From assembly GCF_014170335.1 (NCBI RefSeq), contig NZ_LZZS01000033.1, forward strand, positions 62,001-126,000: a DNA stretch of 64,000 nt. The letters are read 5' to 3'. Within the stretch, counting starts at the first letter, position 1, and each line of letters begins with the position of its first letter. A program made the translations under genes and the position numbers. Source of the stretch: Achromobacter sp. UMC46 (GTDB lineage: Bacteria; Pseudomonadota; Gammaproteobacteria; Burkholderiales; Burkholderiaceae_B). The notes beneath the pieces are model-generated. The model made no database searches and was not told where the DNA came from. It was given only the letters and a program-made list of their open reading frames with translations. This document shows positions 1 through 64,000 of this stretch, piece after piece.

Positions 1-2
1 TG

Positions 3-1247
3 AACGCCAAGGAATCGCGCAACCCGGCATCGGTGATGAAACTGGTCACGACCTGGGCGGCGCTGTCCGAACTGGGTCCGAACTACGTCTGGCGCACCGA
101 ATTCATGACGGCGCCGGGCGCGCGGCCGGACGCCAAGGGCGTGCTGGCCGGCCCGCTGTACCTGCGCGCCGGGGGCGATCCCCAATTTCTGATGCAGGAC
201 CTGTGGGCCCTGCTGCGCGAGCTGCGCTTGCGCGGGGTCAAGCAGATCAACGACCTGGTCATCGACCGCAGCATCTTCGGCCAGGTCGCCACCGACCCCG
301 GCGCCTTCGACGGCGCCCCGGACCGGGCCTACAACGCCAGCCCCGACGCCCTGATGGTGGGTTTCGGCGCGCTGCGCCTGTTGTTCACGCCGGACGCCGC
401 CGCCCACAAGTGGGTGCCGTTGATCGATCCGCCGCTGCCCGGCCTGAAGATCGAGGGCAATGTGGAATGGAGCGACGTCCGCTGCCCGGGCCCCCCGGTC
501 GTGACGACCGAACCGCTGATCACCCAGCAGGGCGTGACGATCCGCGTGGGCGGCAAGGTGGCCGGCTCGTGCGGGGAATTCAGCCTGTACCGCCTGGCCC
601 TGTCGCAGCCCGACTACGCCACCGAAATCTTCCGCATGCTCTGGAAAGAGCTGGGCGGCACGTTCAAGGGACAAGTTCGGTCCGGGATGGTGCCGGCGGA
701 CGCCGTCGTGCTGGCCTCGCACGATTCCCCCACCCTGGCCGAGGTGATCCGCCAGATCAACAAGCGCAGCAACAACGTCATGGCGCGCACGCTGCTGCTG
801 ACCCTGGGTGCGGAAAAGGGCCGCCGGCCGGCCACCGTGACCAGCAGCGAGGCCGTGGCCAAGGGGCTGCTGGCCAAGCAGGGGCTGGACATGCCTGAAC
901 TGGTCATCGACAACGGCGCCGGCTTGTCGCGCGAGGCCCGGGTGTCGGCCGACAGCCTGGCGTCGATGCTGACGGTGGCCTGGAATTCGCCGGTCATGCC
1001 GGAGTACATCTCATCCTTCGCGATCGCCGGGGTGGACGGCACCGTGCGCCGCCGCCTGAAGGGCGACGGCACGCTGGGCATGGCCCACCTGAAGACCGGA
1101 TCGTTGCGCGACGTGCGCTCGATCGCCGGCTATGTGCTGGGCGCCAGCGGCAAGCGCTATGTGGTGGTCAGCATCGTCAACCATGAGCAGGCGGGCGCCG
1201 TCCGCGCCTTCGACGACGCGTTGATTGCCTGGCTTGCAGACCAATAG
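3..1247 (+). CDS. dacB: D-alanyl-D-alanine carboxypeptidase/endopeptidase (PBP4, class C), 5' truncated
   Basis: The C-terminal part of a periplasmic penicillin-binding protein of the PBP4/DacB family, which trims or cleaves D-Ala-D-Ala-containing peptides in peptidoglycan. The reading frame is open from base 3 and enters with [11 protein letters not shown], the SxxK active-site motif (Ser-Val-Met-Lys), so the start codon and signal peptide lie left of the window. The SxN motif is in KRSNNVMAR near base 770 and the KTG motif in [10 protein letters not shown] near base 1092. About 415 residues are visible, as expected for a family member of roughly 470-500 residues missing only its N-terminus. 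The next gene, upp, is 131 bases downstream and seems functionally unrelated. Confidence 0.93.
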
Positions 1248-1378
1248 GCCATTTTCTTTCTAAACCGATTACGATCCTCGGGAGTGGCCCCCAAAGCGGG
1301 CAACGCAAGCGTTGCGCCGTTCCGGTCGCGCCTGAGGCGAAAAACCCCGTCTTTTCAATATTCTGGAGTGTTACGCAC

Positions 1379-2017
1379 ATGCCTGTGCACGAAATCCGCC
1401 ATCCGTTGATCCGCCATAAGCTCGGGATCATGCGTCGCGCCGACCTCAGCACCAAGAGCTTCCGAGAGTTGTCGCAGGAAGTGGGCGCGCTGCTGACCTA
1501 CGAAGCGTCCAAAGACCTGCCGCTGGCGCCGACCACCGTGCAAGGCTGGTGTGGCGAGGTCCAGGTCGAGAAGATTGCCGGCAAAAAAGTCACCGTGGTG
1601 CCCATCCTGCGCGCCGGCATCGGCATGCTGGATGGCGTGCTCAGCCTGATTCCGGGCGCCAAGGTCAGCGTGGTGGGCGTGGCCCGCAACGAAGAGACGC
1701 TGGAAGCGCATACGTATCTGGAACGCCTGGTCGGCGAGCTGGACCAGCGCCTAGCGCTGATCGTCGATCCGATGCTGGCGACCGGCGGTTCGATGGTTGC
1801 CGCCATCGACCTGCTCAAGCGCGCCGGCTGCAAGGAAATCCGCGCGCTGGTCCTGGTGGCCGCGCCCGTCGGCATCGACGCCGTGCTGGCCAAGCACCCG
1901 GACGTGCATATCTACACGGCGTCCATCGATGACGGCTTGAACGAGCATGGCTACATCATGCCGGGCCTGGGCGATGCGGGCGACCGGATCTTCGGCACGA
2001 CCCAGAAGACGGAATGA
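1379..2017 (+). CDS. upp: uracil phosphoribosyltransferase
   Basis: Converts uracil and PRPP to UMP in the cytoplasmic pyrimidine salvage pathway. The 212-residue product matches the usual length of about 208. It begins [16 protein letters not shown], typical of Upp, and has the PRPP-binding loop [10 protein letters not shown] near residues 130-140, plus the C-terminal [10 protein letters not shown] signature. A CTGGAG ribosome-binding site lies about 11 bases before the ATG. The 131-base gap after dacB contains a CAACGC-AA-GCGTTG hairpin (1301-1314), which may end dacB transcription or belong to an upp leader; no clear promoter was identified. Confidence 0.96.
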
Positions 2018-2064
2018 TGCTGACGGCGTAACGGGTAGCGTGCCGCCCGTTACGCGGGAATCCA

Positions 2065-3483
2065 TTACGCCGCCAGCCGCTGCGGCCGGCCATCGATATG
2101 CTGGCCGAACCACTGCAATTGCGGCGCCAGGCCGGCGACTTCGCCCACGATCAGCAGGGCGGGCGACCGGATGCCATGCGCGACGGCCAGTCGGGGCAGT
2201 TCTTCCAGCGTGCCCGACAGCACGCGCTGTTCGGGCCGGCTGCCATTTTCGATCAGCGCGAACGGCGTCTGGGCCGACCGGCCATGGTGCAGCAGGCGGC
2301 GGGTCAGCAATTCCAGCTGGCCCACTCCCATATAGAACGCCAGCGTCTGCCGCTCGCGCGCCAGCGCGGGCCAGTCCAGATTGTCTTCGTCTTCGCGGCA
2401 ATGCGCCGTGATCAGCCGCACCGATTGCGCATGCTCGCGATGCGTCAGCGGGATGCCGGCATAGGCCGCACAGGCCAGCGCGGCCGTGATGCCGGGCACC
2501 ACTTCATAGCGCACGCCATGCGCGCGCAGATATTCCAGTTCTTCACCGCCACGTCCGAAAATGAACGCGTCGCCGCCTTTCAGGCGCACCACGCGGCGGC
2601 CCGCCCGCGCATGCTCGACCAGCAGCGCGTGGATGCGCGCCTGGGTGGCGTGGTGGTTTTCGCCGGGCAGCTTGCCCACCGGCACGCGGTCGGCGTCGCG
2701 GCGCGCCAGCGACATGACGTCGTCGCTGACCAGACGGTCATACAGGATCACGTCGGCTTCGTTCAGCGCGCGCAACGCCTTAAGCGTCAGCAGGCCGGGG
2801 TCGCCGGGGCCGGCTCCCACCAGCACCACGCTGCCTTCGGCGGGCGCCAGCGGTGCGGCCAGCGCGTCGGCCAACGCGGCTTCAGCCCGCGTGGGCTGCT
2901 GCTGGCGCAGGAAGCCGGCCACGGGGCCGTCCAGCAGCCAGTCGTAGAAGCGGCGGCGCGCGCCCAGGTCGGGATGGCTGGCCCGGATGCGCTTGCGGTA
3001 GGTGGCGGCCAGGCCGGCCAACTGGCCCAGCGTGTGGTCGAACAGGGACTCGATGCGTTCGCGGATGCGGCGCGCCAGCACCGGCGCCACGCCGGACGAC
3101 GAGATGGCCACGATGACGGGCGACCGGTCCACGATGGAGGGCACCTGGAAGGACGACAGTTCGGGATCGTCCACCACGTTGGTGAAGATGCGGCGGGCGC
3201 CGGCGGCGTCGGACACGGCGGCGTTGGCGGCGCGGTCGTCGGTGGCGGCGACCACCAGCCAGACCTCGTCCAGCCAGGCGGGATCAAAACGGCCGGCCAG
3301 ATGGCGGATGCGGCCTTGCGCGGCCAGCGCGGCCAGGGCCGGCGTCAATTCCGGCGCGCCGACGACGACGTCGGCGGCGGCTTCCAGCAGGGTGAGCGTC
3401 TTGCGCTCGGCCACGGCGCCACCGCCCACTACCAGCACCAGCCGGCCTTTCAAGTCGGCAAAAATCGGGAAAAGCTTCATCAA
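2065..3483 (-). CDS. cysG: siroheme synthase (uroporphyrinogen-III methyltransferase / precorrin-2 dehydrogenase / ferrochelatase)
   Basis: A trifunctional enzyme making siroheme, the cofactor of assimilatory nitrite and sulfite reductases. The N-terminal CysG_N domain (about residues 1-210) opens [22 protein letters not shown], giving the NAD-binding GGG motif. The methyltransferase domain (about 215-460) shows [15 protein letters not shown], the [17 protein letters not shown] loop and [21 protein letters not shown]. At 472 residues it is full length. It lies 106 bases downstream of nasT on the same strand, next to the nitrate assimilation genes, so a role in supplying siroheme for nitrite reduction is likely. 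The first of two adjacent ATG codons was taken as the start. Confidence 0.95.
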
Positions 3484-3589
3484 ATGCCCGCCCCGGGCGT
3501 ACCCGGCAAAATATCAACTGATCATAGGGAGCGGGTTTCATCCCCACAACTTTTGATTTCTTGAATCCATATAGCTAAAAATCATGTGG

Positions 3590-4171
3590 CTAGGCTTTGC
3601 CCAGCCATTGGCTCATTTCGACGACCTCCCGGGCGACCTCGCCCAAGCGCTTCTGGCTCTGCATGGCGCGTTCGCGCAACAGGCGGTGCGCTTCGTCCTC
3701 GGGGATGGCGCGCGCCTTCATCAGGATCCCCTTGGCCTTTTCCACCCACTGGCGGTCGGCCAGGCGCATTTGCGCCTCGCGCAGTTCTTCGCGCCGCGAC
3801 TTCTCCATGGCGAAGCGTTCGATCGCCACCGTCAGCAACGGTTCGATGCGGGCGGCCGGCACGTCGCCCACCACGTAGGCCGCGACGCCGGCTCGCAGCG
3901 CGGTGCGGATGGTGTCGCGGTTGCCGTTGTCGGTGAACATCACAACCGGGCGGTCGCTGTGCTCGCTGGCCACGCAGACGTTTTCCAGTGTGTCGCGCCC
4001 GGGGGCGTCGCTGTCGATCAACACCACGTCGGGCGCTGCCTGCGCGATGGCGGCGGCCAGGTCCATGCCCGGCGCCACTTCCGACACGATGCGCACGCCC
4101 GCCGCAGCAAGCGTCTGCCGCAGCGACGCCGCGCGCCCTTCGCCATCGTTCAGCAACATCACCTTGAGCAT
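3590..4171 (-). CDS. nasT: NasT-like ANTAR-domain antiterminator (nitrate/nitrite response regulator)
   Basis: A 193-residue two-domain RNA-binding regulator. Residues 1-125 form a receiver-like domain that looks degenerate: the acidic pair is replaced by LLNDGEG, although LIDSDAPG (Asp53, Asp55) remains. Residues 130-190 are an ANTAR domain (RLADRQWVEKAKGILMK ... DEAHRLLRERAM). Known NasT/NasR proteins bind paired hairpins in nas leaders and prevent termination. A matching leader lies just across the divergent gap at 4437-4548. The ATG at 4169-4171 gives the canonical MLKVMLLND start; a longer in-frame extension exists but has no support. No nasS gene, the usual sensor partner, is present in the window. 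Confidence 0.9.
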   Translation of the reverse strand: MLKVMLLNDGEGRAASLRQTLAAAGVRIVSEVAPGMDLAAAIAQAAPDVVLIDSDAPGRDTLENVCVASEHSDRPVVMFTDNGNRDTIRTALRAGVAAYVVGDVPAARIEPLLTVAIERFAMEKSRREELREAQMRLADRQWVEKAKGILMKARAIPEDEAHRLLRERAMQSQKRLGEVAREVVEMSQWLGKA

Positions 4172-4264
4172 GAGACCCCCCGTATGCTTCCGTTGATGCA
4201 AGTTCCGTGCCATCCGGCTGGCCCGCGGGGCGGCGCGGCGGGGCACAGCGCCAGGGCGCGCGCC

Positions 4265-4312
4265 GCACAGGCATGGTGCGCCGCCGCATCGACGCATGCA
4301 CCAACTTGGTTC
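4265..4312 (+). promoter_or_regulatory. tandem NtrC-like enhancer sites
   Basis: Two sequences match the NtrC consensus GCACCA-N3-TGGTGC: GCACAG-GCA-TGGTGC at 4265-4279 and GCACCA-ACT-TGGTTC at 4298-4312. Their centres are 33 bases apart, about three helical turns, which places dimers on the same face as in classical glnA enhancers. They lie about 130 and 165 bases before the start predicted from the sigma-54 promoter at 4411. This suggests nitrogen-limitation control of the operon. Confidence 0.7.
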
Positions 4313-4410
4313 GAGGTGGGGGCGCGGGCGCAGGCGGGCAACGTGCGGGTCAGGCGCAAAGCCAGCATTGGCGTAGGGCGCGGGCGCATCCGGCAGACAA
4401 GCCGGCCGCC

Positions 4411-4426
4411 TGGCACGATGCTTGCT
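4411..4426 (+). promoter_or_regulatory. sigma-54 promoter of the nitrate assimilation operon
   Basis: TGGCACG-ATGC-TTGCT matches the -24/-12 consensus TGGCACR-N4-TTGCW at every conserved base. GG and GC are separated by exactly 10 bases. The predicted transcription start, about 12 bases after the GC, falls near 4437, just where the first leader hairpin begins. Confidence 0.85.
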
Positions 4427-4436
4427 TAAGAGGTAA

Positions 4437-4501
4437 CGGGGACCAACGGCGGTCGCCCGATGCAACGCGCCGCAATTCGCGGCAAGGAACAACGACGTTC
4501 C
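4437..4501 (+). promoter_or_regulatory. two-hairpin ANTAR recognition element (NasT binding site in leader RNA)
   Basis: Hairpin 1 (4437-4459) pairs CGGGGACC with GGTCGCCCG (one bulged G) around the six-base loop AACGGC (4445-4450). Hairpin 2 (4486-4501) pairs GGAAC with GTTCC around loop AACGAC (4491-4496). Both loops have A at position 1 and G at position 4, the published ANTAR target rule. The 3' arm of hairpin 2 is also the 5' arm of the terminator, so the two structures exclude each other. Binding by NasT would favour hairpin 2 and readthrough. Confidence 0.85.
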
Positions 4502-4548
4502 GCAGCGCCAATGGACTGGGTTCCATGGCGCGCGGGACGTTTTTTTTT
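4495..4548 (+). terminator. intrinsic terminator/attenuator in the nas leader
   Basis: ACGTTCCGC (4495-4503) pairs with GCGGGACGT (4532-4540). GCGCCA pairs with TGGCGC and TGGA with TCCA inside, with single bulged As at 4504 and 4511 and a CTGGGT-type loop. Nine Ts follow (4540-4548). It lies just before the nrtA ribosome-binding site, so it would stop transcription unless the overlapping ANTAR hairpin 2 forms. Confidence 0.92.
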
Positions 4549-4562
4549 GCCAGGAGCCATGC

Positions 4563-5864
4563 ATGACGCCAGTGACACGTAGCCCCTCTGCCCGCCCCGC
4601 CGCCGGCGCGGACCAGACCGCCGACGCCGGCCGCCGCAAATGGTTGAGCGGAACGGCGCGCGCCGTGGCGGGCGCCAGCCTGTTGTCGCTGGTCGATCCG
4701 CTGGTGCGCGCAGGCGCCTGGGCGGCGGGCACCGACGCGCCAGAGAAGACCGAGGTGAAGATCGGCTTCATCCCGCTGACGGATTGCGCGTCGGTCGTGA
4801 TGGCCTCGGTGCTGGGCATCGACAAGAAGCATGGGGTGACGATCACGCCGTCGAAGGAGGCCTCGTGGGCGGCGGTGCGCGACAAGCTCATGAACGGCGA
4901 GCTGGACATGGCGCACGTGCTGTACGGGCTGGTCTACGGCGTGCACCTGGGCGTCGGCGGGCCAAAGAAGGACATGGCCGTTCTGATGAACCTGAACCAG
5001 AACGGCCAGGCGATCACGCTGTCGAACAAGCTGCTGCAGGCCGGCGCGCGCGACGGCGAATCGCTGGCGAAGCTGATGGCGGCCGACAAGCGCGAATACA
5101 CCTTTGCGCAAACCTTCCCGACCGGCACGCACGCCATGTGGCTGTATTACTGGCTGGCGGCCTACGGTATCAACCCGATGAAGGACGCCAAGGTCATCAC
5201 GGTGCCGCCGCCCCAGATGGTGGCGAACATGCGTGTGGGCAACATGGACGGCTTCTGCGTGGGCGAACCCTGGGGGGCGCGCGCCATCATGGACAAGATC
5301 GGCTACACCGCCGTGACCACGCAAGGCATCTGGCAGGACCACCCTGAAAAGGTGCTGGGCACCAGCGCGGAATTCGTGTCGCGCCATCCGAACACGGCGC
5401 GCGCCGTTACCGCGGCCATCCTTGAGGCCGGGAAATGGATCGACGCGTCGCCGGCCAACCGCCAGAAGACGGCTGAAACCATCGCCGCCAAATCCTATGT
5501 CAACACGGACGCCAGCGGCATCGTGGACCGCATGCAGGGCCGCTACGACGACGGCTTGGGCAAGTCGTGGACCGACGCGCACGCGATGCGCTTCTATGCC
5601 GACGGCGCAGCCAACTTCCCGTATCTGAGCGACGGCATGTGGTTCCTGACGCAGCACAAGCGCTGGGGCCTGTTGAAAGAGCATCCCGACTATCTGGCGG
5701 TGGCCACGCAGATCAACCGCATCGAACTCTACAAGCAGGCCGCGTCGGCCGCTGGCGTGGCGTTGCCCGCCAGCGAGACGCGCCGCTCGACGTTGATCGA
5801 CGGCGTGGCGTGGGACGGCAGCAACCCCGCGGCTTATGCCGACGGGTTCAAGGTCAAGGCCTGA
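4563..5864 (+). CDS. nrtA: nitrate ABC transporter substrate-binding protein (NrtA/NasF family)
   Basis: The periplasmic nitrate receptor of the transporter encoded by the next two genes, 433 residues. The N-terminus carries a twin-arginine motif, GRRKWLSG (Arg24-Arg25), followed by a hydrophobic stretch, suggesting Tat export. The mature domain begins near KIGFIPLTDCASVVMASVLG, the NrtA/CmpA/NasS fold, and includes GNMDGFCVGEPWGARA. It is the first gene after the attenuated leader, with AGGAG six bases before the ATG. NasS sensors share this fold but usually lack an export signal; the Tat-like start favours a transport role. Confidence 0.9.
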   Translation: MTPVTRSPSARPAAGADQTADAGRRKWLSGTARAVAGASLLSLVDPLVRAGAWAAGTDAPEKTEVKIGFIPLTDCASVVMASVLGIDKKHGVTITPSKEASWAAVRDKLMNGELDMAHVLYGLVYGVHLGVGGPKKDMAVLMNLNQNGQAITLSNKLLQAGARDGESLAKLMAADKREYTFAQTFPTGTHAMWLYYWLAAYGINPMKDAKVITVPPPQMVANMRVGNMDGFCVGEPWGARAIMDKIGYTAVTTQGIWQDHPEKVLGTSAEFVSRHPNTARAVTAAILEAGKWIDASPANRQKTAETIAAKSYVNTDASGIVDRMQGRYDDGLGKSWTDAHAMRFYADGAANFPYLSDGMWFLTQHKRWGLLKEHPDYLAVATQINRIELYKQAASAAGVALPASETRRSTLIDGVAWDGSNPAAYADGFKVKA

Positions 5865-5893
5865 GCGCCGACACGGAAATAAAGGGGCATGCA

Positions 5894-6724
5894 ATGTCTA
5901 CCGTAACGAATGTGGGTCGCGCCGACGCGATATTCGCCGCCGGGCGCGAGAGGCTGGAATCGGTACTGAAGGCCTTGGCGGGCCCGGTGGCCGGTTTCGC
6001 GCTGTTCGTGCTGGTGTGGCAGGTGGTGGCCATGCGTATTCCGGAGATCCCGACGCCGGGCGTCACCTGGCATGCAGCCGTGGAATTGTTTTCGGATCCA
6101 TTCTATGACAACGGCCCCAACGACAAGGGAATCGGTTGGAACCTGCTGGCGTCGCTGGAACGCGTGGCGATCGGCTTCGGGCTGGCCGCGGTGATCGGCA
6201 TCCCGGTCGGGTTCGCCATCGGCCGGTACGCCGCGATCAACGCCATGTTCTCGCCCATCGTGAGTCTGCTGAGGCCAGTGTCGCCGCTGGCCTGGCTGCC
6301 GCTGGGGCTGCTGCTTTTCAAGGCGGCCAACCCGGCCGCGATCTGGGCCATCTTCATCTGTTCGATCTGGCCGATGATCATCAACACCGCAGTGGGCGTG
6401 TCGCGCGTGCCGCAGGACTACCTGAACGTGGCGCGGGTGCTGAACCTGTCGGAATGGAAGGTCACGACCAAGGTGCTGCTGCCGGCGGTGCTGCCTTACA
6501 TGCTGACCGGGGTGCGCCTGTCCATCGGCACGGCGTGGCTGGTGATCGTGGCGGCCGAAATGCTGACCGGCGGCACGGGCATCGGCTTTTGGCTGTGGGA
6601 CGAGTGGAACAACCTGAAGGTCGAGCACATCGTCATCGCCATCTTCGTGATCGGCATCGTGGGGCTGCTGCTGGAAACCCTGCTGGTCGCGCTGGCCCGC
6701 CGATTCACCTACACCGAGGAATAG
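5894..6724 (+). CDS. nrtB: nitrate ABC transporter permease
   Basis: Inner-membrane permease of the nitrate ABC transporter, 276 residues with about six hydrophobic segments. The cytoplasmic coupling loop is seen around EWKVTTKVLLPAVLPYMLTG (near residues 195-215), the EAA-type motif of this family. The ATG at 5894 follows AAAGGGG and gives MSTVTNVG; the frame is open further upstream but overlaps nrtA and is not supported. It begins 29 bases after nrtA and ends 4 bases before the ATPase gene. Confidence 0.9.
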   Translation: MSTVTNVGRADAIFAAGRERLESVLKALAGPVAGFALFVLVWQVVAMRIPEIPTPGVTWHAAVELFSDPFYDNGPNDKGIGWNLLASLERVAIGFGLAAVIGIPVGFAIGRYAAINAMFSPIVSLLRPVSPLAWLPLGLLLFKAANPAAIWAIFICSIWPMIINTAVGVSRVPQDYLNVARVLNLSEWKVTTKVLLPAVLPYMLTGVRLSIGTAWLVIVAAEMLTGGTGIGFWLWDEWNNLKVEHIVIAIFVIGIVGLLLETLLVALARRFTYTEE

Positions 6725-6728
6725 CGCC

Positions 6729-7619
6729 ATGAAGAAATTCGTACGCATCGAACGCGTGGGCCAGACGTTCACCACCCGCAAAGGCGCTTTCGTGGCGCTG
6801 CGCGACATCGACCTGACGGTGGACCAAGGCGAGTTCATCACGCTGATCGGCCATTCGGGTTGCGGCAAGTCCACCTTGTTGAACCTGATCGCCGGGCTGA
6901 CGCGTCCGACCAGCGGCGTGCTGCTTTGCGCCGAACGCGAAATCACCGGCCCGGGACCGGACCGGGCGGTCGTGTTCCAGAACCATTCGCTGCTGCCGTG
7001 GCTGACCTGCTTCCAGAACGTGTACCTGGCCGTCGAGCGCGTCTTCGGAGGCAAGGAAAAGCGTCCGCAACTGGCCGAGCGCACGCGCGCCGCGCTGGAG
7101 CTGGTGGGGTTGCTGCCGGCGCAGAACAAGCTGCCGCGCGAGATCTCCGGCGGCATGAAGCAGCGCGTGGGCATTGCCCGGGCGCTGGCGATCGAACCGG
7201 GCGTGCTGCTGATGGACGAGCCGTTCGGCGCGTTGGACGCGTTGACGCGGGCGCATCTGCAGGACGAATTGCTGAAGATCGTGGCCAAGACCCGCACCAC
7301 GGCCATCATGGTCACGCATGACGTGGACGAGGCCGTGCTGCTGTCCGACCGCATCGTCATGCTGACCAACGGTCCGGCCGCGACCATCGGCGAGATCCTG
7401 CCCGTGCCGCTGGCGCGTCCGCGCGATCGCGTGCGGTTGACCAATGACGCCACCTATCTGGAATGCCGCGCGTCAGTGGTGGATTTCCTGCACCGCCGCC
7501 ACGGCAATCCCGAGCGCTCGCAGGCGGCGGCGCAGGCCAATGCGGTCCTGGACGCGACCGGTTCGGAGAGGGAGGTCGAGAGCGAGGCTGCGGCCGTCGC
7601 GACCCGCGCCGTGGCCTGA
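6729..7619 (+). CDS. nrtC: nitrate ABC transporter ATP-binding protein
   Basis: Cytoplasmic ATPase driving nitrate import, 296 residues. It shows Walker A GHSGCGKST (about residues 43-51), signature SGGMKQR, Walker B LLMDEPFGALD and the switch His in MVTHDVDEA. The C-terminal 40 residues are acidic and alanine-rich and look like a non-conserved extension. There is no second receptor-like domain of the kind fused to cyanobacterial NrtC, so this corresponds to the short NrtD/NasD-type ATPase. It lies 4 bases after nrtB and 21 bases before the flavoprotein. Confidence 0.9.
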   Translation: MKKFVRIERVGQTFTTRKGAFVALRDIDLTVDQGEFITLIGHSGCGKSTLLNLIAGLTRPTSGVLLCAEREITGPGPDRAVVFQNHSLLPWLTCFQNVYLAVERVFGGKEKRPQLAERTRAALELVGLLPAQNKLPREISGGMKQRVGIARALAIEPGVLLMDEPFGALDALTRAHLQDELLKIVAKTRTTAIMVTHDVDEAVLLSDRIVMLTNGPAATIGEILPVPLARPRDRVRLTNDATYLECRASVVDFLHRRHGNPERSQAAAQANAVLDATGSEREVESEAAAVATRAVA

Positions 7620-7640
7620 ACGCCGGCCACGGGGATTCTC

Positions 7641-8861
7641 ATGGGCACGAAGCAGAAACTGGTGGTGGTGGGCAACGGCATGGCGGGCATCCGCACGGTG
7701 GAGGAACTGCTGGCGCTGGCGCCCGACCTGTACGACATCACGGTGTTCGGCGCCGAGCCCCACACTAACTACAACCGGATCCTGCTGTCGCCGGTGCTGA
7801 CCGGCGAACGGACGCTGCAGGATATCGTGCTGAACGACGAGGATTGGTATGCCCGCTACGGCATACGGCTGTTGCGCAACCGCAAGGTGACGCGGGTGGA
7901 CCGCCTGCGCCGCGTCGCGCAGGCCGATGACGGCACCGAAGCGCCTTATGACCGGCTGCTGCTGGCCACCGGCTCGAACCCGTTCATCCTGCCCGTGCCG
8001 GGCAACGATCTGGACGGCGTGGTCGCCTTTCGCGATATCGGCGATGTGAACCGGATGATCGAAGCGTCGTCGCGCTATCGCCACGCCGTGGTGGTCGGCG
8101 GCGGCCTGCTGGGCCTGGAGGCCGCCAACGGATTGGCCGCGCGCGGCATGGACGTGTCGGTCGTGCATCTGGGCCACGCGCTGCTGGACCGCCAGTTGGA
8201 CGGCGAGGCCTCCGCGATGTTGCAGAAGAGCCTGGAGGCGCGCGGCCTGACATTCCTGCTGGGACGCCAGACGCAGGCGATCCTGGCGGGCGACGACGGG
8301 CGGGTGCGCGCGCTGCGCTTTGCCGATGGCCAGGAGATTCCGGCGGACCTGGTGGTGATGGCCGCGGGCGTGCGTCCCAACACGGAACTGGCCGAACGCT
8401 GCGGGCTGCATGTGGACCGGGGCGTGGTGGTGACCGATACCTTGCAGACTTACGATCCGCGCATCTATGCGGTCGGCGAATGCGTCAGCCATCGCGGCAC
8501 GGCCTACGGGCTGGTCGCGCCCTTGTTCGAACAGGCCAAGGTGGCGGCCAACCATCTGGCCCTGCATGGCATCGGCCGCTACGAGGGCAGCGTGACCTCG
8601 GCCAAATTGAAGGTCACCGGCATCGATCTGTTTTCAGCCGGGGACTTCGCGGGCGGCGGGCAAGCGGAGAGCATCACGTTGTGCGACGCGCTGGACGGCG
8701 TCTACAAGAAGCTGGTGATTCGTGGCAATAAGCTGGTGGGCGTCTGCCTGTACGGCGACACGGCGGACGGCGCCTGGTATATGCGGCTGATCCGGGACGG
8801 GCAGGAAATCGGCGCCCTGCGGGACCGCTTGATGGCAGGCGAAAGTCTGGCGGGGGGATAG
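7641..8861 (+). CDS. NAD(P)H-dependent FAD oxidoreductase of nitrate reduction (NasC/NirB N-terminal type)
   Basis: A 406-residue flavoprotein of the pyridine nucleotide-disulfide oxidoreductase fold. The FAD-binding motif VVVGNGMAGIRTVEEL is at residues 8-23, LLLATGSNPF near 100-112, the NAD-binding VVVGGGLLGLEAANGL near 150-165, and a second FAD site IYAVGECVSHRG near 275. It matches the first 400 residues of NirB, including VTGIDLFSAGDF, but stops before the siroheme/[4Fe-4S] part. It is therefore a diaphorase, not a nitrite reductase. Lying 4 bases before nasA, it most likely passes electrons from NAD(P)H to NasA. Confidence 0.85.
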   Translation: MGTKQKLVVVGNGMAGIRTVEELLALAPDLYDITVFGAEPHTNYNRILLSPVLTGERTLQDIVLNDEDWYARYGIRLLRNRKVTRVDRLRRVAQADDGTEAPYDRLLLATGSNPFILPVPGNDLDGVVAFRDIGDVNRMIEASSRYRHAVVVGGGLLGLEAANGLAARGMDVSVVHLGHALLDRQLDGEASAMLQKSLEARGLTFLLGRQTQAILAGDDGRVRALRFADGQEIPADLVVMAAGVRPNTELAERCGLHVDRGVVVTDTLQTYDPRIYAVGECVSHRGTAYGLVAPLFEQAKVAANHLALHGIGRYEGSVTSAKLKVTGIDLFSAGDFAGGGQAESITLCDALDGVYKKLVIRGNKLVGVCLYGDTADGAWYMRLIRDGQEIGALRDRLMAGESLAGG

Positions 8862-8865
8862 GCGG

Positions 8866-11658
8866 ATGAACATGCCGTCAATCGCGCGGATTCCCATCGC
8901 CGACGTGAGCGAAGGGCGCGCCGTGGCGTCGGTGTGCTGTTATTGTGGCACGGGCTGCGGCGTACGCGTCCACGTGCGGGATGGCGCCGTGCTGCGCGTC
9001 GAGGGCGACCCGACGCATCCCGCCAACCACGGAAAGCTGTGCAGCAAGGGGTTGGCGCTGGGCGACACGGTACGCCGCGACGGCGCGCGCGTACTGTCGG
9101 CGCAATGGCGCGAGGCGCGCGGCCAGCCGATGCGGGACATCGGGCTGGGGCAGGCGCTGGATATCGCGGCCGAGACGCTGGCCCGCGTGATCCGGTCGCA
9201 TGGCCCCGACGCGGTGGGTTTCTACCTGTCGGGCCAGTTGCTGACCGAGGACTACGCCGTCTTCAACAAGCTGGCGCGTGCGCTGGCCGGCACCAACAAT
9301 ATCGACACCAATTCCCGCCTGTGCATGTCCAGCGCGGTGTCGGGCTACAAGCGCACGCTGGGCGCGGACGCGCCGCCCGCCTGCTATGAAGACCTGGAAC
9401 TGGCGGATACCGTGCTGATCGCCGGCTCCAACATGGCTTACGCGCACCCCGTGCTGTTCCGCCGCCTGGAGGCGGCGCGGGCGCGCCGCCCGGGCATGAA
9501 GGTGATCGCGGTGGACCCCCGGCGCACGGACACGGCCGCGTTCGCGGACCTGCATCTGGCGATCGCGCCGGGCACCGACGTGGCCCTGTTTCTCGCCATA
9601 CTGCATGTCATGGTGCGCGAAGGCCTGATCGACACCGACTACATCCAACGCCACACCGAAGGCTTCGAGGCGTTGCGGGCGCGCGTGGACGCGTATCCGC
9701 CGCAAGCGGCGCAGCGCATTTGCGGCGTGCCCGCGCAGGACATCATCCAGGCGGCCCGCTGGTTCGGCGGCGCGCAGGCGGCGCTGTCCCTGTACACGAT
9801 GGGGCTGAACCAGTCCACCAGCGGCACCGACAAGAACGCCGCGTTGATCCATCTGCATCTGGCGACGGGCCAGATCGGCAAGCCGGGCGCGGGCCCGTTT
9901 TCCCTGACGGGCCAGCCCAATGCGATGGGCGGCCGCGAGGCCGGTGGCATGGCCACCTTGCTGCCGGGCCATCGGGACCCGGGAAGTGCCTTGGACCGCG
10001 CCGACGTGGCCGCGCTGTGGGGCGTGGACAAGTTGCCCGACGCGCCGGGCACGACGGCGCTGGACATGTTCGACGCCGTCCTGGAAGGGCACATCAAGGT
10101 GCTGTGGATCGCGGCAACCAACCCCGCGCAGTCGCTGCCGGACCAGGCGCGCGTGCGCGCAGCGCTTGCGCGCGCCGAATGCGTCATCGTGCAAGAGGCG
10201 TTCGCGGGCACCGAGACGCTGGCCTATGCCGACCTGGTGCTGCCCGCCGCGACGTGGCCGGAGAAGTCCGGCACGGTGACAAATTCCGAACGCCGCGTGA
10301 GCCGCGTGCAGGCAGCCATCACGCCGCCCGGCGACGCGCAGCCGGATTGGCGGCTGGCGCAGGCGGTGGCGCAGCGGCTGGCCGCCCGCATCGCGCCGGA
10401 CAAGGCGGCGCGGTTCGCGTATGGCGATGAAAGCGAGGTGTTCGCGGAACACGCCCGCATGACCGCGGGGCGCGATCTGGACTACAGCGCGTTGGACTAC
10501 GGCGTCCTGGGCCGCGACGGGCCGCAGCAATGGCCTTACCGCGCGGGGCGCGGCACGGCGCGGCTGTACGCCGATGGTGTGTTCCCCACGCCCAGCGGCC
10601 GCGCCCGCTTTTGCGACGTGGACTATCGGCCGCCGGCCGACGAAGTGACGTCCGAATTCCCGCTGCGGCTGACGACGGGCCGCCTGCGCGACCATTGGCA
10701 CACGATGGCGCGCACGGCGCTTGCCGGCGCATTGACGCAGCATGTCGAAGAGCCGTGGGTGTCGATGCATCCGGACGATATGCGCCGGCTGAAACTGGAA
10801 GCGGGCGCGCTTGCGCGGCTGCGTTCTCGACGCGGCAGCGTCGTGCTGCCGGTGCGCGAAGACGACGGCATGCAGCCCGGGCAGGCCTTTCTGCCCATGC
10901 ATTGGGGCAGCGCTTTCATGGCGGGCCTGGGCGTCAATGCGTTGACGAGTCCGGCGACCGACCCGGTGTCGCGTCAGCCCGAGCTGAAGTTCAGTGCCAT
11001 TTCCGCCGAGCCCGCCGGCTTGGCGTGGCAGGCGGCGGGGTGGCTGCAAGGCGATGGCGCGGCCCTGCGCGCGCGCCTCGCGCCATGGCTGCGCCGATTC
11101 GATTACGCGGTGGTGCTGCCCGTCGGCGCCGGCGGGGTGCGGATCCGCCTGGCAACCGATGCCTTGCCGGGGCCGGCGCTTCTGGCCGAGTTGGCGGACG
11201 CGCTCGGCCTGGGCCGTGCCGATGTGGTGTTCGATGATCCCGCGCAGGGCAGGATGCGCCGGGTGGCGGTGGAGCAGGGCGCGTTGCGCGCCTTTCTGCT
11301 GGCCGGCGACTTGCGCGCGCAGGACGCGCTGCTGTCCTGGGCGGCAGGTGCGGCGGCGCCCGCCAGCGTATCCGCCTTGCTGACGGGGCGGGAGGCAGGG
11401 GCCGCAAGGTCGCGCACCGTCTGCGTCTGCAATGGCGTCAGCGAGGCGGCCATCATGGTGGGCATCGGGCGCGGTTGCGACGTGGCGGCGCTGAAATCCA
11501 CGCTGGGCTGCGGCACGGGCTGCGGTTCCTGCGTGCCGGAAATCCAATCGTTGGTCGCCCGGATACCGGCCGCCGCGGTCACGAACGGACATGCGCTGGG
11601 CACGGCAACCGGTGTAGTATCAAGCCAGCCGTCGCGGGTAGCGGGCGGCGTTTTCTGA
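8866..11658 (+). CDS. nasA: assimilatory nitrate reductase catalytic subunit with C-terminal [2Fe-2S] BFD-like domain
   Basis: Cytoplasmic molybdopterin enzyme reducing nitrate to nitrite, 930 residues. The N-terminal [4Fe-4S] motif has Cys24, Cys27, Cys31 and Cys59. The molybdopterin oxidoreductase body follows (SGQLLTEDYAVFNKLARAL, GLNQSTSGTDKNAALIHLHL), then the dinucleotide-binding domain near 650-760. The last 90 residues contain CVCNGVSEAAI and GCGTGCGSC, a BFD-like [2Fe-2S] domain seen in Klebsiella-type NasA and in NirB. It is the last gene of the nrtABC-flavoprotein-nasA operon; no nitrite reductase follows. Confidence 0.95.
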   Translation: MNMPSIARIPIADVSEGRAVASVCCYCGTGCGVRVHVRDGAVLRVEGDPTHPANHGKLCSKGLALGDTVRRDGARVLSAQWREARGQPMRDIGLGQALDIAAETLARVIRSHGPDAVGFYLSGQLLTEDYAVFNKLARALAGTNNIDTNSRLCMSSAVSGYKRTLGADAPPACYEDLELADTVLIAGSNMAYAHPVLFRRLEAARARRPGMKVIAVDPRRTDTAAFADLHLAIAPGTDVALFLAILHVMVREGLIDTDYIQRHTEGFEALRARVDAYPPQAAQRICGVPAQDIIQAARWFGGAQAALSLYTMGLNQSTSGTDKNAALIHLHLATGQIGKPGAGPFSLTGQPNAMGGREAGGMATLLPGHRDPGSALDRADVAALWGVDKLPDAPGTTALDMFDAVLEGHIKVLWIAATNPAQSLPDQARVRAALARAECVIVQEAFAGTETLAYADLVLPAATWPEKSGTVTNSERRVSRVQAAITPPGDAQPDWRLAQAVAQRLAARIAPDKAARFAYGDESEVFAEHARMTAGRDLDYSALDYGVLGRDGPQQWPYRAGRGTARLYADGVFPTPSGRARFCDVDYRPPADEVTSEFPLRLTTGRLRDHWHTMARTALAGALTQHVEEPWVSMHPDDMRRLKLEAGALARLRSRRGSVVLPVREDDGMQPGQAFLPMHWGSAFMAGLGVNALTSPATDPVSRQPELKFSAISAEPAGLAWQAAGWLQGDGAALRARLAPWLRRFDYAVVLPVGAGGVRIRLATDALPGPALLAELADALGLGRADVVFDDPAQGRMRRVAVEQGALRAFLLAGDLRAQDALLSWAAGAAAPASVSALLTGREAGAARSRTVCVCNGVSEAAIMVGIGRGCDVAALKSTLGCGTGCGSCVPEIQSLVARIPAAAVTNGHALGTATGVVSSQPSRVAGGVF

Positions 11659-11673
11659 TTTCTGGAGTGGCTT

Positions 11674-12405
11674 GTGACGATGCGAAAAATGGCATCCCTG
11701 ATTTTGGCGGCTGGCGCGTTGGGCGCGGCCGCTTCGGCGCAGGCTGGCGTGTGCGATGCGCAATTCATGCATGACGGCGGCGCGGTGCAATTGACCGGTT
11801 CGGGCAATCTGTCGCTGGGTGCTGACCTGACCTTCGCCGAAGTTACAAAAAGCAATGGCGACAACTGCCGCGCGCGCGTGCAGGGCGTGGCCACCTTCGG
11901 CTACGCCGGTTTGCCGCCCGGGAAATCCAAACTGGACTACCTGATGACGGTGAAGGGCGGCCAGGCCACCTTCCTGAAATACGCCAGCGCGGGCGAAGCC
12001 CCGAAGCCTTCCGAAGGCCAGTTCGACTTGCGCATGCTGGGCCTGTTCGCCTACGACGGCAAGCTCAATGCCGGCCAGAAATTGCCCGGTTCGTCGTTCC
12101 GCTTGAAGATCGGCAAGGAGGCGCCGGTGGGCGGTCAGCCCAGCACCACAGTGCGCATCGGCGAGAAGTCCGTGGGCCAGAAGACGCCGCTGAAAACCGC
12201 ACTGGGCCAGCAGTCCTGCCATCCCATCACGTATTCGCGCAATTCCGATCCTACGATGGCCACCTTCCAGGGCCTGACGATTCCGATTCCCGGCATGAAC
12301 ACGACGGTCACCGACTGGTACTGCCCGGCGGTGAATCTGGTGATGAAGCAGGACATCGATCAGGGCGGCGTGAAGTCAGCCGTTGAAATTACGCAGATCA
12401 AGTAG
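11674..12405 (+). CDS. secreted protein of unknown function
   Basis: I do not recognise this family. The 243-residue product starts with a classical signal peptide (MTMRKMASLILAAGALGAAASAQA, probable cleavage after AQA), so the mature protein should be periplasmic or secreted. The mature part is rich in Gly, Lys and Thr and contains four Cys (in GVCDAQF, DNCRARV, QQSCHPI and DWYCPAV), which could form two disulfides. The GTG at 11674 lies six bases after GGAG; an ATG six bases further is a possible alternative. It starts 15 bases after nasA and may be read through from that operon, but nothing links it to nitrate. Confidence 0.75.
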   Translation: MTMRKMASLILAAGALGAAASAQAGVCDAQFMHDGGAVQLTGSGNLSLGADLTFAEVTKSNGDNCRARVQGVATFGYAGLPPGKSKLDYLMTVKGGQATFLKYASAGEAPKPSEGQFDLRMLGLFAYDGKLNAGQKLPGSSFRLKIGKEAPVGGQPSTTVRIGEKSVGQKTPLKTALGQQSCHPITYSRNSDPTMATFQGLTIPIPGMNTTVTDWYCPAVNLVMKQDIDQGGVKSAVEITQIK

Positions 12406-12488
12406 CACACGGTAGCAAGCACGTCATGCAGCGGGCATGGCGGCTGGTATGATGGTTTTGTCATAGACACACAACAGGAGCTCAAAAA

Positions 12489-12806
12489 ATGGCCACGAGA
12501 AAATCCGAAGAAGTCGCAAAAGAAAAACTCATCGACAGTGTCAAGACCAGTTTGAATGACGCGGAAAGCCTGCTGCGCGAAGCGGCCGGCACCACCGGCG
12601 AAAAGGCAAACGAATTGCGCGAGCGCGCCATGACGTCGCTCAAGCGCACGCGCGAAGCCCTTTACGAGGCGCAAGACGCCGTGCTGGAACGCGGCCGCAA
12701 AGCCGCCCGCGCCACGGACGACTACGTGCACGACAATCCCTGGCAAGCCATCGGCATCGCGGGCGTGACCGGCCTGCTGCTCGGCTTGCTGATCAGCCGC
12801 CGCTGA
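12489..12806 (+). CDS. DUF883 family protein (ElaB/YqjD-like)
   Basis: A 105-residue protein of the ElaB/YqjD/YgaM family. Residues 1-80 are charged and helical. The C-terminus has the conserved DNPWQAIGIAGVTGLLLGLLISRR, a single membrane anchor that places the protein on the inner membrane; E. coli relatives tether ribosomes there in stationary phase. AGGAG precedes the ATG. It begins a three-gene group with the two following genes, the same order as E. coli yqjD-yqjE-yqjK. Confidence 0.88.
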   Translation: MATRKSEEVAKEKLIDSVKTSLNDAESLLREAAGTTGEKANELRERAMTSLKRTREALYEAQDAVLERGRKAARATDDYVHDNPWQAIGIAGVTGLLLGLLISRR

Positions 12807-12875
12807 TAAGGCTTGAACGTCCGGGCGGGCAGCGCCGGCCATGTGCCGCGTTGCCCGCCCGGCGTTCTTGACGCC

Positions 12876-13292
12876 ATGGGTCTACGAAAATCTGTTTTCG
12901 GAGTTGCGTCCAGCCTGGTCGGGCTGACGCGCACGCGCCTGGAGTTGCTGGCCCTTGAGGCCGCCGATGAAAAGGCACGCTTGCTCAAGTTGCTGGGCAT
13001 GGCCTTTGCCGCGCTGCTGTTCCTGACGCTGGCGGTGCTGGTGTTCACGGTGACGGTGGCGGTGCTGTTCTGGCCGACCGAAGACCGCTATCTGGCCTTG
13101 GGCCTGCTGGCGGCTTTCTACGGCATCGTCGGCCTTGGGCTGCTGCTGGCGGTACGCCATGGTCTCGTGTACGGCGCGCCGCCGTTCGCGGCCACCCTGG
13201 AAGAGCTGAGCCGCGATGCGGAACTGCTGGAACGGGTCCGCGATGCGCAGGACGACGACGACGCGCCGGCACGCCGGCGCCAGGAGGACTGA
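12876..13292 (+). CDS. phage holin family / YqjE-like membrane protein
   Basis: A 138-residue protein with an amphipathic N-terminus (VGLTRTRLELLALEAADEKARLLKLL) and two membrane segments (about residues 45-70 and 75-100), then an acidic tail. This is the YqjE pattern, assigned in databases to the phage-holin superfamily although no lytic role is implied here. The ATG at 12876 gives the typical MGLRKSVFGVASS start; a longer in-frame start at 12813 has no support. It is the middle gene of the yqjD-yqjE-yqjK-like group. Confidence 0.8.
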   Translation: MGLRKSVFGVASSLVGLTRTRLELLALEAADEKARLLKLLGMAFAALLFLTLAVLVFTVTVAVLFWPTEDRYLALGLLAAFYGIVGLGLLLAVRHGLVYGAPPFAATLEELSRDAELLERVRDAQDDDDAPARRRQED

Positions 13293-13295
13293 GCC

Positions 13296-13658
13296 ATGTC
13301 GAAAAGGTCTCCTACCGTCGATCGCGCCGTCCGCATCGAACTGCTGCGCGCCCGCGCCGCCATCGAACGCGAATCGCTGGCGCAAAGCATCGTGACCACC
13401 GGCCGCAGGCTGGAGCCGTCTGCGATCATCCGGGGCTTGCTGCCCCGGTTGGCCTCGGGCGGCGCGTCGCGCTGGGCGTTGCAGGCGATCACGCTGGCCC
13501 GGCGCTATCCGCTGGTCAGTTCGTCGTTGTCCACGCTGCTCATGCGGGGCGGCAAACGGTTCAAGCTGCTGAAGATCGCCGGCGGCGCACTGGTGGGCTG
13601 GCAGCTGTACAAGCTGTGGCAAAGCTCGAAAGAGGATGGCGAGTCGGACGCGCGTTAG
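13296..13658 (+). CDS. YqjK-like protein
   Basis: A basic 120-residue protein whose N-terminus (RIELLRARAAIERESLAQSI) resembles YqjK-type proteins. It has a weakly hydrophobic segment near residues 95-110 (KIAGGALVGWQLYKLW). It starts 3 bases after the YqjE-like gene. Its last codons and stop (GAC GCG CGT TAG) are the first unit of a 14-base tandem repeat, so the end of this gene has been part of a repeat expansion. Family assignment rests mainly on gene order and size. Confidence 0.65.
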   Translation: MSKRSPTVDRAVRIELLRARAAIERESLAQSIVTTGRRLEPSAIIRGLLPRLASGGASRWALQAITLARRYPLVSSSLSTLLMRGGKRFKLLKIAGGALVGWQLYKLWQSSKEDGESDAR

Positions 13659-13702
13659 CAGACGCGCGTTAGCAGACACGCGTTAGCAGACGCGCGTTAG
13701 CA
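13647..13702. repeat. four 14-base tandem repeats at a gene end
   Basis: GACGCGCGTTAGCA occurs at 13647-13660, 13661-13674, 13675-13688 (one change, GACAC) and 13689-13702. The first copy contains the stop codon of the YqjK-like gene. The array ends four bases before an intrinsic terminator. Replication slippage is the simplest origin. Confidence 0.9.
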
Positions 13703-13705
13703 AAC

Positions 13706-13744
13706 AAAAACCCCGGCCAGTTCACATCGCAGGCCGGGGTTTTT
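13706..13744. terminator. bidirectional intrinsic terminator
   Basis: AAAAACCCCGGCC (from 13706) pairs with GGCCGGGGTTTTT (to 13744), giving an eight-base GC stem flanked by five A-T pairs, with a 13-base loop. The T run on each strand suits termination of both the rightward yqj-like group and leftward ubiD, whose stop is at 13772. Confidence 0.92.
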
Positions 13745-13771
13745 ATTTGCGGTGGCGGTTGTCCGCCGCCG

Positions 13772-15367
13772 TCACAGGCCCAGTTGGCCCCACAGGTCGT
13801 CCACGCGCTTCTTGACGTCGGCATCCATCGTGATGGGGGTACCCCATTCGCGATGGGTTTCGCCGGGCCATTTGTTGGTGGCGTCCAGGCCCATCTTGCC
13901 GCCCAGTCCGGACACGGGCGAGGCGAAGTCCAGATAGTCGATGGGGGTGTTCTCGACCAGCAGCGTGTCGCGCACCGGATCCATGCGCGTGGTCATCGCC
14001 CACACCACTTCCTTCCAGTCGCGCGGGTCGATGTCTTCGTCGACCACCACGATGAACTTGGTATACATGAACTGGCGCAGGATGCTCCACAGGCCGAACA
14101 TGACGCGCTTTGCGTGCCCCGCGTACTGCTTGCGGATCGACACCACGGCCAACCGGTAGCTGCACCCTTCGGGCGGCAGGTAGAAGTCCACGATCTCGGG
14201 CAGCTGGCGGCGCAGCAAGGGCACGAACACTTCGTTCAGCGCCACGCCCAGCACCGCGGGCTCGTCCGGCGGCTTGCCGGTGTAGGTCGAGTGGTAGATC
14301 GGGTTGCGGCGCATGGTGATGCGCTCAACCGTGAACACGGGGAACCAGTCCTGCTCGTTGTAGTAGCCGGTGTGGTCGCCGTAGGGGCCTTCCAGCGCCA
14401 TCTCGTAGTCGGTGTTGGCCGGCGGGTTGACGCCTTCGGGCACCACGGGCTTGACGGCGCGCGGGTCGGACGACGGCAGCAGATGGCCCTCAAGCACGAT
14501 CTCGGCCCAGGCGGGCACCGACAGGTTGCTGCCCAGCGCCTGAGCCACTTCCGTGCGGGAACCGCGCAGCAGGCCGGCGAACTGATATTCGGACAGGCTG
14601 TCGGGCACCGGCGTGACGGCGCCCAGCGTAGTGGCCGGGTCGGCGCCCAGCGCGACGGCGATGGGGAAGGGCGTGCCCGGATTGGCCAGCGCATGGTCAC
14701 GGAAATCCAGCGCGCCGCCGCGGTGCGACAGCCAGCGCATGATCAGCTTGTTCGGCCCCAGCAATTGCTGGCGATAGATGCCCAGGTTCTGCCGCTTGGC
14801 GTTGGGGCCGCGCGTGATCACCAGGCCCCAGGTCAGGAGCGGGGCCACGTCGCCGGGCCAGCAGGTCTGGATCGGCAGGCGGGTCAGGTCCACGTCCTTG
14901 CCTTCCCAGACCACTTCCTGGCAAGCCGGGCTTTTGACGTTCTTGGGGCTCATGTCCCACAAGGCGGCCTTCAGCATCGATACCTTGGCCAGCGCGTCGC
15001 GCAGGCCCTTGGGCGCTTCGGGTTCGCGCAGGGACGCCAGCAGTTCGCCGATGTCGCGCAGCGCGCTGACGTTGTCGGCGCCCATGCCGCGCGCCACGCG
15101 CGAGGGGGTGCCGAACAGATTGGTAAGCACCGGCATCTGCGCGGGTTGGCCGTCATGCTGGGCTTTTTCGAACAGCAGGGCCGGGCCCTCGGCGCGCAGG
15201 ACGCGGTCGGAAATTTCGGTCATTTCCAGCCGCGTCGACACCGGAGCGGCAATGCGTTTCAGGTCGCCCATCCGTTCAAGTTGAGCGAGGAAGTCTCTAA
15301 GGTCGCGGTATTTCACTACAGATCCCAGCGATTTGGTTACATTTTGGGGTGAAAGAGAGGTTAACAT
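13772..15367 (-). CDS. ubiD: 4-hydroxy-3-polyprenylbenzoate decarboxylase (UbiD)
   Basis: Prenylated-FMN-dependent decarboxylase of ubiquinone synthesis, 531 residues from the chosen start. It has the UbiD opening [21 protein letters not shown] and the conserved [17 protein letters not shown] region ([16 protein letters not shown]). The prenyl-FMN and metal region shows [15 protein letters not shown], and near the C-terminus are [25 protein letters not shown] and MGLDATNKW. The ATG at 15365-15367 follows GAGGGAG and was chosen for its ribosome-binding site. A GTG at 15314-15316 would give the shorter, more typical VKYRDLRDF start. UbiX, which makes the cofactor, is not in the window. Confidence 0.93.
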
Positions 15368-15398
15368 TGACTCCCTCTTTTTCACGCAGGAGGTTTTT

Positions 15399-16217
15399 AT
15401 GCCCGATGCGTCAGTGGCCAGCCTGTTCAGGAACATGGCCCAAGGAGTGCACCAATATCTTGCCGAGTCCTTGCGTATCTGCTCAGTCTATCTGGGCATC
15501 GCGGTGATTGTGACGGTAAGCATGGGATTTGCCTTGCCTGGTTTGCGCGATCAGGCATTGCAAGTGCACAAAGCCTTGTTGACCGCCCTAGCGCCTTCAT
15601 CCATGCAAGCCGGCACCGAATCCGATGTCGGTTCCGAATTGGGTTCCGACACTGCGTCGGCAATTGCCATGGCCGTACCAACCGCTCCCGCCAGCAATGC
15701 CACCGGCATGCTGGGGCCGGCCCGCGTCGCGCCTCCGGTACCGAAGAAGCCCGCCACGGTGGCGACCGGTCCGCAGGCGGAAGCGTTGCGCAACTATATC
15801 TCGCGCAAATACAAGGTGGCGTATGACGCCACCGGTCCGCTGCTGAACACCGTGTACAAGGTCAGCCGCGAAAAGCAGCTTGACCCCTTGCTGGTCCTGG
15901 CCGTGATCGCCATCGAGTCCCGCTACAACCCGTTGGCCGAAAGCCATGTGGGCGCGCAGGGCCTGATGCAGGTGATGACCAGCGTGCACCAGGAGAAGTT
16001 CGACGCCGTCGGCAAGACCGCGCTGGATCCGATCGCCAATATCAGCGTCGGGGCCACGATCTTGCGCGACTGCATCAACCGCCGCGGTTCCATCGATGGC
16101 GGCCTGGCCTGCTACGTGGGTTCCACGGGGCCGGACGACAACGGCTACGGCGCCAAGGTGCAAGCCGAACGCCGGCGCCTGGCGTTGGCATCCGGCATCG
16201 CACTGGCCCGGGACTAA
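15399..16217 (+). CDS. lytic transglycosylase, SLT domain, membrane-anchored
   Basis: A 272-residue predicted peptidoglycan-cleaving enzyme. One membrane segment lies near residues 28-50 ([20 protein letters not shown]), then a Ser/Ala/Pro-rich linker. An SLT domain follows from about residue 135, with the catalytic Glu in [14 protein letters not shown] and the GAQGLMQVM motif. The ATG at 15399 follows GCAGGAGG, a strong site, so the longer frame starting at 15333 is rejected. Its start is only 31 bases from the ubiD start on the other strand, and its stop overlaps the stop of the convergent aminotransferase. Confidence 0.88.
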
Positions 16218-17374
16218 GCCCGCAGCAGTGTTCCGATGCGGGCCACGGCCTCTTCCAGCCGGTCCAGGCCCGTGGCATACGAAAAGCGCATGGTGTGGCT
16301 GCCGTGGGCCGGTCCGAAGTCCAGGCCGGGCACGGCGGCGACGCCGGCTTCCAGCAGCAGGCGCTGCGAAAACGTGGAACTGTCCATGCCCAGGCTGGCG
16401 ATGTCGGCGTAGATGTAGAACGCGCCGTCCGGCTTGACCGGCACCTGGATGCCCAGCCGCTCGAATTCGGGCAGCAGGTAGTCGCGGCGTTGCTTGAAGG
16501 CTTCGCGGCGATGCTCGAAGGTCTTCAACGCCTGTTCCGTGAAGCAGGCCAGGGCGGCGTGCTGGGCGAGCGTGGGCGCGCAGATCTGCAAGCTGGCGGC
16601 GATCTTCTCCACCGGGGCCACCATGTCCTCGGGCACGATCATCCAGCCCAGGCGCCAGCCCGTCATATGGAAATACTTCGAGAAGCTGTTGATGATGATG
16701 ACATCGTCGTCCAGCGTCAGCGCGGAGCGCGCTTCGCCCTCATACGACAGGCCCAGGTAGATTTCGTCGACGATGGCGAAGCCGCCGCGCTGGCGGACCT
16801 GCGCCAGCAGGTCGGCCAGTTCGTCCGGGGCGATCGACGTGCCGGTGGGGTTGCTGGGCGAGGCCACCATGACGCCTTGCGTGGCCGGGGACCAGTTCCG
16901 CGCCACGTCCTGGGCCGACAACTGGAAACGTTTTTCCGCCGAGCTGGGAATCAGGCGCGGCACGCCGCCGGCCGCCAGCACGAAATTGCTGTTGGCGGGG
17001 TAGGACGGGTCCGGCATCAGCACTTCGCCGCCGCTGTTGACCAGCGCCGCGCAGGCCAGCGTCAGCGCGCCAGAAGCGCCCGCGGTGACAATGACGCGCG
17101 CCGGACTGATCCGGGCGCCGAACTTGTCATGGTAGAACTGCGCGATGGCTTCACGCAGCGGCATCAGGCCGGCGGGCGGGCTGTAGCCGCTCAGGCCGGC
17201 GCGGGCCGCGCGCTCCAGCGCTTCCACGACCTGAGGGGGCGCGGTAAAGTCCGGTTCGCCGATGCCCAGGCTGATAATGTCTTTACCTGCCGCTTGCAGC
17301 GCCTGCCCTTGCTTGAAGAGTTCCACTGCGTGGAAAGTCAGAAAATCATGGGTGCGCGTGGCAAGGCGGGGCAT
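16214..17374 (-). CDS. pyridoxal-phosphate aminotransferase, class I/II
   Basis: A 386-residue aspartate-aminotransferase-fold enzyme; the exact substrate cannot be read from sequence. Visible features are ISLGIGEPDFTAPP near the N-terminus, the nucleotide-loop VTAGASGALTLA, SPSNPTGT, FAIVDEIYLGLSYEG and the PLP lysine in NSFSKYFHMTGWRLGW. The C-terminal arginine region is MRFSYATGLDRLEEA. The ATG at 17372-17374 gives MPRLATRTHDF, which aligns with the family start; an upstream in-frame ATG at 17417-17419 overlaps the start of the divergent gene. Confidence 0.88.
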   Translation of the reverse strand: MPRLATRTHDFLTFHAVELFKQGQALQAAGKDIISLGIGEPDFTAPPQVVEALERAARAGLSGYSPPAGLMPLREAIAQFYHDKFGARISPARVIVTAGASGALTLACAALVNSGGEVLMPDPSYPANSNFVLAAGGVPRLIPSSAEKRFQLSAQDVARNWSPATQGVMVASPSNPTGTSIAPDELADLLAQVRQRGGFAIVDEIYLGLSYEGEARSALTLDDDVIIINSFSKYFHMTGWRLGWMIVPEDMVAPVEKIAASLQICAPTLAQHAALACFTEQALKTFEHRREAFKQRRDYLLPEFERLGIQVPVKPDGAFYIYADIASLGMDSSTFSQRLLLEAGVAAVPGLDFGPAHGSHTMRFSYATGLDRLEEAVARIGTLLRA

Positions 17375-17417
17375 TGGATTCTCGAAAGCGTTTTGTAGCG
17401 GAAAAGGAATTGTAGTC

Positions 17418-18314
17418 ATGCAGCCATCCCGGCGCGCCTTCCTGCTTGGCCGCAGGCCGGCCCAGACCCCCTGGGCGGCCTTCATGCAGCGTTTGAAACT
17501 GCTGTGCCAGGGGCAGGTCAATGACCTGGGCGAAGACGGCCCCGGCGGGGCGCAGGCCGTCTTGACCCCGTTGCGCGATGCCGATGTCGCGCATGCGCGC
17601 ACGCTGTGCGCGGAGTACCGCGTCGTGATGGCGCTGGAAGGGGCGACGGGGCCTTACGTGCCGGCCGCCGGCCCGCGCCTGCGGATCGACCCGTCCCGGA
17701 TGGCCGGCCTGGCCCGTCTGGCAGGCGATGCGCCGCGCTGGCGGGCCCAGCCAGGCGTGCCGCTGGCGGCGCTGACCCAGGCTGGATTGCGGCAATTCGA
17801 CGGTTATCCCGGCGCCATGACGCTGGCCGAATGGCTGGCCGCGCCCGCGCCGTGGCCCGCAGGGGGCTGCGCGGCGTCGGGCGTCCTGTCCGCAGAGGTG
17901 ATGCTGGCCGACGGCATCGAAGAATCCTTGGGGCCCTTCGGCGAGGCCGACGTGCAGCCGCTGCGCTCGGCCACGGTGCAAAGCCTGGTGCCCGAGCTGT
18001 TCAAACTGGCCTCGGGCGGAGACGCCTTCGCCACCCGCGACGGTTGCCACTGGCTGGGACGCTACCGGCTGGACGCCTTGAAGCCCGACGCGCCGGCCAC
18101 CGTGAACCTGGCGCACCTGCTGCTGGGGCACGGCGGCACGCTGGCCTGGGTGCAAGCCGTGACGCTGACCGATGCGCCGGCGTTTCAGGCGACGGGCGCG
18201 ACGGCCGAGGCGCCGGAGGCGCCCGGATTGGCGACGGTCCGGCTGGACGGCCGCGTCAAGGCGCTGTTCGACCCCGATGGTCGTTTTCCCTTATTCATGC
18301 CCCGTGAAACCTGA
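17418..18314 (+). CDS. protein with a degenerate PCMH-type FAD-binding domain
   Basis: A 298-residue protein that weakly resembles the N-terminal FAD-binding half of glycolate/lactate oxidases. LRDADVAHARTLCAEYRVVMALEGATG fits the first FAD-loop pattern, and RWRAQPGVPLAALTQA fits the family VQPGV region. SGVLSAEVMLADGIEESLG fits the strand before the C-terminal domain. The usual glycine-rich GGGT loop is altered to EGATGPY, so flavin binding is uncertain. The N-terminus MQPSRRAFLLG resembles a Tat motif, but without a clear hydrophobic core. It may be a non-enzymatic remnant. Confidence 0.6.
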   Translation: MQPSRRAFLLGRRPAQTPWAAFMQRLKLLCQGQVNDLGEDGPGGAQAVLTPLRDADVAHARTLCAEYRVVMALEGATGPYVPAAGPRLRIDPSRMAGLARLAGDAPRWRAQPGVPLAALTQAGLRQFDGYPGAMTLAEWLAAPAPWPAGGCAASGVLSAEVMLADGIEESLGPFGEADVQPLRSATVQSLVPELFKLASGGDAFATRDGCHWLGRYRLDALKPDAPATVNLAHLLLGHGGTLAWVQAVTLTDAPAFQATGATAEAPEAPGLATVRLDGRVKALFDPDGRFPLFMPRET

Positions 18315-18454
18315 CATCGTTTCAGCTTACTGTAAGATTTCGCCGCTCGTCTCGAACGAAGGGGGAAGGCGCCGCGGACGTATCGCGCCGCGCCTCATGG
18401 GAATAGAATTCCCCCCTCTTTCCGTGTCTCACTTAATTAGCCAGTAGCCGCCCT

Positions 18455-20743
18455 ATGGATGCCAACCTTCGCAAAGCCGCCCTTGAATATCACGAGCACG
18501 GGCGCCCCGGCAAAATATCGGTCATGCCGACCAAGCAGCTGACCAACCAGCGCGATCTGGCGTTGGCGTACTCGCCCGGCGTGGCGGCGGCCTGTGAGGA
18601 GATCGTGGCCGATCCGGCCAATGTGTTCCGCTACACGGCGCGCGGCAACCTGGTGGGCGTGATCACCAACGGCACTGCGGTGCTGGGCCTGGGCAACATC
18701 GGCGCGCTGGCTTCCAAGCCGGTCATGGAAGGCAAGGCGGTGCTATTCAAGAAGTTCGCCGGCCTGGATGTCTTCGACATCGAAATCAATGAAACCGACC
18801 CGGACAAGCTGGTCGAGATCATCGCCGGCCTGGAAGCCACCTTCGGCGGCATCAACCTGGAAGACATCAAGGCCCCGGAATGCTTCACCGTCGAGCGCAA
18901 GCTCCGTGAACGCATGAAGATCCCGGTCTTTCACGACGACCAGCACGGCACGGCCATCTGCGTGTCGGCGGCGTTTATCAACGGCCTGAAGGTCGTGGGC
19001 AAGGAAATCGACAAGGTCAAGGTCGTGACCTCCGGCGCAGGCGCCGCCGCGCTGGCGTGCCTGGACCTGATGGTGGACCTGGGCCTGCCGCTGGAAAACA
19101 TCTGGGTGACGGACCTGGAAGGCGTGGTCTTCGAAGGCCGCACCGTGCTGATGGATCCGGACAAGGCGCGCTTCGCGCAAAAGACGGAAGCCCGCAAGCT
19201 GGCCGAAGTGATCCAGGACGCCGACGTGTTCCTGGGCCTGTCGGCAGGCGGCGTGCTCAAGCCCGAAATGGTCGCCGCGATGGGCTCGCGCCCGCTGATC
19301 CTGGCGCTGGCCAACCCCACGCCGGAAATCCTGCCCGAGCTTGCGCATTCGGTGCGCGACGACGTGGTCATGGCCACGGGCCGTTCGGACTACCCGAACC
19401 AGGTCAACAACGTGCTGTGCTTCCCGTACATCTTCCGCGGCGCGCTGGATGTGGGCGCAACCACCATCACCCGTGAAATGGAAAAGGCGGCGGTGTATGC
19501 CATCGCCCAACTGGCGCAGGAAGAGCAGAACGAAGTCGTGGCCGCGGCCTACGGCACGTTTGATATCTCGTTCGGCCCGGAATACCTGATCCCCAAGCCG
19601 TTCGATCCGCGCCTGATCGTGCGCATCGCGCCGGCGGTGGCCAAGGCGGCGATGGACGGCGGCGTGGCCACGCGCCCGCTGGCCGACCTGGAAGCCTACG
19701 AAGAGCAGCTGCAGCAGTTCGTGTACCACTCGGGCGCGTTCATGAAGCCGCTGTTCTCGGCGGCCAAGCGCATTGTGCGTGAAGGCGGCCCGGCCCGCAT
19801 CGTGTTCGCGGAAGGCGAAGACGAACGCGTGCTGCGCGCCGTGCAGGTGGTGGTGGACGAAGGCCTGGCCCGTCCCATCCTGGTGGGCCGTCCGTCGGTG
19901 CTGCTGACCCGCATCGAAAAGCTGGGCCTGCGTCTGCGCCTGGGCGAGGATGTCGAGGTGACCAACCCCGAATACGACGAACGCTTCCACCAGTACTGGA
20001 CGACGTACTGGGAACGCATGTGCCGCCGCGGCATCACCAAGGAAATGGCGCGCGTGGAAATGCGCCGCCGCATGACCTTGATCGGCGCGATGATGGTGCA
20101 CCTGGGCGATGCCGACGGCATGGTCTGCGGGTCGGTGGGCGCCTACCACGACCACCTGCGTTTCGTGGACGAAGTGATCGGCCGCCGCCCGGGCCACAAC
20201 GTGTATGCCGCCATGAACATCCTGCTGCTCAACGAGCGCACGGTGGTACTGGTGGACACGCACGTGAACGACGAGCCCACGGCCGAGCAGATCGCGGAAT
20301 TCACGATCGCCGCGGCCAACGAAATGCGCCGCATGTACCTGGCGCCGAAGGTGGCGCTGCTGTCGCGGTCGAACTTCGGATCGGGCAGCTCGGCCTCGGG
20401 CGCCAAGATGCGGCGCGCGCTGGAAATCGTGCGCGAAAAAGCGCCCGATCTGGAAATCGACGGTGAAATGCACGGCGACTGCGCGCTGGACGAAGCGCTG
20501 CGCATGCGCATCCTGCCGTCGTCCACGCTGAAAGGCGAGGCGAACCTGCTGGTGTGCCCGAACGTGGATTCCGGCAACATCGCCTACAACCTGCTCAAGA
20601 CGGCAGCCGGCGGCAACGTGGCGGTGGGCCCGTTCCTGCTGGGCGCGAATGCGCCGGTGCACATCCTGACCTCCAGCTCGACCGTGCGCCGCATCGTCAA
20701 TATGACCGCGATGACTGTGGTCGATGTCAACACGCCACGTTGA
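18455..20743 (+). CDS. maeB: NADP-dependent malic enzyme with C-terminal phosphotransacetylase-like domain
   Basis: Oxidative decarboxylation of malate to pyruvate, 762 residues. The malic enzyme part (1 to about 430) shows [49 protein letters not shown] and [21 protein letters not shown]. The rest is a Pta-like domain ([49 protein letters not shown]), which in MaeB proteins serves allosteric control by acetyl-CoA rather than catalysis. The 140-base upstream gap holds no identified element. Its end overlaps the next start by 20 bases. Confidence 0.95.
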
Positions 20744-21953
20744 CGTGACACCTGCCGGTCCGGCGTGCCCACGCACGCCGACCGGTCTGGTCCTGACCGG
20801 AGGCGGCGCCCGCGCCGCCTATCAGGTCGGCGTGCTCAGCGCCATCATGGAGCTGCTGGACCCCGACTGGCATTCCCGGTTCCAGAACCCCTTCGACATC
20901 ATCTGCGGCACGTCAGCTGGCGCGATCAACGCGGCTGCGCTGGCCTGCCGCGCCGACCGGCCCCATCTGGGCGTGCGGCGCATCCGGCGGTTGTGGTCGT
21001 CGCTGAACACCGACATGATCTACCGGGCCGACGCGCCCGGCCTGATCCGCACGGGCGTGCGCTGGCTGGGCCTGCTGGCCCTGGGCTGGATGTACTCCGG
21101 CCTGACCCGCAAGCGGCCCCAGTCCCTGCTGGACAACAGTCCGATGGAGGCCCTGCTGGGCCGCGTGCTGGACTTCCGCAACCTGCACGCCAACCTGGAG
21201 CGCGGCTCGCTGTCGGCGCTGGCGATCACGGCGTCCGGCTACACCAGCGGCGAACACCTGACCTTCTACCAGGCGCACACGCCCATCGAGCCCTGGCACC
21301 GCTACCTGCGCCTGGCCATCCCCACGCCGATCGGCATCGAACACCTGATGGCCTCGTCGTCCATCCCCTTCGTCTTTCCGGCCCGCCAGGTGCAGGTGCA
21401 CGGCAAGGGCGAGTGGTGCGGCGACGGTTCGATGCGCCAACTGGCGCCGATCAGCCCGGCCATCCACCTGGGGGCGCACCGCGTGCTGGTGATCGGCACG
21501 GGGTTCCGCGATGATACCCACCCCGAGCACCGCGCTGATTCGCCGCCGTATCCGTCTCTGGCGCAGGTGGGCGGCCATGCGCTGTCCAGCATCTTCCTGG
21601 ACGGGTTGTCGGTCGACGTCGAGCGCCTGGAGCGCATCAATTACCTGATGGACCATGCGGCGCCGGACGGCACACAGGTCAATGTCAGGCGCATCCAGGT
21701 GCTGACGATCACGCCCAGCCAGTCGCTGGACACGATGGCACTGGAACACCTGCAGGACATGCCTGCGCAAGCACGTGCCCTTTTTCGCGTACTCGGTGTA
21801 TCGTCCGATCCACACCGTCCGGGAGGCGGGGCGCTGATGTCCTATCTCCTGTTCGAATCCAGCTACACCAGGCGATTGATCGAACTGGGTTATGCCGATA
21901 CGATGCAGCGTAACGACGAAGTGATCGCCTTTTTCAAGGAGGCTCAGGCATGA
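20724..21953 (+). CDS. patatin-like phospholipase
   Basis: A 409-residue predicted cytoplasmic or membrane-associated lipid acyl hydrolase. The patatin oxyanion loop is VLTGGGARAAYQVGVL near residues 23-38. The nucleophile elbow is GTSAGAIN, with the catalytic Ser of GxSxG. The catalytic Asp lies in WCGDGSMRQLAPISPAI, the DGG/DGA-like motif. A C-terminal extension carries a second family block (FESSYTRRLIELGYADTM). The start overlaps maeB, and its ATGA stop overlaps the barstar-like gene, suggesting one transcript. Confidence 0.87.
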   Translation: MSTRHVDVTPAGPACPRTPTGLVLTGGGARAAYQVGVLSAIMELLDPDWHSRFQNPFDIICGTSAGAINAAALACRADRPHLGVRRIRRLWSSLNTDMIYRADAPGLIRTGVRWLGLLALGWMYSGLTRKRPQSLLDNSPMEALLGRVLDFRNLHANLERGSLSALAITASGYTSGEHLTFYQAHTPIEPWHRYLRLAIPTPIGIEHLMASSSIPFVFPARQVQVHGKGEWCGDGSMRQLAPISPAIHLGAHRVLVIGTGFRDDTHPEHRADSPPYPSLAQVGGHALSSIFLDGLSVDVERLERINYLMDHAAPDGTQVNVRRIQVLTITPSQSLDTMALEHLQDMPAQARALFRVLGVSSDPHRPGGGALMSYLLFESSYTRRLIELGYADTMQRNDEVIAFFKEAQA

Positions 21954-22417
21954 CGCGCAATGGCCAATCTACCTTGCAGAAGCAGCTGCTGCGCGGCGGG
22001 GCGCTGCCCCATGAAGGGCTGGACAAGAAGGCCGTGGTGGATGCTTCCCATGAGCTCGGGCTGGCGCTGTTCGTCGCCAACTGCGACCCTGCCCGCAGCC
22101 GTTCGGCGGTGCTGCGCGCCATCGTCAAGGCAGTGGACTTCCCCGAATACTTCGGAGGCAACCTGGATGCCCTCTACGACTGCCTGTGCGACACGGTGCT
22201 GGACCACAAGACCGGTGTCGTGCTGTGGCTGTACCGGCTGCATTCGGGCGACCCGGTGCTGGAGGAGGACGCTGCCCTGATCGAGACCGTCTGCTCGGAC
22301 GCGGCGGATTTCGCCCGCGAGAACGGTCGCATCTTTGCGTTCGTCATTGAACATGCCGGCAAACATCCCGACCCGGAGCCCGGCGTCGCGGCGGCGCCTT
22401 ACGGCGAAAACGATTGA
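21950..22417 (+). CDS. barstar-like RNase inhibitor family protein
   Basis: A 155-residue protein with the barstar core. VDFPEYFGGNLDALYDCLCDTVL (near residues 60-85) matches the barnase-binding helix region, preceded by a strand (LALFVANCDPARSRSAVLRAI). Barstars inhibit barnase-type ribonucleases by tight binding. No barnase-like gene is adjacent; the gene overlaps the patatin stop by four bases (ATGA), so the two may be co-expressed. It could be a free-standing regulator or an immunity protein. Confidence 0.75.
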   Translation: MTRNGQSTLQKQLLRGGALPHEGLDKKAVVDASHELGLALFVANCDPARSRSAVLRAIVKAVDFPEYFGGNLDALYDCLCDTVLDHKTGVVLWLYRLHSGDPVLEEDAALIETVCSDAADFARENGRIFAFVIEHAGKHPDPEPGVAAAPYGEND

Positions 22418-22505
22418 GTGGGCGGGTCGCCCGGGCGCCCGCTGGGGCGTCCGCGGCCTGACTGGCGCCTGACTTGGCAACCTGCCTGGCAGCGTACCTG
22501 GCGAA

Positions 22506-23237
22506 TTACCAGCCCTGCAACGCGCTGACCGCCGCCAGCAGGGCCAGCCCTGCGGTCTCGGTGCGCAGTACCCGGGGACCGAAGCGCACGGCCTGCACGC
22601 CCGCCTGGCGGGCCTGCTCCAATTCCTTGTCCGACCATCCGCCTTCCGGGCCCACCAGCAGGCAGAGCGCCTGCGCGCCGGGTTCGGCCCGGAGCTTGCC
22701 GGCCAGGTCGTCGGGGGCATCGGGGTGGCACAACAGGCGCAGGCCGTCCGCGGGCTGGGCCAGCCAATCGGCCAGCGCCTGGGGCGCGTCCACCGGCATC
22801 AGTCGGTTGCGGCCGCATTGTTCGCCGGCGGATTGCGCAATGCGCTGCCAATGCGCCACGCGCTTGTCCAGCCGGGCGCCCGACAGTTGCAGCACGCTGC
22901 GCTGCGCCGCGATGGGGCTGACGCGGGCGGCGCCCAGTTCCACGGCCTTTTCCACCACCCAGTCCATTTTGTCGCCGGTGGGCAAGCCCTGCACGAGGGT
23001 GATGCGGCCGGCCAATTCGGCCTCGCGGGGATTGAATTCGCCCAGTTGAGCGAAGCCGGCCTTGCCGTCGATATCCAGCACGGCCGGGTACTCGCCGCCC
23101 TGGCCGTTGAACAGCACGACGGTTTCACCGGCTTTCAAGCGCAGCACGCGTAGCGCGTGGTGGGCCAGGGCTTCCGGCAGGGCGATTCGGGTGCCGGCGG
23201 CAAGCGGGGCGTCGCAGTAGAAACGGGGGGCGGACAT
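22506..23237 (-). CDS. rsmE: 16S rRNA (uracil(1498)-N3)-methyltransferase
   Basis: Methylates U1498 of 16S rRNA in the assembled 30S subunit, 243 residues. It starts MSAPRFYCDAPLAAGTRIALPE with the PUA-like domain, then the SPOUT domain: KMDWVVEKAVELGAARVSPI, the RRWQRI-like region HWQRIAQSAGEQCGRN, and the knot motif LLVGPEGGWSDKELEQA. A final FGPRVLRTETAGLALLAAV is the AdoMet-binding knot. The start at 23235-23237 gives the canonical N-terminus; a longer start upstream is not supported. Confidence 0.94.
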   Translation of the reverse strand: MSAPRFYCDAPLAAGTRIALPEALAHHALRVLRLKAGETVVLFNGQGGEYPAVLDIDGKAGFAQLGEFNPREAELAGRITLVQGLPTGDKMDWVVEKAVELGAARVSPIAAQRSVLQLSGARLDKRVAHWQRIAQSAGEQCGRNRLMPVDAPQALADWLAQPADGLRLLCHPDAPDDLAGKLRAEPGAQALCLLVGPEGGWSDKELEQARQAGVQAVRFGPRVLRTETAGLALLAAVSALQGW

Positions 23238-23254
23238 GGGTGGAGCGGAAAGCG

Positions 23255-23677
23255 TTATCGGAGGGCGTAGCCTACCACCTTGACTCCCCATTCGAAGAAG
23301 GTCGGCGCGCTGGACGCGAGGTTAAGCCCCAGCAGGGTCAGGAAGCCCACCGTCATCTTCTTGTCCAGGCGCAGGACGTGGGCGCGCAGGTCGGACAAGT
23401 CTTCGTGGGTGGCGAAGCGCTTGAGTTCTTCGCGGTTGGGCAGTTGCGCGATCTGTTTGCGGATTTCGGCGAGCTCCTCGCGTCGCGCAAGCGGGGCCAC
23501 GGCCGCCGCCAGGTCATTGCGCCATTCTTGCCGGAGCTTGGCGGCAAGTTCGGTTTCACCCTTGATTTGAGCGTGTTCCAACGCCCGCGCCACGGCAATC
23601 GCCCGCTCTTCGCCCAGGGCGGTGCGTAGAGCCATGATGCCTTCAACAGGGATAGTCAGATTGAGCATGAGGCTCAT
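23255..23677 (-). CDS. small coiled-coil protein with C-terminal hydrophobic segment
   Basis: Unrecognised 140-residue protein. Residues 20-100 are strongly charged and predicted helical with heptad-like spacing (EELAEIRKQIAQLPNREELKRF). Residues 108-135 are hydrophobic (TVGFLTLLGLNLASSAPTFFEWGVKVVGYAL), a possible membrane anchor. The pattern recalls the DUF1640/CCDC90 coiled-coil type, without certainty. GGAG lies eight bases before the ATG. It ends 17 bases before the rsmE start and may be cotranscribed with it. Confidence 0.65.
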   Translation of the reverse strand: MSLMLNLTIPVEGIMALRTALGEERAIAVARALEHAQIKGETELAAKLRQEWRNDLAAAVAPLARREELAEIRKQIAQLPNREELKRFATHEDLSDLRAHVLRLDKKMTVGFLTLLGLNLASSAPTFFEWGVKVVGYALR

Positions 23678-23904
23678 GGTAGGAGGCTCCAGGGCTGATG
23701 TCAGGGCTTCATCCTGAATGTCGGACCCCTTTCCCGCAATTGTGGGAGCTACGCTGACATCCCTGTCCGGAAACGCTTGTTTACATCGGGCTTAAGGGCG
23801 ATGGCGTGAGGGAAATCCCCTGATGCTAAAATCGTCTGCTTCGCAACCTACTCAACTGGCCCCTATATTCCCTGTGGGCGCGCCAGCTTCAAAGAGCCTT
23901 CCGA

Positions 23905-25941
23905 ATGAGCAATCCGACCGCCCCTAAACTTGCCTTGGCGGATGCCATCCGCGCCCTCGCGATGGATGCCGTGCAACAAGCGAACTCCGGGCACCCGGGT
24001 GCTCCCATGGGCATGGCGGAAATCGCCCAGGCCCTGTGGACGGGCAACCTGCGCCACAACCCCAAGGATCCCGCCTGGGCCAACCGCGACCGCTTCGTGC
24101 TGTCCAACGGCCACGGTTCGATGCTGATCTACGCCTTGCTGCACCTGACGGGCTACGATCTGCCGATCGAAGAACTGAAGAATTTCCGCCAACTGCATTC
24201 CAAGACGCCGGGCCACCCCGAAGTGGGCATCACCCCGGGCGTGGAAACCACCACCGGCCCGCTGGGCCAGGGCCTGGGCAATGCCGTGGGCATGGCGCTG
24301 GCGGAAGCGTTGCTGGCCGCTGAATTCAACAAGCCCGGCCACACCATCGTCGACCACCACACCTACGCCTTCACCGGCGACGGCTGCCTGATGGAAGGCA
24401 TTTCGCACGAAGTGTGCTCGCTGGCCGGCACCCTGAAGCTTTCCAAGCTGGTCGTGCTGTATGACGACAACGGCATCTCCATCGACGGCCACGTCGAACA
24501 CTGGTTCGCCGACGACACCGCGAAGCGCTTCGAAGGCTACGGCTGGAACGTGATCCGTGGCGTCGACGGCCACGACGTCGCCGCCGTGGACGCCGCCATC
24601 AAGGCCGCCCGTTCGCAATCGGAGAAGCCGACGCTGGTCATCTGCCGCACCGTGATCGGCAAGGGTTCGCCCAACATGGCCGGCACGCACAACGTGCACG
24701 GCGCGCCGCTGGGCAAGGATGAGATCGCCGCCACGCGCGCCGCGCTGGGCTGGTCGGCCGAACCGTTCCAGATCCCGCAAGACGTCTACGACGGCTGGGA
24801 CGGCCGCCAGTCGGGCGCTTCGGCGCAGGCTGAATGGCAATCCGCCTTCGACGCCTACGCCGCCGAATTCCCCGCCGAGGCCGCCGAATTCACGCGCCGC
24901 ATGAAGGGCGACATGCCCGACGGCTACGCCGACCAGTTCAAGACGTTCCTGGCGTCGACCCTGGAAAAGGCCGAAACCGTGGCCACCCGCAAGGCCTCGC
25001 AGTTCGCGATCGCCGCGCTGGCCCCGGTGCTGCCGGAAATGCTGGGTGGTTCGGCCGACCTGACCGGTTCCAACTTCACCGACTGGAAGGGCGTTGCCGC
25101 CGTCCGCGCTGGCGAACACGGCATCCAGTTCGGCCGCCACATCAACTACGGCGTGCGCGAATTCGGCATGGCCGCGATCATGAACGGCGTGGCCCTGCAT
25201 GGCGGCTACCTGCCGTTCGGCGGCACGTTCCTGACGTTCTCGGACTACTCGCGCAACGCGATCCGCATGGCCGCGCTGATGAAGCAGCGCGTCGTGCACG
25301 TGTTCACCCACGATTCGATCGGCCTGGGCGAAGACGGCCCGACGCACCAATCCATCGAGCACGCCGCCAGCCTGCGCCTGATCCCCAACCTGTCCCTGTG
25401 GCGCCCTTGCGATACGGCTGAAACCGCCGTGGCCTGGAACGCCGCCGTGACGCGCCCGACCAGCATCGGCATGGACGTGCATGACGGTGGCCCGACGGCC
25501 CTGTTGCTGTCGCGCCAGAACCTGCCGTTCGTGCCGCGCGACGCCGCCACCGTGGACGCCATCGCCCGCGGCGGCTATGTGCTGCGCGACGCCGAAGGCG
25601 CGCGCGCCGTCATCATCGCCACCGGCTCGGAAGTCGCCATCGCATTGGATGCGCAGGCGCAACTGGCCAAGGAAGGCGTTGCCGTGCGCGTGGTCTCCAT
25701 GCCCAGCACCGACGTGTTCGACCGCCAGGACGCCGCCTGGAAGCAATCCGTGTTGCCCAAGGGCCTGCCGCGCGTGGCGGTGGAAGCCGGCATTACCGCC
25801 TTCTGGCACAAGTACGTGGGCCTGGAAGGCGCCGTGGTCGGCATCGACCGCTACGGCGAGTCCGCTCCGGCCGGCGCGCTGTTCAAGTTCTTCGGACTGA
25901 CCGCCGACAAGGTGGCCGAGACCGTCAAACAGGTTTTGTAA
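23905..25941 (+). CDS. tkt: transketolase
   Basis: Thiamine-diphosphate enzyme of the pentose phosphate pathway, 678 residues, full length. Characteristic blocks are [18 protein letters not shown], the [13 protein letters not shown] start of the ThDP-binding site and [14 protein letters not shown]. The metal and pyrophosphate motif is [18 protein letters not shown] ... [10 protein letters not shown]. The pyrimidine domain has [19 protein letters not shown] with the catalytic Glu. It begins the sugar-phosphate group tkt-gap-pgk. A possible -10 (TAAAAT, 23827-23832) lies upstream, with a poor -35. Confidence 0.97.
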
Positions 25942-26967
<1,026 letters not shown>

Positions 26968-26985
26968 GCCACACGGTCAGTCCAC

Positions 26986-27033
26986 AGGGGACGGATTTGT
27001 TTTCCGCCAAGGCGGAGAATGGGTTCGTCCCCT
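26986..27033 (+). other. long hairpin in the gap-pgk intergenic RNA
   Basis: AGGGGACG (26986-26993) pairs with CGTCCCCT (27026-27033), and TCCGCC (27003-27008) pairs with GGCGGA (27011-27016) inside. Only TTTG follows, so termination is likely partial at best. It could stabilise the upstream gap mRNA or cause processing between gap and pgk. It ends 27 bases before the pgk start. Confidence 0.6.
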
Positions 27034-27060
27034 TTGTTCGCCCATCGTAGGAATTCAATT

Positions 27061-28254
27061 ATGTCCAAGGTCAATACCCTGTCCGCGCTGGCGAAGTCCG
27101 GCGCCCTGTCCGGCAAGCGCGTGTTCATCCGCGCCGACTTGAACGTGCCGTTCGACGACGCCGGCCGCATTTCCGAAGACACGCGCATCCGCGCCTCGGT
27201 CCCCGGCATCCGCCTGGCGCTGGACGCTGGCGCCGCCGTGATGGTCACGTCCCACTTGGGCCGCCCGAAAGAAGGCGTGCTGACCGAGGCGGACTCGCTG
27301 GCCAAGGTCGGCCAGCGCCTGTCCGAACTGCTGGGCATGCCCGTCCAGCTGGTGCGCGACTGGGTCGATGGCGTCCAGGTCGATCACGGCCAGGTCGTGC
27401 TGCTGGAAAACTGCCGCGTGAACGTCGGTGAAAAGAAAGACGACGAGACGCTGGCGAAGAAGATGGCCGCGCTGTGCGACGTCTACGTCAACGACGCGTT
27501 CGGCACCGCCCATCGTGCGGAAGCCACGACGCACGGCATCGCGCGCTTTGCGCCCGTCGCCTGCGCCGGTCCCTTGCTGGAAGCCGAACTGGACGCCCTG
27601 GGCCGTGCGCTGCACGAACCCAAGCGGCCACTGGTCGCCATCGTGGGCGGCTCCAAGGTATCGACCAAGCTGTCCATCCTGCGATCGCTGGCCGATAAGG
27701 TCGACCAGCTGGTTGTGGGCGGCGGCATCGCCAATACGTTCATGTTGGCCGCCGGCCTGTCCATCGGCAAGTCGCTGGCCGAGCCCGACCAGGTGGACCA
27801 GGCGCGCGCCGTGATCGACATCATGAAGCAGCGTGGCGCGGCCGTGCCGATTCCGGTCGACGTGGTGTGCGCCAAGGCGTTCGGCGCGGATGCCGAAGCC
27901 ACGGTCAAGGCCGCGGCCGACGTGGCCGACGACGACATGATCCTGGACATTGGCCCGCAGACCGCGGCGCAGTTGGCCGAGATCCTGAAGAAGGCGGGCA
28001 CCATCGTCTGGAACGGCCCCGTGGGCGTGTTCGAGTTCGACCAGTTCGCCAACGGCACCGAAGTGGTGGCGCGCGCCATCGCGGAATCGGACGGCTTTTC
28101 GATCGCCGGCGGCGGCGACACGCTGGCTGCCATCGCCAAGTACGGCATCGGCGAACAGGTGGGCTACATCTCGACCGGCGGCGGCGCGTTCCTGGAGTTC
28201 CTGGAAGGCAAGACCCTGCCGGCCGTGGCCGTGCTGGAAGCTCGCGCGGAGTAA
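27061..28254 (+). CDS. pgk: phosphoglycerate kinase
   Basis: Transfers phosphate between 1,3-bisphosphoglycerate and ADP in glycolysis, 397 residues. It has the hallmark [15 protein letters not shown] near the N-terminus and [13 protein letters not shown] in the substrate-binding domain. The nucleotide domain shows [30 protein letters not shown] and the C-terminal [13 protein letters not shown]. The ATG at 27061 gives [10 protein letters not shown]; an earlier in-frame start at 27019 lies within the intergenic hairpin and is rejected. Confidence 0.97.
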
Positions 28255-28270
28255 TAGGCCCCGACGCCAC

Positions 28271-28337
28271 GCCCGCTTCGCGGGCTGGCTGCCCCCCGAG
28301 GGGGCTGCCCCGCCTTGGGACGGCCCGGCGGCGGGGC
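28271..28337. repeat. triple-hairpin GC-rich intergenic element
   Basis: Three perfect inverted repeats follow each other: GCCCGC-TTC-GCGGGC (28271-28285), GCCCCC-CGA-GGGGGC (28291-28305) and GCCCCGCC with GGCGGGGC (28307-28314, 28330-28337). It lies between convergent pgk and the Bug receptor gene. The composition resembles dispersed palindromic intergenic elements of beta-proteobacteria. It may also act as a terminator, though no T run is present. Confidence 0.65.
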
Positions 28338-28349
28338 GGGGACTGGACG

Positions 28350-29333
28350 CTATTCCATCTTTGCGCCTGAGATCTTCACGATCTCGGCATAGCGCGTGAT
28401 TTCGGATTGAATGAAGGTGCCGAATTCGGCTGGCGTCTGGCCGGCCGGCACCAGCGCGCCCATGCCTTCCATCCGCTTCTTCACTTCCGGGTCGGCGACC
28501 ACCGCGTTGACTTCCTTGTTCAAGCGCTGCACCACGTCCGCCGGGGTGCCGGCGGGGGCGACGATGCCGTACCAGGCGGATGCGTACATCTTCGGTACGC
28601 CCGCTTCGTCGAACGTGGGGACGTCCGGCAGGGCGGGCAGGCGCTGGCGCGAGGCTACCGCTAATGCGCGCAGCGCGCCGGCCTGGACCTGGGCCAGCGA
28701 CCCGGTGTCCAGCATCATGTCCACCTGGCCCGCCAACAGGTCGGACACGGCGGGGCCGCTGCCCTTGTAGGGGATGTGCAGGATGTCCGCGCCCGTCAGG
28801 TGCTTGAACATCGCGCCCGCCAGGTGCTGCGACGAGCCCACGCCGCCCGAGCCGTAGTTCAGTTTGCCCGGTTCCGCGCGCGCGGCCGCCACCAGGTCCG
28901 CGACCGACTGGAACCGCGATTGCTTGGGCACTTCCAGGATGTTCGGGATTTCGGCCACGAAGGCGACGGGCGCGAAGTCTTTCGCGGCGTCGAAGCCCAG
29001 CCGCGCATACAGATGCGGGTTGGCGGCGTTGGTGGAACTGGTGGCCATCAGCAAGGTGTAGCCGTCGGCCTTTTCGCGCACGAAGGCCGCCGTGCCGATG
29101 TTGCCGCCCGCGCCGGCCTTGTTGTCCACGATCACGGTCTGGCCCAGGCGTTCGGTCAGGCGCTGCGCCAGCAGGCGGCCCAGTGCGTCTGTCGCGCCCC
29201 CGGGCGGCCACGGCACGACCAGTTTGATGGGGCGTTCGGGATAGGTCTGCGCGTGGGCGGCAGGGGCGATGCCGGCGGCAAGCGCGGCCAGGACGAGCAC
29301 GCGGCTGGCGCGCCGCAGGTAGGCGAAGGACAT
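28350..29333 (-). CDS. Bug-family tripartite tricarboxylate-type substrate-binding protein
   Basis: A 327-residue periplasmic receptor of the Bug/TctC family, greatly expanded in Bordetella and Achromobacter. It has a signal peptide (LVLAALAAGIAPAAHA), then YPERPIKLVVPWPPGGATDALGR and VIVDNKAGAGGNIGTAAFV, the two conserved ligand-pocket loops. No TctA/TctB membrane partners are adjacent, as is usual for orphan Bug proteins, so the ligand is unknown. Its upstream region is shared with the divergent SulP gene. Confidence 0.92.
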   Translation of the reverse strand: MSFAYLRRASRVLVLAALAAGIAPAAHAQTYPERPIKLVVPWPPGGATDALGRLLAQRLTERLGQTVIVDNKAGAGGNIGTAAFVREKADGYTLLMATSSTNAANPHLYARLGFDAAKDFAPVAFVAEIPNILEVPKQSRFQSVADLVAAARAEPGKLNYGSGGVGSSQHLAGAMFKHLTGADILHIPYKGSGPAVSDLLAGQVDMMLDTGSLAQVQAGALRALAVASRQRLPALPDVPTFDEAGVPKMYASAWYGIVAPAGTPADVVQRLNKEVNAVVADPEVKKRMEGMGALVPAGQTPAEFGTFIQSEITRYAEIVKISGAKME

Positions 29334-29619
29334 GGAGTCTCCAGAAGTGCCGGCCCTTGTGTCCGCGTCGCATGGGGCGCCGCGGCGGGCCGTGTCGGTG
29401 TATCAGGCGCGGCGCGAGGCCGCTTTTCTTATGCGGGGGACTCTACGCAATCCGTGGACTGCGCAAAAGGGATAAAAAATCACCGATCTTCATTCTGAAA
29501 AGGAATGAAAGGCGGTAGGTGTTTGATCCGAAACGGTTTCGGACGCGCGGGCTTGGTGTAGGCTTGGCGGATGTTCCGCGCCTTGCGGGAATCCTCTTAT
29601 CAGGTCGGCTTGCAGCACC
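29334..29619. other. Bug-sulP divergent intergenic region with two palindromes
   Basis: This 286-base gap contains two clean inverted repeats. TTCATTC-TGAAAAG-GAATGAA lies at 29489-29509 and TCCGAAAC-G-GTTTCGGA at 29527-29543. The second resembles LacI-family operators in layout. Either could control SulP, whose start is 77 bases to the right, or the leftward receptor. No regulator gene is adjacent and no convincing promoter was found. Confidence 0.5.
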
Positions 29620-31308
29620 ATGAATCTACGTTTTCTCCCTGGCCTGAATAATTTCCGCGGCATCACCCGGGATTCGGCGCGGCGCGACATCATGGCGGGC
29701 CTGAGCGTCGCGGCGGTGGCCTTGCCCGTGGGCCTGGCCTACGCGGCGATGATGGGCGTGCCGCCGGTCGCCGGCCTGTGGGCCGCCATCGCCGGCATGC
29801 TGGGCTATGCCTTGTTCGGGTCGTCGCGCACGCTGATCGTGGGGCCGGACACGGCCACGTGCACGCTGATCGCCGCCACCTTGACCGGGATGGCGCTGCA
29901 TTCGCCCGAAGAACGGCTGGTGGCCGCGACAAGCATCGCGCTGACGGTGGGCGCGGGCTGCCTCATTGCGCGCGTGCTGCGGCTGGGCGTGTTGGCCAAC
30001 CTGTTGTCGCGGCCGGTGCTGATCGGCTATATGGCGGGTGTCGCGATCACGCTGGCGTTGTCGCAGCTAAGCGGGCTGACGGGCGTGGGCCTGCGCAACA
30101 GCGGGCTGATCCATCCCTTCCTGGAACTGGGCCGCCGCCTACAAGAGATCCAGCTTCCGACCTTGTGCCTGGGGCTGGCCTCGTGCGTGCTGCTGGTGGC
30201 CGTGAAGCGCTGGCGGCCGGCCTGGCCCGGTCCGATCCTGCTGGTGGTTGGCGGTTGCCTGCTGTCGTGGATCTTCGATTTTCCCAGCCTGGGCATCGCG
30301 GTGGTGGGCGAGGTGCCGGCCGGCTTGCCGGCGTTCAGCCTGCCCGTGAAGTTGGAGGGCGTGGACAGCATCCTGCTGGGCGCGGCGGGCGTGCTGGTGG
30401 TCAGTTTTTCCAGCGGCATCGTCACCGCGCGCAGCTTCGCCGCGCGCACGGGTGAACACGTCGACCCCAACCGTGAACTGGTGGGGTTCGGCGCGGCCAA
30501 TGTGGCGGCAGGGCTGTTCCAGGGCTTTGTCGTGACGGGCGCGGATTCGCGCACCGCGGTGGGCCTGGTCGCGGGCGGCTCGTCGCCGCTGGTCAGCGTC
30601 AGCGCGGCGCTTGCGCTGGCCATCGTGGTGGGCCTGCTGAGCGCGCCGCTGTACTGGCTGCCGCAGGCGGTGCTGTCGGCCATCCTGCTGCTGGCGGCGG
30701 CCAGCCTGTTCGATGCCAAGGCCTTCATGCGGCTGGCCCGCATTTCGCGCATCGAACTGGCGTTCGGCATCCTGGCCGCCGTGGGCGTGGTGGGTTTCGG
30801 CGTGCTGCAGGGCGTGGCCGTGTCGGTGGGCGCGACCCTGCTGTACGCCATGTACGTGTCGGGCAATCCGCGCGACGCGCTGCTGGGCCGGTTGCCGGGG
30901 GAATCGGTACTGGGCAAGCTGCACCTGAATCCCGACGCGCAACCCGTGCCCGGCGTCGTCGTGTGGCTGTTCGAATCGTCGGTCTGGTTCTTCAACGCCG
31001 ACGCCTTTCGCCGCCGCGCGCGCGAGGTCATGGAGCAAGCCGGAGACGCGCAATGGTTCGTGCTGGACGCTGAAGCAATGACGCAGGCCGACGCGGATGC
31101 AGTCGAAGCGATGTACGAGCTCAAGCGCGAACTGGACGCCCGCGGCATCGCGCTGCTGGTCGCAGGCGGCCACGGGCAATTCCGCATGGCGCTGGAGCGC
31201 TCGGGGCTGGTCAAGAAGATCGGCCGCGACAAGATTTTCGGCAGCCCTGAACAGGCGGTGGAAGCCATCGAGCGTTGGCGCCAGGGGGCACCGGCCACCT
31301 TGGGCTAG
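29620..31308 (+). CDS. SulP-family anion transporter with STAS domain
   Basis: A 562-residue inner-membrane transporter of the SLC26/SulP family (sulfate, bicarbonate or other anions; substrate not determinable). About 12 hydrophobic segments fill residues 20-420, including the signature GLSVAAVALPVGLAYAAMMGVPPVAGLW and GLFQGFVVTGADSRTAVG. The cytoplasmic STAS domain covers about residues 435-550 (WLFESSVWFFNADAFRR ... ALLVAGGHGQFRMALERSG). There is no carbonic anhydrase gene nearby. The ribosome-binding site is weak. Confidence 0.88.
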   Translation: MNLRFLPGLNNFRGITRDSARRDIMAGLSVAAVALPVGLAYAAMMGVPPVAGLWAAIAGMLGYALFGSSRTLIVGPDTATCTLIAATLTGMALHSPEERLVAATSIALTVGAGCLIARVLRLGVLANLLSRPVLIGYMAGVAITLALSQLSGLTGVGLRNSGLIHPFLELGRRLQEIQLPTLCLGLASCVLLVAVKRWRPAWPGPILLVVGGCLLSWIFDFPSLGIAVVGEVPAGLPAFSLPVKLEGVDSILLGAAGVLVVSFSSGIVTARSFAARTGEHVDPNRELVGFGAANVAAGLFQGFVVTGADSRTAVGLVAGGSSPLVSVSAALALAIVVGLLSAPLYWLPQAVLSAILLLAAASLFDAKAFMRLARISRIELAFGILAAVGVVGFGVLQGVAVSVGATLLYAMYVSGNPRDALLGRLPGESVLGKLHLNPDAQPVPGVVVWLFESSVWFFNADAFRRRAREVMEQAGDAQWFVLDAEAMTQADADAVEAMYELKRELDARGIALLVAGGHGQFRMALERSGLVKKIGRDKIFGSPEQAVEAIERWRQGAPATLG

Positions 31309-31315
31309 GATCAGC

Positions 31316-31333
31316 GGGCGCCCCGTGGCGCCC
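31316..31333. terminator. GC hairpin between convergent sulP and fabI
   Basis: GGGCGCC-CCGT-GGCGCCC forms a perfect seven-base stem with a four-base loop, eight bases after the SulP stop and eight before the fabI stop. There is no T run, so it may act as a weak or factor-assisted terminator for either direction. Confidence 0.45.
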
Positions 31334-31341
31334 GTGCTGGC

Positions 31342-32115
31342 CTAATCGATGATGTGGTACCCGCCGTCGATGTACAGCGTCTGCCCGGTCATGCGCCGCG
31401 CGGCGTCGGTGGCCAGCCAGGCGGTGGCTTCGCCCACATCGTCGATCGACACCAGGCTGCGCGCCGGCGCCTTCGATTGGGCGCGGTCCAGCAAGGCGTC
31501 GAACTCGGCGATGCCGGAGGCCGCGCGCGTTTTCAATGGCCCGGGCGATATGGCGTGCACGCGGATGCCTTGCGGGCCCAGTTCCGCGGCCAGGTAGCGG
31601 GTGGCGGATTCCAGTGCGGCCTTGACCGGCCCCATCATGTTGTAGTGCTCGACAACCATCTGCGAGCCGTAATAGCTCATGCAGAAGAGGGCGCCGCCGT
31701 TGGCCATCAGCGGCTCGGCAAGCTTGGCCATGCGGATGAACGACCAGCACGACACGTCCATCGCCTGCAGGAAGCCCGCGCGCGAGCAGTCCGTCACGCG
31801 GCCATGCAGGTCATCGCGCGGCGCGAAGGCGATGGAGTGCAGCACGAAGTCCAGGCCGCCCCATTCGTCCGTGATGCGGCCGAACACGGCCTCCAGTTCA
31901 CCGTCGTTCAGCAGGTTCAAGGGCATCAGCAGCGACGCGTCCACTTGCCGCGCCAGCGGCTCCACATGCGGCCGCGCCTTGTCGTTCAGATAGGTCACGG
32001 CCAGCTCGGCGCCCATGGCGCGGAACGCCTTGGCGCATCCCCAGGCGATGGAGTCCGCGTTGGCGATGCCCGTGACCAGGCCGCGCTTGCCGGCCAGCGG
32101 AAGGTGCGCGCTCAT
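31342..32115 (-). CDS. fabI: enoyl-[acyl-carrier-protein] reductase, FabI type
   Basis: NADH-dependent last step of fatty acid elongation, 257 residues. The short-chain dehydrogenase nucleotide motif is GKRGLVTGIANADSIAWG, with FVLHSIAFAPRDDL in the middle. The catalytic Tyr and Lys are in YNMMGPVK (Y-x6-K), followed by ISPGPLKTRAASGI. The start ATG overlaps the ackA stop (ATGA), making it the last gene of the DUF3141-pta-ackA-fabI operon. The longer open frame to 32541 is an antisense-type extension within ackA and is rejected. Confidence 0.92.
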   Translation of the reverse strand: MSAHLPLAGKRGLVTGIANADSIAWGCAKAFRAMGAELAVTYLNDKARPHVEPLARQVDASLLMPLNLLNDGELEAVFGRITDEWGGLDFVLHSIAFAPRDDLHGRVTDCSRAGFLQAMDVSCWSFIRMAKLAEPLMANGGALFCMSYYGSQMVVEHYNMMGPVKAALESATRYLAAELGPQGIRVHAISPGPLKTRAASGIAEFDALLDRAQSKAPARSLVSIDDVGEATAWLATDAARRMTGQTLYIDGGYHIID

Positions 32116-33296
32116 CGTTGGCGCACCAATGCCAGCGTGTGCTGGGCGATGATCAGCTCTTCGTTCGTGCGGATCACATATACGCCGATGCGGCTGTCGT
32201 CGCTGGAGATGCGCGGCCCGTGCTGGGCGTTGCGTTCCGGGTCCAGCTTGATGCCCAGCCAGCCCCAGTGGTCGGCGACCGACTGGCGGATCGCGGCGGA
32301 GTTTTCCCCTACGCCGGCGGTGAAGACGATGCCGTCGATGCCGTTCATGGCGCAGCCCAGGCCGATCATGCCTTCGGCCACGCGCCAGGCGAAATACTTC
32401 AGCGCCAGTTGGGCTGACGGTGCATCGCTGGCCAGCAGTTCGCGCATGTCGTTGCTGATGCCGGACAGGCCCTTCATGCCGCAGTCGTGATACAGCAGGT
32501 GCTCGATCTGGTCGTGGTCCATGCCGCGTTCCATCATCCACAGCACTACGCCCGGGTCCAGCCGGCCGGGCCGCGTGCCCATGGGCAGGCCTTCCAGCGC
32601 GGTGAAGCCCATCGTGCTGTCCACGCTCTTGCCCTCGGACATGGCGCAGGCGGAAACGCCCGAGCCCAGGTGCGCGGCGATGATCTTGCCCATCGCGAGC
32701 TCGGGCAGGGCCTGGCGCAGCCGTTGCGCGATGTATTCGTAGGACAGGCCGTGGAAGCCGTAGCGGCGCACGCCTTCCTGGTACAGCGATTCGGGCAGCG
32801 CGTAGCGGTCGGCCACGTCGGAATGGCTGCGGTGGAACGCGGTGTCGAAGCAGGCGACCTGCGGAATCCAGGGCCGGCGTTCGCGGATGACTCGGATGGG
32901 CGCCAGGTTGTTGGGCTGGTGCAGCGGCGCAAGCGGGGTGAAGGTGTCCAGCTTGGCCAGGATGGCATCGTCGATCAGGACCGGTTCGGACAGATCGGGG
33001 CCGCCGTGCACCACGCGGTGCCCCACCGCCAGCGGCGCGCCGCCCAGGTGTCCGCTCAGCCAGGTGCCGACGACTTCCTGCCCATTGGGCACGTCGGGCG
33101 CGTGGCTGGGCGCGATGTCGCGTTCCACCAGGGTCTGGCCGGCGGCGTCGCGCACGCGCAGTTTCGGATGCGACGTGCCGATGCCTTCCAGCTGGCCGCC
33201 CAGGCGCGGCGCCAGCTCGTGGTTGCCGTCGATGTCGTACAGGTAGAACTTGATGCTGGAACTGCCGGCGTTGATGACGAGGATGGTGTCGCTCAT
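32112..33296 (-). CDS. ackA: acetate kinase
   Basis: Interconverts acetate plus ATP with acetyl phosphate, 394 residues. Family motifs are ILVINAGSSSIKFYLYD at the N-terminus, VGHRVVHGGPDLSEPVLID, FDTAFHRSHSDVADRYALP, KIIAAHLGSGVSACAM with SVDSTMGFTALEGLPMGTRPG, and VFTAGVGENSAAIR near the C-terminus. The ATG at 33294-33296 gives MSDTILVINAG. It lies 32 bases after the Pta-like gene and overlaps fabI by four bases. The set resembles acetyl-CoA/acetyl-phosphate overflow modules. Confidence 0.95.
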   Translation of the reverse strand: MSDTILVINAGSSSIKFYLYDIDGNHELAPRLGGQLEGIGTSHPKLRVRDAAGQTLVERDIAPSHAPDVPNGQEVVGTWLSGHLGGAPLAVGHRVVHGGPDLSEPVLIDDAILAKLDTFTPLAPLHQPNNLAPIRVIRERRPWIPQVACFDTAFHRSHSDVADRYALPESLYQEGVRRYGFHGLSYEYIAQRLRQALPELAMGKIIAAHLGSGVSACAMSEGKSVDSTMGFTALEGLPMGTRPGRLDPGVVLWMMERGMDHDQIEHLLYHDCGMKGLSGISNDMRELLASDAPSAQLALKYFAWRVAEGMIGLGCAMNGIDGIVFTAGVGENSAAIRQSVADHWGWLGIKLDPERNAQHGPRISSDDSRIGVYVIRTNEELIIAQHTLALVRQR

Positions 33297-33328
33297 GGCT
33301 CTGGGATCCGGTAGCGTTGGGGCGCGCG

Positions 33329-34273
33329 TCACGCCAGCGGGCGGGCCGCCTGCTGGCTCAGGTGGTGGGCGTAGATCGCCGCCACCGCGCAGGACGCCAG
33401 GCGCGAGCGCGGGCTGTCCGCGCGGCTGGTCAGGATGATGGGCACGCGGGCGCCCAGCACGATGCCCGCCGCTTCCGCATTGGCCAGGAAGGTAAGGTTC
33501 TTGGCCAGCATGTTGCCGGCCTCCAGGTCGGGCACGACAAGCACCTGCGCCACGCCGGCCACCGGCGAGCGGATGCCCTTGATGCGGGCGGCGTCCGGGC
33601 TGATCGCGTTGTCCAGCGCCAGCGGGCCGTCCAGCAGGCCGCCGGCGATCTGGCCGCGGTCGGCCATCTTGCACAGCGCGGCGGCTTCGATGGTGCTGGG
33701 GATGCTGGGGGTGACCTGCTCGACGGCCGACAGGATCGCCACGCGCGGTTCGCCCAGGCCCAGGCCGTGATGCAGGTCGATCACATTGCGGATGATGTCC
33801 GCTTTGGTTTCCAGGTCGGGGAAGATGTTGATGGCCGCGTCGGTGATGAAGAGCGGCTCGGCGTAGGTCGGCACTTCCATGATGAACACATGGCTGATGC
33901 GCCGGCCGCTGCGCAGGCCGGTCGTGCGCGCGACGACTTCGTGCATCAGCTCGTCGGTGTGCAGGCTGCCCTTCATCAGCAGCGTGGCCTCGCCGTTGCG
34001 CACCAGCGCCACGGCGGTCTCGGCGGCCGCATGGCTGTGCGGCACGTCCACGATGCGGGCGTCGCCCAGGTTCAGGTTGAACTGCGCAGCCGTGTCGCGG
34101 ATCTTCTTTTCCGGACCCACCAGGATGGGATGCAAAAGCCCCAGGTCGCGTGCCTCCAGCGCGGCGGACAGCGAGGGCTCGTCGCAAGGGTGGGCGATGG
34201 CGCAGAAGGCCGCTTCCAGCGTCTGCGCGCGCGCGATCAGCTTGTCGTAATGCGTCGAGGTGGGCAGGGTCAT
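33329..34273 (-). CDS. phosphate acetyl/butyryltransferase (Pta/Ptb family)
   Basis: A 314-residue short-form phosphotransacylase converting an acyl-CoA plus phosphate to acyl phosphate. Motifs are LGLLHPILVGPEKKI, LLMKGSLHTDELMHEVV, DAAINIFPDLETKADIIRNVIDL and the C-terminal NMLAKNLTFLANAEAAGIVLGARVPIILTSRADS. Its length and lack of an N-terminal DRTGG domain point to the Ptb/short Pta group, so acetyl versus butyryl specificity is open. It overlaps the DUF3141 gene by four bases and precedes ackA, which favours acetyl-CoA in practice. Confidence 0.88.
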   Translation of the reverse strand: MTLPTSTHYDKLIARAQTLEAAFCAIAHPCDEPSLSAALEARDLGLLHPILVGPEKKIRDTAAQFNLNLGDARIVDVPHSHAAAETAVALVRNGEATLLMKGSLHTDELMHEVVARTTGLRSGRRISHVFIMEVPTYAEPLFITDAAINIFPDLETKADIIRNVIDLHHGLGLGEPRVAILSAVEQVTPSIPSTIEAAALCKMADRGQIAGGLLDGPLALDNAISPDAARIKGIRSPVAGVAQVLVVPDLEAGNMLAKNLTFLANAEAAGIVLGARVPIILTSRADSPRSRLASCAVAAIYAHHLSQQAARPLA

Positions 34274-36792
34274 GCGGTCTTGGCCTTGGCGGATTGACGG
34301 GCTGCGGTCTTGGTCGCGCGTTTCGCAGGGGATTTGGCGGGGGCGGGCTTGGCGGCGGATTTGGTTGCCGGTGCCGCCGTCGATGCCGTGGCAGACTTCG
34401 CGCTCCGCTGGGTGGCGACCTTTGCAGCAGCCTTGGTCGCGGCGCCCTCCGCAGCCTTGGCCGCTGCCGATTCGGCCGCCGCGGGGTGGAGGCGTGCCTT
34501 CTTGGCCGGCACCTGGGCGGCGGCTTCGACCAGCTTCAAGGCGGGCATGGCAGGCGCGGGGGCCGGCAATTTGGCTGGTCGCTTGGCCGGCGCGTGCGCA
34601 GTGTCGCGCTTCTGCGCGCGGCGTTCGGCCGCCACGAAGATGCGCTCCATCTCGTCCAGGCTCGCGCGGGCGGCGGGATTGAGGGGTTCGCCCGCTTGCA
34701 GCACGCGCTTCATCGTCTCCAGCGCGTCGCGGATCGCCGGCGCTGGCGAGTCTTCCAGCAGATGCGGCATCGCCAGCAGGGCGGCGTCCGAATCCAGCGT
34801 CAGGATCAGGGCCTGGTCGCGGGTCAGGTCCTTGAACTGCTGCAAGGTCAACGCGTTGTCGGATTCGGCGCGCATCTTGCGGATCAGCGCAAAGCTGCGC
34901 TCGTCCAGGCCGCCTTCGGCGCCGGACACATACAGCAGCATGCGGATGGCGGCGACGCGCAGGCCGCCTTCCTGCACCATCGAACGCAATTCGGCGGCGC
35001 GGTCTTCCATGAAGCGGCGATGCTCGGGCGAGACGCCCGGATGCTTGCGCGGCGGGCCGGACTTGGCGCCCAGGCCGGCCAGGTCCTGCACCAGCGGCGA
35101 ACCGTAGACGCCCATGAACGTGCGTTCATCGGCCGAATCGCGCAATTCCTGCCAGATGTTCAGGCTGGTTTCGACCCAGTTCGAGAACATCTCCTGCGCC
35201 ATCAGGAACGGGTTGGAGGCCGGGGCCGCCTGGCGCTGTTCGCGCACCTGTTCGGCGATCTTGGCGATGGGCGCGATGACCGGGTTGCGGTCCGAGATCA
35301 GTTCATAAGGCAGGCGCAGCGGATGCAGGCGTTGGCTCCATTCCGCGAATTGCGGGGTGACCAGCGCGCGCAGCCACGGCTGCATGAAGCTGCGGTACAT
35401 GCCCAGGTTGATGTCCGAGATGCGGGCCACGGCGGCAAAGCGGCGGTCGTCCTCTTCCTTGCGGTCGACGATGGCGCGCACGTCATCCAGCGTGCGCTGT
35501 TCGAACGACAGCACGTAGTTGCCGGACGCCAGATCCGCGTTCGGGGTATCGGGCGTCTTGTCGGCGATCTCCGCCTGGTAGATGCCCGGGGGCAGCACGT
35601 CGATCATGTCGATGTTCGACGTGAACTCCTGGTGCTCTTTGCGGGCCACGCTGCCGGACACGAAAATACCCAGGTGGCCGATGCTTTCGTGAACGGCGTA
35701 GACGATCGTCTGGCCGTGGGCCAGCACTTCGGCTTCGTTCTGGTAGAGGTCGGGGATCCAGCCCAGCGCCTGCGGCGGCGGGGTAATGTTGTCGCCCTTC
35801 GAGCAGAACACCACGATCGGCGACCGGATGTTGCGCAGGTCGATGCGGATGCCGTCGGAGGTCACCAGGCCGGCCGTGGCCAACCGGTTGCCCACGAACA
35901 GGTTGTCGACGATGTACTGGATTTCGGGGCCGTTCAGGAAAACGTGGCCACCCCACCATTTCTCGAAGCTCAGGTAGCGGTCGGCTTCGGTGTCCACCTT
36001 GGAGTACAGGTTGTACTGCTTGGACCACAAGGTGTTGGCGGGATTCAGGTTTTCGAAGTTCTGCACCAGCCAGGCGCCGTCGAACTTGCCATTGCCCAGG
36101 TCGCTGGTCATCGCCGTGAGCCAGCTGCCGCCCAGCAGGCCGCCGGAATAGCGCATCGGATTCTTGCCGCGCCAGCCTGCCCAATACGACAGCGGGGCGC
36201 CGGCCACGATGATGGGGCCGAACAATTCCGGGCGGATGGCGGCAGTCATCATGATCTGCCAGCCCGCCTGGCAATTGGCCACCACGACCGGCTTGCCTTC
36301 GGCGTCGGGATGCAGCGCGATGATTTCTTCCAGGAACCGCGCTTCGGCCATCATCACGTCTTCGACGGTCTGCTCGGGCATGGGCTGGGGCAGGAAGGTC
36401 GCGAAGTAGCAGGGATGGCCCGCGCGCACCGCCACGCCGATTTCGCTTTCCGGCTTGAAGCCGCCGATGCCCGGGCCATGGCCCGCGCGCGGATCCACCA
36501 CCAGGAAGGGGCGCTTGATCGGATCGGTTTCCACGTCGGCCGGCGGCTTGATGCGCAACAGCCCGTAGTTGACGGGGCGCGGCAGTTCGCGGCCATCCAG
36601 CACCAGCTCGAACTCCATGCTCAGCACGTTGGGCGCTCGCTTGGCCATGTGTTCGTGGTACTGGTTGCCGCGCTGGCGCAGCACGTCTGCGTAGAGCACG
36701 CCTCGCTGCCAGGCATCCACGGCATATTCGTAGGCGGCCGTCCAGGGGTTGAAGGACGGGGTGGGGACGCGATCGTTGCCGGTTCCGGCCAT
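34270..36792 (-). CDS. DUF3141 protein: PHA-synthase-like alpha/beta hydrolase with Lys/Ala-rich tail
   Basis: An 840-residue protein of the DUF3141 family, function unknown. Residues 60-380 form an alpha/beta hydrolase core. The nucleophile elbow is VVANCQAGWQ with Cys174 in place of Ser, like the Cys of PhaC polyester synthases. FCSKGDNITPP gives Asp334 and SIGHLGIF gives His373, completing a possible Cys-Asp-His triad. Residues from about 730 onward are Ala/Lys/Pro-rich (repeats of AAKAA, PAK, KSA), resembling histone H1-like or PhaM tails and likely to bind nucleic acid or polymer. It leads the operon with pta, ackA and fabI. Confidence 0.88.
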   Translation of the reverse strand: MAGTGNDRVPTPSFNPWTAAYEYAVDAWQRGVLYADVLRQRGNQYHEHMAKRAPNVLSMEFELVLDGRELPRPVNYGLLRIKPPADVETDPIKRPFLVVDPRAGHGPGIGGFKPESEIGVAVRAGHPCYFATFLPQPMPEQTVEDVMMAEARFLEEIIALHPDAEGKPVVVANCQAGWQIMMTAAIRPELFGPIIVAGAPLSYWAGWRGKNPMRYSGGLLGGSWLTAMTSDLGNGKFDGAWLVQNFENLNPANTLWSKQYNLYSKVDTEADRYLSFEKWWGGHVFLNGPEIQYIVDNLFVGNRLATAGLVTSDGIRIDLRNIRSPIVVFCSKGDNITPPPQALGWIPDLYQNEAEVLAHGQTIVYAVHESIGHLGIFVSGSVARKEHQEFTSNIDMIDVLPPGIYQAEIADKTPDTPNADLASGNYVLSFEQRTLDDVRAIVDRKEEDDRRFAAVARISDINLGMYRSFMQPWLRALVTPQFAEWSQRLHPLRLPYELISDRNPVIAPIAKIAEQVREQRQAAPASNPFLMAQEMFSNWVETSLNIWQELRDSADERTFMGVYGSPLVQDLAGLGAKSGPPRKHPGVSPEHRRFMEDRAAELRSMVQEGGLRVAAIRMLLYVSGAEGGLDERSFALIRKMRAESDNALTLQQFKDLTRDQALILTLDSDAALLAMPHLLEDSPAPAIRDALETMKRVLQAGEPLNPAARASLDEMERIFVAAERRAQKRDTAHAPAKRPAKLPAPAPAMPALKLVEAAAQVPAKKARLHPAAAESAAAKAAEGAATKAAAKVATQRSAKSATASTAAPATKSAAKPAPAKSPAKRATKTAARQSAKAKTA

Positions 36793-37087
36793 AGCGATCT
36801 CCTGTTAGTTGCTCCCGACGGCGGAAGGCCGCCGGGCCGATCCCGAGTGGAACCGGCCGAGTTGACCTCCCCATTACACCGCATCGAATGCTGCGTCGCA
36901 ACATGGAAGGGCTTGATGCCGGTCAAATTCGGGACGAGACTGTCCCTTCTTTCAGCTTTATTGCAGAGTTTGCAGGAAACGTTGCGTTGCGGGAAGCGCC
37001 GGCGTCATGGAACGGCCGGGCGTCAGCCAGTGCGGAAACGGGGATGGAGACGTGATCCAGCAATTGCATCACGGCTCCGGGTGGTCG
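36793..37087. other. intergenic region upstream of the DUF3141 operon
   Basis: This 295-base gap contains a GGGAC-GAGACT-GTCCC hairpin (36931-36946) followed by TTCTTTC. A stretch with several TTGC words follows (36961-36990), spaced about 10 bases apart. A binding site for a polymer or acetate regulator is possible but unproven. No open frame with coding character is seen. Confidence 0.35.
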
Positions 37088-37723
37088 TCAGGCCCGCGCG
37101 GCGGCGTTGTGCTCCAGCCATTTCCGGACAGAGGGCCGCTGCCATTGGACATCGGCGTAGGCGCGCAGGGGATCGGGCAGGTCGTCCAGGGCCAGGCGCT
37201 TGAGCATGACCGCCAGGTCCAGGTCGGCGATGCACCATTCGTCGAACAAGGACGCCTGGTCCACCCCGATAAGGTAGCTGGCAACCTGGATCAGCTTGGC
37301 GGAGGCGGCGTGCGCGGCATCGGACAGCGGCTGGCCGGCTGCGCCGTAGAACACCGTTTCGGTGGGACGCTCCTGGCGCAGCGTTGCCAGGTCGCTGCGC
37401 AGCCAGGCCTGCAATTGGCGGGCGCGGGCGCGCTCGCGCGGGGCCTGGGGATACAGCGCGGCATGCTCGGGCGCGGGGAACACGTCTTCCAGGTATTCGG
37501 CGATGACGCTGGATTCGGTCAGGTTGAAGCCGTCGTGCGTCAGCGCGGGCACGCGCGCCGTCAGCGCACGGCACTGGTACGGCTGCATTCGTTGCTCGCC
37601 CGCTTCCAGATCGATCGGGCGCACTTCGAAGGGCAATTTCTTTTCAGTCAGCGCCACATAGGCCGACATGGCGTAGGGGCTGAGAAACAGGGAATCGACG
37701 TATAGCGTAATCGGGGCGCCCAA
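37088..37723 (-). CDS. yfcF: glutathione S-transferase, YfcF type
   Basis: A 211-residue cytosolic GST fold protein. The thioredoxin-like half runs from GAPITLYVDSLFLSPYAMSAYVALTEKKLPFE to VPALTHDGFNLTESSVIAEYLEDVFP (GSH-binding ESxAI region). The helical half follows with DLATLRQERPTETVFYG, typical of YfcF. Catalytic Ser/Cys candidates sit in LSPYAMSA. The best start is TTG at 37721-37723, preceded by GGAG seven bases before; no ATG fits. Neighbours are unrelated. Confidence 0.82.
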   Translation of the reverse strand: MGAPITLYVDSLFLSPYAMSAYVALTEKKLPFEVRPIDLEAGEQRMQPYQCRALTARVPALTHDGFNLTESSVIAEYLEDVFPAPEHAALYPQAPRERARARQLQAWLRSDLATLRQERPTETVFYGAAGQPLSDAAHAASAKLIQVASYLIGVDQASLFDEWCIADLDLAVMLKRLALDDLPDPLRAYADVQWQRPSVRKWLEHNAAARA

Positions 37724-37839
37724 GTCTTGTCTCCGGTCAGGCGGGGTCGTGGTCGGCGGTGCGGATCCGGCGGATGGCGCGGCGCCGCATGAATCGCAAA
37801 GCGTAACGCAATTGCAATTTCGCGTGTCGCGCCGGCGCG

Positions 37840-38169
37840 TCAGTCGACGATGAAGAGCTTGGCGCCCGTGGCGGTGGAGGAGCGGTGGGGCTCGGCCTGG
37901 TCGGCCACCTGGTAGCTCATGCCCGGGGTCAGGACGAACTGCCGGCCGTCTTCCAGCTCGGTGAGCAGTTCGCCTTCCAGACAGAGCAGGATGTGGCCCT
38001 TGCTGCACCAGTGGTCGGCCAGGTAGCCGGCGGTGTATTCCACCATGCGGACCCTCAGGTCGCCGAACTGGCGGGTGCGCCAATAGGCCATGCCGGTGTC
38101 GCCAGCGTGTTCGGTGCGTTCCACTTCGGACCAGTCCGTGGTGCCGAAGGGGATGTTGCTCATCTTCAT
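37840..38169 (-). CDS. DHCW-motif cupin protein
   Basis: A 109-residue single-domain cupin. The first cupin motif is altered to LADHWCSKGHILLCLEGEL (Asp-His-Cys-Trp), the hallmark of this small family. The second half shows LTPGMSYQVADQAEPHRS. Metal binding by the histidines is plausible; no reaction is known. AGGA lies eight bases before the ATG at 38167-38169. It lies between a GST and a GNAT enzyme on the same strand. Confidence 0.85.
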   Translation of the reverse strand: MKMSNIPFGTTDWSEVERTEHAGDTGMAYWRTRQFGDLRVRMVEYTAGYLADHWCSKGHILLCLEGELLTELEDGRQFVLTPGMSYQVADQAEPHRSSTATGAKLFIVD

Positions 38170-38241
38170 CGTGAATCCTGCGATGGGTGGCCGGACGGCG
38201 GGAAAAGGGGGCCGCCCGGTAAAAATCACATACTACGCCAC

Positions 38242-38727
38242 TCAGGCTACAAGCTTCTTTTGCCAGAACATCGCGCGGCCGGTGGTGTCGTCCAGCGCGT
38301 AGCCCTCGAAGCCCAGTTTGCGGTACAGCCCCTGGGCCACGGCGTTGCCTTCCAGCACTTCCAGCGTGATCTTGCAGCAGCCCATCTGGCGGGCCCGCGC
38401 TTCCAGCGCGTCCAGCAGCTGCTTGCCGATTCCCTGGCCCTGGAAACGGGGCGACACGCCCAGGTCGTGCAGGTTGATCAGGGGCCGGCACGCAAAGGTG
38501 GAGAAGCCTTCCAGATAGATCGCCACGCCGGCGGGCTGCCCGTCGACACGGGCAAGCAGGGCGTGGGCGGTCGGGCGGCGGGCCAGTTCGGCGATGAGGT
38601 TCTGCTGCGCGTAGGCGGGCAGGGGCGAATTGCCGCCCATCGGGCCGCTTGCGTAGTCGTTCAGCATGGCCAGCACCTGGCGGCCATGTTCCGGGTTTGA
38701 GAAGTCGACGTCGATGATTTCCAGCAC
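38242..38727 (-). CDS. GNAT-family N-acetyltransferase
   Basis: A 161-residue acetyl-CoA-dependent acyltransferase of unknown substrate. The acetyl-CoA pyrophosphate loop is LHDLGVSPRFQGQGIGKQLLDALEARAR, near residues 80-108. The C-terminal strand motif is EVLEGNAVAQGLYRKLGFEGYAL. The GTG at 38725-38727, six bases after AGGAA, gives LEIIDVDFSNPEHG and is preferred. An ATG at 38794-38796 would add 23 residues with no conserved features. Confidence 0.85.
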   Translation of the reverse strand: MLEIIDVDFSNPEHGRQVLAMLNDYASGPMGGNSPLPAYAQQNLIAELARRPTAHALLARVDGQPAGVAIYLEGFSTFACRPLINLHDLGVSPRFQGQGIGKQLLDALEARARQMGCCKITLEVLEGNAVAQGLYRKLGFEGYALDDTTGRAMFWQKKLVA

Positions 38728-38922
38728 GATCGGTTCCTGTGGCAGATCCTGGCCGGCGGCGGCCGGCCATGCCCCGAAAAGGGGGCAACCAAACATTATG
38801 CACGCATGCCGGCGCCTGATATTGCGCATTGAAAAAACGCTCTGCAACCCCTATCTTCTTGATATTCAAGGCCGGATGCGGCACCGCCCGACGCGGCCGA
38901 AACCTTTAAGGTGAGCTGGAAC

Positions 38923-39864
38923 ATGGAGTTCAAGGACTACTACAGCACGCTTGGTGTCGAGCGCGGCGCCTCCGAAGACGAGATCCGGCGCGCTTACCGA
39001 AAACTCGCCCGCAAATACCATCCCGACGTCAGCAAGGAGAGCGACGCCGAGGTACGCATGCGCGACGTCAACGAAGCCTACGACGTCCTGCGCGACCAGG
39101 AAAAGCGCCAGGCCTATGACAATCTTGCGGCCGGCGTGTCGTCCGACGGCGGTTTCCAGCCGCCGCCCGGGTGGGACGAAGGGTTCGAGTTCCATCGGGG
39201 TGCGGCGCCCGGCGACGAGGCGCAGTTCAGCGAATTCTTCTCGTCGCTGTTCGGCGGCCGCGGCCAGCGGGGCGGGGCGCGCCAGCAGGACTTCCGCGCA
39301 CGCGGCGAGGACCACCACGCCGCAGTCGAGGTGGATCTGGAAGACGCGCTCAAGGGCGCCACGCGCGATATCAGCCTGAGGTCGATGGAGATGGACGACC
39401 AGGGCCATCCCCACATGAAGACCCGCACGCTCAGTGTGCGCATTCCCCCGGGCGTGCGCGAAGGCCAGTTCATCCGTCTGGCGGGGCAGGGCATGCCCGG
39501 TTACGGCGGCGGCGAAAACGGCGACCTGTACCTGGAAGTGCGCTTCAAGCCGCACCCGCGCTACCGGGCGGAAGGCCGCGATCTTTACATGACGCTGCCC
39601 GTCGCCCCGTGGGAAGCCGCGCTGGGCGCGCAGGTGGACACGCCCACGCCCGGCGGCACGGTCGAGGTGTCGATCCCGGCCGGCTCCGGCAACGGGCGCA
39701 AGCTGCGGCTGCGCGGCCGCGGCATTCCCGGCGATCCGCCGGGCGACCTTTACCTGGTGCTGGACCTGGTGCTGCCGCCAGCCGATAGCGAGGCCGCGCG
39801 TGCGGCCTATCGCAAGCTGCAGCAGGACGTGCCTTTCAACCCGCGGCGCCACTTGGGGGTCTGA
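38923..39864 (+). CDS. cbpA: curved-DNA-binding DnaJ-type co-chaperone
   Basis: A 313-residue DnaJ homologue lacking the zinc domain. The J domain (residues 1-70) begins MEFKDYYSTLGVERGASEDE and carries the HPD motif in RKYHPDVSKES. A Gly/Phe-rich linker follows (GGRGQRGGARQQDFRA). The C-terminal substrate-binding domains include VRIPPGVREGQFIRLAGQGMPG and GDLYLEVRFKPHPRYRAEGRDLYM. CbpA helps DnaK and binds curved DNA in stationary phase. The ATG at 38923 matches the CbpA start. The modulator gene cbpM follows after 2 bases. Confidence 0.94.
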   Translation: MEFKDYYSTLGVERGASEDEIRRAYRKLARKYHPDVSKESDAEVRMRDVNEAYDVLRDQEKRQAYDNLAAGVSSDGGFQPPPGWDEGFEFHRGAAPGDEAQFSEFFSSLFGGRGQRGGARQQDFRARGEDHHAAVEVDLEDALKGATRDISLRSMEMDDQGHPHMKTRTLSVRIPPGVREGQFIRLAGQGMPGYGGGENGDLYLEVRFKPHPRYRAEGRDLYMTLPVAPWEAALGAQVDTPTPGGTVEVSIPAGSGNGRKLRLRGRGIPGDPPGDLYLVLDLVLPPADSEAARAAYRKLQQDVPFNPRRHLGV

Positions 39865-39866
39865 CC

Positions 39867-40184
39867 ATGAAGAAGCTTGTCATCACCAGCGCCACCGTCG
39901 TGGGCAAATCGCAGCCGCTCAGCGCGGACGACCTGGCCCGCGCTTGCGGCGCGGAAGTGGAATGGGTCGCTCAACTGGTCGAAGTGGGCATCGTCAACGC
40001 CAGCGGCAGGCAGCCCGCCGAATGGTGCTTCTACAGCGTCGACCTGCAGCGCGCGTTGCACGCGCGCCGGCTGGAGCACGATTTCGGCGCCAGCCTGGAC
40101 GCCGTGGCGCTGATCCTGGACCTGAGCCAGGAGGTGCGGCGCCTGAAAGCGCACTTGCGGGCGCTGGGCATGCCGGAACAGTGA
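39867..40184 (+). CDS. cbpM: chaperone modulator CbpM
   Basis: A 105-residue MerR-like helical protein that binds the CbpA J domain and inhibits it. It shows LSADDLARACGAEVEWVAQLVEVGIV, then LQRALHARRLEHDFGASLDAVALILDLSQEVRRLKAHL, the family pattern. Its position 2 bases after cbpA supports the call. A GGCGCCC-TGGCC-GGGCGCC hairpin (40188-40206) follows the stop. Confidence 0.92.
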   Translation: MKKLVITSATVVGKSQPLSADDLARACGAEVEWVAQLVEVGIVNASGRQPAEWCFYSVDLQRALHARRLEHDFGASLDAVALILDLSQEVRRLKAHLRALGMPEQ

Positions 40185-40187
40185 GGT

Positions 40188-40206
40188 GGCGCCCTGGCCG
40201 GGCGCC
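40188..40206 (+). terminator. hairpin after cbpM
   Basis: GGCGCCC (40188-40194) pairs with GGGCGCC (40200-40206) around TGGCC. No T run follows, so it is a weak terminator or a stabilising 3' stem for the cbpA-cbpM message. Confidence 0.4.
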
Positions 40207-40264
40207 CCTGCAGGATGGGTAAACTACGCGCTTGCCTTGCCACAACAAACAAGCGGAAAGCACC

Positions 40265-40978
40265 TTGGAGACGTCTTCCTCCCCCGCGCAGGCCCTCGCG
40301 GGCAGCGCGCGCATCGACGGGCTGAAATCCTGTCTGCCGGTCATGATCGGCTATTTTCCGGTGGCAGTGACGTTCGGGATCGCCGGCATCGCGGCAGGCT
40401 TGACCCCGTTGCAGGTGATCCTGATTTCGGTGTTCGTCTATGCCGGCGCCAGCCAGTTCCTGCTGCTGGCGTCGATCAAGGCCGGTACGCCTTGGCTGTG
40501 GGTGGTGGCGCTGTGTTCGCTGCTGAACGCCCGCCATCTGCTGTACGGGCCCTTGCTGTCCCGCTTTCTGCCGGCGGCCCTGCGCGACCGCCTGAAAGTC
40601 GCCTTCCTGCTGACCGATGAAGTCTTCGCCACCGCCTTCAACCGCCTGCAAAGCGTACCGACGGGTCGCCGCCAAGGCTGGATGATCGCGCTGGGGCTGG
40701 GCGCGTGGTTGACCTGGATCGCCGGCACCGCCGTCGGCGTCTATGCCGGCGACGGGCTGGAACGCCATTACCCCATGTTGTCCCAGGTGATGCGGTTCGC
40801 GTTGCCGGCGCTGTTCATGGCGCTGGTGTGCCAGAGCGCCAAGCGCGGCATGGGCCTGCCTGTGATCGCCGCCGTGGCGGGCGCGGGCGTGGTGGCGGCA
40901 ATGGGGCATACCAGCCTGGCCATCCTGACGGGCGCCGTCATCGGCTGCGCCGCTTATCGCTTGAAGAGGTCCGCATGA
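40265..40978 (+). CDS. azlC: AzlC-family branched-chain amino acid exporter, large subunit
   Basis: A 237-residue inner-membrane protein with about seven hydrophobic segments. It includes GLKSCLPVMIGYFPVAVTFGIAG, FVYAGASQFLLLASI and LNARHLLYGPLLSRF, all diagnostic of AzlC/YgaZ. With AzlD it exports branched-chain or other amino acids. The start is uncertain: TTG at 40265, just after GGAAAG, is preferred; TTG at 40232 is the alternative and no ATG fits. It overlaps azlD by four bases. Confidence 0.88.
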   Translation: METSSSPAQALAGSARIDGLKSCLPVMIGYFPVAVTFGIAGIAAGLTPLQVILISVFVYAGASQFLLLASIKAGTPWLWVVALCSLLNARHLLYGPLLSRFLPAALRDRLKVAFLLTDEVFATAFNRLQSVPTGRRQGWMIALGLGAWLTWIAGTAVGVYAGDGLERHYPMLSQVMRFALPALFMALVCQSAKRGMGLPVIAAVAGAGVVAAMGHTSLAILTGAVIGCAAYRLKRSA

Positions 40979-41322
40979 ACGCCGAAGGCCTGGGTTTCTG
41001 GGGCGCAGTGATCGCGATGGCCGTGATCACCTACCTGACGCGCGCGCTGCCTTTCATGCTGTCCGAACGCAGCCGCCTGCTGCGGCATTTGTCGCGCGAA
41101 GGCTCGGCGCTGGCCGCGCTGGGCCCCAGCCTGCTGGCGGGCATCGCGGCGGCCGTTATCGTGCCGGACTTGCTGGACGCGGGCACGCAGGCCGCCCGCA
41201 TCGCGCCCTATGTGGGCGGCCTGGTCGTCACCGGCGTGGCCGCGCGCCTGGTCAGCAATACCGGCGTGGCCGTCCTGCTGGGCATGGGGGGATACGGGGT
41301 GTTGCTGGCCTTGGCGGGCTGA
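40975..41322 (+). CDS. azlD: AzlD-family branched-chain amino acid exporter, small subunit
   Basis: A 115-residue protein with four hydrophobic segments: GAVIAMAVITYLTRALPFML (the YxxRxxPF family motif), ALGPSLLAGIAAAVIVPDLL, APYVGGLVVTGVAARL and VAVLLGMGGYGVLLAL. AzlD pairs with AzlC to form the exporter. The ATG overlaps the azlC stop (ATGA), indicating translational coupling. Confidence 0.92.
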   Translation: MNAEGLGFWGAVIAMAVITYLTRALPFMLSERSRLLRHLSREGSALAALGPSLLAGIAAAVIVPDLLDAGTQAARIAPYVGGLVVTGVAARLVSNTGVAVLLGMGGYGVLLALAG

Positions 41323-41363
41323 GGCTGCCAAGGCAAAATAATCGGACTCCAAGGAGGCCGACC

Positions 41364-41978
41364 ATGCTTACGCTCTATCATGCGCCGCGCTCGCGGTCGT
41401 TCAGGATCCTGTGGCTGCTTGAGGAACTGGGCGTGCCGTACGACACCGAAATGGTGTCCATCCGCGGCACCGACAGCGCGGGCCACATGCCTGCGGACTA
41501 CATCGACATCCATCCGCACCGCAAGGTGCCGGCGCTGGTGCACGACGGGGTGCCGGTATTTGAAACCCCGGCCATCGCGCTGTATCTCACGGACCTGTTT
41601 CCGGAAAAAGGGCTGGGCCCGCTGGTCGGCGACGCCGGCCGCGGCCCGTATCTGACCTGGCTGTCCTATTCCACCGGGGTGTTCGAACCCGCCATGGTCG
41701 AACGCGCGTTCAAGCAGCCGCACCAGGGCGGCGCCCCTGGGTGGGGGTCGGCGGATGAAGTCGAGCAGGTGCTGACCCGGGTCCTGCAAGCGCGGCCCTA
41801 TTTTCTGGGCAGCCACTTTTCGGCGGTGGACATCGTGCTGGGCGGATCCCTGCAATACATGATGCAGGTGAAGGTGATTCCGGAATCGCCGGTCTTCAGC
41901 GCCTATGTGGAGCGGCTGGGCGATCGCCCGGCCATGCACCGCGCATTGCAGCGCGACGGAGACATCGAAGAGGGCTGA
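41364..41978 (+). CDS. glutathione S-transferase
   Basis: A 204-residue GST. The thioredoxin-like half begins MLTLYHAPRSRSFRILWLLEELGVPYD, with the possible catalytic Ser in PRSRSFR. The GSH-binding loop is HRKVPALVHDGVPVFETPAIALYLTDLFP. The helical half carries the N-capping motif FSAVDIVLGGSL. The substrate is unknown. It is separated from azlD by 41 bases and has an AAGGAGG ribosome-binding site. Confidence 0.9.
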   Translation: MLTLYHAPRSRSFRILWLLEELGVPYDTEMVSIRGTDSAGHMPADYIDIHPHRKVPALVHDGVPVFETPAIALYLTDLFPEKGLGPLVGDAGRGPYLTWLSYSTGVFEPAMVERAFKQPHQGGAPGWGSADEVEQVLTRVLQARPYFLGSHFSAVDIVLGGSLQYMMQVKVIPESPVFSAYVERLGDRPAMHRALQRDGDIEEG

Positions 41979-42007
41979 CGCGCCTGCCCCGGGGCCGGGC
42001 AGGCGCG
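41979..42007. terminator. hairpin between convergent GST and DsbA-like genes
   Basis: CGCGCCTGCCC (41979-41989) pairs perfectly with GGGCAGGCGCG (41997-42007) around CGGGGCC. It begins at the base after the GST stop and ends five bases before the next stop. There is no T run on either side, but the stem is very stable. Confidence 0.55.
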
Positions 42008-42012
42008 CTGCC

Positions 42013-42663
42013 CTAGCCCTGGATGCGAGCGCGCAGGTCCGCCTGCCACTGGGCCGGGCGGCCCAGGTAGCGGCCGGGTTCCAGCAGCGCATAGGCGCCG
42101 TTGTGTTCCAGCGCCAGCGTCGGGAAGCCCGAGCCGCCGACCTGGGTCAGCAGGCGGCGGCTTTCGGCGATGTGGGCAGCCGTTTCGGCGCCTTGCGCGG
42201 CCGCATAGGCGGCATCGAAACCGTCGCCGTCCAGGCCGATCTCCCGCGCCAGCGTCTTCAGCACTTCTGGCTCGGCGATGCGCAGGCCCTGCACATAGTG
42301 CGCGCGTTGCAGACGCTTGAGCAGATCCAATTCCCGGCCGGCCACGTTGCCGGCAGCCAGGATGGCGGTGGTGGGCGGTTCGGAGTCGAACACCGCGTTC
42401 GCGTCGCGCAGCAGGCCATCGAAGTAGTCCTTGCCGAAGACCTGGCCGGTCATGCCGGCGATGCGTTCGTCATGCGGCATGACGTAGCGGCGCAGCGCGT
42501 CGGTGACGGGCTGGCGGTTGCTGCCGGTCATCATGCCGCCGCCGTGGGCGGCCACGGCCAGGCCGGCGATGCCGCGCGCGGCATCCACCAGCGGCGCGGC
42601 GCCATAGCACCAGCCGCAAAGCGGGTCGAAAATGTAATGCAGGGTGGGGGTCTGGGTCGCCAT
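42013..42663 (-). CDS. DsbA-family thioredoxin-fold protein
   Basis: A 216-residue cytoplasmic DsbA-fold protein (no signal peptide). The redox motif is Cys16-Gly-Trp-Cys19 in DPLCGWCYGAAP, near the N-terminus as in the FrnE/DsbA-like group. QVGGSGFPTLALEHNG supplies the cis-Pro loop. It may act as a disulfide isomerase or in a specialised detoxification role; the substrate is unknown. The start ATG at 42661-42663 was chosen because the upstream frame lacks family features. Confidence 0.88.
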   Translation of the reverse strand: MATQTPTLHYIFDPLCGWCYGAAPLVDAARGIAGLAVAAHGGGMMTGSNRQPVTDALRRYVMPHDERIAGMTGQVFGKDYFDGLLRDANAVFDSEPPTTAILAAGNVAGRELDLLKRLQRAHYVQGLRIAEPEVLKTLAREIGLDGDGFDAAYAAAQGAETAAHIAESRRLLTQVGGSGFPTLALEHNGAYALLEPGRYLGRPAQWQADLRARIQG

Positions 42664-42727
42664 GGCGTCATGGTAGACGCGGGCGGGGGCGGAAAACAGC
42701 CTGGCGCGGTAGCCAGAGTGTTGCGCA

Positions 42728-42752
42728 GCCCGCGCAGGTCGCCTGCGCGGGC
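42728..42752. terminator. perfect 11-base inverted repeat after pit
   Basis: GCCCGCGCAGG-TCG-CCTGCGCGGGC lies 19 bases downstream of the pit stop on the minus strand and ahead of the DsbA-like gene. It lacks a T run; it is probably a weak terminator or RNA-stabilising stem. Confidence 0.5.
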
Positions 42753-42770
42753 CGGTAAGGCGGGGCGGGA

Positions 42771-44246
42771 TCAGCCGGTGATCTGCACGCCGATCCAGAA
42801 CAGGCCGGCCGCCAGCGCCATCGAGGCGGGCAGGGTCAGCACCCAGGCCAGCAGGATGTTGCGCACGGTGTTGCCTTGCAACCCGGTCTTGTTGGCGATC
42901 ATCGTGCCGGCCACGCCGGAAGACAGCACGTGGGTGGTCGACACCGGCAGGCTGAACACGTTGGCCAGGCCGATGGCGGCCACCGCCGTCACCTGCGCGG
43001 ACATGCCCTGGGCATACGTCATGCCCTGTTTGCCGATCTTTTCGCCCACCGTCAGCACCACGCGGCGCCAGCCGACCATGGTGCCCGCGCCCAGCGCCAG
43101 CGCCACGGCCACGATCACCCAGAAGGGCGCGTATTCGGTGGTGGCGGTCAGGTCGGCGCGCAGGCGTTGCAAGTCGGCGCGTTCGCGGGCGGGCAGCCCT
43201 TCGATGCGCGAGACCTTCTTGGCGGTGTCGTCCAGGCACAGGAGGTAGCGGCGCACGTCGATGCGCTTGTCGGCGGACAGGTCGGCGTAGTTGCTGACGC
43301 CGGCCAGGTCGGTCTGCAGCGCGGCGATGGTCGGCACGGTCAGTTCCGGGTCGCAGCGGAAATTGCGCGGCAGTTCGGTGGCCGCGTCCGAGCGCTTGAG
43401 CGCCAGGAAGTCGCCCAGCATGGCTTCGTTGCGCTGGTAGAACACGTTCAGGTGGTTCGCCGCGTCGCGGGTGCGCTCGATCTGGTAGGTGGTGCTGGTC
43501 GTGTCCAGCACGAAATTGGCCGGCACGATGCCGATCAGCACCAGCATGATCAGACCGATGCCTTTCTGCCCGTCGTTGGATCCGTGCACGAAGCTCACGC
43601 CCATGGCCGACAGCACCAGCACCAGGCGGTTCCAGAACGGCGGGTGCTTCTTGTTGTCGATCGCGCGGCGCTGGTCCGGCGTCTTGTGCATCTTGGACAG
43701 CGGCAGCCAGCGCTTGAGCAGCAGCAGCAAGCCGCCCGCCACCAGGAATCCAGCCACCGGCGAAGCCACCAGCGACAGCCCGATATCGACGGCCTTGCCC
43801 CAGTTGACGCCATCGGCCAGCGGCAGGTCGGTGATCAGCGCGTTGGCCAGGCCCACGCCCAGGATCGAGCCGATCAGGGTGTGCGAGCTGGACGCGGGGA
43901 TGCCGAAGTACCAGGTGCCCAGGTTCCAGGCGATGGCGGCCGCCAGCATGGCGAACACCATGGCCAGCCCGCGGCCGGTGTCCACGTTGATCAGCAGTTC
44001 CACCGGCAGCAGGTGGACGATCGCGTAGGCCACGCCCACGCCGCCCAGCAACACGCCAAGGAAGTTGAAGATGCCCGACAGCACCACCGCCAGATGCGGC
44101 GGCATGGCTTTGGTGTAGATGACCGTCGCCACGGCGTTTGCCGTGTCGTGGAAGCCGTTGATGAATTCGAAGGCCAGGACGAATGTCAGGGCCAGCACAA
44201 GACTGAGGCCAACCCAGAGATCTAGGCCGTGGAATAGGTCGAACAT
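42771..44246 (-). CDS. pit: low-affinity inorganic phosphate transporter, PiT family
   Basis: A 491-residue inner-membrane phosphate/metal-phosphate symporter. The duplicated PiT signatures are visible: FEFINGFHDTANAVATVIYTKAM near residue 28 and VLSAMGVSFVHGSNDGQKGIGLIML near residue 215. A long hydrophilic cytoplasmic loop (about residues 255-390) separates the halves. The C-terminal repeat is LPVSTTHVLSSGVAGTMIANKTGLQ. No phoU-like gene is adjacent. It is transcribed leftward after the dltX-like gene and probably has its own promoter in the 111-base gap. Confidence 0.93.
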   Translation of the reverse strand: MFDLFHGLDLWVGLSLVLALTFVLAFEFINGFHDTANAVATVIYTKAMPPHLAVVLSGIFNFLGVLLGGVGVAYAIVHLLPVELLINVDTGRGLAMVFAMLAAAIAWNLGTWYFGIPASSSHTLIGSILGVGLANALITDLPLADGVNWGKAVDIGLSLVASPVAGFLVAGGLLLLLKRWLPLSKMHKTPDQRRAIDNKKHPPFWNRLVLVLSAMGVSFVHGSNDGQKGIGLIMLVLIGIVPANFVLDTTSTTYQIERTRDAANHLNVFYQRNEAMLGDFLALKRSDAATELPRNFRCDPELTVPTIAALQTDLAGVSNYADLSADKRIDVRRYLLCLDDTAKKVSRIEGLPARERADLQRLRADLTATTEYAPFWVIVAVALALGAGTMVGWRRVVLTVGEKIGKQGMTYAQGMSAQVTAVAAIGLANVFSLPVSTTHVLSSGVAGTMIANKTGLQGNTVRNILLAWVLTLPASMALAAGLFWIGVQITG

Positions 44247-44357
44247 GGAGGCGGGGGGGCGAGGGTTCCGGCGAGAGGAGCCGATTATTGCAGATTTGTG
44301 ACCTGACCCTGGTTGCGTCGAAAAACCACCGCCGCCTTCCCCGCGAAGCCGGGGGCG

Positions 44358-44483
44358 TCAGAATTTCGAGTACTGGAACTCGATTTCCATCGGTTTGCCC
44401 AGATTGGCCGCCGTGTCGGCCTGGATCAGCATCACGGCGACGACGCCCAGGTACAGCAGGCAGAGCCAAAGGGTTCTTTTCAT
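44358..44483 (-). CDS. small membrane protein with C-terminal F-x-Y-x-x-F motif (DltX-like)
   Basis: A 41-residue protein. Residues 1-4 are basic (MKRT), residues 5-22 form one membrane segment (LWLCLLYLGVVAVMLIQA), and the short tail ends in EFQYSKF. The final FQYSKF fits F-x-Y-x-x-F, the pattern at the C-terminus of Gram-positive DltX, where the Tyr carries the D-alanyl group from the DltB side to DltD. It starts 13 bases after the stop of the dltD homologue, with AAAGG upstream. This pairing is the main support; the gene would be missed by most length cut-offs. Confidence 0.68.
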   Translation of the reverse strand: MKRTLWLCLLYLGVVAVMLIQADTAANLGKPMEIEFQYSKF

Positions 44484-44496
44484 TTGCGTGCGCCTT

Positions 44497-45621
44497 TCAG
44501 GGTCTGAAGACTTCGGCGATCTTCTGGTTGACGCGCAGCCACCCCAGTTCGCCCAGGTGCTGCACGTCGCGCAGCATGCCGACTTCGAAGGGGGCGCCAT
44601 ACATGTCCATGCAGGTCATGGCGTAGCGCTGGCACAGCGCCGCGACGTCGCGCTGGATAGGCTCGAAACGGGCCAGGTCCTTGAACACCATCGGGTGCAG
44701 GGGCTGCATCACGAACAGAGCGCGCGCGCCGCGTTGGTGCAGCAGCGCCATCAGGGCCGTCAGTTCCCGCAGTTCGTCGCGGCCGGTCAGCGGCTGAGGC
44801 AGGTAGGCGGTCTTGCCGCCTTCGGGGATCGCGCGCAGGTACTTATTGAAGAAGTCGTCGCGCACCGCGTAGCGATTGCCGCCCATCTGGCTTTGCTCGG
44901 CCTCCTGGGCCTGGCTGGCCAGCGCATCCCAATCCACCACGCGGGCCGCCGCCGCCGGGCCGTCGCGTTCCCGCTCGGGAACCGGTGCGGCGTACGCCGG
45001 GGCCCAGAGGTCGACCAGGCGCTGGCGGAACACGTAGGCCTGTTCGGCCACCATGGACCAGGCCACGCCGGCGTCGCCCTTGTCGCGCAGCCAGCGCGCC
45101 AGTTCCGCCCGGCCTTCAGGCTGCTGCATCAGGCGGGGTAGCAGCGGGTTGGCGTGCTCCTTGAATTCGTCCGGACCCAGCCCGCCATCGCCGTCGAACC
45201 ACCCGGGCGACAGCATCACGACCACGCGCGAGGCCGGCGAGAGGTCGTCGGCCAGCGCGGCCAGCACCAACTGCATCCCCAGCGACTGGAAGCCCGAATG
45301 GCCATAGGCCAGCACCGGCATTTGCAATTCGTCGGCCAGATAGCGGTAGGGCACGAAGCGCAGGTCGTTGCTGGTGAGCTCGGACGATCCCAGGATCACC
45401 AGCCGGTCCCCCGTGCGCAGCGCCTGGCTCATCCGCGACAGGTTGCGCGTCTGCTCCTGCAGGGTGTTGCCCAGGTTCGGGATATAGATGCCGGGTGCCG
45501 CCGCGGGCACAGGCCCGGTTTTCAGCGCCAGGGAATGCCAGGCCCACCCGCCGCAAGCGGCGGCCGCGGACAGGGCCAGCGCCGCGGCCAGCGCGTGCTG
45601 CCGTAGAGTGCGTTTGAACAT
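44497..45621 (-). CDS. dltD: DltD-family acyl transfer protein
   Basis: A 374-residue protein with an N-terminal signal anchor (residues 9-28) and an extracytoplasmic SGNH-like domain. The nucleophile motif is LVILGSSELTSND (Ser79-Ser80), as in DltD GSSEL. The C-terminal Asp/His motif is DVQHLGELGW (Asp352, His355). In Gram-positives DltD places D-alanine on teichoic acids after transfer through DltB/DltX. Here the acceptor must be another envelope polymer. No dltA, dltB (MBOAT) or dltC is present in the window; only the DltX-like gene follows. Gene symbol is by homology. Confidence 0.83.
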   Translation of the reverse strand: MFKRTLRQHALAAALALSAAAACGGWAWHSLALKTGPVPAAAPGIYIPNLGNTLQEQTRNLSRMSQALRTGDRLVILGSSELTSNDLRFVPYRYLADELQMPVLAYGHSGFQSLGMQLVLAALADDLSPASRVVVMLSPGWFDGDGGLGPDEFKEHANPLLPRLMQQPEGRAELARWLRDKGDAGVAWSMVAEQAYVFRQRLVDLWAPAYAAPVPERERDGPAAAARVVDWDALASQAQEAEQSQMGGNRYAVRDDFFNKYLRAIPEGGKTAYLPQPLTGRDELRELTALMALLHQRGARALFVMQPLHPMVFKDLARFEPIQRDVAALCQRYAMTCMDMYGAPFEVGMLRDVQHLGELGWLRVNQKIAEVFRP

Positions 45622-45904
45622 GGATGGGCGGGCGTCGCGGCGGGCTATCGGAAGGAATTTTGTTAGCGGATGTTATCCAGCGCGCGTGACGGGAACAAGC
45701 GCGGGAAACCGGGGCCGGGGCCCAATTCGCTTTTTTGCGACAGCGCGCGGGGCCCCGGCTCGGCTGCTGGCGCGCTTTCTCCTGGGAAAGAATGCGATAG
45801 CATCGACATCGCGGGGTGGTTCTGGATTTCCATGATTGACCTCGCCGACCGCCGCCATTCGGCGCCGATCCCGCCTTTTTCCCCTTTTCACCACGCTGCC
45901 GCCC
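45622..45904. other. dltD-mog divergent intergenic region
   Basis: This 283-base gap contains a long inverted repeat, CCGGGGCC (45709-45716) with GGCCCCGG (45751-45758), enclosing a T6 run. No convincing promoter for either divergent gene could be read. The mog frame remains open up to 45836, but that extension has no ribosome-binding site or conserved residues. Confidence 0.4.
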
Positions 45905-46537
45905 ATGACCGCCACGCCCCGAATCGCCCGCCGCCATCCCGACGACCTGATCATCGGCCTGGTGTCCGTCTCTGACCGCGCCTCTTCCGGCACCTATCAG
46001 GATCAGGGCCTGCCCGCGCTGCGGGAATGGCTGGGCTCCGCGCTGGTTTCCCCCTGGCAAGCGGTGGACCGCCTGATCCCGGACGAACCCGCCCGCATTT
46101 CCGAAACGCTGATCGAGCTGGTGGACATCTGCGGGTGCGACCTGGTGTTGACCACCGGCGGTACGGGGCCGGCCAGGCGCGACGTGACCCCCGAGGCCAC
46201 GCTGGCCGTCGCCACCAAGGAAATGCCCGGTTTTGGCGAACAGATGCGCCAGATCAGCCTGCGCTTCGTTCCGACCGCGATCCTGTCGCGCCAGGTCGCC
46301 GTCATTCGCGAAACCCCGTCCCACGCCGCCTTGATCGTGAACCTTCCGGGCCAGCCGAAGTCCATACGCGAGACGCTGGAAGGGTTGAGGGGCGAAGACG
46401 GCACCATAATGGTGCCGGGCATCTTCGCCGCCATCCCTTATTGCATCGACCTGATTGGCGGCCCGTATGCGGAAACGCAGCCGGCAGTCATCGACGCCTT
46501 CCGTCCCAAGTCGGCGCGCCGCGCGGCGCAGCCCTGA
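45905..46537 (+). CDS. mog: molybdopterin adenylyltransferase
   Basis: Activates molybdopterin with ATP before molybdenum insertion, 210 residues. Motifs are IIGLVSVSDRASSGTYQDQGLPAL, DLVLTTGGTGPARRDVTPEATLAV, the active-site loop, and HAALIVNLPGQPKSIRETLEG. It is needed for the molybdenum cofactor of NasA, though it is 34 kb away and not linked in transcription. The ATG at 45905 was chosen; an earlier in-frame start at 45836 is possible. Confidence 0.92.
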   Translation: MTATPRIARRHPDDLIIGLVSVSDRASSGTYQDQGLPALREWLGSALVSPWQAVDRLIPDEPARISETLIELVDICGCDLVLTTGGTGPARRDVTPEATLAVATKEMPGFGEQMRQISLRFVPTAILSRQVAVIRETPSHAALIVNLPGQPKSIRETLEGLRGEDGTIMVPGIFAAIPYCIDLIGGPYAETQPAVIDAFRPKSARRAAQP

Positions 46538-46621
46538 GCCGCGGCGGCGTCATTGCCGTTTATCGCTGCGTTATAGTTTTGGCCACCCCTGTCCACCCCC
46601 CCGCTTGAGAGTATTCCCGTC

Positions 46622-46960
46622 ATGAAGGTTCGTTTCGCCCTGTCCCTTACCGTCCTGGCCGCGTTGACGGCCTGCGCCAATGTCAAAGACGTGCGCCAGC
46701 GCGATCCGGTCTTCTACGGCGCGACCCAGCGCACGGCCGAGGACTACACCACGTGCGTGGCCGACGCCTGGAAGAACCAGGGCGTCAATTTCAAGCAGAA
46801 CGCGGTACGCAACGGCTTTGAGCTGGTCCAGGAAGACAGCCTGGGCGTCGAAGCCGTGCTGACGACCACGACCTGGAAGGGCAAGACCGAAGCCCGCCTG
46901 TCGACTCGCATCGCCCGTCGCGACCAAACCATCATCGAACCCGCGAACCTGTGCCTGTAA
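46622..46960 (+). CDS. putative lipoprotein of unknown function
   Basis: A 112-residue protein with a lipoprotein signal peptide: MKVRFALSLTVLAALTAC, lipobox LTAC with Cys18. The mature part is small and mixed (TAEDYTTCVADAWKNQG ... LSTRIARRDQTIIEP) and contains two further Cys. No family was recognised. It ends 5 bases before the M23 peptidase gene, so the two are likely cotranscribed. Confidence 0.8.
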   Translation: MKVRFALSLTVLAALTACANVKDVRQRDPVFYGATQRTAEDYTTCVADAWKNQGVNFKQNAVRNGFELVQEDSLGVEAVLTTTTWKGKTEARLSTRIARRDQTIIEPANLCL

Positions 46961-46965
46961 GCGCC

Positions 46966-47835
46966 ATGTTCAATCGCCGCGAGGTGCTGCGCGCAGGCCT
47001 GGCCGCCGCCGCCATCGGATTCGGGTTGCCCGTGCGCGCGCAAGCGCAGCAAGGTTTCATTTCGCGCAAGCTCAATGCGCCCGTGCCCGGTGGCGTGGCC
47101 GTGCTGGCGCTGGGCGACGCCGACCGCGCACCCGAGGTGAGCTTCCTGGACCGGCGCGTGCTGGTCGTGCGGGAAGAGGGCAAGCAGTGGATCGCGGTGG
47201 TCGGCATTCCGCTCAGCGTGAAGCCCGGCGAGCAGCAGGTGGTGGTCAGCGATGCCCGCGGCCAGCGCAAGCTGCCGTTCAAGGTGGGCGCCAAGGAATA
47301 CGTGGCGCAGCACATCACCCTGAAGAATCCGCGCCAGGTCGATCCCAACCCGGACGACATGAAGCGCATCGAACGCGAGATGGCCGAGCAAAGCGCGGCC
47401 AACCGAACCTATCGGGCCGGTGTCACGCCCAGCAACCTGCTGCTTGACCGCCCGGTCAACGGCGGCCGCCTGTCCAGCCCGTTCGGCCTGCGCCGCTTCT
47501 TCAACGGCCAGGAACGCAATCCGCATTCGGGCCTGGACTTCGCCGTGCCTTCGGGGACGCCGATCAAGGCGCCGGCGGCGGGCGTGGTGGTGCTGGTGGG
47601 GGATTATTTCTTCAACGGCAAGACCGTGTTCGTCGACCACGGGCAGGGCTTCGTCAGCATGTTCTGCCACATGTCGGCCATCGACGTGAAAGTGGGCGAC
47701 GAGGTGCCGCGCGGCGGCGTGGTAGGCAAGGTGGGGGCGACAGGACGGGCGACCGGTCCGCACCTGCACTGGAACGTCAGCCTGAATGACGCGCGGGTCG
47801 ATCCCGCGATCTTCATCGGGGCGTTCAAGCCCTGA
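46966..47835 (+). CDS. M23-family metallopeptidase (peptidoglycan endopeptidase)
   Basis: A 289-residue periplasmic zinc peptidase. The N-terminus MFNRREVLRAGLAAAAIGFGLP carries a twin-arginine-like pair then a hydrophobic core, suggesting Tat or Sec export. The N-terminal domain precedes an M23 catalytic domain from about residue 165. Zinc ligands are visible in NPHSGLDFAVPSGTPIKAPAAG (H-x3-D), FCHM and GPHLHWNV (HxH). A GTG at 46951 is an alternative start overlapping the lipoprotein stop. Confidence 0.9.
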   Translation: MFNRREVLRAGLAAAAIGFGLPVRAQAQQGFISRKLNAPVPGGVAVLALGDADRAPEVSFLDRRVLVVREEGKQWIAVVGIPLSVKPGEQQVVVSDARGQRKLPFKVGAKEYVAQHITLKNPRQVDPNPDDMKRIEREMAEQSAANRTYRAGVTPSNLLLDRPVNGGRLSSPFGLRRFFNGQERNPHSGLDFAVPSGTPIKAPAAGVVVLVGDYFFNGKTVFVDHGQGFVSMFCHMSAIDVKVGDEVPRGGVVGKVGATGRATGPHLHWNVSLNDARVDPAIFIGAFKP

Positions 47836-47854
47836 TTGTCCAGGCCGGGATCGT

Positions 47855-48142
47855 TCAGGCCGTGGCGGTCTGCTGGGCGATCTTGTTCAGTACGAACTGG
47901 TGCATGCGCTCGGCGTATTCCATCTGCTGGCGCACATGGCGTTGCTGGGCTTCCTGATCGTCCAGGCAGTTGTCGTACTTGATCTTGGCTTCGGCGTAGG
48001 TCAGGCCGGTGTTGCGAAGGCTGTTGATGAACCCCTCGCGCGACTGGTAGAGCAGGCGCAGGCCTTCCTCCCCTTTCACGAATCTTCTTCGTGCCAGGGA
48101 AAGCTGGTCGGCAGCGGCTTGCAACTCTTCTTTAAGTTCCAT
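47855..48142 (-). CDS. small helical protein of unknown function
   Basis: A 95-residue protein, almost entirely charged and predicted helical (MELKEELQAAADQLSLARRRFVKGEEG ... HVRQQMEYAERMHQFVLNKI), with no signal peptide or membrane segment. It may be a coiled-coil protein. It converges with the M23 peptidase gene 19 bases away and lies downstream of infA on the same strand. No function is proposed. Confidence 0.6.
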   Translation of the reverse strand: MELKEELQAAADQLSLARRRFVKGEEGLRLLYQSREGFINSLRNTGLTYAEAKIKYDNCLDDQEAQQRHVRQQMEYAERMHQFVLNKIAQQTATA

Positions 48143-48235
48143 CTTGCTTCATGCGTATCCCGCCAGACATTGCGCCTGGCAAGCGCGCCATTCTTTCACG
48201 AATGGACGTCCCACGCATTACGGCATGTCGCGGCT

Positions 48236-48290
48236 CGGGCTTAAAAGCCCGCGCGAACAAAGGGCAGCAGGGAGCCGGCCTGGGGCCGGC
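48236..48290. terminator. two hairpins downstream of infA
   Basis: CGGGCTT-AA-AAGCCCG (48236-48251) and GCCGGCC-TGG-GGCCGGC (48274-48290) lie 15-70 bases beyond the infA stop on the minus strand. No T run is obvious; together they probably end infA transcription or protect the message. Confidence 0.5.
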
Positions 48291-48304
48291 CCTGGAGCCC
48301 TGGC

Positions 48305-48568
48305 TTAACGGCGGTACTGCTGGGGACGATGCGGAGCGGGAGCGCGCTCGTCCTTGTGACGGAAGTTGATGCGGCCCTTGGTCAGGTCATACGGCGACAT
48401 TTCCAGGGTGACGCGATCGCCCGCCAGGATGCGGATGCGGTGCTTGCGGATGCGGCCGGAGGCGTAGGCGCCGACTTCGATGCCGTTGTCCAGTTTGACG
48501 CGGTAGCGGCTATCGGGCAGCACTTCGTCAACGATGCCATCCAATTCGATGAGTTCTTCTTTAGCCAT
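48305..48568 (-). CDS. infA: translation initiation factor IF-1 (stand-alone copy)
   Basis: An 87-residue S1/OB-fold protein that binds the 30S A site during initiation. It begins [24 protein letters not shown] and contains [29 protein letters not shown], both diagnostic. The C-terminus extends about 15 residues beyond the standard 72 with a basic [14 protein letters not shown] tail. This copy is not next to ribosomal protein genes, so it is probably the second infA typical of Burkholderiales. AAGGAG-like sequence (GGAGTAGAG) precedes the ATG. Confidence 0.93.
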
Positions 48569-49081
48569 TCTCTACTCCTTGATCAATACGCGCAGCCAGG
48601 CCGGCGGCATGACGCGCCGCGCGAGGCGGCATGCGCGTTGGACTCAAATAACCAGGTCCAGCGGTTTGAACGTGAAACGTTCGGGCAAGCGCGGGTAAGG
48701 GCCATGGCATCCCCAGTGGATGTCTGAAATGACGGATACTCGCGCAGCGTGGGCAATATGCGCGCAGTGCGCGGCTTGGTCGCGGCACCGTGCAAGCGCA
48801 CAGCGCCGGAAGAAGCGGGTTGGGGCGATTGTTGCAACGCCGGTAGGCAAAACAATGTTGCGGCGTCGTTCGTCGTTCGTAATAGTCCGTTCGAGATAAT
48901 CTCAACCAAACCGGGGGCAGCCTGAGTATCTTGGGGGTGACCCGAAGGGATACAGGTTGGCACGCAGAGTGACCGAAGCCCGGTTTTTTGCGGAAAAATC
49001 ACGGATTGATGTTACTGCAAAGCGCAGCGATTAGCCAGTATTTATCTGTCGCTGCGCCGTGATAGTTGCTACTGAACGACT
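48569..49081. other. 513-base non-coding region upstream of infA
   Basis: No credible protein-coding frame is seen. The region holds the infA leader on the left, a candidate structured RNA on the plus strand at 48908-48989, a GAGAT-A-ATCTC palindrome (48893-48903), and a GCGCAGCGA/TCGCTGCGC inverted repeat (49022-49030, 49049-49057) near the end of the SRPBCC gene, which may help terminate it. It is less GC-rich than its neighbours. Confidence 0.5.
48908..48989 (+). ncRNA. candidate structured small RNA ending in a T run
   Basis: AAACCGGG (48908-48915) pairs with CCCGGTTT (48979-48986), enclosing 63 bases that can form at least one more stem, CCTG-AG-TATC with GATACAGG, plus a weaker GGT...CAC/GTG...ACC stem. 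Six Ts (48984-48989) end the structure. A -10-like GATAAT at 48895-48900 would place the start at about 48907, the first base of the outer stem; the -35 is poor. It matches no RNA family I recognise. Confidence 0.4.
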
Positions 49082-49621
49082 CTATGCGCCCGCGATGCGC
49101 GCCTTGTAGTCGGTCTCCCAGTGCTGGTGCGCGGACCAGAACGGGCCCGGATCCCGCCCTTCCAGCCGAGCCGACAACACGCCCAGATGGGTATGCCAGC
49201 CGCCCGCCACGTCGATCATGGCGTCGCGGGAGCTCAGCTTGCGGTGCGTCAGCACCAGCCGCGTGCCTTCGCCTTCGGGCGTGAGTTCGAACATGACTTC
49301 GGAAGGTTCGCCCTTGGATCCGCCCCAGGTGAAGGCCAGCAGCCGGGGCGGCTCGCAGCGGGTGACGACGCCGTGGGTGGTCACGCCGTTCTCGTAAGCC
49401 TGATAGGGGGCCGGCGTGGCTTCGGTGACGGACGACAGGTCCGCATGAACGAAACGCAGGGTCACGCCGCCGCCTTCGCGCAGTTCCATGTCGCCGGTGG
49501 CCAGCCAGCGGCCCCGTTTTTCGGATTCGGTCAGAAATGCCCACACGGTTTCCACGCTGGCGGGTAGCTGGCGGGTAAAGCGCAAGGTCGTGGGATCCAT
49601 GACGACGCCGTGATCACTCAT
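49082..49621 (-). CDS. SRPBCC (AHSA1/START-like) domain protein
   Basis: A 179-residue protein with the helix-grip fold. RFTRQLPASVETVWAFLTESEKRGRWLATGDMEL, then GGGVTLRFVHAD, RLLAFTWGG and GTRLVLTHRKL, then AGGWHTHLGVL, match the AHSA1/CalC-like family that binds small hydrophobic ligands. It overlaps the ArsR-type gene by eight bases. ArsR-SRPBCC pairs are common, and the regulator probably controls this gene. The ligand is unknown. Confidence 0.88.
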   Translation of the reverse strand: MSDHGVVMDPTTLRFTRQLPASVETVWAFLTESEKRGRWLATGDMELREGGGVTLRFVHADLSSVTEATPAPYQAYENGVTTHGVVTRCEPPRLLAFTWGGSKGEPSEVMFELTPEGEGTRLVLTHRKLSSRDAMIDVAGGWHTHLGVLSARLEGRDPGPFWSAHQHWETDYKARIAGA

Positions 49622-49979
49622 GTTGCTCTCCTAGGGACGGGGGCGGGGGGGAATGGGAGGCCAGCGCCGAGGTCAGCGCATCCAGCCTGCCCGCCCAGAA
49701 CTGTTCATAGAAACGCAGCCATTCCATGGCTTCGGCCATGGGTTCGGGATTCAGGCTGCATATATGGGTGCGGCCATGGATGGTGCGCCGGATCAGGCCG
49801 GCGCGTTCCAGGGCCTGCACATGCTTGGAGGCGCCGGCAAAACTCATGCGCAAGGGCGCAGCCAGCTCTCCGATGGTCTGATCCCCTTGCGTCAGACTGC
49901 GCAGCATGTCGCGGCGCGTGGGATCGGCCAGCGCGCGAAAGACGGCATCCAGGGGAGGGGAGGGGGTAAATTCAACCAT
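49614..49979 (-). CDS. ArsR-family winged-helix transcriptional regulator
   Basis: A 121-residue regulator. DAVFRALADPTRRDMLRSLTQGDQTIGELAAPLRMSFAGASKHVQALERAGLI is the ArsR helix-turn-helix. There are no CxC metal-binding cysteines in the usual helix, so it is not a standard metal sensor. The ATG at 49977-49979 has no Shine-Dalgarno sequence and sits inside a palindrome, so autorepression is likely. A TTG at 50013-50015 would add 12 residues. It overlaps the SRPBCC gene. Confidence 0.87.
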   Translation of the reverse strand: MVEFTPSPPLDAVFRALADPTRRDMLRSLTQGDQTIGELAAPLRMSFAGASKHVQALERAGLIRRTIHGRTHICSLNPEPMAEAMEWLRFYEQFWAGRLDALTSALASHSPPPPSLGEQHE

Positions 49980-50029
49980 AGGGTTGAATATAGACTGCCG
50001 CGCTTCGATATTCAACCATCAGGTTGAAT
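49970..50029 (-). promoter_or_regulatory. paired palindromic operators of the ArsR-SRPBCC operon
   Basis: ATTCAACCATAGGGTTGAAT (49970-49989) and ATTCAACCATCAGGTTGAAT (50010-50029) are near-identical inverted repeats exactly 40 bases apart. The first covers the regulator start codon and the second lies upstream, so a dimer at each would block both promoter and translation start. Confidence 0.8.
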
Positions 50030-50031
50030 TT

Positions 50032-50463
50032 TTATGTAACGGCCTGCGCGCTCGGTTCGTCGACGCCGTGGAATTCGCCCGGGTGCTGGGGCAGCCCATC
50101 CGTGATGTCGAACCACGGGGCCTTGTCGGCCACGTGGCAGTTCGCCGCAGGCTTCACGCCGGGGTCGTCGTCCAGTGCCCCCAGCGGCAGGCCATAGGTA
50201 TCGGGCATCTGGTCGAAGCGGCTGAGCAGTGGCGTGCCGCAGGCTTCGCAGAAACCCCGGTAGTTGCCCGGCGACGAGGCGTACCAGGTGACGTGGTTCT
50301 CGCCCTTCGTCCATTGGAAATCGGCGGCTTGAACCGACGCGCGGCTGCGGAAGGCCGCCCCGTGCGACTTGCGGCACATGACGCAATGGCAGTTCAGGGC
50401 GTTGGTGAGGGGGCCGTTGATCTCGTAAGCCACGCGGCCGCACAGGCAGGAACCTTTGATCAT
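50032..50463 (-). CDS. GFA-family protein (CENP-V/GFA zinc fold)
   Basis: A 143-residue protein of the glutathione-dependent formaldehyde-activating family. Zinc-binding cysteines are in SCLCGRVAYEI, LNCHCVMCRKSHGAAF (C-x-C-x2-C) and FCEACGTPLLSRF (C-x2-C). The family binds zinc; a role in formaldehyde handling is not established for all members. The start ATG at 50461-50463 gives MIKGSCLCG. It lies just upstream of the ArsR operators on the same strand. Confidence 0.9.
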   Translation of the reverse strand: MIKGSCLCGRVAYEINGPLTNALNCHCVMCRKSHGAAFRSRASVQAADFQWTKGENHVTWYASSPGNYRGFCEACGTPLLSRFDQMPDTYGLPLGALDDDPGVKPAANCHVADKAPWFDITDGLPQHPGEFHGVDEPSAQAVT

Positions 50464-50603
50464 GATGAGCGCCAGGCAAGTGGGGGGAACAATTCGAATA
50501 TACCTGCGCCGCAAGACGGCGCAACACGCGGGCCAGGCCATTTATGACGGAGGTCTTTCAGTCGGTTGCTGACCCCGTATTTTCAGCCAAATGATTCGAT
50601 CCC

Positions 50604-50637
50604 CAGGTCATCGCGCTGTCATGCGGCGAAAACAGAA
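50604..50637 (+). promoter_or_regulatory. Pho box and -10 upstream of phnC
   Basis: AGGTCAT-CGCG-CTGTCAT (50604-50621) fits the PhoB 7-4-7 direct repeat CTGTCAT-N4-CTGTCAT at 12 of 14 repeat positions. A -10-like CAGAAT begins 11 bases later (50632-50637), the spacing used at PhoB-activated promoters that lack a -35. The predicted start is near 50644, with the phnC ATG at 50672. Confidence 0.72.
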
Positions 50638-50671
50638 TGCCGCCATGACCACACAAAAAGGGGATCAGACG

Positions 50672-51514
50672 ATGACGTACGCCATCGAAGTGCAGAATTT
50701 GAGCAAGACGTTCCATGCCGGCGCCAAAGCGCTGGACAACGTCAGTCTTCAAGTGGCTGACGGTGAAATGGTGGCCTTGCTGGGTGCGTCGGGGTCGGGC
50801 AAGTCCACGTTGCTGCGTCATCTGGCGGGTTTTGTCGCCGGCGATGCGGGTCAGGGCAGTGTCAAGGTCAATGGCCAGCAGATCCAGCAGAACGGCCGCT
50901 TGAGCCGCAATGTGCGCGCCGCGCGCGCCAGCATCGGTTTCGTGTTCCAGCAATTCAATCTGGTCGGCCGCCTGCCGGTCATCACCAACGTCTTGACCGG
51001 CATGCTGCCGCGCGTGCCGCTGTGGCGCAGCCTGACCCGCTGGTTCCTGCGCGGCGAAGTGCGCCAGGGCCTGGAAGCGCTTGCCCAGGTTGGTATAGAC
51101 GACTACGCATTTCAGCGCGCCTCCACGTTGTCCGGCGGCCAGCAGCAACGCGCGGCGATCGCGCGCACGCTGGTGCAGAACGCCCGCGTGATCCTGGCCG
51201 ATGAACCCATCGCGTCGCTGGACCCCGAATCGTCGCGCCGCGTGATGGACACGCTGGCCCAGATCAACCGCAGCCGCAAAGTGGCCGTGGTGGTGTCGCT
51301 GCACCAGGTCGACGTGGCATTGCGCTATTGCCCGCGCGTCGTCGCATTGCGCCACGGCAAGGTGGTCTATGACGGCCGCGCGGCCGACCTGACACCCGAG
51401 ATGCTGCGCGACCTGTACGGCTCCGAGTTGAGCGAACTGCTTCCCGAATATTCCGCCCACGCGCCGGCCATGCCGAGCCTGGCGCCGTTGTCCCGACTGG
51501 CGCAAGCGGCCTGA
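50672..51514 (+). CDS. phnC: phosphonate ABC transporter ATP-binding protein
   Basis: Cytoplasmic ATPase of the phosphonate importer, 280 residues. Walker A is GASGSGKST (about residues 37-45), signature LSGGQQQR, Walker [16 protein letters not shown] and switch VSLHQVDVA, as in PhnC. AAGGGG precedes the ATG at 50672. Earlier in-frame starts would fall ahead of the start of transcription predicted from the Pho box and are rejected. First gene of phnCDE. Confidence 0.93.
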
Positions 51515-51570
51515 TCCGGCTTCGCCCTCCCTGTTCCGACCTCTCTGCCCTTACATACCCGGAGTCACCC

Positions 51571-52554
51571 ATGCTACGCAGAACCTTCGTCACCCTGATC
51601 GCCGCCGCCGCGTTGTCCACCCAGGCGTACGCGCAAGACGCCAAGACGTTGAACTTCGGCATCATCTCGACCGAATCGTCGACCAACCTGAAGTCCGTCT
51701 GGCAACCCGTCATCGACGACTTGAGCCGCGCCATCGGCGTGCCGGTCAAGCCCTTCTTCGCGTCGGACTACGCCGGCATCATCGAAGGCATGCGCTTCAA
51801 CAAGGTCCAGTTGGGCTGGTTCGGCAACAAGTCGGCCATCGAAGCCGTGGACCGTGCCAAGGGCGAAGTGTTCGCGTCGGTCATCGACAAGGACGGCAAC
51901 CCCGGCTACTGGTCGCTCTTGATCGTCAACAAGGACAGCAACCTGAAGACGCTGGACGACGTGCTGAAGAACGGCGCCAAGCTGAGCTACGGCGCGGGTG
52001 ACCCCAACTCCACGTCCGGCACCGCCGTGCCCGGCTACTACCTGTGGGCCGCCAACAAGATCGAACCCAAGACCTTCTTCAAGACGGTGCGCGCCAGCAA
52101 CCACGAAGCCAATCTGCTGTCTGTCATCAACAAGCAGGTGGACGTGGCGGTCAACAACACGGAAGCGCTGGAGCGCTATCGCCTGAACACCGGCAAGGAC
52201 GCCAACGACAGCGTGCGCGTGCTGTGGAAGTCGCCGCTGATCCCGGCGGATCCGCTCGTCATGCGCTCGGACCTGCCGGCCGACCTGAAGGCCCGCGTGC
52301 GCGACTTCTTCGTCAACTACGGCAAGGGCAAGGACGCCGAGCGTGAAATGGCCAATCTGAAGGCGCTGACCTATCAGGGCTTCCGCGCGTCCGACAACCA
52401 GCAGCTGGTGCCGATCCGCCAGATCGAACTGGCCCGTGAAAAGGCCAAGGTCGAAGCCGACACCACGCTGGGCCAAGCCGAAAAGCAGAAGCAGCTGACC
52501 GAGCTGGACGGCAAGCTGGCCAGCCTGGGCCAACCCGCCATCGCCAAGCAATAA
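51571..52554 (+). CDS. phnD: phosphonate ABC transporter substrate-binding protein
   Basis: Periplasmic phosphonate receptor, 327 residues, with signal peptide MLRRTFVTLIAAAALSTQAYAQ. The mature part has TLNFGIISTESSTNLKSVWQP and KPFFASDYAGIIEGMRFNKVQLGWFGNKSAIEAVDRA. The helix-starting loop that binds the phosphonate group is YGAGDPNSTSGTAVPGYYLW. GGAG lies seven bases before the ATG. A strong terminator follows the stop, so this gene is probably expressed above phnE. Confidence 0.94.
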   Translation: MLRRTFVTLIAAAALSTQAYAQDAKTLNFGIISTESSTNLKSVWQPVIDDLSRAIGVPVKPFFASDYAGIIEGMRFNKVQLGWFGNKSAIEAVDRAKGEVFASVIDKDGNPGYWSLLIVNKDSNLKTLDDVLKNGAKLSYGAGDPNSTSGTAVPGYYLWAANKIEPKTFFKTVRASNHEANLLSVINKQVDVAVNNTEALERYRLNTGKDANDSVRVLWKSPLIPADPLVMRSDLPADLKARVRDFFVNYGKGKDAEREMANLKALTYQGFRASDNQQLVPIRQIELAREKAKVEADTTLGQAEKQKQLTELDGKLASLGQPAIAKQ

Positions 52555-52564
52555 GCCTTGCCGC

Positions 52565-52602
52565 AAGGCACCGGCGTGCCATGAGGCACGCCGGTGCCTT
52601 TT
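52565..52602 (+). terminator. intrinsic terminator between phnD and phnE
   Basis: AAGGCACCGGCGTGCC (52565-52580) and GGCACGCCGGTGCCTT (52585-52600) form a perfect 16-base stem around ATGA, with a TTTT end (52599-52602). It lies inside the phn operon, 10 bases after the phnD stop, suggesting partial termination. Confidence 0.88.
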
Positions 52603-52635
52603 CTCCGAATGCTCCCAAGCGGATCGCCTTTCTCC

Positions 52636-53430
52636 ATGAACCTAGCCACCCATCCCTCTCGCTTGACTGCCGCGCCGCGTTCGTCGCTGCCGGTCCTTCT
52701 TGTCTGGGCCGTCGTGCTTGCGCTGCTTGTCATGTCGTGGCGCGGCGCGGACATGCGGCCGCTCGACCTGCTGCGCGACTCGGGCAACATGGCCCAGTTC
52801 GCCGCCGATTTCTTCCCGCCCAATTTCCGCGATTGGCGCATGTACCTGGACGAGATGATCGTGACGGTGCAGATCGCCGTGTGGGGCACCTTCCTCGCCA
52901 TCGTGGTGGCGGTGCCGCTGGGGCTGCTGTGTTCGTCGAACATGGTGCCGGCCTGGGTCTACCAGCCGATGCGCCGCCTGATGGACGCCTGCCGCGCCAT
53001 CAATGAAATGGTGTTCGCGATGCTGTTCATCGTGGCCGTGGGCCTGGGCCCCTTCGCGGGCGTGCTGGCGCTGTGGGTGCACACGACCGGTGTGCTGGCC
53101 AAGCTGTTCTCGGAAGCGGTAGAGGCCATCGATCCGCGTCCCGTGGAAGGCGTGCGGGCCACCGGCGCGAACGCGCTGGAAGAAATCGTCTACGGGGTGA
53201 TCCCGCAGGTGCTTCCCCTGTGGATCTCGTACTCGCTGTACCGCTTCGAATCGAACGTGCGTTCGGCATCGGTGGTCGGCATCGTGGGCGCCGGCGGCAT
53301 CGGCACGGTGCTGTGGGAGATCATCCGCAGCTTCCGCTACGCCGAAACTTGCGCGGTGATGATCATCATCGTGGCGTTCGTGATCGTGATCGACATGCTG
53401 TCGTCAAGGATACGGCGGGCGTTGATCTAA
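52636..53430 (+). CDS. phnE: phosphonate ABC transporter permease
   Basis: Inner-membrane permease, 264 residues with about six hydrophobic segments. [25 protein letters not shown] starts the conserved permease core. The coupling loop region is [26 protein letters not shown], followed by [15 protein letters not shown]. The ATG at 52636 has no clear Shine-Dalgarno sequence; in-frame GTG (52594) and ATG (52609) lie in or next to the terminator stem. Translation may depend on that structure. Confidence 0.9.
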
Positions 53431-53436
53431 GCGGCG

Positions 53437-53463
53437 AATGACCCGCCGGGCGCGGGTCATTTT
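53437..53463. terminator. terminator after phnE
   Basis: AATGACCCGC (53437-53446) pairs with GCGGGTCATT (53452-53461) around CGGGC, followed by TT. It starts six bases after the phnE stop and 10 bases before the stop of the convergent GAF gene. Confidence 0.78.
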
Positions 53464-53472
53464 CAAGGCGTT

Positions 53473-53985
53473 TCAGCCTGCGGCGCGCAGCGCCAGGAAC
53501 GCCGGCAGCGCCAGCAAACCCGCCAGCCGTGCGTTGTCGATGTCCGCGTCCGAGACCTTTGCGCGCGGCATCAGGAAGTTCACGGTGCCCAGGCAGGCGC
53601 CGGCGTAGACGACCGGGATGTTGATCACCGACTGCAGGCCCAGGTCGCGGATGGCGTCGTGGTCGTTGAAGAATTCTCGGATCGCGGCTTCGCCTTCGCC
53701 CACGAACACCTGCTGATCAATCAGGACGTGGCGGCCCCAAGGCGTGCCGCGCTTGTCCTTGCTGCCGCCCGGGGGATAGGCCTGCGGGTTCGAGCTGTAC
53801 AGGCGCACCACGCGCATGGCGTCCGCGTCGTAGCGGTTAACGGTGCACAAGGCGTGCCCCAGCGCGGCGTGGGCGTAGGCGTCGATGGCTTGCAGCGCGG
53901 CCGCCGCGTCGGCCGAGGCGTACGCCCGCGCGACGGCCTGCACGCCGGCCGGCGCGGGAGGCTGTGGGATAGCGTGGCCGGTCAT
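53473..53985 (-). CDS. GAF-domain protein
   Basis: A 170-residue soluble protein consisting mostly of one GAF domain (CTVNRYDADAMRVVRLYSSNP ... LGLQSVINIPVVYAGACLGTVNFL). GAF domains bind small ligands or nucleotides. The start overlaps the Bug receptor stop (ATGA), placing it last in the GGT-Bug-GAF operon. In this family group such proteins often sit beside substrate receptors, but the ligand is unknown. Confidence 0.85.
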   Translation of the reverse strand: MTGHAIPQPPAPAGVQAVARAYASADAAAALQAIDAYAHAALGHALCTVNRYDADAMRVVRLYSSNPQAYPPGGSKDKRGTPWGRHVLIDQQVFVGEGEAAIREFFNDHDAIRDLGLQSVINIPVVYAGACLGTVNFLMPRAKVSDADIDNARLAGLLALPAFLALRAAG

Positions 53986-54956
53986 TCCGCGGTGATCCCC
54001 AATTCCTTGATCAGCTTGCCGTACTTGTCGGCATCGCGCACGAGGATCTGGCCGAATTGCTCCGGCGTGGTTTCGGTCAGCAGCACGCCCATGTCGCCCA
54101 TTTTCTTGATGACGTCGGGACGCTTCAGGATCAGGTTGATCTCGCGGTTCAGGCGGGCGGTCAGCTCGGGCGGCATGCCCGCCGGGCCGAAGGCGCCGTA
54201 CCAGACCGACAGCTCATAGCCCGGCAGCGTTTCGGCGACCGTGGGCACCTCGGGCAACAGCGGCGAGCGCTTTTCCTCGGTGACGGCCAGCAGTTTCAAC
54301 TTGCCGGTCTGCACGTGCGGCAGCGTCTGCGTGCCCGCGCTGAACAGCACCTGGGTGCGGCCGGCCACCGTGTCCAGCACGGCGGGGGCGCCGCCGCGGT
54401 AGGGGATGTGCATCATCTTCACGCCGGCGGCTTTCTCGAACAGCGCCGCGCTCAGGTGGTTGGTCGAGCCCTGGCCGGCCGACGCGTAGGCGACCGTATC
54501 CGGGCGCTCTTTCACGTAGGCGATGAATTCCTTCAGGTTGGCCGCGGGCACCGACGGGTGGACCACCATCGTGTTGGTCACCAGCGCCAGTTCGGCGATG
54601 GGCGTGAAGTCCTTCACGCCGTCGAACGGCATGTTGGAGTACAGCGCCTGGTTCATGGTGTGCGTGCTCATCGAACCGACCAGCAGCGTGTAGCCGTCGG
54701 GCTTGGCGCGGGCCACGAAGGTGGTGCCGATGTTGCCGGACGCGCCCGAGCGGTTCTCGACGATGACGGACTGGCCCAGCGACTGAGTCAGCCCCTCGGA
54801 AAGCACGCGCGCCAGGATGTCGGTGGAGCCGCCTGCCGCCCACGGCACGATCAGCGTGATGGGTTTTTCTGGCCAGGCGGCCTGGGACAGCGCGGGCGCG
54901 GTCAGCGCCAGGCCGAACGCGCAGGCGCGCAATAGTCGTTTGAATCGCAACGTCAT
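53982..54956 (-). CDS. Bug-family tripartite tricarboxylate-type substrate-binding protein
   Basis: A 324-residue periplasmic receptor with signal peptide (LLRACAFGLALTAPALSQA). The pocket loops are WPEKPITLIVPWAAGGSTDILARVL and VIVENRSGASGNIGTTFVARA, the conserved Bug pattern. It lies between the gamma-glutamyltransferase and GAF genes, so it may bind a gamma-glutamyl compound or a related acid; this is inference from position. The start ATG is at 54954-54956. Confidence 0.92.
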   Translation of the reverse strand: MTLRFKRLLRACAFGLALTAPALSQAAWPEKPITLIVPWAAGGSTDILARVLSEGLTQSLGQSVIVENRSGASGNIGTTFVARAKPDGYTLLVGSMSTHTMNQALYSNMPFDGVKDFTPIAELALVTNTMVVHPSVPAANLKEFIAYVKERPDTVAYASAGQGSTNHLSAALFEKAAGVKMMHIPYRGGAPAVLDTVAGRTQVLFSAGTQTLPHVQTGKLKLLAVTEEKRSPLLPEVPTVAETLPGYELSVWYGAFGPAGMPPELTARLNREINLILKRPDVIKKMGDMGVLLTETTPEQFGQILVRDADKYGKLIKELGITAE

Positions 54957-55020
54957 GGTGATTACCCCTTGTGCAAGTGCCGGTCTGGACGCCGGCTGGA
55001 ATGGAACTGGTTGATCTGGT

Positions 55021-56856
55021 TCATCGGCCGACCGCATAGCCCTGCATGCCGCGCGGATTGGCGCCGGCGCGCAGCAGCAAGCCGCCGCCCGCCGCGGGTT
55101 CGCGCGTGCAGGCGCTGATGCGGCCTTCGGACCACGCGGGCCCGACTTTGACCTCGTGGCCGGCATCGCGCAACGCCTGGATCGTGGCGTCCGGCAGGCG
55201 GGACTCCACCGTCAGGCGGTTCAGCGTCTGCGCGCGAGGCCAGAACGAGCCCGGAAAATGGTCGATGTGCCACGAGGGCGCATCGATGGCTTCCTGCAGG
55301 TTCATGCCCATCGCATGGCGCAGGAAGAACGTCACGGTCCACTGGTCCTGCTGGTCGCCGCCCGGCGTGCCGAACGCCATATAGGGTTGCCCGTCGCGCA
55401 GCACGAGACCGGGCGACAAGGTGGTGCAGGGGCGCTTGCCCGGCTGCAGCTGGCCCGCTACTCCATCGTCCAGCCACGTCATCTGCAACCGGGTCGTCAA
55501 TGGGAAACCCAGGCCCGGCACGACCGGGCTGGACGACAGCCAGCCGCCCGAGGGCGTGGCGGCGACCATGTTGCCGTCCCGATCGATGACGTCGATCTGG
55601 CAGGTGTCGCCCACGAAGATTTCGCGCGCGGCCCATTCGGCCATGGGCGGCAAGGCCGCGAAGGTGGGCTCGCCCACGCCGAAGCGGATGTCGGAGGCGG
55701 CCAGCGTGCGATCGGCGGCGGCCAGATCGGGCAGGCGGGGCGCCAGGCCGGCAGGGCTGCCCGGTTGCAGGGCCGTGGACGCTTGCGTGCCGATCCCGCC
55801 CGCCCGCTGCCGCGCATACGCGTCGCTCAGCAGCGCGGCCAGAGGCACCTGCACGAAATCGGGGTCGCCATACCAGGCGGCGCGGTCGGCGAAGGCCAGT
55901 TTGGCGGCTTCGGCGACGCGGTGCACGAATTGCGGCGAGGTCGGCTCCAGGCCGTCCAGGCCCAGGTGTCGCAGCATCGCCAACTGCTGCAGGTGCACCG
56001 GTCCTTGCGACCAGACGCCGCATTTGGCGACGGTGTAGCGGCCGTATTGGGTCGTGGCCGGCTCGTCGTAGGTGGCGCGCCAGTCGGCCATGTCCGCCTT
56101 GCGCAGCAGCCCGCGGTTGCGCTGCCCGGTGGTGTCGCGCACGGCCTCATGGGTGTAGTAAGTGTCAATCGCGTCGGCGACGAAACCCCGGTACCAGCTC
56201 TCCAGCGCGGCATCGATGCGGCCGCGGCGGTCGCTGCTGGCGGCGTGCGCCTCGTCCAGGATGCGGGTGTAGGTCGCGGCGATGGCGGGCGTGCGGAACA
56301 GGGCGTCGGGCGCAGGCACGCGGCCGCCGGGCATCCAGACATCGCGGGAACTCGTCCATTCGTCGCGGAACAGCGCCTGCACGGCCAGGATGGCCTGCGA
56401 CACGCGGGGCACCAGCGGAAAACCGTCGCGCGCATAGTCGATGGCCGGTTGCAGCACGTCGGCCAGTTCCCAGGTGCCATAGTCGCGCAGCAGGGTCAGC
56501 CAGGCGCCGAACGCGCCGGGTACGGTGGCGGGCAGCAGGCCGATGCCGGGCACCAGTTCCACGCCCAGGCCGCGGAAGTAGGCGGGCGTGGCCAGCGCGG
56601 GCGCGGGCCCTTGGCCGCACAGCGCGCGCATGCGCTGCTCGCGTTCGCTCCAGAGCAGGATCGGCACCTCGCCGCCCGGACCGTTCAGGTGCGGCTCGAC
56701 GATCTGCAAGGTGAAGCCGCCGGCGACGGCGGCGTCATAGGCGTTGCCGCCGCGTTCCAGCACGCCCATCGCCACTTGCGAGGCCAGCCAGTGCGTGGAG
56801 GACACGACGCCGAAGGTGCCGCGTATTTCGGGGCGGGTGGTGAAGGAATCGCTCAT
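55021..56856 (-). CDS. gamma-glutamyltransferase family protein (Ntn hydrolase)
   Basis: A 611-residue Ntn-hydrolase of the GGT family, which hydrolyses or transfers gamma-glutamyl groups. The N-terminal domain has GVVSSTHWLASQVAMGVLERGGNAYDAAVA, typical of GGT. The autoprocessing nucleophile is Thr418 in VGDTCQIDVIDRDGNMVAATPSGG, and the C-terminal domain has FGTPGGDQQDQW. No signal peptide is visible, unlike E. coli Ggt, so this is probably a cytoplasmic member with an unknown substrate. It is the first gene after the divergent LysR regulator. Confidence 0.9.
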   Translation of the reverse strand: MSDSFTTRPEIRGTFGVVSSTHWLASQVAMGVLERGGNAYDAAVAGGFTLQIVEPHLNGPGGEVPILLWSEREQRMRALCGQGPAPALATPAYFRGLGVELVPGIGLLPATVPGAFGAWLTLLRDYGTWELADVLQPAIDYARDGFPLVPRVSQAILAVQALFRDEWTSSRDVWMPGGRVPAPDALFRTPAIAATYTRILDEAHAASSDRRGRIDAALESWYRGFVADAIDTYYTHEAVRDTTGQRNRGLLRKADMADWRATYDEPATTQYGRYTVAKCGVWSQGPVHLQQLAMLRHLGLDGLEPTSPQFVHRVAEAAKLAFADRAAWYGDPDFVQVPLAALLSDAYARQRAGGIGTQASTALQPGSPAGLAPRLPDLAAADRTLAASDIRFGVGEPTFAALPPMAEWAAREIFVGDTCQIDVIDRDGNMVAATPSGGWLSSSPVVPGLGFPLTTRLQMTWLDDGVAGQLQPGKRPCTTLSPGLVLRDGQPYMAFGTPGGDQQDQWTVTFFLRHAMGMNLQEAIDAPSWHIDHFPGSFWPRAQTLNRLTVESRLPDATIQALRDAGHEVKVGPAWSEGRISACTREPAAGGGLLLRAGANPRGMQGYAVGR

Positions 56857-56938
56857 GGTGAGGGGGCAGGCTGCGGGGAAAGTGAATGGAAGTATAGGAT
56901 TGTGAAATAACTCGATTCAGCTTTGTTGGCATAATTGA

Positions 56939-56954
56939 ATAACCATTTGGTTAT
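56939..56954. promoter_or_regulatory. palindrome in the LysR-GGT divergent promoter region
   Basis: ATAACC-ATTT-GGTTAT is a perfect inverted repeat located 11 bases before the LysR start codon and 82 bases from the gamma-glutamyltransferase start. Position and symmetry suit binding by the divergent LysR-type regulator. Confidence 0.6.
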
Positions 56955-56964
56955 AGAGAACCCC

Positions 56965-57909
56965 ATGAGCTGGGATGCTGCCCGTCTGGCCAATCGCCTG
57001 AAGCACCGCCATCTGGCGCTGTTGACCAACATCGCCAAGCACGGCTCCCTGACCCGGGTGGCCGCGGCCACCGGCATCAGCCAGCCCGCCGTCACCAAGG
57101 CGCTGGCCGAACTGGAGGACATCTTCGGCGCGCCGCTGTTCCTGCGCAGCGGGCGCGGCCTGCAGGCGACTCCGCTGGGCGAACTGGCCTTGCTGCGCGC
57201 ACGCCATATGCAGAGCGATCTGGACTTGTGGGCGCGCGAGGTCGAGGCCTTGCATGCCGGCCGCTCGGCGCACCTGAACGTGGGCGTGGTGCCGTATGTG
57301 TCCAGCGCCTTGCTGACGGCGGCCATCAGCCGGCTGCATCAGCGCCATGGGGTGACGCTGACCTTGCACCGCGCTACCACGGATCATCTGGTGCCGATGC
57401 TGCGCCGCCACGAGCTGGACTGCATCGTCAGCCGCGCGACGTCGACCGTCGCGCTGGACGACCTGATGCACCGGGTGCTGTATCGCCAGCGCCCGCGCCT
57501 GATCGCGCACAGCCGCCTGGCGCAGCGCCTGGCCCGGCGCGCGCCGGACTGGCCGGCGGTCGCGGCCATGGACTGGGTTTTGCCGGCCGCCAATACGCCC
57601 ACCCGGCAACTGATCATGGAGCATTTCATCCGCGCCGGGCTGCGCCCGCCGTCGCCGGTGCTGGAAGCCTATTCCACCGATGTGATCGAGGGCATGCTGA
57701 CGATGAACGAGGCATTGATCTCGGTCGTGCCCGAGGACATCGCGCGGGAACTCTGCCAGCGCGGCAAGCTGGGCAGGGTGCCCTGGGATTTCGGCTGGGA
57801 GTTGCCGCCCATCAACCTGATCCGCCGCAGGCGCGAACAGGCGCTGGCGGCGGAAGAGCGCTTTTCAGACATATTGCTGGACCTGTGCGCGGACCCGCCG
57901 GCGGTCTGA
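56965..57909 (+). CDS. LysR-family transcriptional regulator
   Basis: A 314-residue regulator. The winged helix is at residues 8-65: NRLKHRHLALLTNIAKHGSLTRVAAATGISQPAVTKALAELEDIFGAPLFLRSGRGLQATPLG. The rest is the ligand-binding domain (HLNVGVVPYVSSALL ...). Divergent placement suggests control of the GGT-Bug-GAF operon. The ATG at 56965 is preferred over a TTG at 56935, which lies before the palindrome. A 12-base repeat array begins just after its stop. Confidence 0.9.
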   Translation: MSWDAARLANRLKHRHLALLTNIAKHGSLTRVAAATGISQPAVTKALAELEDIFGAPLFLRSGRGLQATPLGELALLRARHMQSDLDLWAREVEALHAGRSAHLNVGVVPYVSSALLTAAISRLHQRHGVTLTLHRATTDHLVPMLRRHELDCIVSRATSTVALDDLMHRVLYRQRPRLIAHSRLAQRLARRAPDWPAVAAMDWVLPAANTPTRQLIMEHFIRAGLRPPSPVLEAYSTDVIEGMLTMNEALISVVPEDIARELCQRGKLGRVPWDFGWELPPINLIRRRREQALAAEERFSDILLDLCADPPAV

Positions 57910-57910
57910 G

Positions 57911-57970
57911 GCGCGTTAGCGGGCGCGTTAATAGGCTCATTAACGGGCTCATTAACGGGCTCGTTAACGC
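57911..57970. repeat. five 12-base tandem repeats between LysR and phnN
   Basis: Units are GCGCGTTAGCGG, GCGCGTTAATAG, GCTCATTAACGG, GCTCATTAACGG and GCTCGTTAACGC, consecutive from 57911 to 57970. The last unit contains the phnN stop codon (TTA on this strand at 57964-57966). Each carries the core YRTTAR, so a stop triplet is reiterated, as in the 14-base array at 13647. Confidence 0.85.
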
Positions 57971-58554
57971 GCGAGCTGTTCCCGCGCGATCGTCAGCAGG
58001 GCGGCGGCGGCCGATTCGGGGGCGCCGTTATTGCTGACCTGCGCCAGGCGGCACGCTTGCGGCACGGCAAAGGCCTGCGTGGCGCGCGACAGCCGCTGCG
58101 CGATCTGTTCCGCGCTTTCCCGCCCGCGGCCCGTCAGGCGGTGCGCGAGCAGGTCGGGGTCGACGGTGACCTCTACCGCCGTCAAGGCGGGATAGCGGGC
58201 GTGCGCCGCCTGCAGATGCGCGCGCGACCCGTTGACGATGACGGCCGCGCCGCAAGCCAGCCAGGTGTCGATTTCGATGCCGATGCCATAGTGCAGTCCA
58301 TGGCTTGCCCAGCGCAGCGCAAAGCACCCCAGCGCCGCGCGGCGCACGAATTCTTCCGTCGATAGCGGTAGCGAGTCTTCGGTGCTGGCGCTGTCGCGGG
58401 TGATGTAGCGGTGCGCGACCAGGACGGGTTCGTCATGTTGCAGATGGGCGCGCATCAGCCGCAGCAGCGTGTCCTTGCCGCTGCCCGATGCGCCCATCAG
58501 GTAGATCAGCCGCGTGCCGTCGGCGGGCGGCGAGGCCGTGGCCGGTCGGATCAT
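57964..58554 (-). CDS. phnN: ribose 1,5-bisphosphate phosphokinase
   Basis: Converts ribose 1,5-bisphosphate to PRPP, recycling the C-P lyase product; 196 residues. The P-loop is MGASGSGKDTLL (about residues 20-31), followed by RYITRDSASTEDSLPLSTEEF and GLHYGIGIEIDTWLACGAAVIVNGSR, matching PhnN. It overlaps the DUF1045 gene by four bases (ATGA). Its 3' end lies in the 12-base repeat array. Confidence 0.92.
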   Translation of the reverse strand: MIRPATASPPADGTRLIYLMGASGSGKDTLLRLMRAHLQHDEPVLVAHRYITRDSASTEDSLPLSTEEFVRRAALGCFALRWASHGLHYGIGIEIDTWLACGAAVIVNGSRAHLQAAHARYPALTAVEVTVDPDLLAHRLTGRGRESAEQIAQRLSRATQAFAVPQACRLAQVSNNGAPESAAAALLTIAREQLAR

Positions 58555-59294
58555 GGCGCGGACGGCCCTTGCAGGTAGCCGGCGCCGATCGCGTCCGTAT
58601 GCGTGCCGTCGAAACCGTAGTGGCGCGCGGCGATGAAGTCAGCACCGGGTTCGGGCTGCACGAAGACGCTGATGGCGGGCACCGCCATGGTCTGCCCGCG
58701 CAACGGATCGGCAAAGGCGGCGATGCCGCGCTGCGCCTGCTCCAGCGCGTCATCGGCCAGTTTTCCGGTCAGCGTGATGTGGAACGTATAGGTGTCGAAC
58801 ACATAGGGGTAGCCCCAGTGCGCCAGCATGGCTTGCTGTTCGGGCGGCAGCGAATGCGGTTGGCGGCGCGCGGTTTCCTCGGGCGTGGGCGGGGCGCGCA
58901 AGGGGTCCAGTCCGCGCACGGCGGCGTTGGCCAGGGCCTGGATGCGGGCCTGGCCTTGTTTATCGGATTCGGCGATGCGCCACGCCAGGAAACCGCGCAG
59001 CGTTTCGCATTCCAGCTCTACCTCGAAGGGGAGGATGCCGCAGGCCAGTTCCCGGGCGGCCGCGTCTACCGCTTGCGGCGTGGCGCCGGCGCGCAGCCGG
59101 AAAGGCGGCTTCAGCGTGGCGTGCAGGCCGTAGTGGCGCGGCGCCGCCGTCCAGGCGGGGGACGGTTTGGACATGCCGGGCGGGAGCGCAAGCGCGTCGC
59201 CCGTGTCGGCGCAGCGGCCCAGCCAGCGGCTGCCGTATTCGCGCCAGGGGCCGGTGGGCGCCAGGTACAAGGCGTAGCGATGGGCAAGCGGCAT
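58551..59294 (-). CDS. DUF1045 phosphonate-locus protein (2H phosphoesterase fold)
   Basis: A 247-residue protein of the DUF1045 family, found in C-P lyase operons. It has two H-x-T motifs, HYGLHATLKPPF (His58, Thr60) and TFHITLTG (His172, Thr174), the catalytic pairs of 2H phosphoesterases. A hydrolase for a cyclic ribose phosphate intermediate is a reasonable inference, in place of the metallo-beta-lactamase-fold PhnP, which is not seen here. It lies between phnM and phnN. Confidence 0.88.
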   Translation of the reverse strand: MPLAHRYALYLAPTGPWREYGSRWLGRCADTGDALALPPGMSKPSPAWTAAPRHYGLHATLKPPFRLRAGATPQAVDAAARELACGILPFEVELECETLRGFLAWRIAESDKQGQARIQALANAAVRGLDPLRAPPTPEETARRQPHSLPPEQQAMLAHWGYPYVFDTYTFHITLTGKLADDALEQAQRGIAAFADPLRGQTMAVPAISVFVQPEPGADFIAARHYGFDGTHTDAIGAGYLQGPSAP

Positions 59295-59296
59295 GG

Positions 59297-60490
59297 TCAG
59301 GCCGCCATGCGCAGGCTGTTGTCGTGGCCGAACACGCGCGTGGCGTAGCGCAGTTCGCCCCCCACGATCGCGGCGACCACGCGCGGCAGGCCGGCCACCT
59401 GGTCGTCCACCACGATGGCGTCGGCGATCAGGCCGGGTACCAATGCGCCCCGGTCTTTCAGGCCGGCGGCGCGCGCCGGATTCAGCGACACCAGGTTCCA
59501 GGCCTGCGCCAGCGGCAGCACGCCGTCCTGCACCAGCCGCATGACGGCGGCCAGCGGGGCGGGGTAGTAGTAGTCGGAGGTCAGGATGTCGCACAGGCCA
59601 TCGCGCACCATCTCGGTGGCGCTGGGCGCGCCGGTGTGGCTGCCGCCGCGCACGACGTTGGGCGCGCCGAAGACGACGGCGTTGCCCAGGTCGCGGGCGA
59701 CGCCGGCGGCTTCGCGGGTCAGCGGGAATTCCGCCACGCCGCAACCCAGCTGATGGTAGTAGCGCCGCGTGGCGGCGTCGGGATCGTCGTGCGAGGCCAC
59801 TTTCAAGCCGGCCGCCTGCGCGCAGGCGGTCAGTTCGCGCATGGCGTCGGCCACAGAGTCGGCGGCGGACATCGCCGCGCGGATGCGTTCCTGGAAGGTG
59901 TCCAGGTCGCATTCGGCGCGGCTGGCGTATTGCATCAGCTTGCGGTCGTCGCCCAGGCGGCGCGCCATGGTGGGCAAGTGGTCGTTCAGGGCAAGGAAGC
60001 GCACGCGGCCGTCGCGGATCCATTGCTGGGCCAGCTCCACGCCGCCCACGTGATGGGTTTCGAAGCGCAGGTGCACGTAGTGCCGCGCGCCCATCATGTG
60101 CTGCATGCGTGCCAACGCGTCGAACATGCGTTCGGCGTAGGCCTCACCGCGCAACCCGCCTTCCCAGGACAGGGTCACGCCATGGAACTCGGTGGTGATG
60201 CCGTTGGCAAGCAGTTGGCGGTCTACGTCGAACAGCGCGCTGTCATACGGGAAGGTGACACTGGGCCGGGGCATGATGGCGCGTTCGAAGGCGTCGCCAT
60301 GCAGGTCGACGATGCCGGGCAGCACCAGCAGGTCGCCGGCGTCGAACCACGGGGCGCCGCGCGCGGGCGTCGCGCCGCTGTCGTCGATCAACCCGCCCTG
60401 GAAGCGCAGGCTGGCTTGTTCGACGCCGCGCGGCGTCAGGATGCGTTGGCCTGTGACACCGGCCAGGGGCGAGGGGGCATGTGAGTTCAT
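59297..60490 (-). CDS. phnM: alpha-D-ribose 1-methylphosphonate 5-triphosphate diphosphatase
   Basis: An amidohydrolase-fold enzyme of the C-P lyase pathway that removes pyrophosphate from the PhnGHI product; 397 residues. Metal-binding DLHGDAFERAIMPRPSV (HxD-type) is near residue 60; others include LRFETHHVGG, VASHDDPDA and TSDYYYPAPL. The ATG at 60488-60490 starts the phnM-DUF1045-phnN group, whose upstream region contains a PhnF-type operator at 60524. Confidence 0.93.
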   Translation of the reverse strand: MNSHAPSPLAGVTGQRILTPRGVEQASLRFQGGLIDDSGATPARGAPWFDAGDLLVLPGIVDLHGDAFERAIMPRPSVTFPYDSALFDVDRQLLANGITTEFHGVTLSWEGGLRGEAYAERMFDALARMQHMMGARHYVHLRFETHHVGGVELAQQWIRDGRVRFLALNDHLPTMARRLGDDRKLMQYASRAECDLDTFQERIRAAMSAADSVADAMRELTACAQAAGLKVASHDDPDAATRRYYHQLGCGVAEFPLTREAAGVARDLGNAVVFGAPNVVRGGSHTGAPSATEMVRDGLCDILTSDYYYPAPLAAVMRLVQDGVLPLAQAWNLVSLNPARAAGLKDRGALVPGLIADAIVVDDQVAGLPRVVAAIVGGELRYATRVFGHDNSLRMAA

Positions 60491-60523
60491 GGCGTGACGT
60501 TATCGATATTGCATGACAACCAG

Positions 60524-60533
60524 ATGTCTAGAT
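60524..60533. promoter_or_regulatory. PhnF-type operator upstream of phnM
   Basis: ATGTCTAGAT, a 10-base palindrome with core GTCTAGA followed by TGTG, lies 34 bases before the phnM start. The same core, CGTCTAGACG with GTGT after it, occurs at 61485 before phnG. HutC-subfamily GntR regulators bind similar GTxTAGAC sites. Confidence 0.65.
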
Positions 60534-60600
60534 GTGTGTTGTTGCTTTCCAATGCTGTTTCGCGCATCGCCGCCGGCAGTCCCCGACGGGGTCTTGCAGC

Positions 60601-61323
60601 CTAGCTTTCGTCCGCGACCATCAACTGCACCAGGTCGCCGACGAAGCGGGTGATGCTGTATTGCAGCGGGGCGCCTTCCTGGTCCACGTTCAGCGCTTCT
60701 ACCTGGAGGATCGGCCGCGTCTTGGGCTGGCCTAGCAGGCGGGCGACTTCTGGCGCGGGCAGCGCCGCGGTGATGCGCGACCATTTGCGCGTGTAGTCGC
60801 CGATGCCGTAGTGCGCATAGACCTTGGACACCGAACGCAGGGCGGTCAGGCGGTCGGCGAAATCCGGAAAGCGCTTTTCATCGAAGAAGTGCTCGGATGC
60901 GCTGATGGGCCGGTTCTCGGCTTTGCCTACCATCTGCACGCGCAACAGCGGCGCCGTGCGGGCAAGCCCCAGGTGCTTGGCGATATCGGCCGCGCGCAAG
61001 GTCTGGCTGCCCAGGGCTTCCAGGTGGCCCAGCACACCCTGGCTGCGCAGGTTCTCGGAAAAGCGCGTGCGCTTGCCGATGGCGTAATCGATGGCGTGTT
61101 CCTGCACGAAGGTGCCGCGACCCTGCTCGATCCGGACCAGGCCGCTTTGCTCCAGTTCGCCCATGGCGCGCCGGATGGTGTGGCGGTTGACCGAGAACTT
61201 GGCCGCCAACTCTGGCTCGGACGGCAGCTGTTCGCCCGCCATATAGAGCTTGTTGCGGATGTCGTCCGCCAGGGACTCGCCGATTTGCCGCCAGACGGCG
61301 ATGCCGGAACCTCTTTCAACCAT
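60601..61323 (-). CDS. phnF: GntR/HutC-family transcriptional regulator of the phosphonate locus
   Basis: A 240-residue regulator. The winged helix (about residues 8-70) has WRQIGESLADDIRNKLYMAGEQLPSEPELAAKFSVNRHTIRRAMGELEQSGLVRIEQGRGTFV. The C-terminal UTRA-type effector domain follows (HYGIGDYTRKWSRITA, LQVEALNVDQEGAPLQYSITRFVGD), as in PhnF. The ATG at 61321-61323 is chosen; a GTG at 61344 would add seven residues. It lies between the phnM and phnG groups, ideally placed to control both. Confidence 0.9.
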   Translation of the reverse strand: MVERGSGIAVWRQIGESLADDIRNKLYMAGEQLPSEPELAAKFSVNRHTIRRAMGELEQSGLVRIEQGRGTFVQEHAIDYAIGKRTRFSENLRSQGVLGHLEALGSQTLRAADIAKHLGLARTAPLLRVQMVGKAENRPISASEHFFDEKRFPDFADRLTALRSVSKVYAHYGIGDYTRKWSRITAALPAPEVARLLGQPKTRPILQVEALNVDQEGAPLQYSITRFVGDLVQLMVADES

Positions 61324-61446
61324 AGGGTGCGCTCGTGCTGTCACATCAGCTTCATGAAGAATGGCTGTGATTGTGCCTCATGCGGCGGCCGCGGGATAGG
61401 CGGTGCACAGATGCCGCGGCTGTCATCAAAAATTCACGCCAGGCTG

Positions 61447-61475
61447 TTGAACTTGGAATTCAGAGCGATCATACT
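61447..61475 (+). promoter_or_regulatory. sigma-70 type promoter of phnGHIJ
   Basis: TTGAAC (61447-61452), a 17-base spacer and CATACT (61470-61475) each match four of six consensus bases. The predicted start near 61482 lies just ahead of the palindromic operator, so a bound repressor would block initiation. Confidence 0.5.
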
Positions 61476-61484
61476 TCATCCGGT

Positions 61485-61494
61485 CGTCTAGACG
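61485..61494. promoter_or_regulatory. PhnF-type operator upstream of phnG
   Basis: CGTCTAGACG is a perfect 10-base palindrome, followed by TGTAG, at about +4 to +13 of the predicted start and 14 bases before the phnG ATG. It shares the GTCTAGA core with the phnM site at 60524. Confidence 0.68.
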
Positions 61495-61507
61495 TGTAGA
61501 GGAAATA

Positions 61508-61978
61508 ATGGATCACTCACAAGCAGGACAGGACGCGGCCAACGCCCAGCGCGCCGCCTGGATGCGCGTGCTGTCGCTGGCCAGCCCGGCTGCGCTGGAA
61601 GGGGCGTTCAGCGCCTTGGGACAGGTGCCCGCGCACCAGATGCTGCGGCCGGCCCAGACGGGCATGGCCATGGTGCGGGCCCGCAGCGGCGGCACCGGCG
61701 CGCGCTTCAACCTGGGGGAAATGACCGTGACACGTTGCGCCGTCACGCTCGGCGAAGGCGTGGTCGGCGTGGCCTACGTGCAGGGCCGTTCGCTGCAGCA
61801 CGCCGAACAGGCCGCCGTGGCCGACGCGCTGCTGCAATTACCGGATTGGCACGACACCGTGCAGGCCCAGTTGATCCAGCCGCTGGCGCAGCAGCATGCC
61901 GACCGGGTCGAGCGCCAGGCGCAGGTGGCGGGGCAGACCAAGGTGGAGTTCTTCACGATGGTGCGAGGCGAGGACTGA
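61508..61978 (+). CDS. phnG: C-P lyase subunit PhnG
   Basis: A 156-residue core subunit of the PhnGHIJ complex. It shows AAWMRVLSLASPAALEGAF, the RPAQTGMAMVRARSGGTGARFNLGEMTVTRCAV block and VGVAYVQGRSLQHAEQAAVADALL, diagnostic of PhnG. AGAGGAA precedes the ATG. It begins the rightward C-P lyase operon and ends one base before the phnH start. Confidence 0.94.
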   Translation: MDHSQAGQDAANAQRAAWMRVLSLASPAALEGAFSALGQVPAHQMLRPAQTGMAMVRARSGGTGARFNLGEMTVTRCAVTLGEGVVGVAYVQGRSLQHAEQAAVADALLQLPDWHDTVQAQLIQPLAQQHADRVERQAQVAGQTKVEFFTMVRGED

Positions 61979-61979
61979 C

Positions 61980-62597
61980 ATGCAACAACAGACACTGAAA
62001 TCCCCGGCCGCCAGCCGTGGCCTGTTGCCGGGCTTTGCCGACCCCGTCAACGATGCGCAAACCACCTTCCGCACGGCGTTGCAGGCCCTGGCGCATCCGG
62101 GACGCGTCCATCAGATCGTCGCGGAAAGCGGCGTGCCGCCCGGGCTGTCGCCCGCGATGACGGCGATGCTGCTGACCTTGGTGGACGTGGACACCCCGCT
62201 GTGGCTGCCCCGCGCGGTGGGCGCCGATGTGCTGGCGTTCCTGCGCTTCCATTGCGCCTGCCCCATCGTGCCGTCGCCCGCGCTGGCGCGATTTGCCGCG
62301 GTGCCGGCCGGTTTCGACGCCCCGGCGCTGTCGGCCTGCCATCCGGGCGACCCCGCCTATCCCGATTTGTCGACCACGCTGCTGATGGACGTGGCGTCGC
62401 TGTCCGGGGGTGACACGGTCCAGTTGTCCGGCCCGGGCATCCAGACGCGGCAGGCCCTGTCGGTGGACGGACTTGCCGACAGCTTCTGGCGCGAATGGCG
62501 GCTGAATCATCAACGGTTTCCGCTGGGCGTCGACGTGTTCCTGACGCAGGGACGGCGGATTTGTGGATTGCCGCGCACGACGCGCGTGGAGAACTGA
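61980..62597 (+). CDS. phnH: C-P lyase subunit PhnH
   Basis: A 205-residue core subunit required for C-P lyase assembly. LLPGFADPVNDAQTTFRTALQALAHPGRVHQI is the typical start, with ALLLTLVDVDTPLWLP-like sequence and QLSGPGIQTRQALSVDGLADSFWREWRLNHQRFPLGVDVF near the end. Its ATG lies one base after the phnG stop, indicating coupling. Confidence 0.94.
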   Translation: MQQQTLKSPAASRGLLPGFADPVNDAQTTFRTALQALAHPGRVHQIVAESGVPPGLSPAMTAMLLTLVDVDTPLWLPRAVGADVLAFLRFHCACPIVPSPALARFAAVPAGFDAPALSACHPGDPAYPDLSTTLLMDVASLSGGDTVQLSGPGIQTRQALSVDGLADSFWREWRLNHQRFPLGVDVFLTQGRRICGLPRTTRVEN

Positions 62598-62598
62598 C

Positions 62599-63714
62599 AT
62601 GTATGTCGCCGTGAAAGGGGGCGAACGCGCCATCCTGAATTCCTACCGCATGCTGGACGGCTACCGGCGGGGCGACCGCGAGGTCCCCGAGCTGAGCCTG
62701 GACCAGATCCGCGAACAGATGCCGCTGGCGGTGTCGCGTGTGATGGCCGAAGGGTCGCTCTACGATCCGCAACTGGCCTCGCTGGCGCTCAAGCAGGCCG
62801 CGGGCGATGTGATCGAGGCGGTGTTCCTGCTGCGGGCCTATCGCACGACGCTGTCGCGCTACGGTTATACGCAGCCGATCGACACGGGCGCCATGCGATT
62901 GCAGCGCCGGATCTCGTCCACGTTCAAAGACGTGCCGGGCGGCCAGATCCTGGGCCCGACTTACGACTACACGCAGCGCCTCTTGGACTTCTCGCTGGAG
63001 GCGCAGCGCGAAGCCGATGCGCTGCCGCCGGGTGACGAGGCCCTGGATAGCAACATGCCGCGCGTGACCGATCTGCTGGCGCACGACGATCTGATCGACG
63101 CCGAGGCCGTGCCGGAAGGCGATCCCGAACCCTTCGACCTGACGCGCCAGCCGCTGGATTTTCCAGCGCCGCGCGCCGCCCGCCTGCAGAACCTGGCGCG
63201 CGCCGACGAAGGCTTCCTGCTGTCGATGGGCTATTCGACGCAACGCGGGTACGGCAACACGCACCCGTTCGCCGCCGAGATCCGCTACGGCGCGCTGGAA
63301 GTCGAGATGCACATCGAAGAGCTGGGCTTCACCGTGACGGTCGGCGAAATCGAGATCACCGAATGCCAGATGGTCAGCCAGTTCGCGGGCAATGCGGAAG
63401 AAGGGCCGAAATTCACGCGGGGGTATGGGCTGACGTTCGGCTACGGCGAACGCAAGGCCATGTCGATGGCGCTGGTGGACCGCGCCTTGAAGGCGAAGGA
63501 CCTGGGCGAACGCGCGGATTCCCCGGCAAACGACCACGAGTTCGTGCTGTATCACAGCGACAACGTCGAGGCCTCCGGCTTCGTGCAGCACTTGAAGCTG
63601 CCGCACTACGTGGACTTCCAGGCCAACCTGGAACTGTTGCGCCGCATGCGCTCTGAACGCGCCGATGGCGCGCCGGCCCCCAACGAACTGATGGACGAGG
63701 CGGTTTCCTCATGA
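62599..63714 (+). CDS. phnI: C-P lyase subunit PhnI
   Basis: A 371-residue subunit that, with PhnG, PhnH and PhnL, exchanges the adenine of ATP for methylphosphonate. It starts MYVAVKGGERAILNSYRMLDGYRRGD and includes LDQIREQMPLAVSRVMAEGSLYDPQLASLALKQAAGD, then HIEELGFTVTVGEIEITECQMVSQF and the C-terminal HSDNVEASGFVQHLKLPHYVDFQANL. It overlaps phnJ by four bases (ATGA). Confidence 0.95.
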   Translation: MYVAVKGGERAILNSYRMLDGYRRGDREVPELSLDQIREQMPLAVSRVMAEGSLYDPQLASLALKQAAGDVIEAVFLLRAYRTTLSRYGYTQPIDTGAMRLQRRISSTFKDVPGGQILGPTYDYTQRLLDFSLEAQREADALPPGDEALDSNMPRVTDLLAHDDLIDAEAVPEGDPEPFDLTRQPLDFPAPRAARLQNLARADEGFLLSMGYSTQRGYGNTHPFAAEIRYGALEVEMHIEELGFTVTVGEIEITECQMVSQFAGNAEEGPKFTRGYGLTFGYGERKAMSMALVDRALKAKDLGERADSPANDHEFVLYHSDNVEASGFVQHLKLPHYVDFQANLELLRRMRSERADGAPAPNELMDEAVSS

Positions 63715-64000
63715 GCGCACAACACGCTACGGTCGAACGCGACGACCACTACAACTTCGCGTACCTGGACGAATCCACCAAACGCATGCTGCGCCGCGCG
63801 CTGCTCAAGGCCGTGGCGATCCCCGGCTACCAGGTGCCGTTCGGCAGCCGCGAAATGCCGCTGCCCTACGGCTGGGGCACGGGCGGCATCCAGGTCACCG
63901 CATCCATCATCGGCCAGGACGACGTGTTGAAGGTCATCGACCAGGGGTCGGACGACACCACCAACGCCATCAACATCCGCCGCTTTTTCGGCCGGGTGAC
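63711..64000 (+). CDS. phnJ: C-P lyase catalytic subunit PhnJ, 3' truncated by the window
   Basis: The first 96 codons of the radical-SAM subunit that breaks the C-P bond. Visible sequence includes YNFAYLDESTKRMLRRALLKAVAIPGYQVPFGSREMPLPYGWGTGGIQVTASIIGQDDVLKVIDQGSDDTTNAINIRRFF, an almost invariant PhnJ stretch. The cysteine cluster that binds the [4Fe-4S] centre lies beyond the right edge. phnK and phnL presumably follow. Confidence 0.93.
   Translation, partial: MSAQHATVERDDHYNFAYLDESTKRMLRRALLKAVAIPGYQVPFGSREMPLPYGWGTGGIQVTASIIGQDDVLKVIDQGSDDTTNAINIRRFFGRV

Follow-up and report, generated by a model that had tools for sequence, protein, structure and literature searches.

The leader of the nitrate-assimilation operon of Achromobacter sp. 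UMC46 raises the question of how two ANTAR-type RNA hairpins could act together as an antiterminator when they stand 26 nt apart, beside a nasT-like gene for which no NasS gene is found. Two-hairpin ANTAR leaders, those of nas operons among them, are already known (excerpts of PMC3369931, PMC7496416, PMC5424462 and PMC3795266). Our analysis of the 64,000-nucleotide stretch of DNA that holds this operon (the window) leads us to think it likely, from the sequence, that the leader is a doubly controlled ANTAR antiterminator of the NasT type, in which a linker hairpin would serve as spacer. An earlier note on this DNA had already proposed the antiterminator; what goes beyond it is the linker hairpin, the promoter of sigma-54 type and the finding of no NasS gene. 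The leader is made up of the following elements:

4437-4459, + strand: P1, the first ANTAR hairpin, CGGGGACC-AACGGC-GGTC-g-CCCG, with one bulged G at 4455
4469-4483, + strand: linker hairpin GCCGC-AATTC-GCGGC, with a non-ANTAR loop, from the predicted fold and the Achromobacter alignment
4486-4501, + strand: P2, the second ANTAR hairpin and predicted antiterminator, GGAAC-AACGAC-GTTCC
4495-4548, + strand: intrinsic terminator with arms at 4495-4509 and 4527-4540 and nine Ts at 4540-4548

The P1 loop AACGGC, the P2 loop AACGAC and the nine Ts all lie at the positions that the earlier note had given for them. Both hairpins have stems of at least 3 bp and hexaloops with A at position 1 and G at position 4, as expected of an ANTAR RNA. 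The bulged G of P1 is, in the Achromobacter alignment, the trace of a small deletion common to two leaders (L185 and L187). The 3' arm of P2 (4497-4501) is contained in the 5' arm of the terminator, and the mutually exclusive folds that had been claimed on this ground are borne out by folding. When transcripts were grown from 4437 in 3-base steps, with the polymerase footprint ignored, the minimum structure contained P2 at transcript ends 4501 to 4537, and at 4540 the terminator took over. The structure prediction with and without P2 enforced, which had been suggested as a check, favours the terminator form by 7.4 kcal/mol over 4437-4547. The region 4430-4560 as a whole has a minimum free energy of -62.3 kcal/mol, a value as low as which was found in 0/200 shuffles. 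Two AA-hexaloop hairpins, the second lying over a terminator, occur once in the 64-kb window and in none of 40 dinucleotide shuffles. Rfam gave no match at gathering score anywhere in the window, and a simple terminator scan of the window did not list the 4495-4548 terminator; the presumable reason is the single-base bulges in its stem. We dropped a 3-bp closing stem that was predicted to enclose the linker hairpin and P2, since it is broken in some Achromobacter leaders.

Three sites upstream point to the way in which this transcript could begin. They were scored against what we take to be the consensus for sigma-54 and for NtrC sites:

4265-4279, + strand: NtrC-like site 1, GCACAGGCATGGTGC, with two mismatches to the presumed consensus
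4298-4312, + strand: NtrC-like site 2, GCACCAACTTGGTTC, with one mismatch
4411-4425, + strand: sigma-54-type (-24/-12) promoter, TGGCACGATGCTTGC, with a predicted +1 at about 4437

The pattern TGGCAC-N5-TTGCT was matched in 20/20 Achromobacter loci given to a script that required it and dropped none, and all five columns of the promoter spacer vary among the 17 distinct Achromobacter leaders. A transcription start downstream of the hairpins, which had been named as telling against the antiterminator, is not what this promoter predicts: by its spacing the +1 would coincide roughly with the first base of P1, at 4437. An NtrC-like site with at most three mismatches stands upstream of the promoter in 33/33 loci, some of which represent one genome twice. 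The sigma-54/NtrC promoter is recognised by sequence only, and its NtrC part is weak against shuffles, such a site arising also in 45/300 shuffles of the window's upstream region.

The genes downstream of the leader are those expected of nitrate uptake and reduction, and a regulatory gene faces them on the other strand:

3590-4171, - strand: nasT-like gene, receiver plus ANTAR, divergent from the operon (Pfam ANTAR 2.9e-16, Response_reg 7.7e-9)
4563-5864, + strand: nrtA, nitrate-binding protein, with a Tat-like RRKWL signal by eye (Pfam NMT1_2 1.9e-104)
5567-6724, + strand: frame holding nrtB (permease), its true start probably internal, taken from the ORF list and assigned by position and reading
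6729-7619, + strand: nrtC/D, nitrate ABC transporter ATPase (TIGR01184 6.2e-100, above cut-off)
7641-8861, + strand: NirB-like FAD/NAD(P)H oxidoreductase (TIGR02374 on its N-terminal half, under the curated cut-off)
8866-11658, + strand: nasA-like assimilatory nitrate reductase (molybdopterin oxidoreductase plus BFD-like Fe2S2, with the NasA/NasC models under their cut-offs)

An ORF directly after nasA (11674-12405) has no Pfam or NCBIfam match. The start of nasT (4171) lies 266 bases from P1 (4437), the distance at which a divergent NasT-like ANTAR protein had been claimed, and its receiver and ANTAR domains are found by Pfam beside nitrate-assimilation genes. NasT-type antitermination fits the locus, with a divergent REC-ANTAR gene on one side of the leader and the nrtABC/nasA operon on the other. 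The nearest solved structures to this NasT by sequence are EutV (6wsh, E 9.9e-17) and Rv1626 (1s8n, 6.6e-15), and the nearest relatives among named genomes, in A. sp. Bel and A. pestifer, are 98% identical. Read against what we take to be the receiver motif, Asp53 is kept, Gly102 stands in the usual place of Lys, and Asn8-Asp9 in that of the two acidic residues. Phosphorylation of NasT appears unlikely because Gly102 replaces the usual Lys. Pfam finds no NIT domain in the window protein, and its model PF08376 matched neither the own genome nor any control genome. The second ANTAR gene of the own genome was rejected as the cognate regulator, as it reads as AmiR beside AmiC. At that locus (L002, C3:116867-120025) AmiC-like and AmiR-like genes are followed, by reading, by an MlrC/M81-like peptidase gene with no amidase, and no dual hairpin was found within the 3 kb examined.

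Conservation of the hexaloops and stems in related genomes, the lack of which the earlier note had named as a ground for giving up its claim, was followed through relatives of NasT. A search of 200 genomes of the family at a cut-off of E 1e-20 found one in 37 of them, the own genome included; within the same genus seven genomes have one (own counted) and four are listed without. The dual hairpin stands near nasT in 20/30 loci from the family search, the window locus counted. The other ten are L028, L030, L036 (which has P1 only) and L038-L044; in the last group nasT is followed by a NasS-like gene, and the dual hairpin was sought near nasT only. At L028 and L030 the gene after nasT, on the same strand, is NrtA/NasS-like; it shares 47-49% identity with the window NrtA, and no dual hairpin was found upstream of it. 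L036 (from G141, of the same family as the window) lacks an nrtA between nasT and the divergent NirB-like gene, and in its leader the sigma-54-type site and P1 are kept and neither P2 nor a terminator is seen.

Nineteen distinct family leaders, with L027 left out, entered the covariation test. Among them 93.9% of cells in the P1/P2 stems are paired, six pairs are altered on both sides (as high in 1/500 shuffles), and the covariation score was reached by 0/500 shuffles; the hairpins are thus not only kept in related genomes but covary. Further pair types were not above shuffles (as high in 495/500), and pairing was lost when the stem partners were slid by 1-3 columns. A covariance model (R2) was built from 12 leaders, all from outside the window's genus because circularity was to be avoided. 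With this model the window scores E=1.5e-9 at 4431-4505, as against 0.18 for the next match, and on 24 loci it recovers all 12 from Achromobacter at 3e-6 or better and the other 12 at 0.052 or better. A second model, R1, with the window among its sequences, matched the window at 2.0e-13 in the own genome, and when used there to look for further NasT targets gave no other match better than E 0.19; there were eight weaker matches, of which L046-L049 were checked for the motif and had none. An order-wide search with the RNA model matched at least 16/399 genomes, with 12 candidates per genome scored, and was not used for presence or absence.

The feature that sets this leader apart is the distance between its hairpins. 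The gap between P1 and P2 is 26 nt by the folded stems (28 by automatic stem ends), of which the linker hairpin folds away 15, leaving 11 nt single-stranded. The short linkers of other ANTAR RNAs measure 5-12 nt in eut and 2-25 nt in actinobacteria, so that the gap lies outside these ranges as it stands and comes to 11 nt once the hairpin is folded. We did not use the long linker to exclude the window because the linker is defined as variable in the excerpt of Ramesh 2012 used here (PMC3369931). The same excerpt gives 5-12 nt for the eut linkers of E. faecalis and a sharply reduced induction with 14 nt, and in an excerpt of Walshe 2022 (PMC8934654) the addition of 20 nt to a eut leader abolished antitermination in vitro.

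Within Achromobacter, the ten stem columns of the linker hairpin are unchanged and all five loop columns variable throughout the 17 distinct leaders, and the linker stem was absent from the pattern by which these leaders were selected. A stem without variation offers no covariation within the genus. Elsewhere it is retained with other letters, as GCTGC/GCAGC in Verticiella, GCCGAC/GTCGGC in Bordetella genomosp. 7 and GGCCGCC/GGCGGCC in Bordetella genomosp. 2, the compensated changes thus lying between genera only and in hand-aligned stems. It could be that P1 and P2 alone matter and that a GC-rich sequence has given rise to the linker hairpin as a by-product, an explanation that we regard as unlikely. 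Taken by itself, the window linker is within chance under dinucleotide shuffling (p 0.18-0.21, against 0.02-0.03 with mononucleotide shuffles) and is not individually significant; jointly, the six clusters that resemble it most come to only 0.013. Linkers of 2-25 nt being accepted in actinobacteria, length alone may also be tolerated. An invariant stem beneath a variable loop argues against a by-product, and so does the behaviour of other long linkers.

Leaders for this comparison were sought in loci from overlapping searches of 200, 399, 399 and 398 genomes, from 60 further stretches and from 37 named loci. The resulting 199 sources (198 loci and the window, with some genomes present twice, and L054-L067 coming from the order-wide search) were scanned for leaders that combine a loose sigma-54 site with two hexaloops, the second of them over a terminator. 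Since the scan required the sigma-54 site, the promoter is present in every scanned leader by construction. Leaders were obtained from 119/199 sources; 100 are distinct, and they form 55 clusters by a similarity cut-off, which is not true independence. The linker is at most 14 nt long in 20/55 clusters and at least 16 nt in 35/55. L026 and L029, counted among the 20, are artefacts in which the automatic P1 stem swallowed the middle hairpin, and were moved by hand to the spacer class.

Taken together, the 35 long-linker clusters are more stably folded than their dinucleotide shuffles (Fisher 1.1e-16), and this holds both for the 14 with a middle hexaloop (2.6e-11) and for the 21 without a strict one (1.2e-7, with 8/21 below 0.05 alone). 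Three of these 21 (L128, L174 and L184) retain an A1/G4 hexaloop whose stem is broken or short or whose closing pair is different; the 18 clusters left when such ANTAR-like loops are dropped still give a Fisher value of about 4e-6. A third hairpin with the ANTAR signature, taken as a C-G closed hexaloop with A1, G4 and at least 4 bp, was found in 14/35 long linkers, whereas 2000 mononucleotide-shuffled sets had 0.15 on average and never more than 2, and L133 was excluded from this class by one mismatch. On the side of the by-product explanation are at least two long linkers, L149 and L183, with no predicted hairpin in either.

Some nas leaders downstream of sigma-54-type sites have three ANTAR-type hexaloop hairpins in a row ahead of a single terminator; they are those of L073, L076, L082, L086 and L088, as well as L092, L094, L095, L126, L131 and others. 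The Achromobacter linker hairpin occupies the place that a third NasT-type hexaloop hairpin holds in related leaders. The three leader types were mapped on a quickly built tree of 97 NasT rows, all selected because a leader lies close by. They require 24 changes there, as opposed to 42.8 with shuffled labels, and they mix within clades: L134 and L136 (hexaloops AACGAA and AACGAG) adjoin L128, whose hexaloop has a broken stem, as well as L093 and L168, with other loops. The middle hairpin seems to switch between docking site and plain spacer, and in the Achromobacter leaders it is plain; any direction given to this switching is our inference, since gains and losses cannot be told apart on the NasT tree.

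The linker hairpin might instead be a transcription pause signal that allows NasT to load on P1 while P2 and the terminator have yet to emerge, an idea that we consider rather improbable. The hairpin does enter the minimum fold from 4483, shortly before P2 is made (polymerase footprint ignored), and a hairpin stands at the equivalent place in many related leaders, but variation is seen in its loop and at one of the two positions that follow the stem. We think that its main job is more likely to keep the two docking sites at a working distance.

What would tell NasT of the presence of nitrate is a separate matter. In Paracoccus, NasS is a relative of NrtA that has no signal peptide and frees NasT upon binding nitrate (excerpt of PMC3795266). 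The ORF list of the window contains no NasS gene beside nasT. A NasS-like query from another order retrieved the window NrtA (54%), a second NrtA-like protein (36%) and a distant one (28%) from the own genome, all three with a twin-arginine-like N-terminus by eye. No signal-less NasS was found in the own genome by this query or among the best 3 of 15 PF13379 matches, which were read; the other 12 score 102 bits or less. The second NrtA-like gene (L004, C4:508277-511996), with a Tat-like N-terminus, stands with an nrtB-like gene behind a gene reading as a LuxR-type response regulator. A NasS-type gene adjoins nasT, by a distance rule, in 18/97 rows of the tree, themselves chosen for a leader nearby. 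The finding of no NasS sensor by these searches, along with a receiver that, by the motif we assume, does not have the canonical phosphorylation residues, would suit a plain attenuation in which the neighbouring protein makes no use of the ANTAR-like hairpins and NtrC/sigma-54 alone controls the operon, a view that we hold to be very unlikely, as both hexaloops and their stems are kept over a terminator in very different leaders beside nasT.

Substrates of the Tat pathway take on their fold while still in the cytoplasm. The window NrtA is 54% identical to a signal-less NasS-like protein from another order of the class, whose gene adjoins nasT, and in a quickly built tree the clade of the window NrtA is close to that of this NasS. 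As a tentative idea, to which we give little credence at present, the Tat-type NrtA of this Burkholderiales lineage may double as the missing NasS, newly made, nitrate-free NrtA trapping NasT before export and nitrate releasing it. If this were true, NrtA as sensor would close a feedback loop between nitrate uptake and antitermination.

Returning to the NasT-type antiterminator with its spacer hairpin, we propose the following sequence of events. Under nitrogen limitation, NtrC and sigma-54 would begin the nas transcript at about 4437. Without the intervention of NasT, the folding energies predict that the terminator forms as the polymerase reaches the T tract. Active NasT, by homology and by the anatomy of the leader, would bind the hexaloops of P1 and P2 and bar the 3' arm of P2 from the terminator, and with this arm kept free nrtABC-nasA would be transcribed. 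The linker hairpin would meanwhile hold P1 and P2 at a working distance despite a 26-nt gap that is beyond the functional eut spacings.

This arrangement touches on the question of whether an ANTAR dimer grips the two hairpins simultaneously or passes from P1 to P2; the part of Walshe 2022 consulted (PMC8934654) proposes such a hand-off and a strict limit on the spacing. Leaders bridged by a plain hairpin or by a third hexaloop, forms that sometimes both occur among close relatives, offer a direct test of spacing, hand-off and stoichiometry. Our results also suggest that nas leaders will be overlooked or misinterpreted in searches for ANTAR RNAs with short linkers, and that nasT can occur where nasS is lacking.

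The earlier note had likened the leader to those on which Klebsiella NasR and the NasT proteins of Azotobacter and Paracoccus act, and the REC-ANTAR gene, the hairpins and the nitrate operon all fit; the NasS half of NasS-NasT is the part that was not found. Like the NasS-NasT systems of Paracoccus denitrificans, Azotobacter and Pseudomonas, in the excerpts of PMC3795266 and PMC5424462, the locus combines a REC-ANTAR protein, hairpins before nitrate-assimilation genes and Ntr input, the latter on the Achromobacter side by promoter sequence. Unlike them, the Achromobacter leader has a linker hairpin and no NasS gene was found; short linkers were seen in seven leaders from presumed Pseudomonas relatives. 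With the Klebsiella nasF leader and NasR it shares two hexaloop hairpins preferring A1 and G4 and a terminator before nitrate genes (excerpt of PMC7496416), whereas NasR carries a nitrate-sensing NIT domain and the Achromobacter protein is REC-ANTAR. EutV and the eutP leader resemble it in the hexaloop rules, in mutual exclusion and in providing the closest solved structure of the protein; the linkers of E. faecalis eut are 5-12 nt long in the excerpts of PMC3369931 and PMC8934654, as opposed to 26 nt with a folded hairpin in Achromobacter. We recognised no description of three-hairpin or spacer-hairpin ANTAR leaders in those parts of the open literature that we drew on, and an earlier mention elsewhere is possible. 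The Achromobacter leader is of a known kind, with a new architecture.
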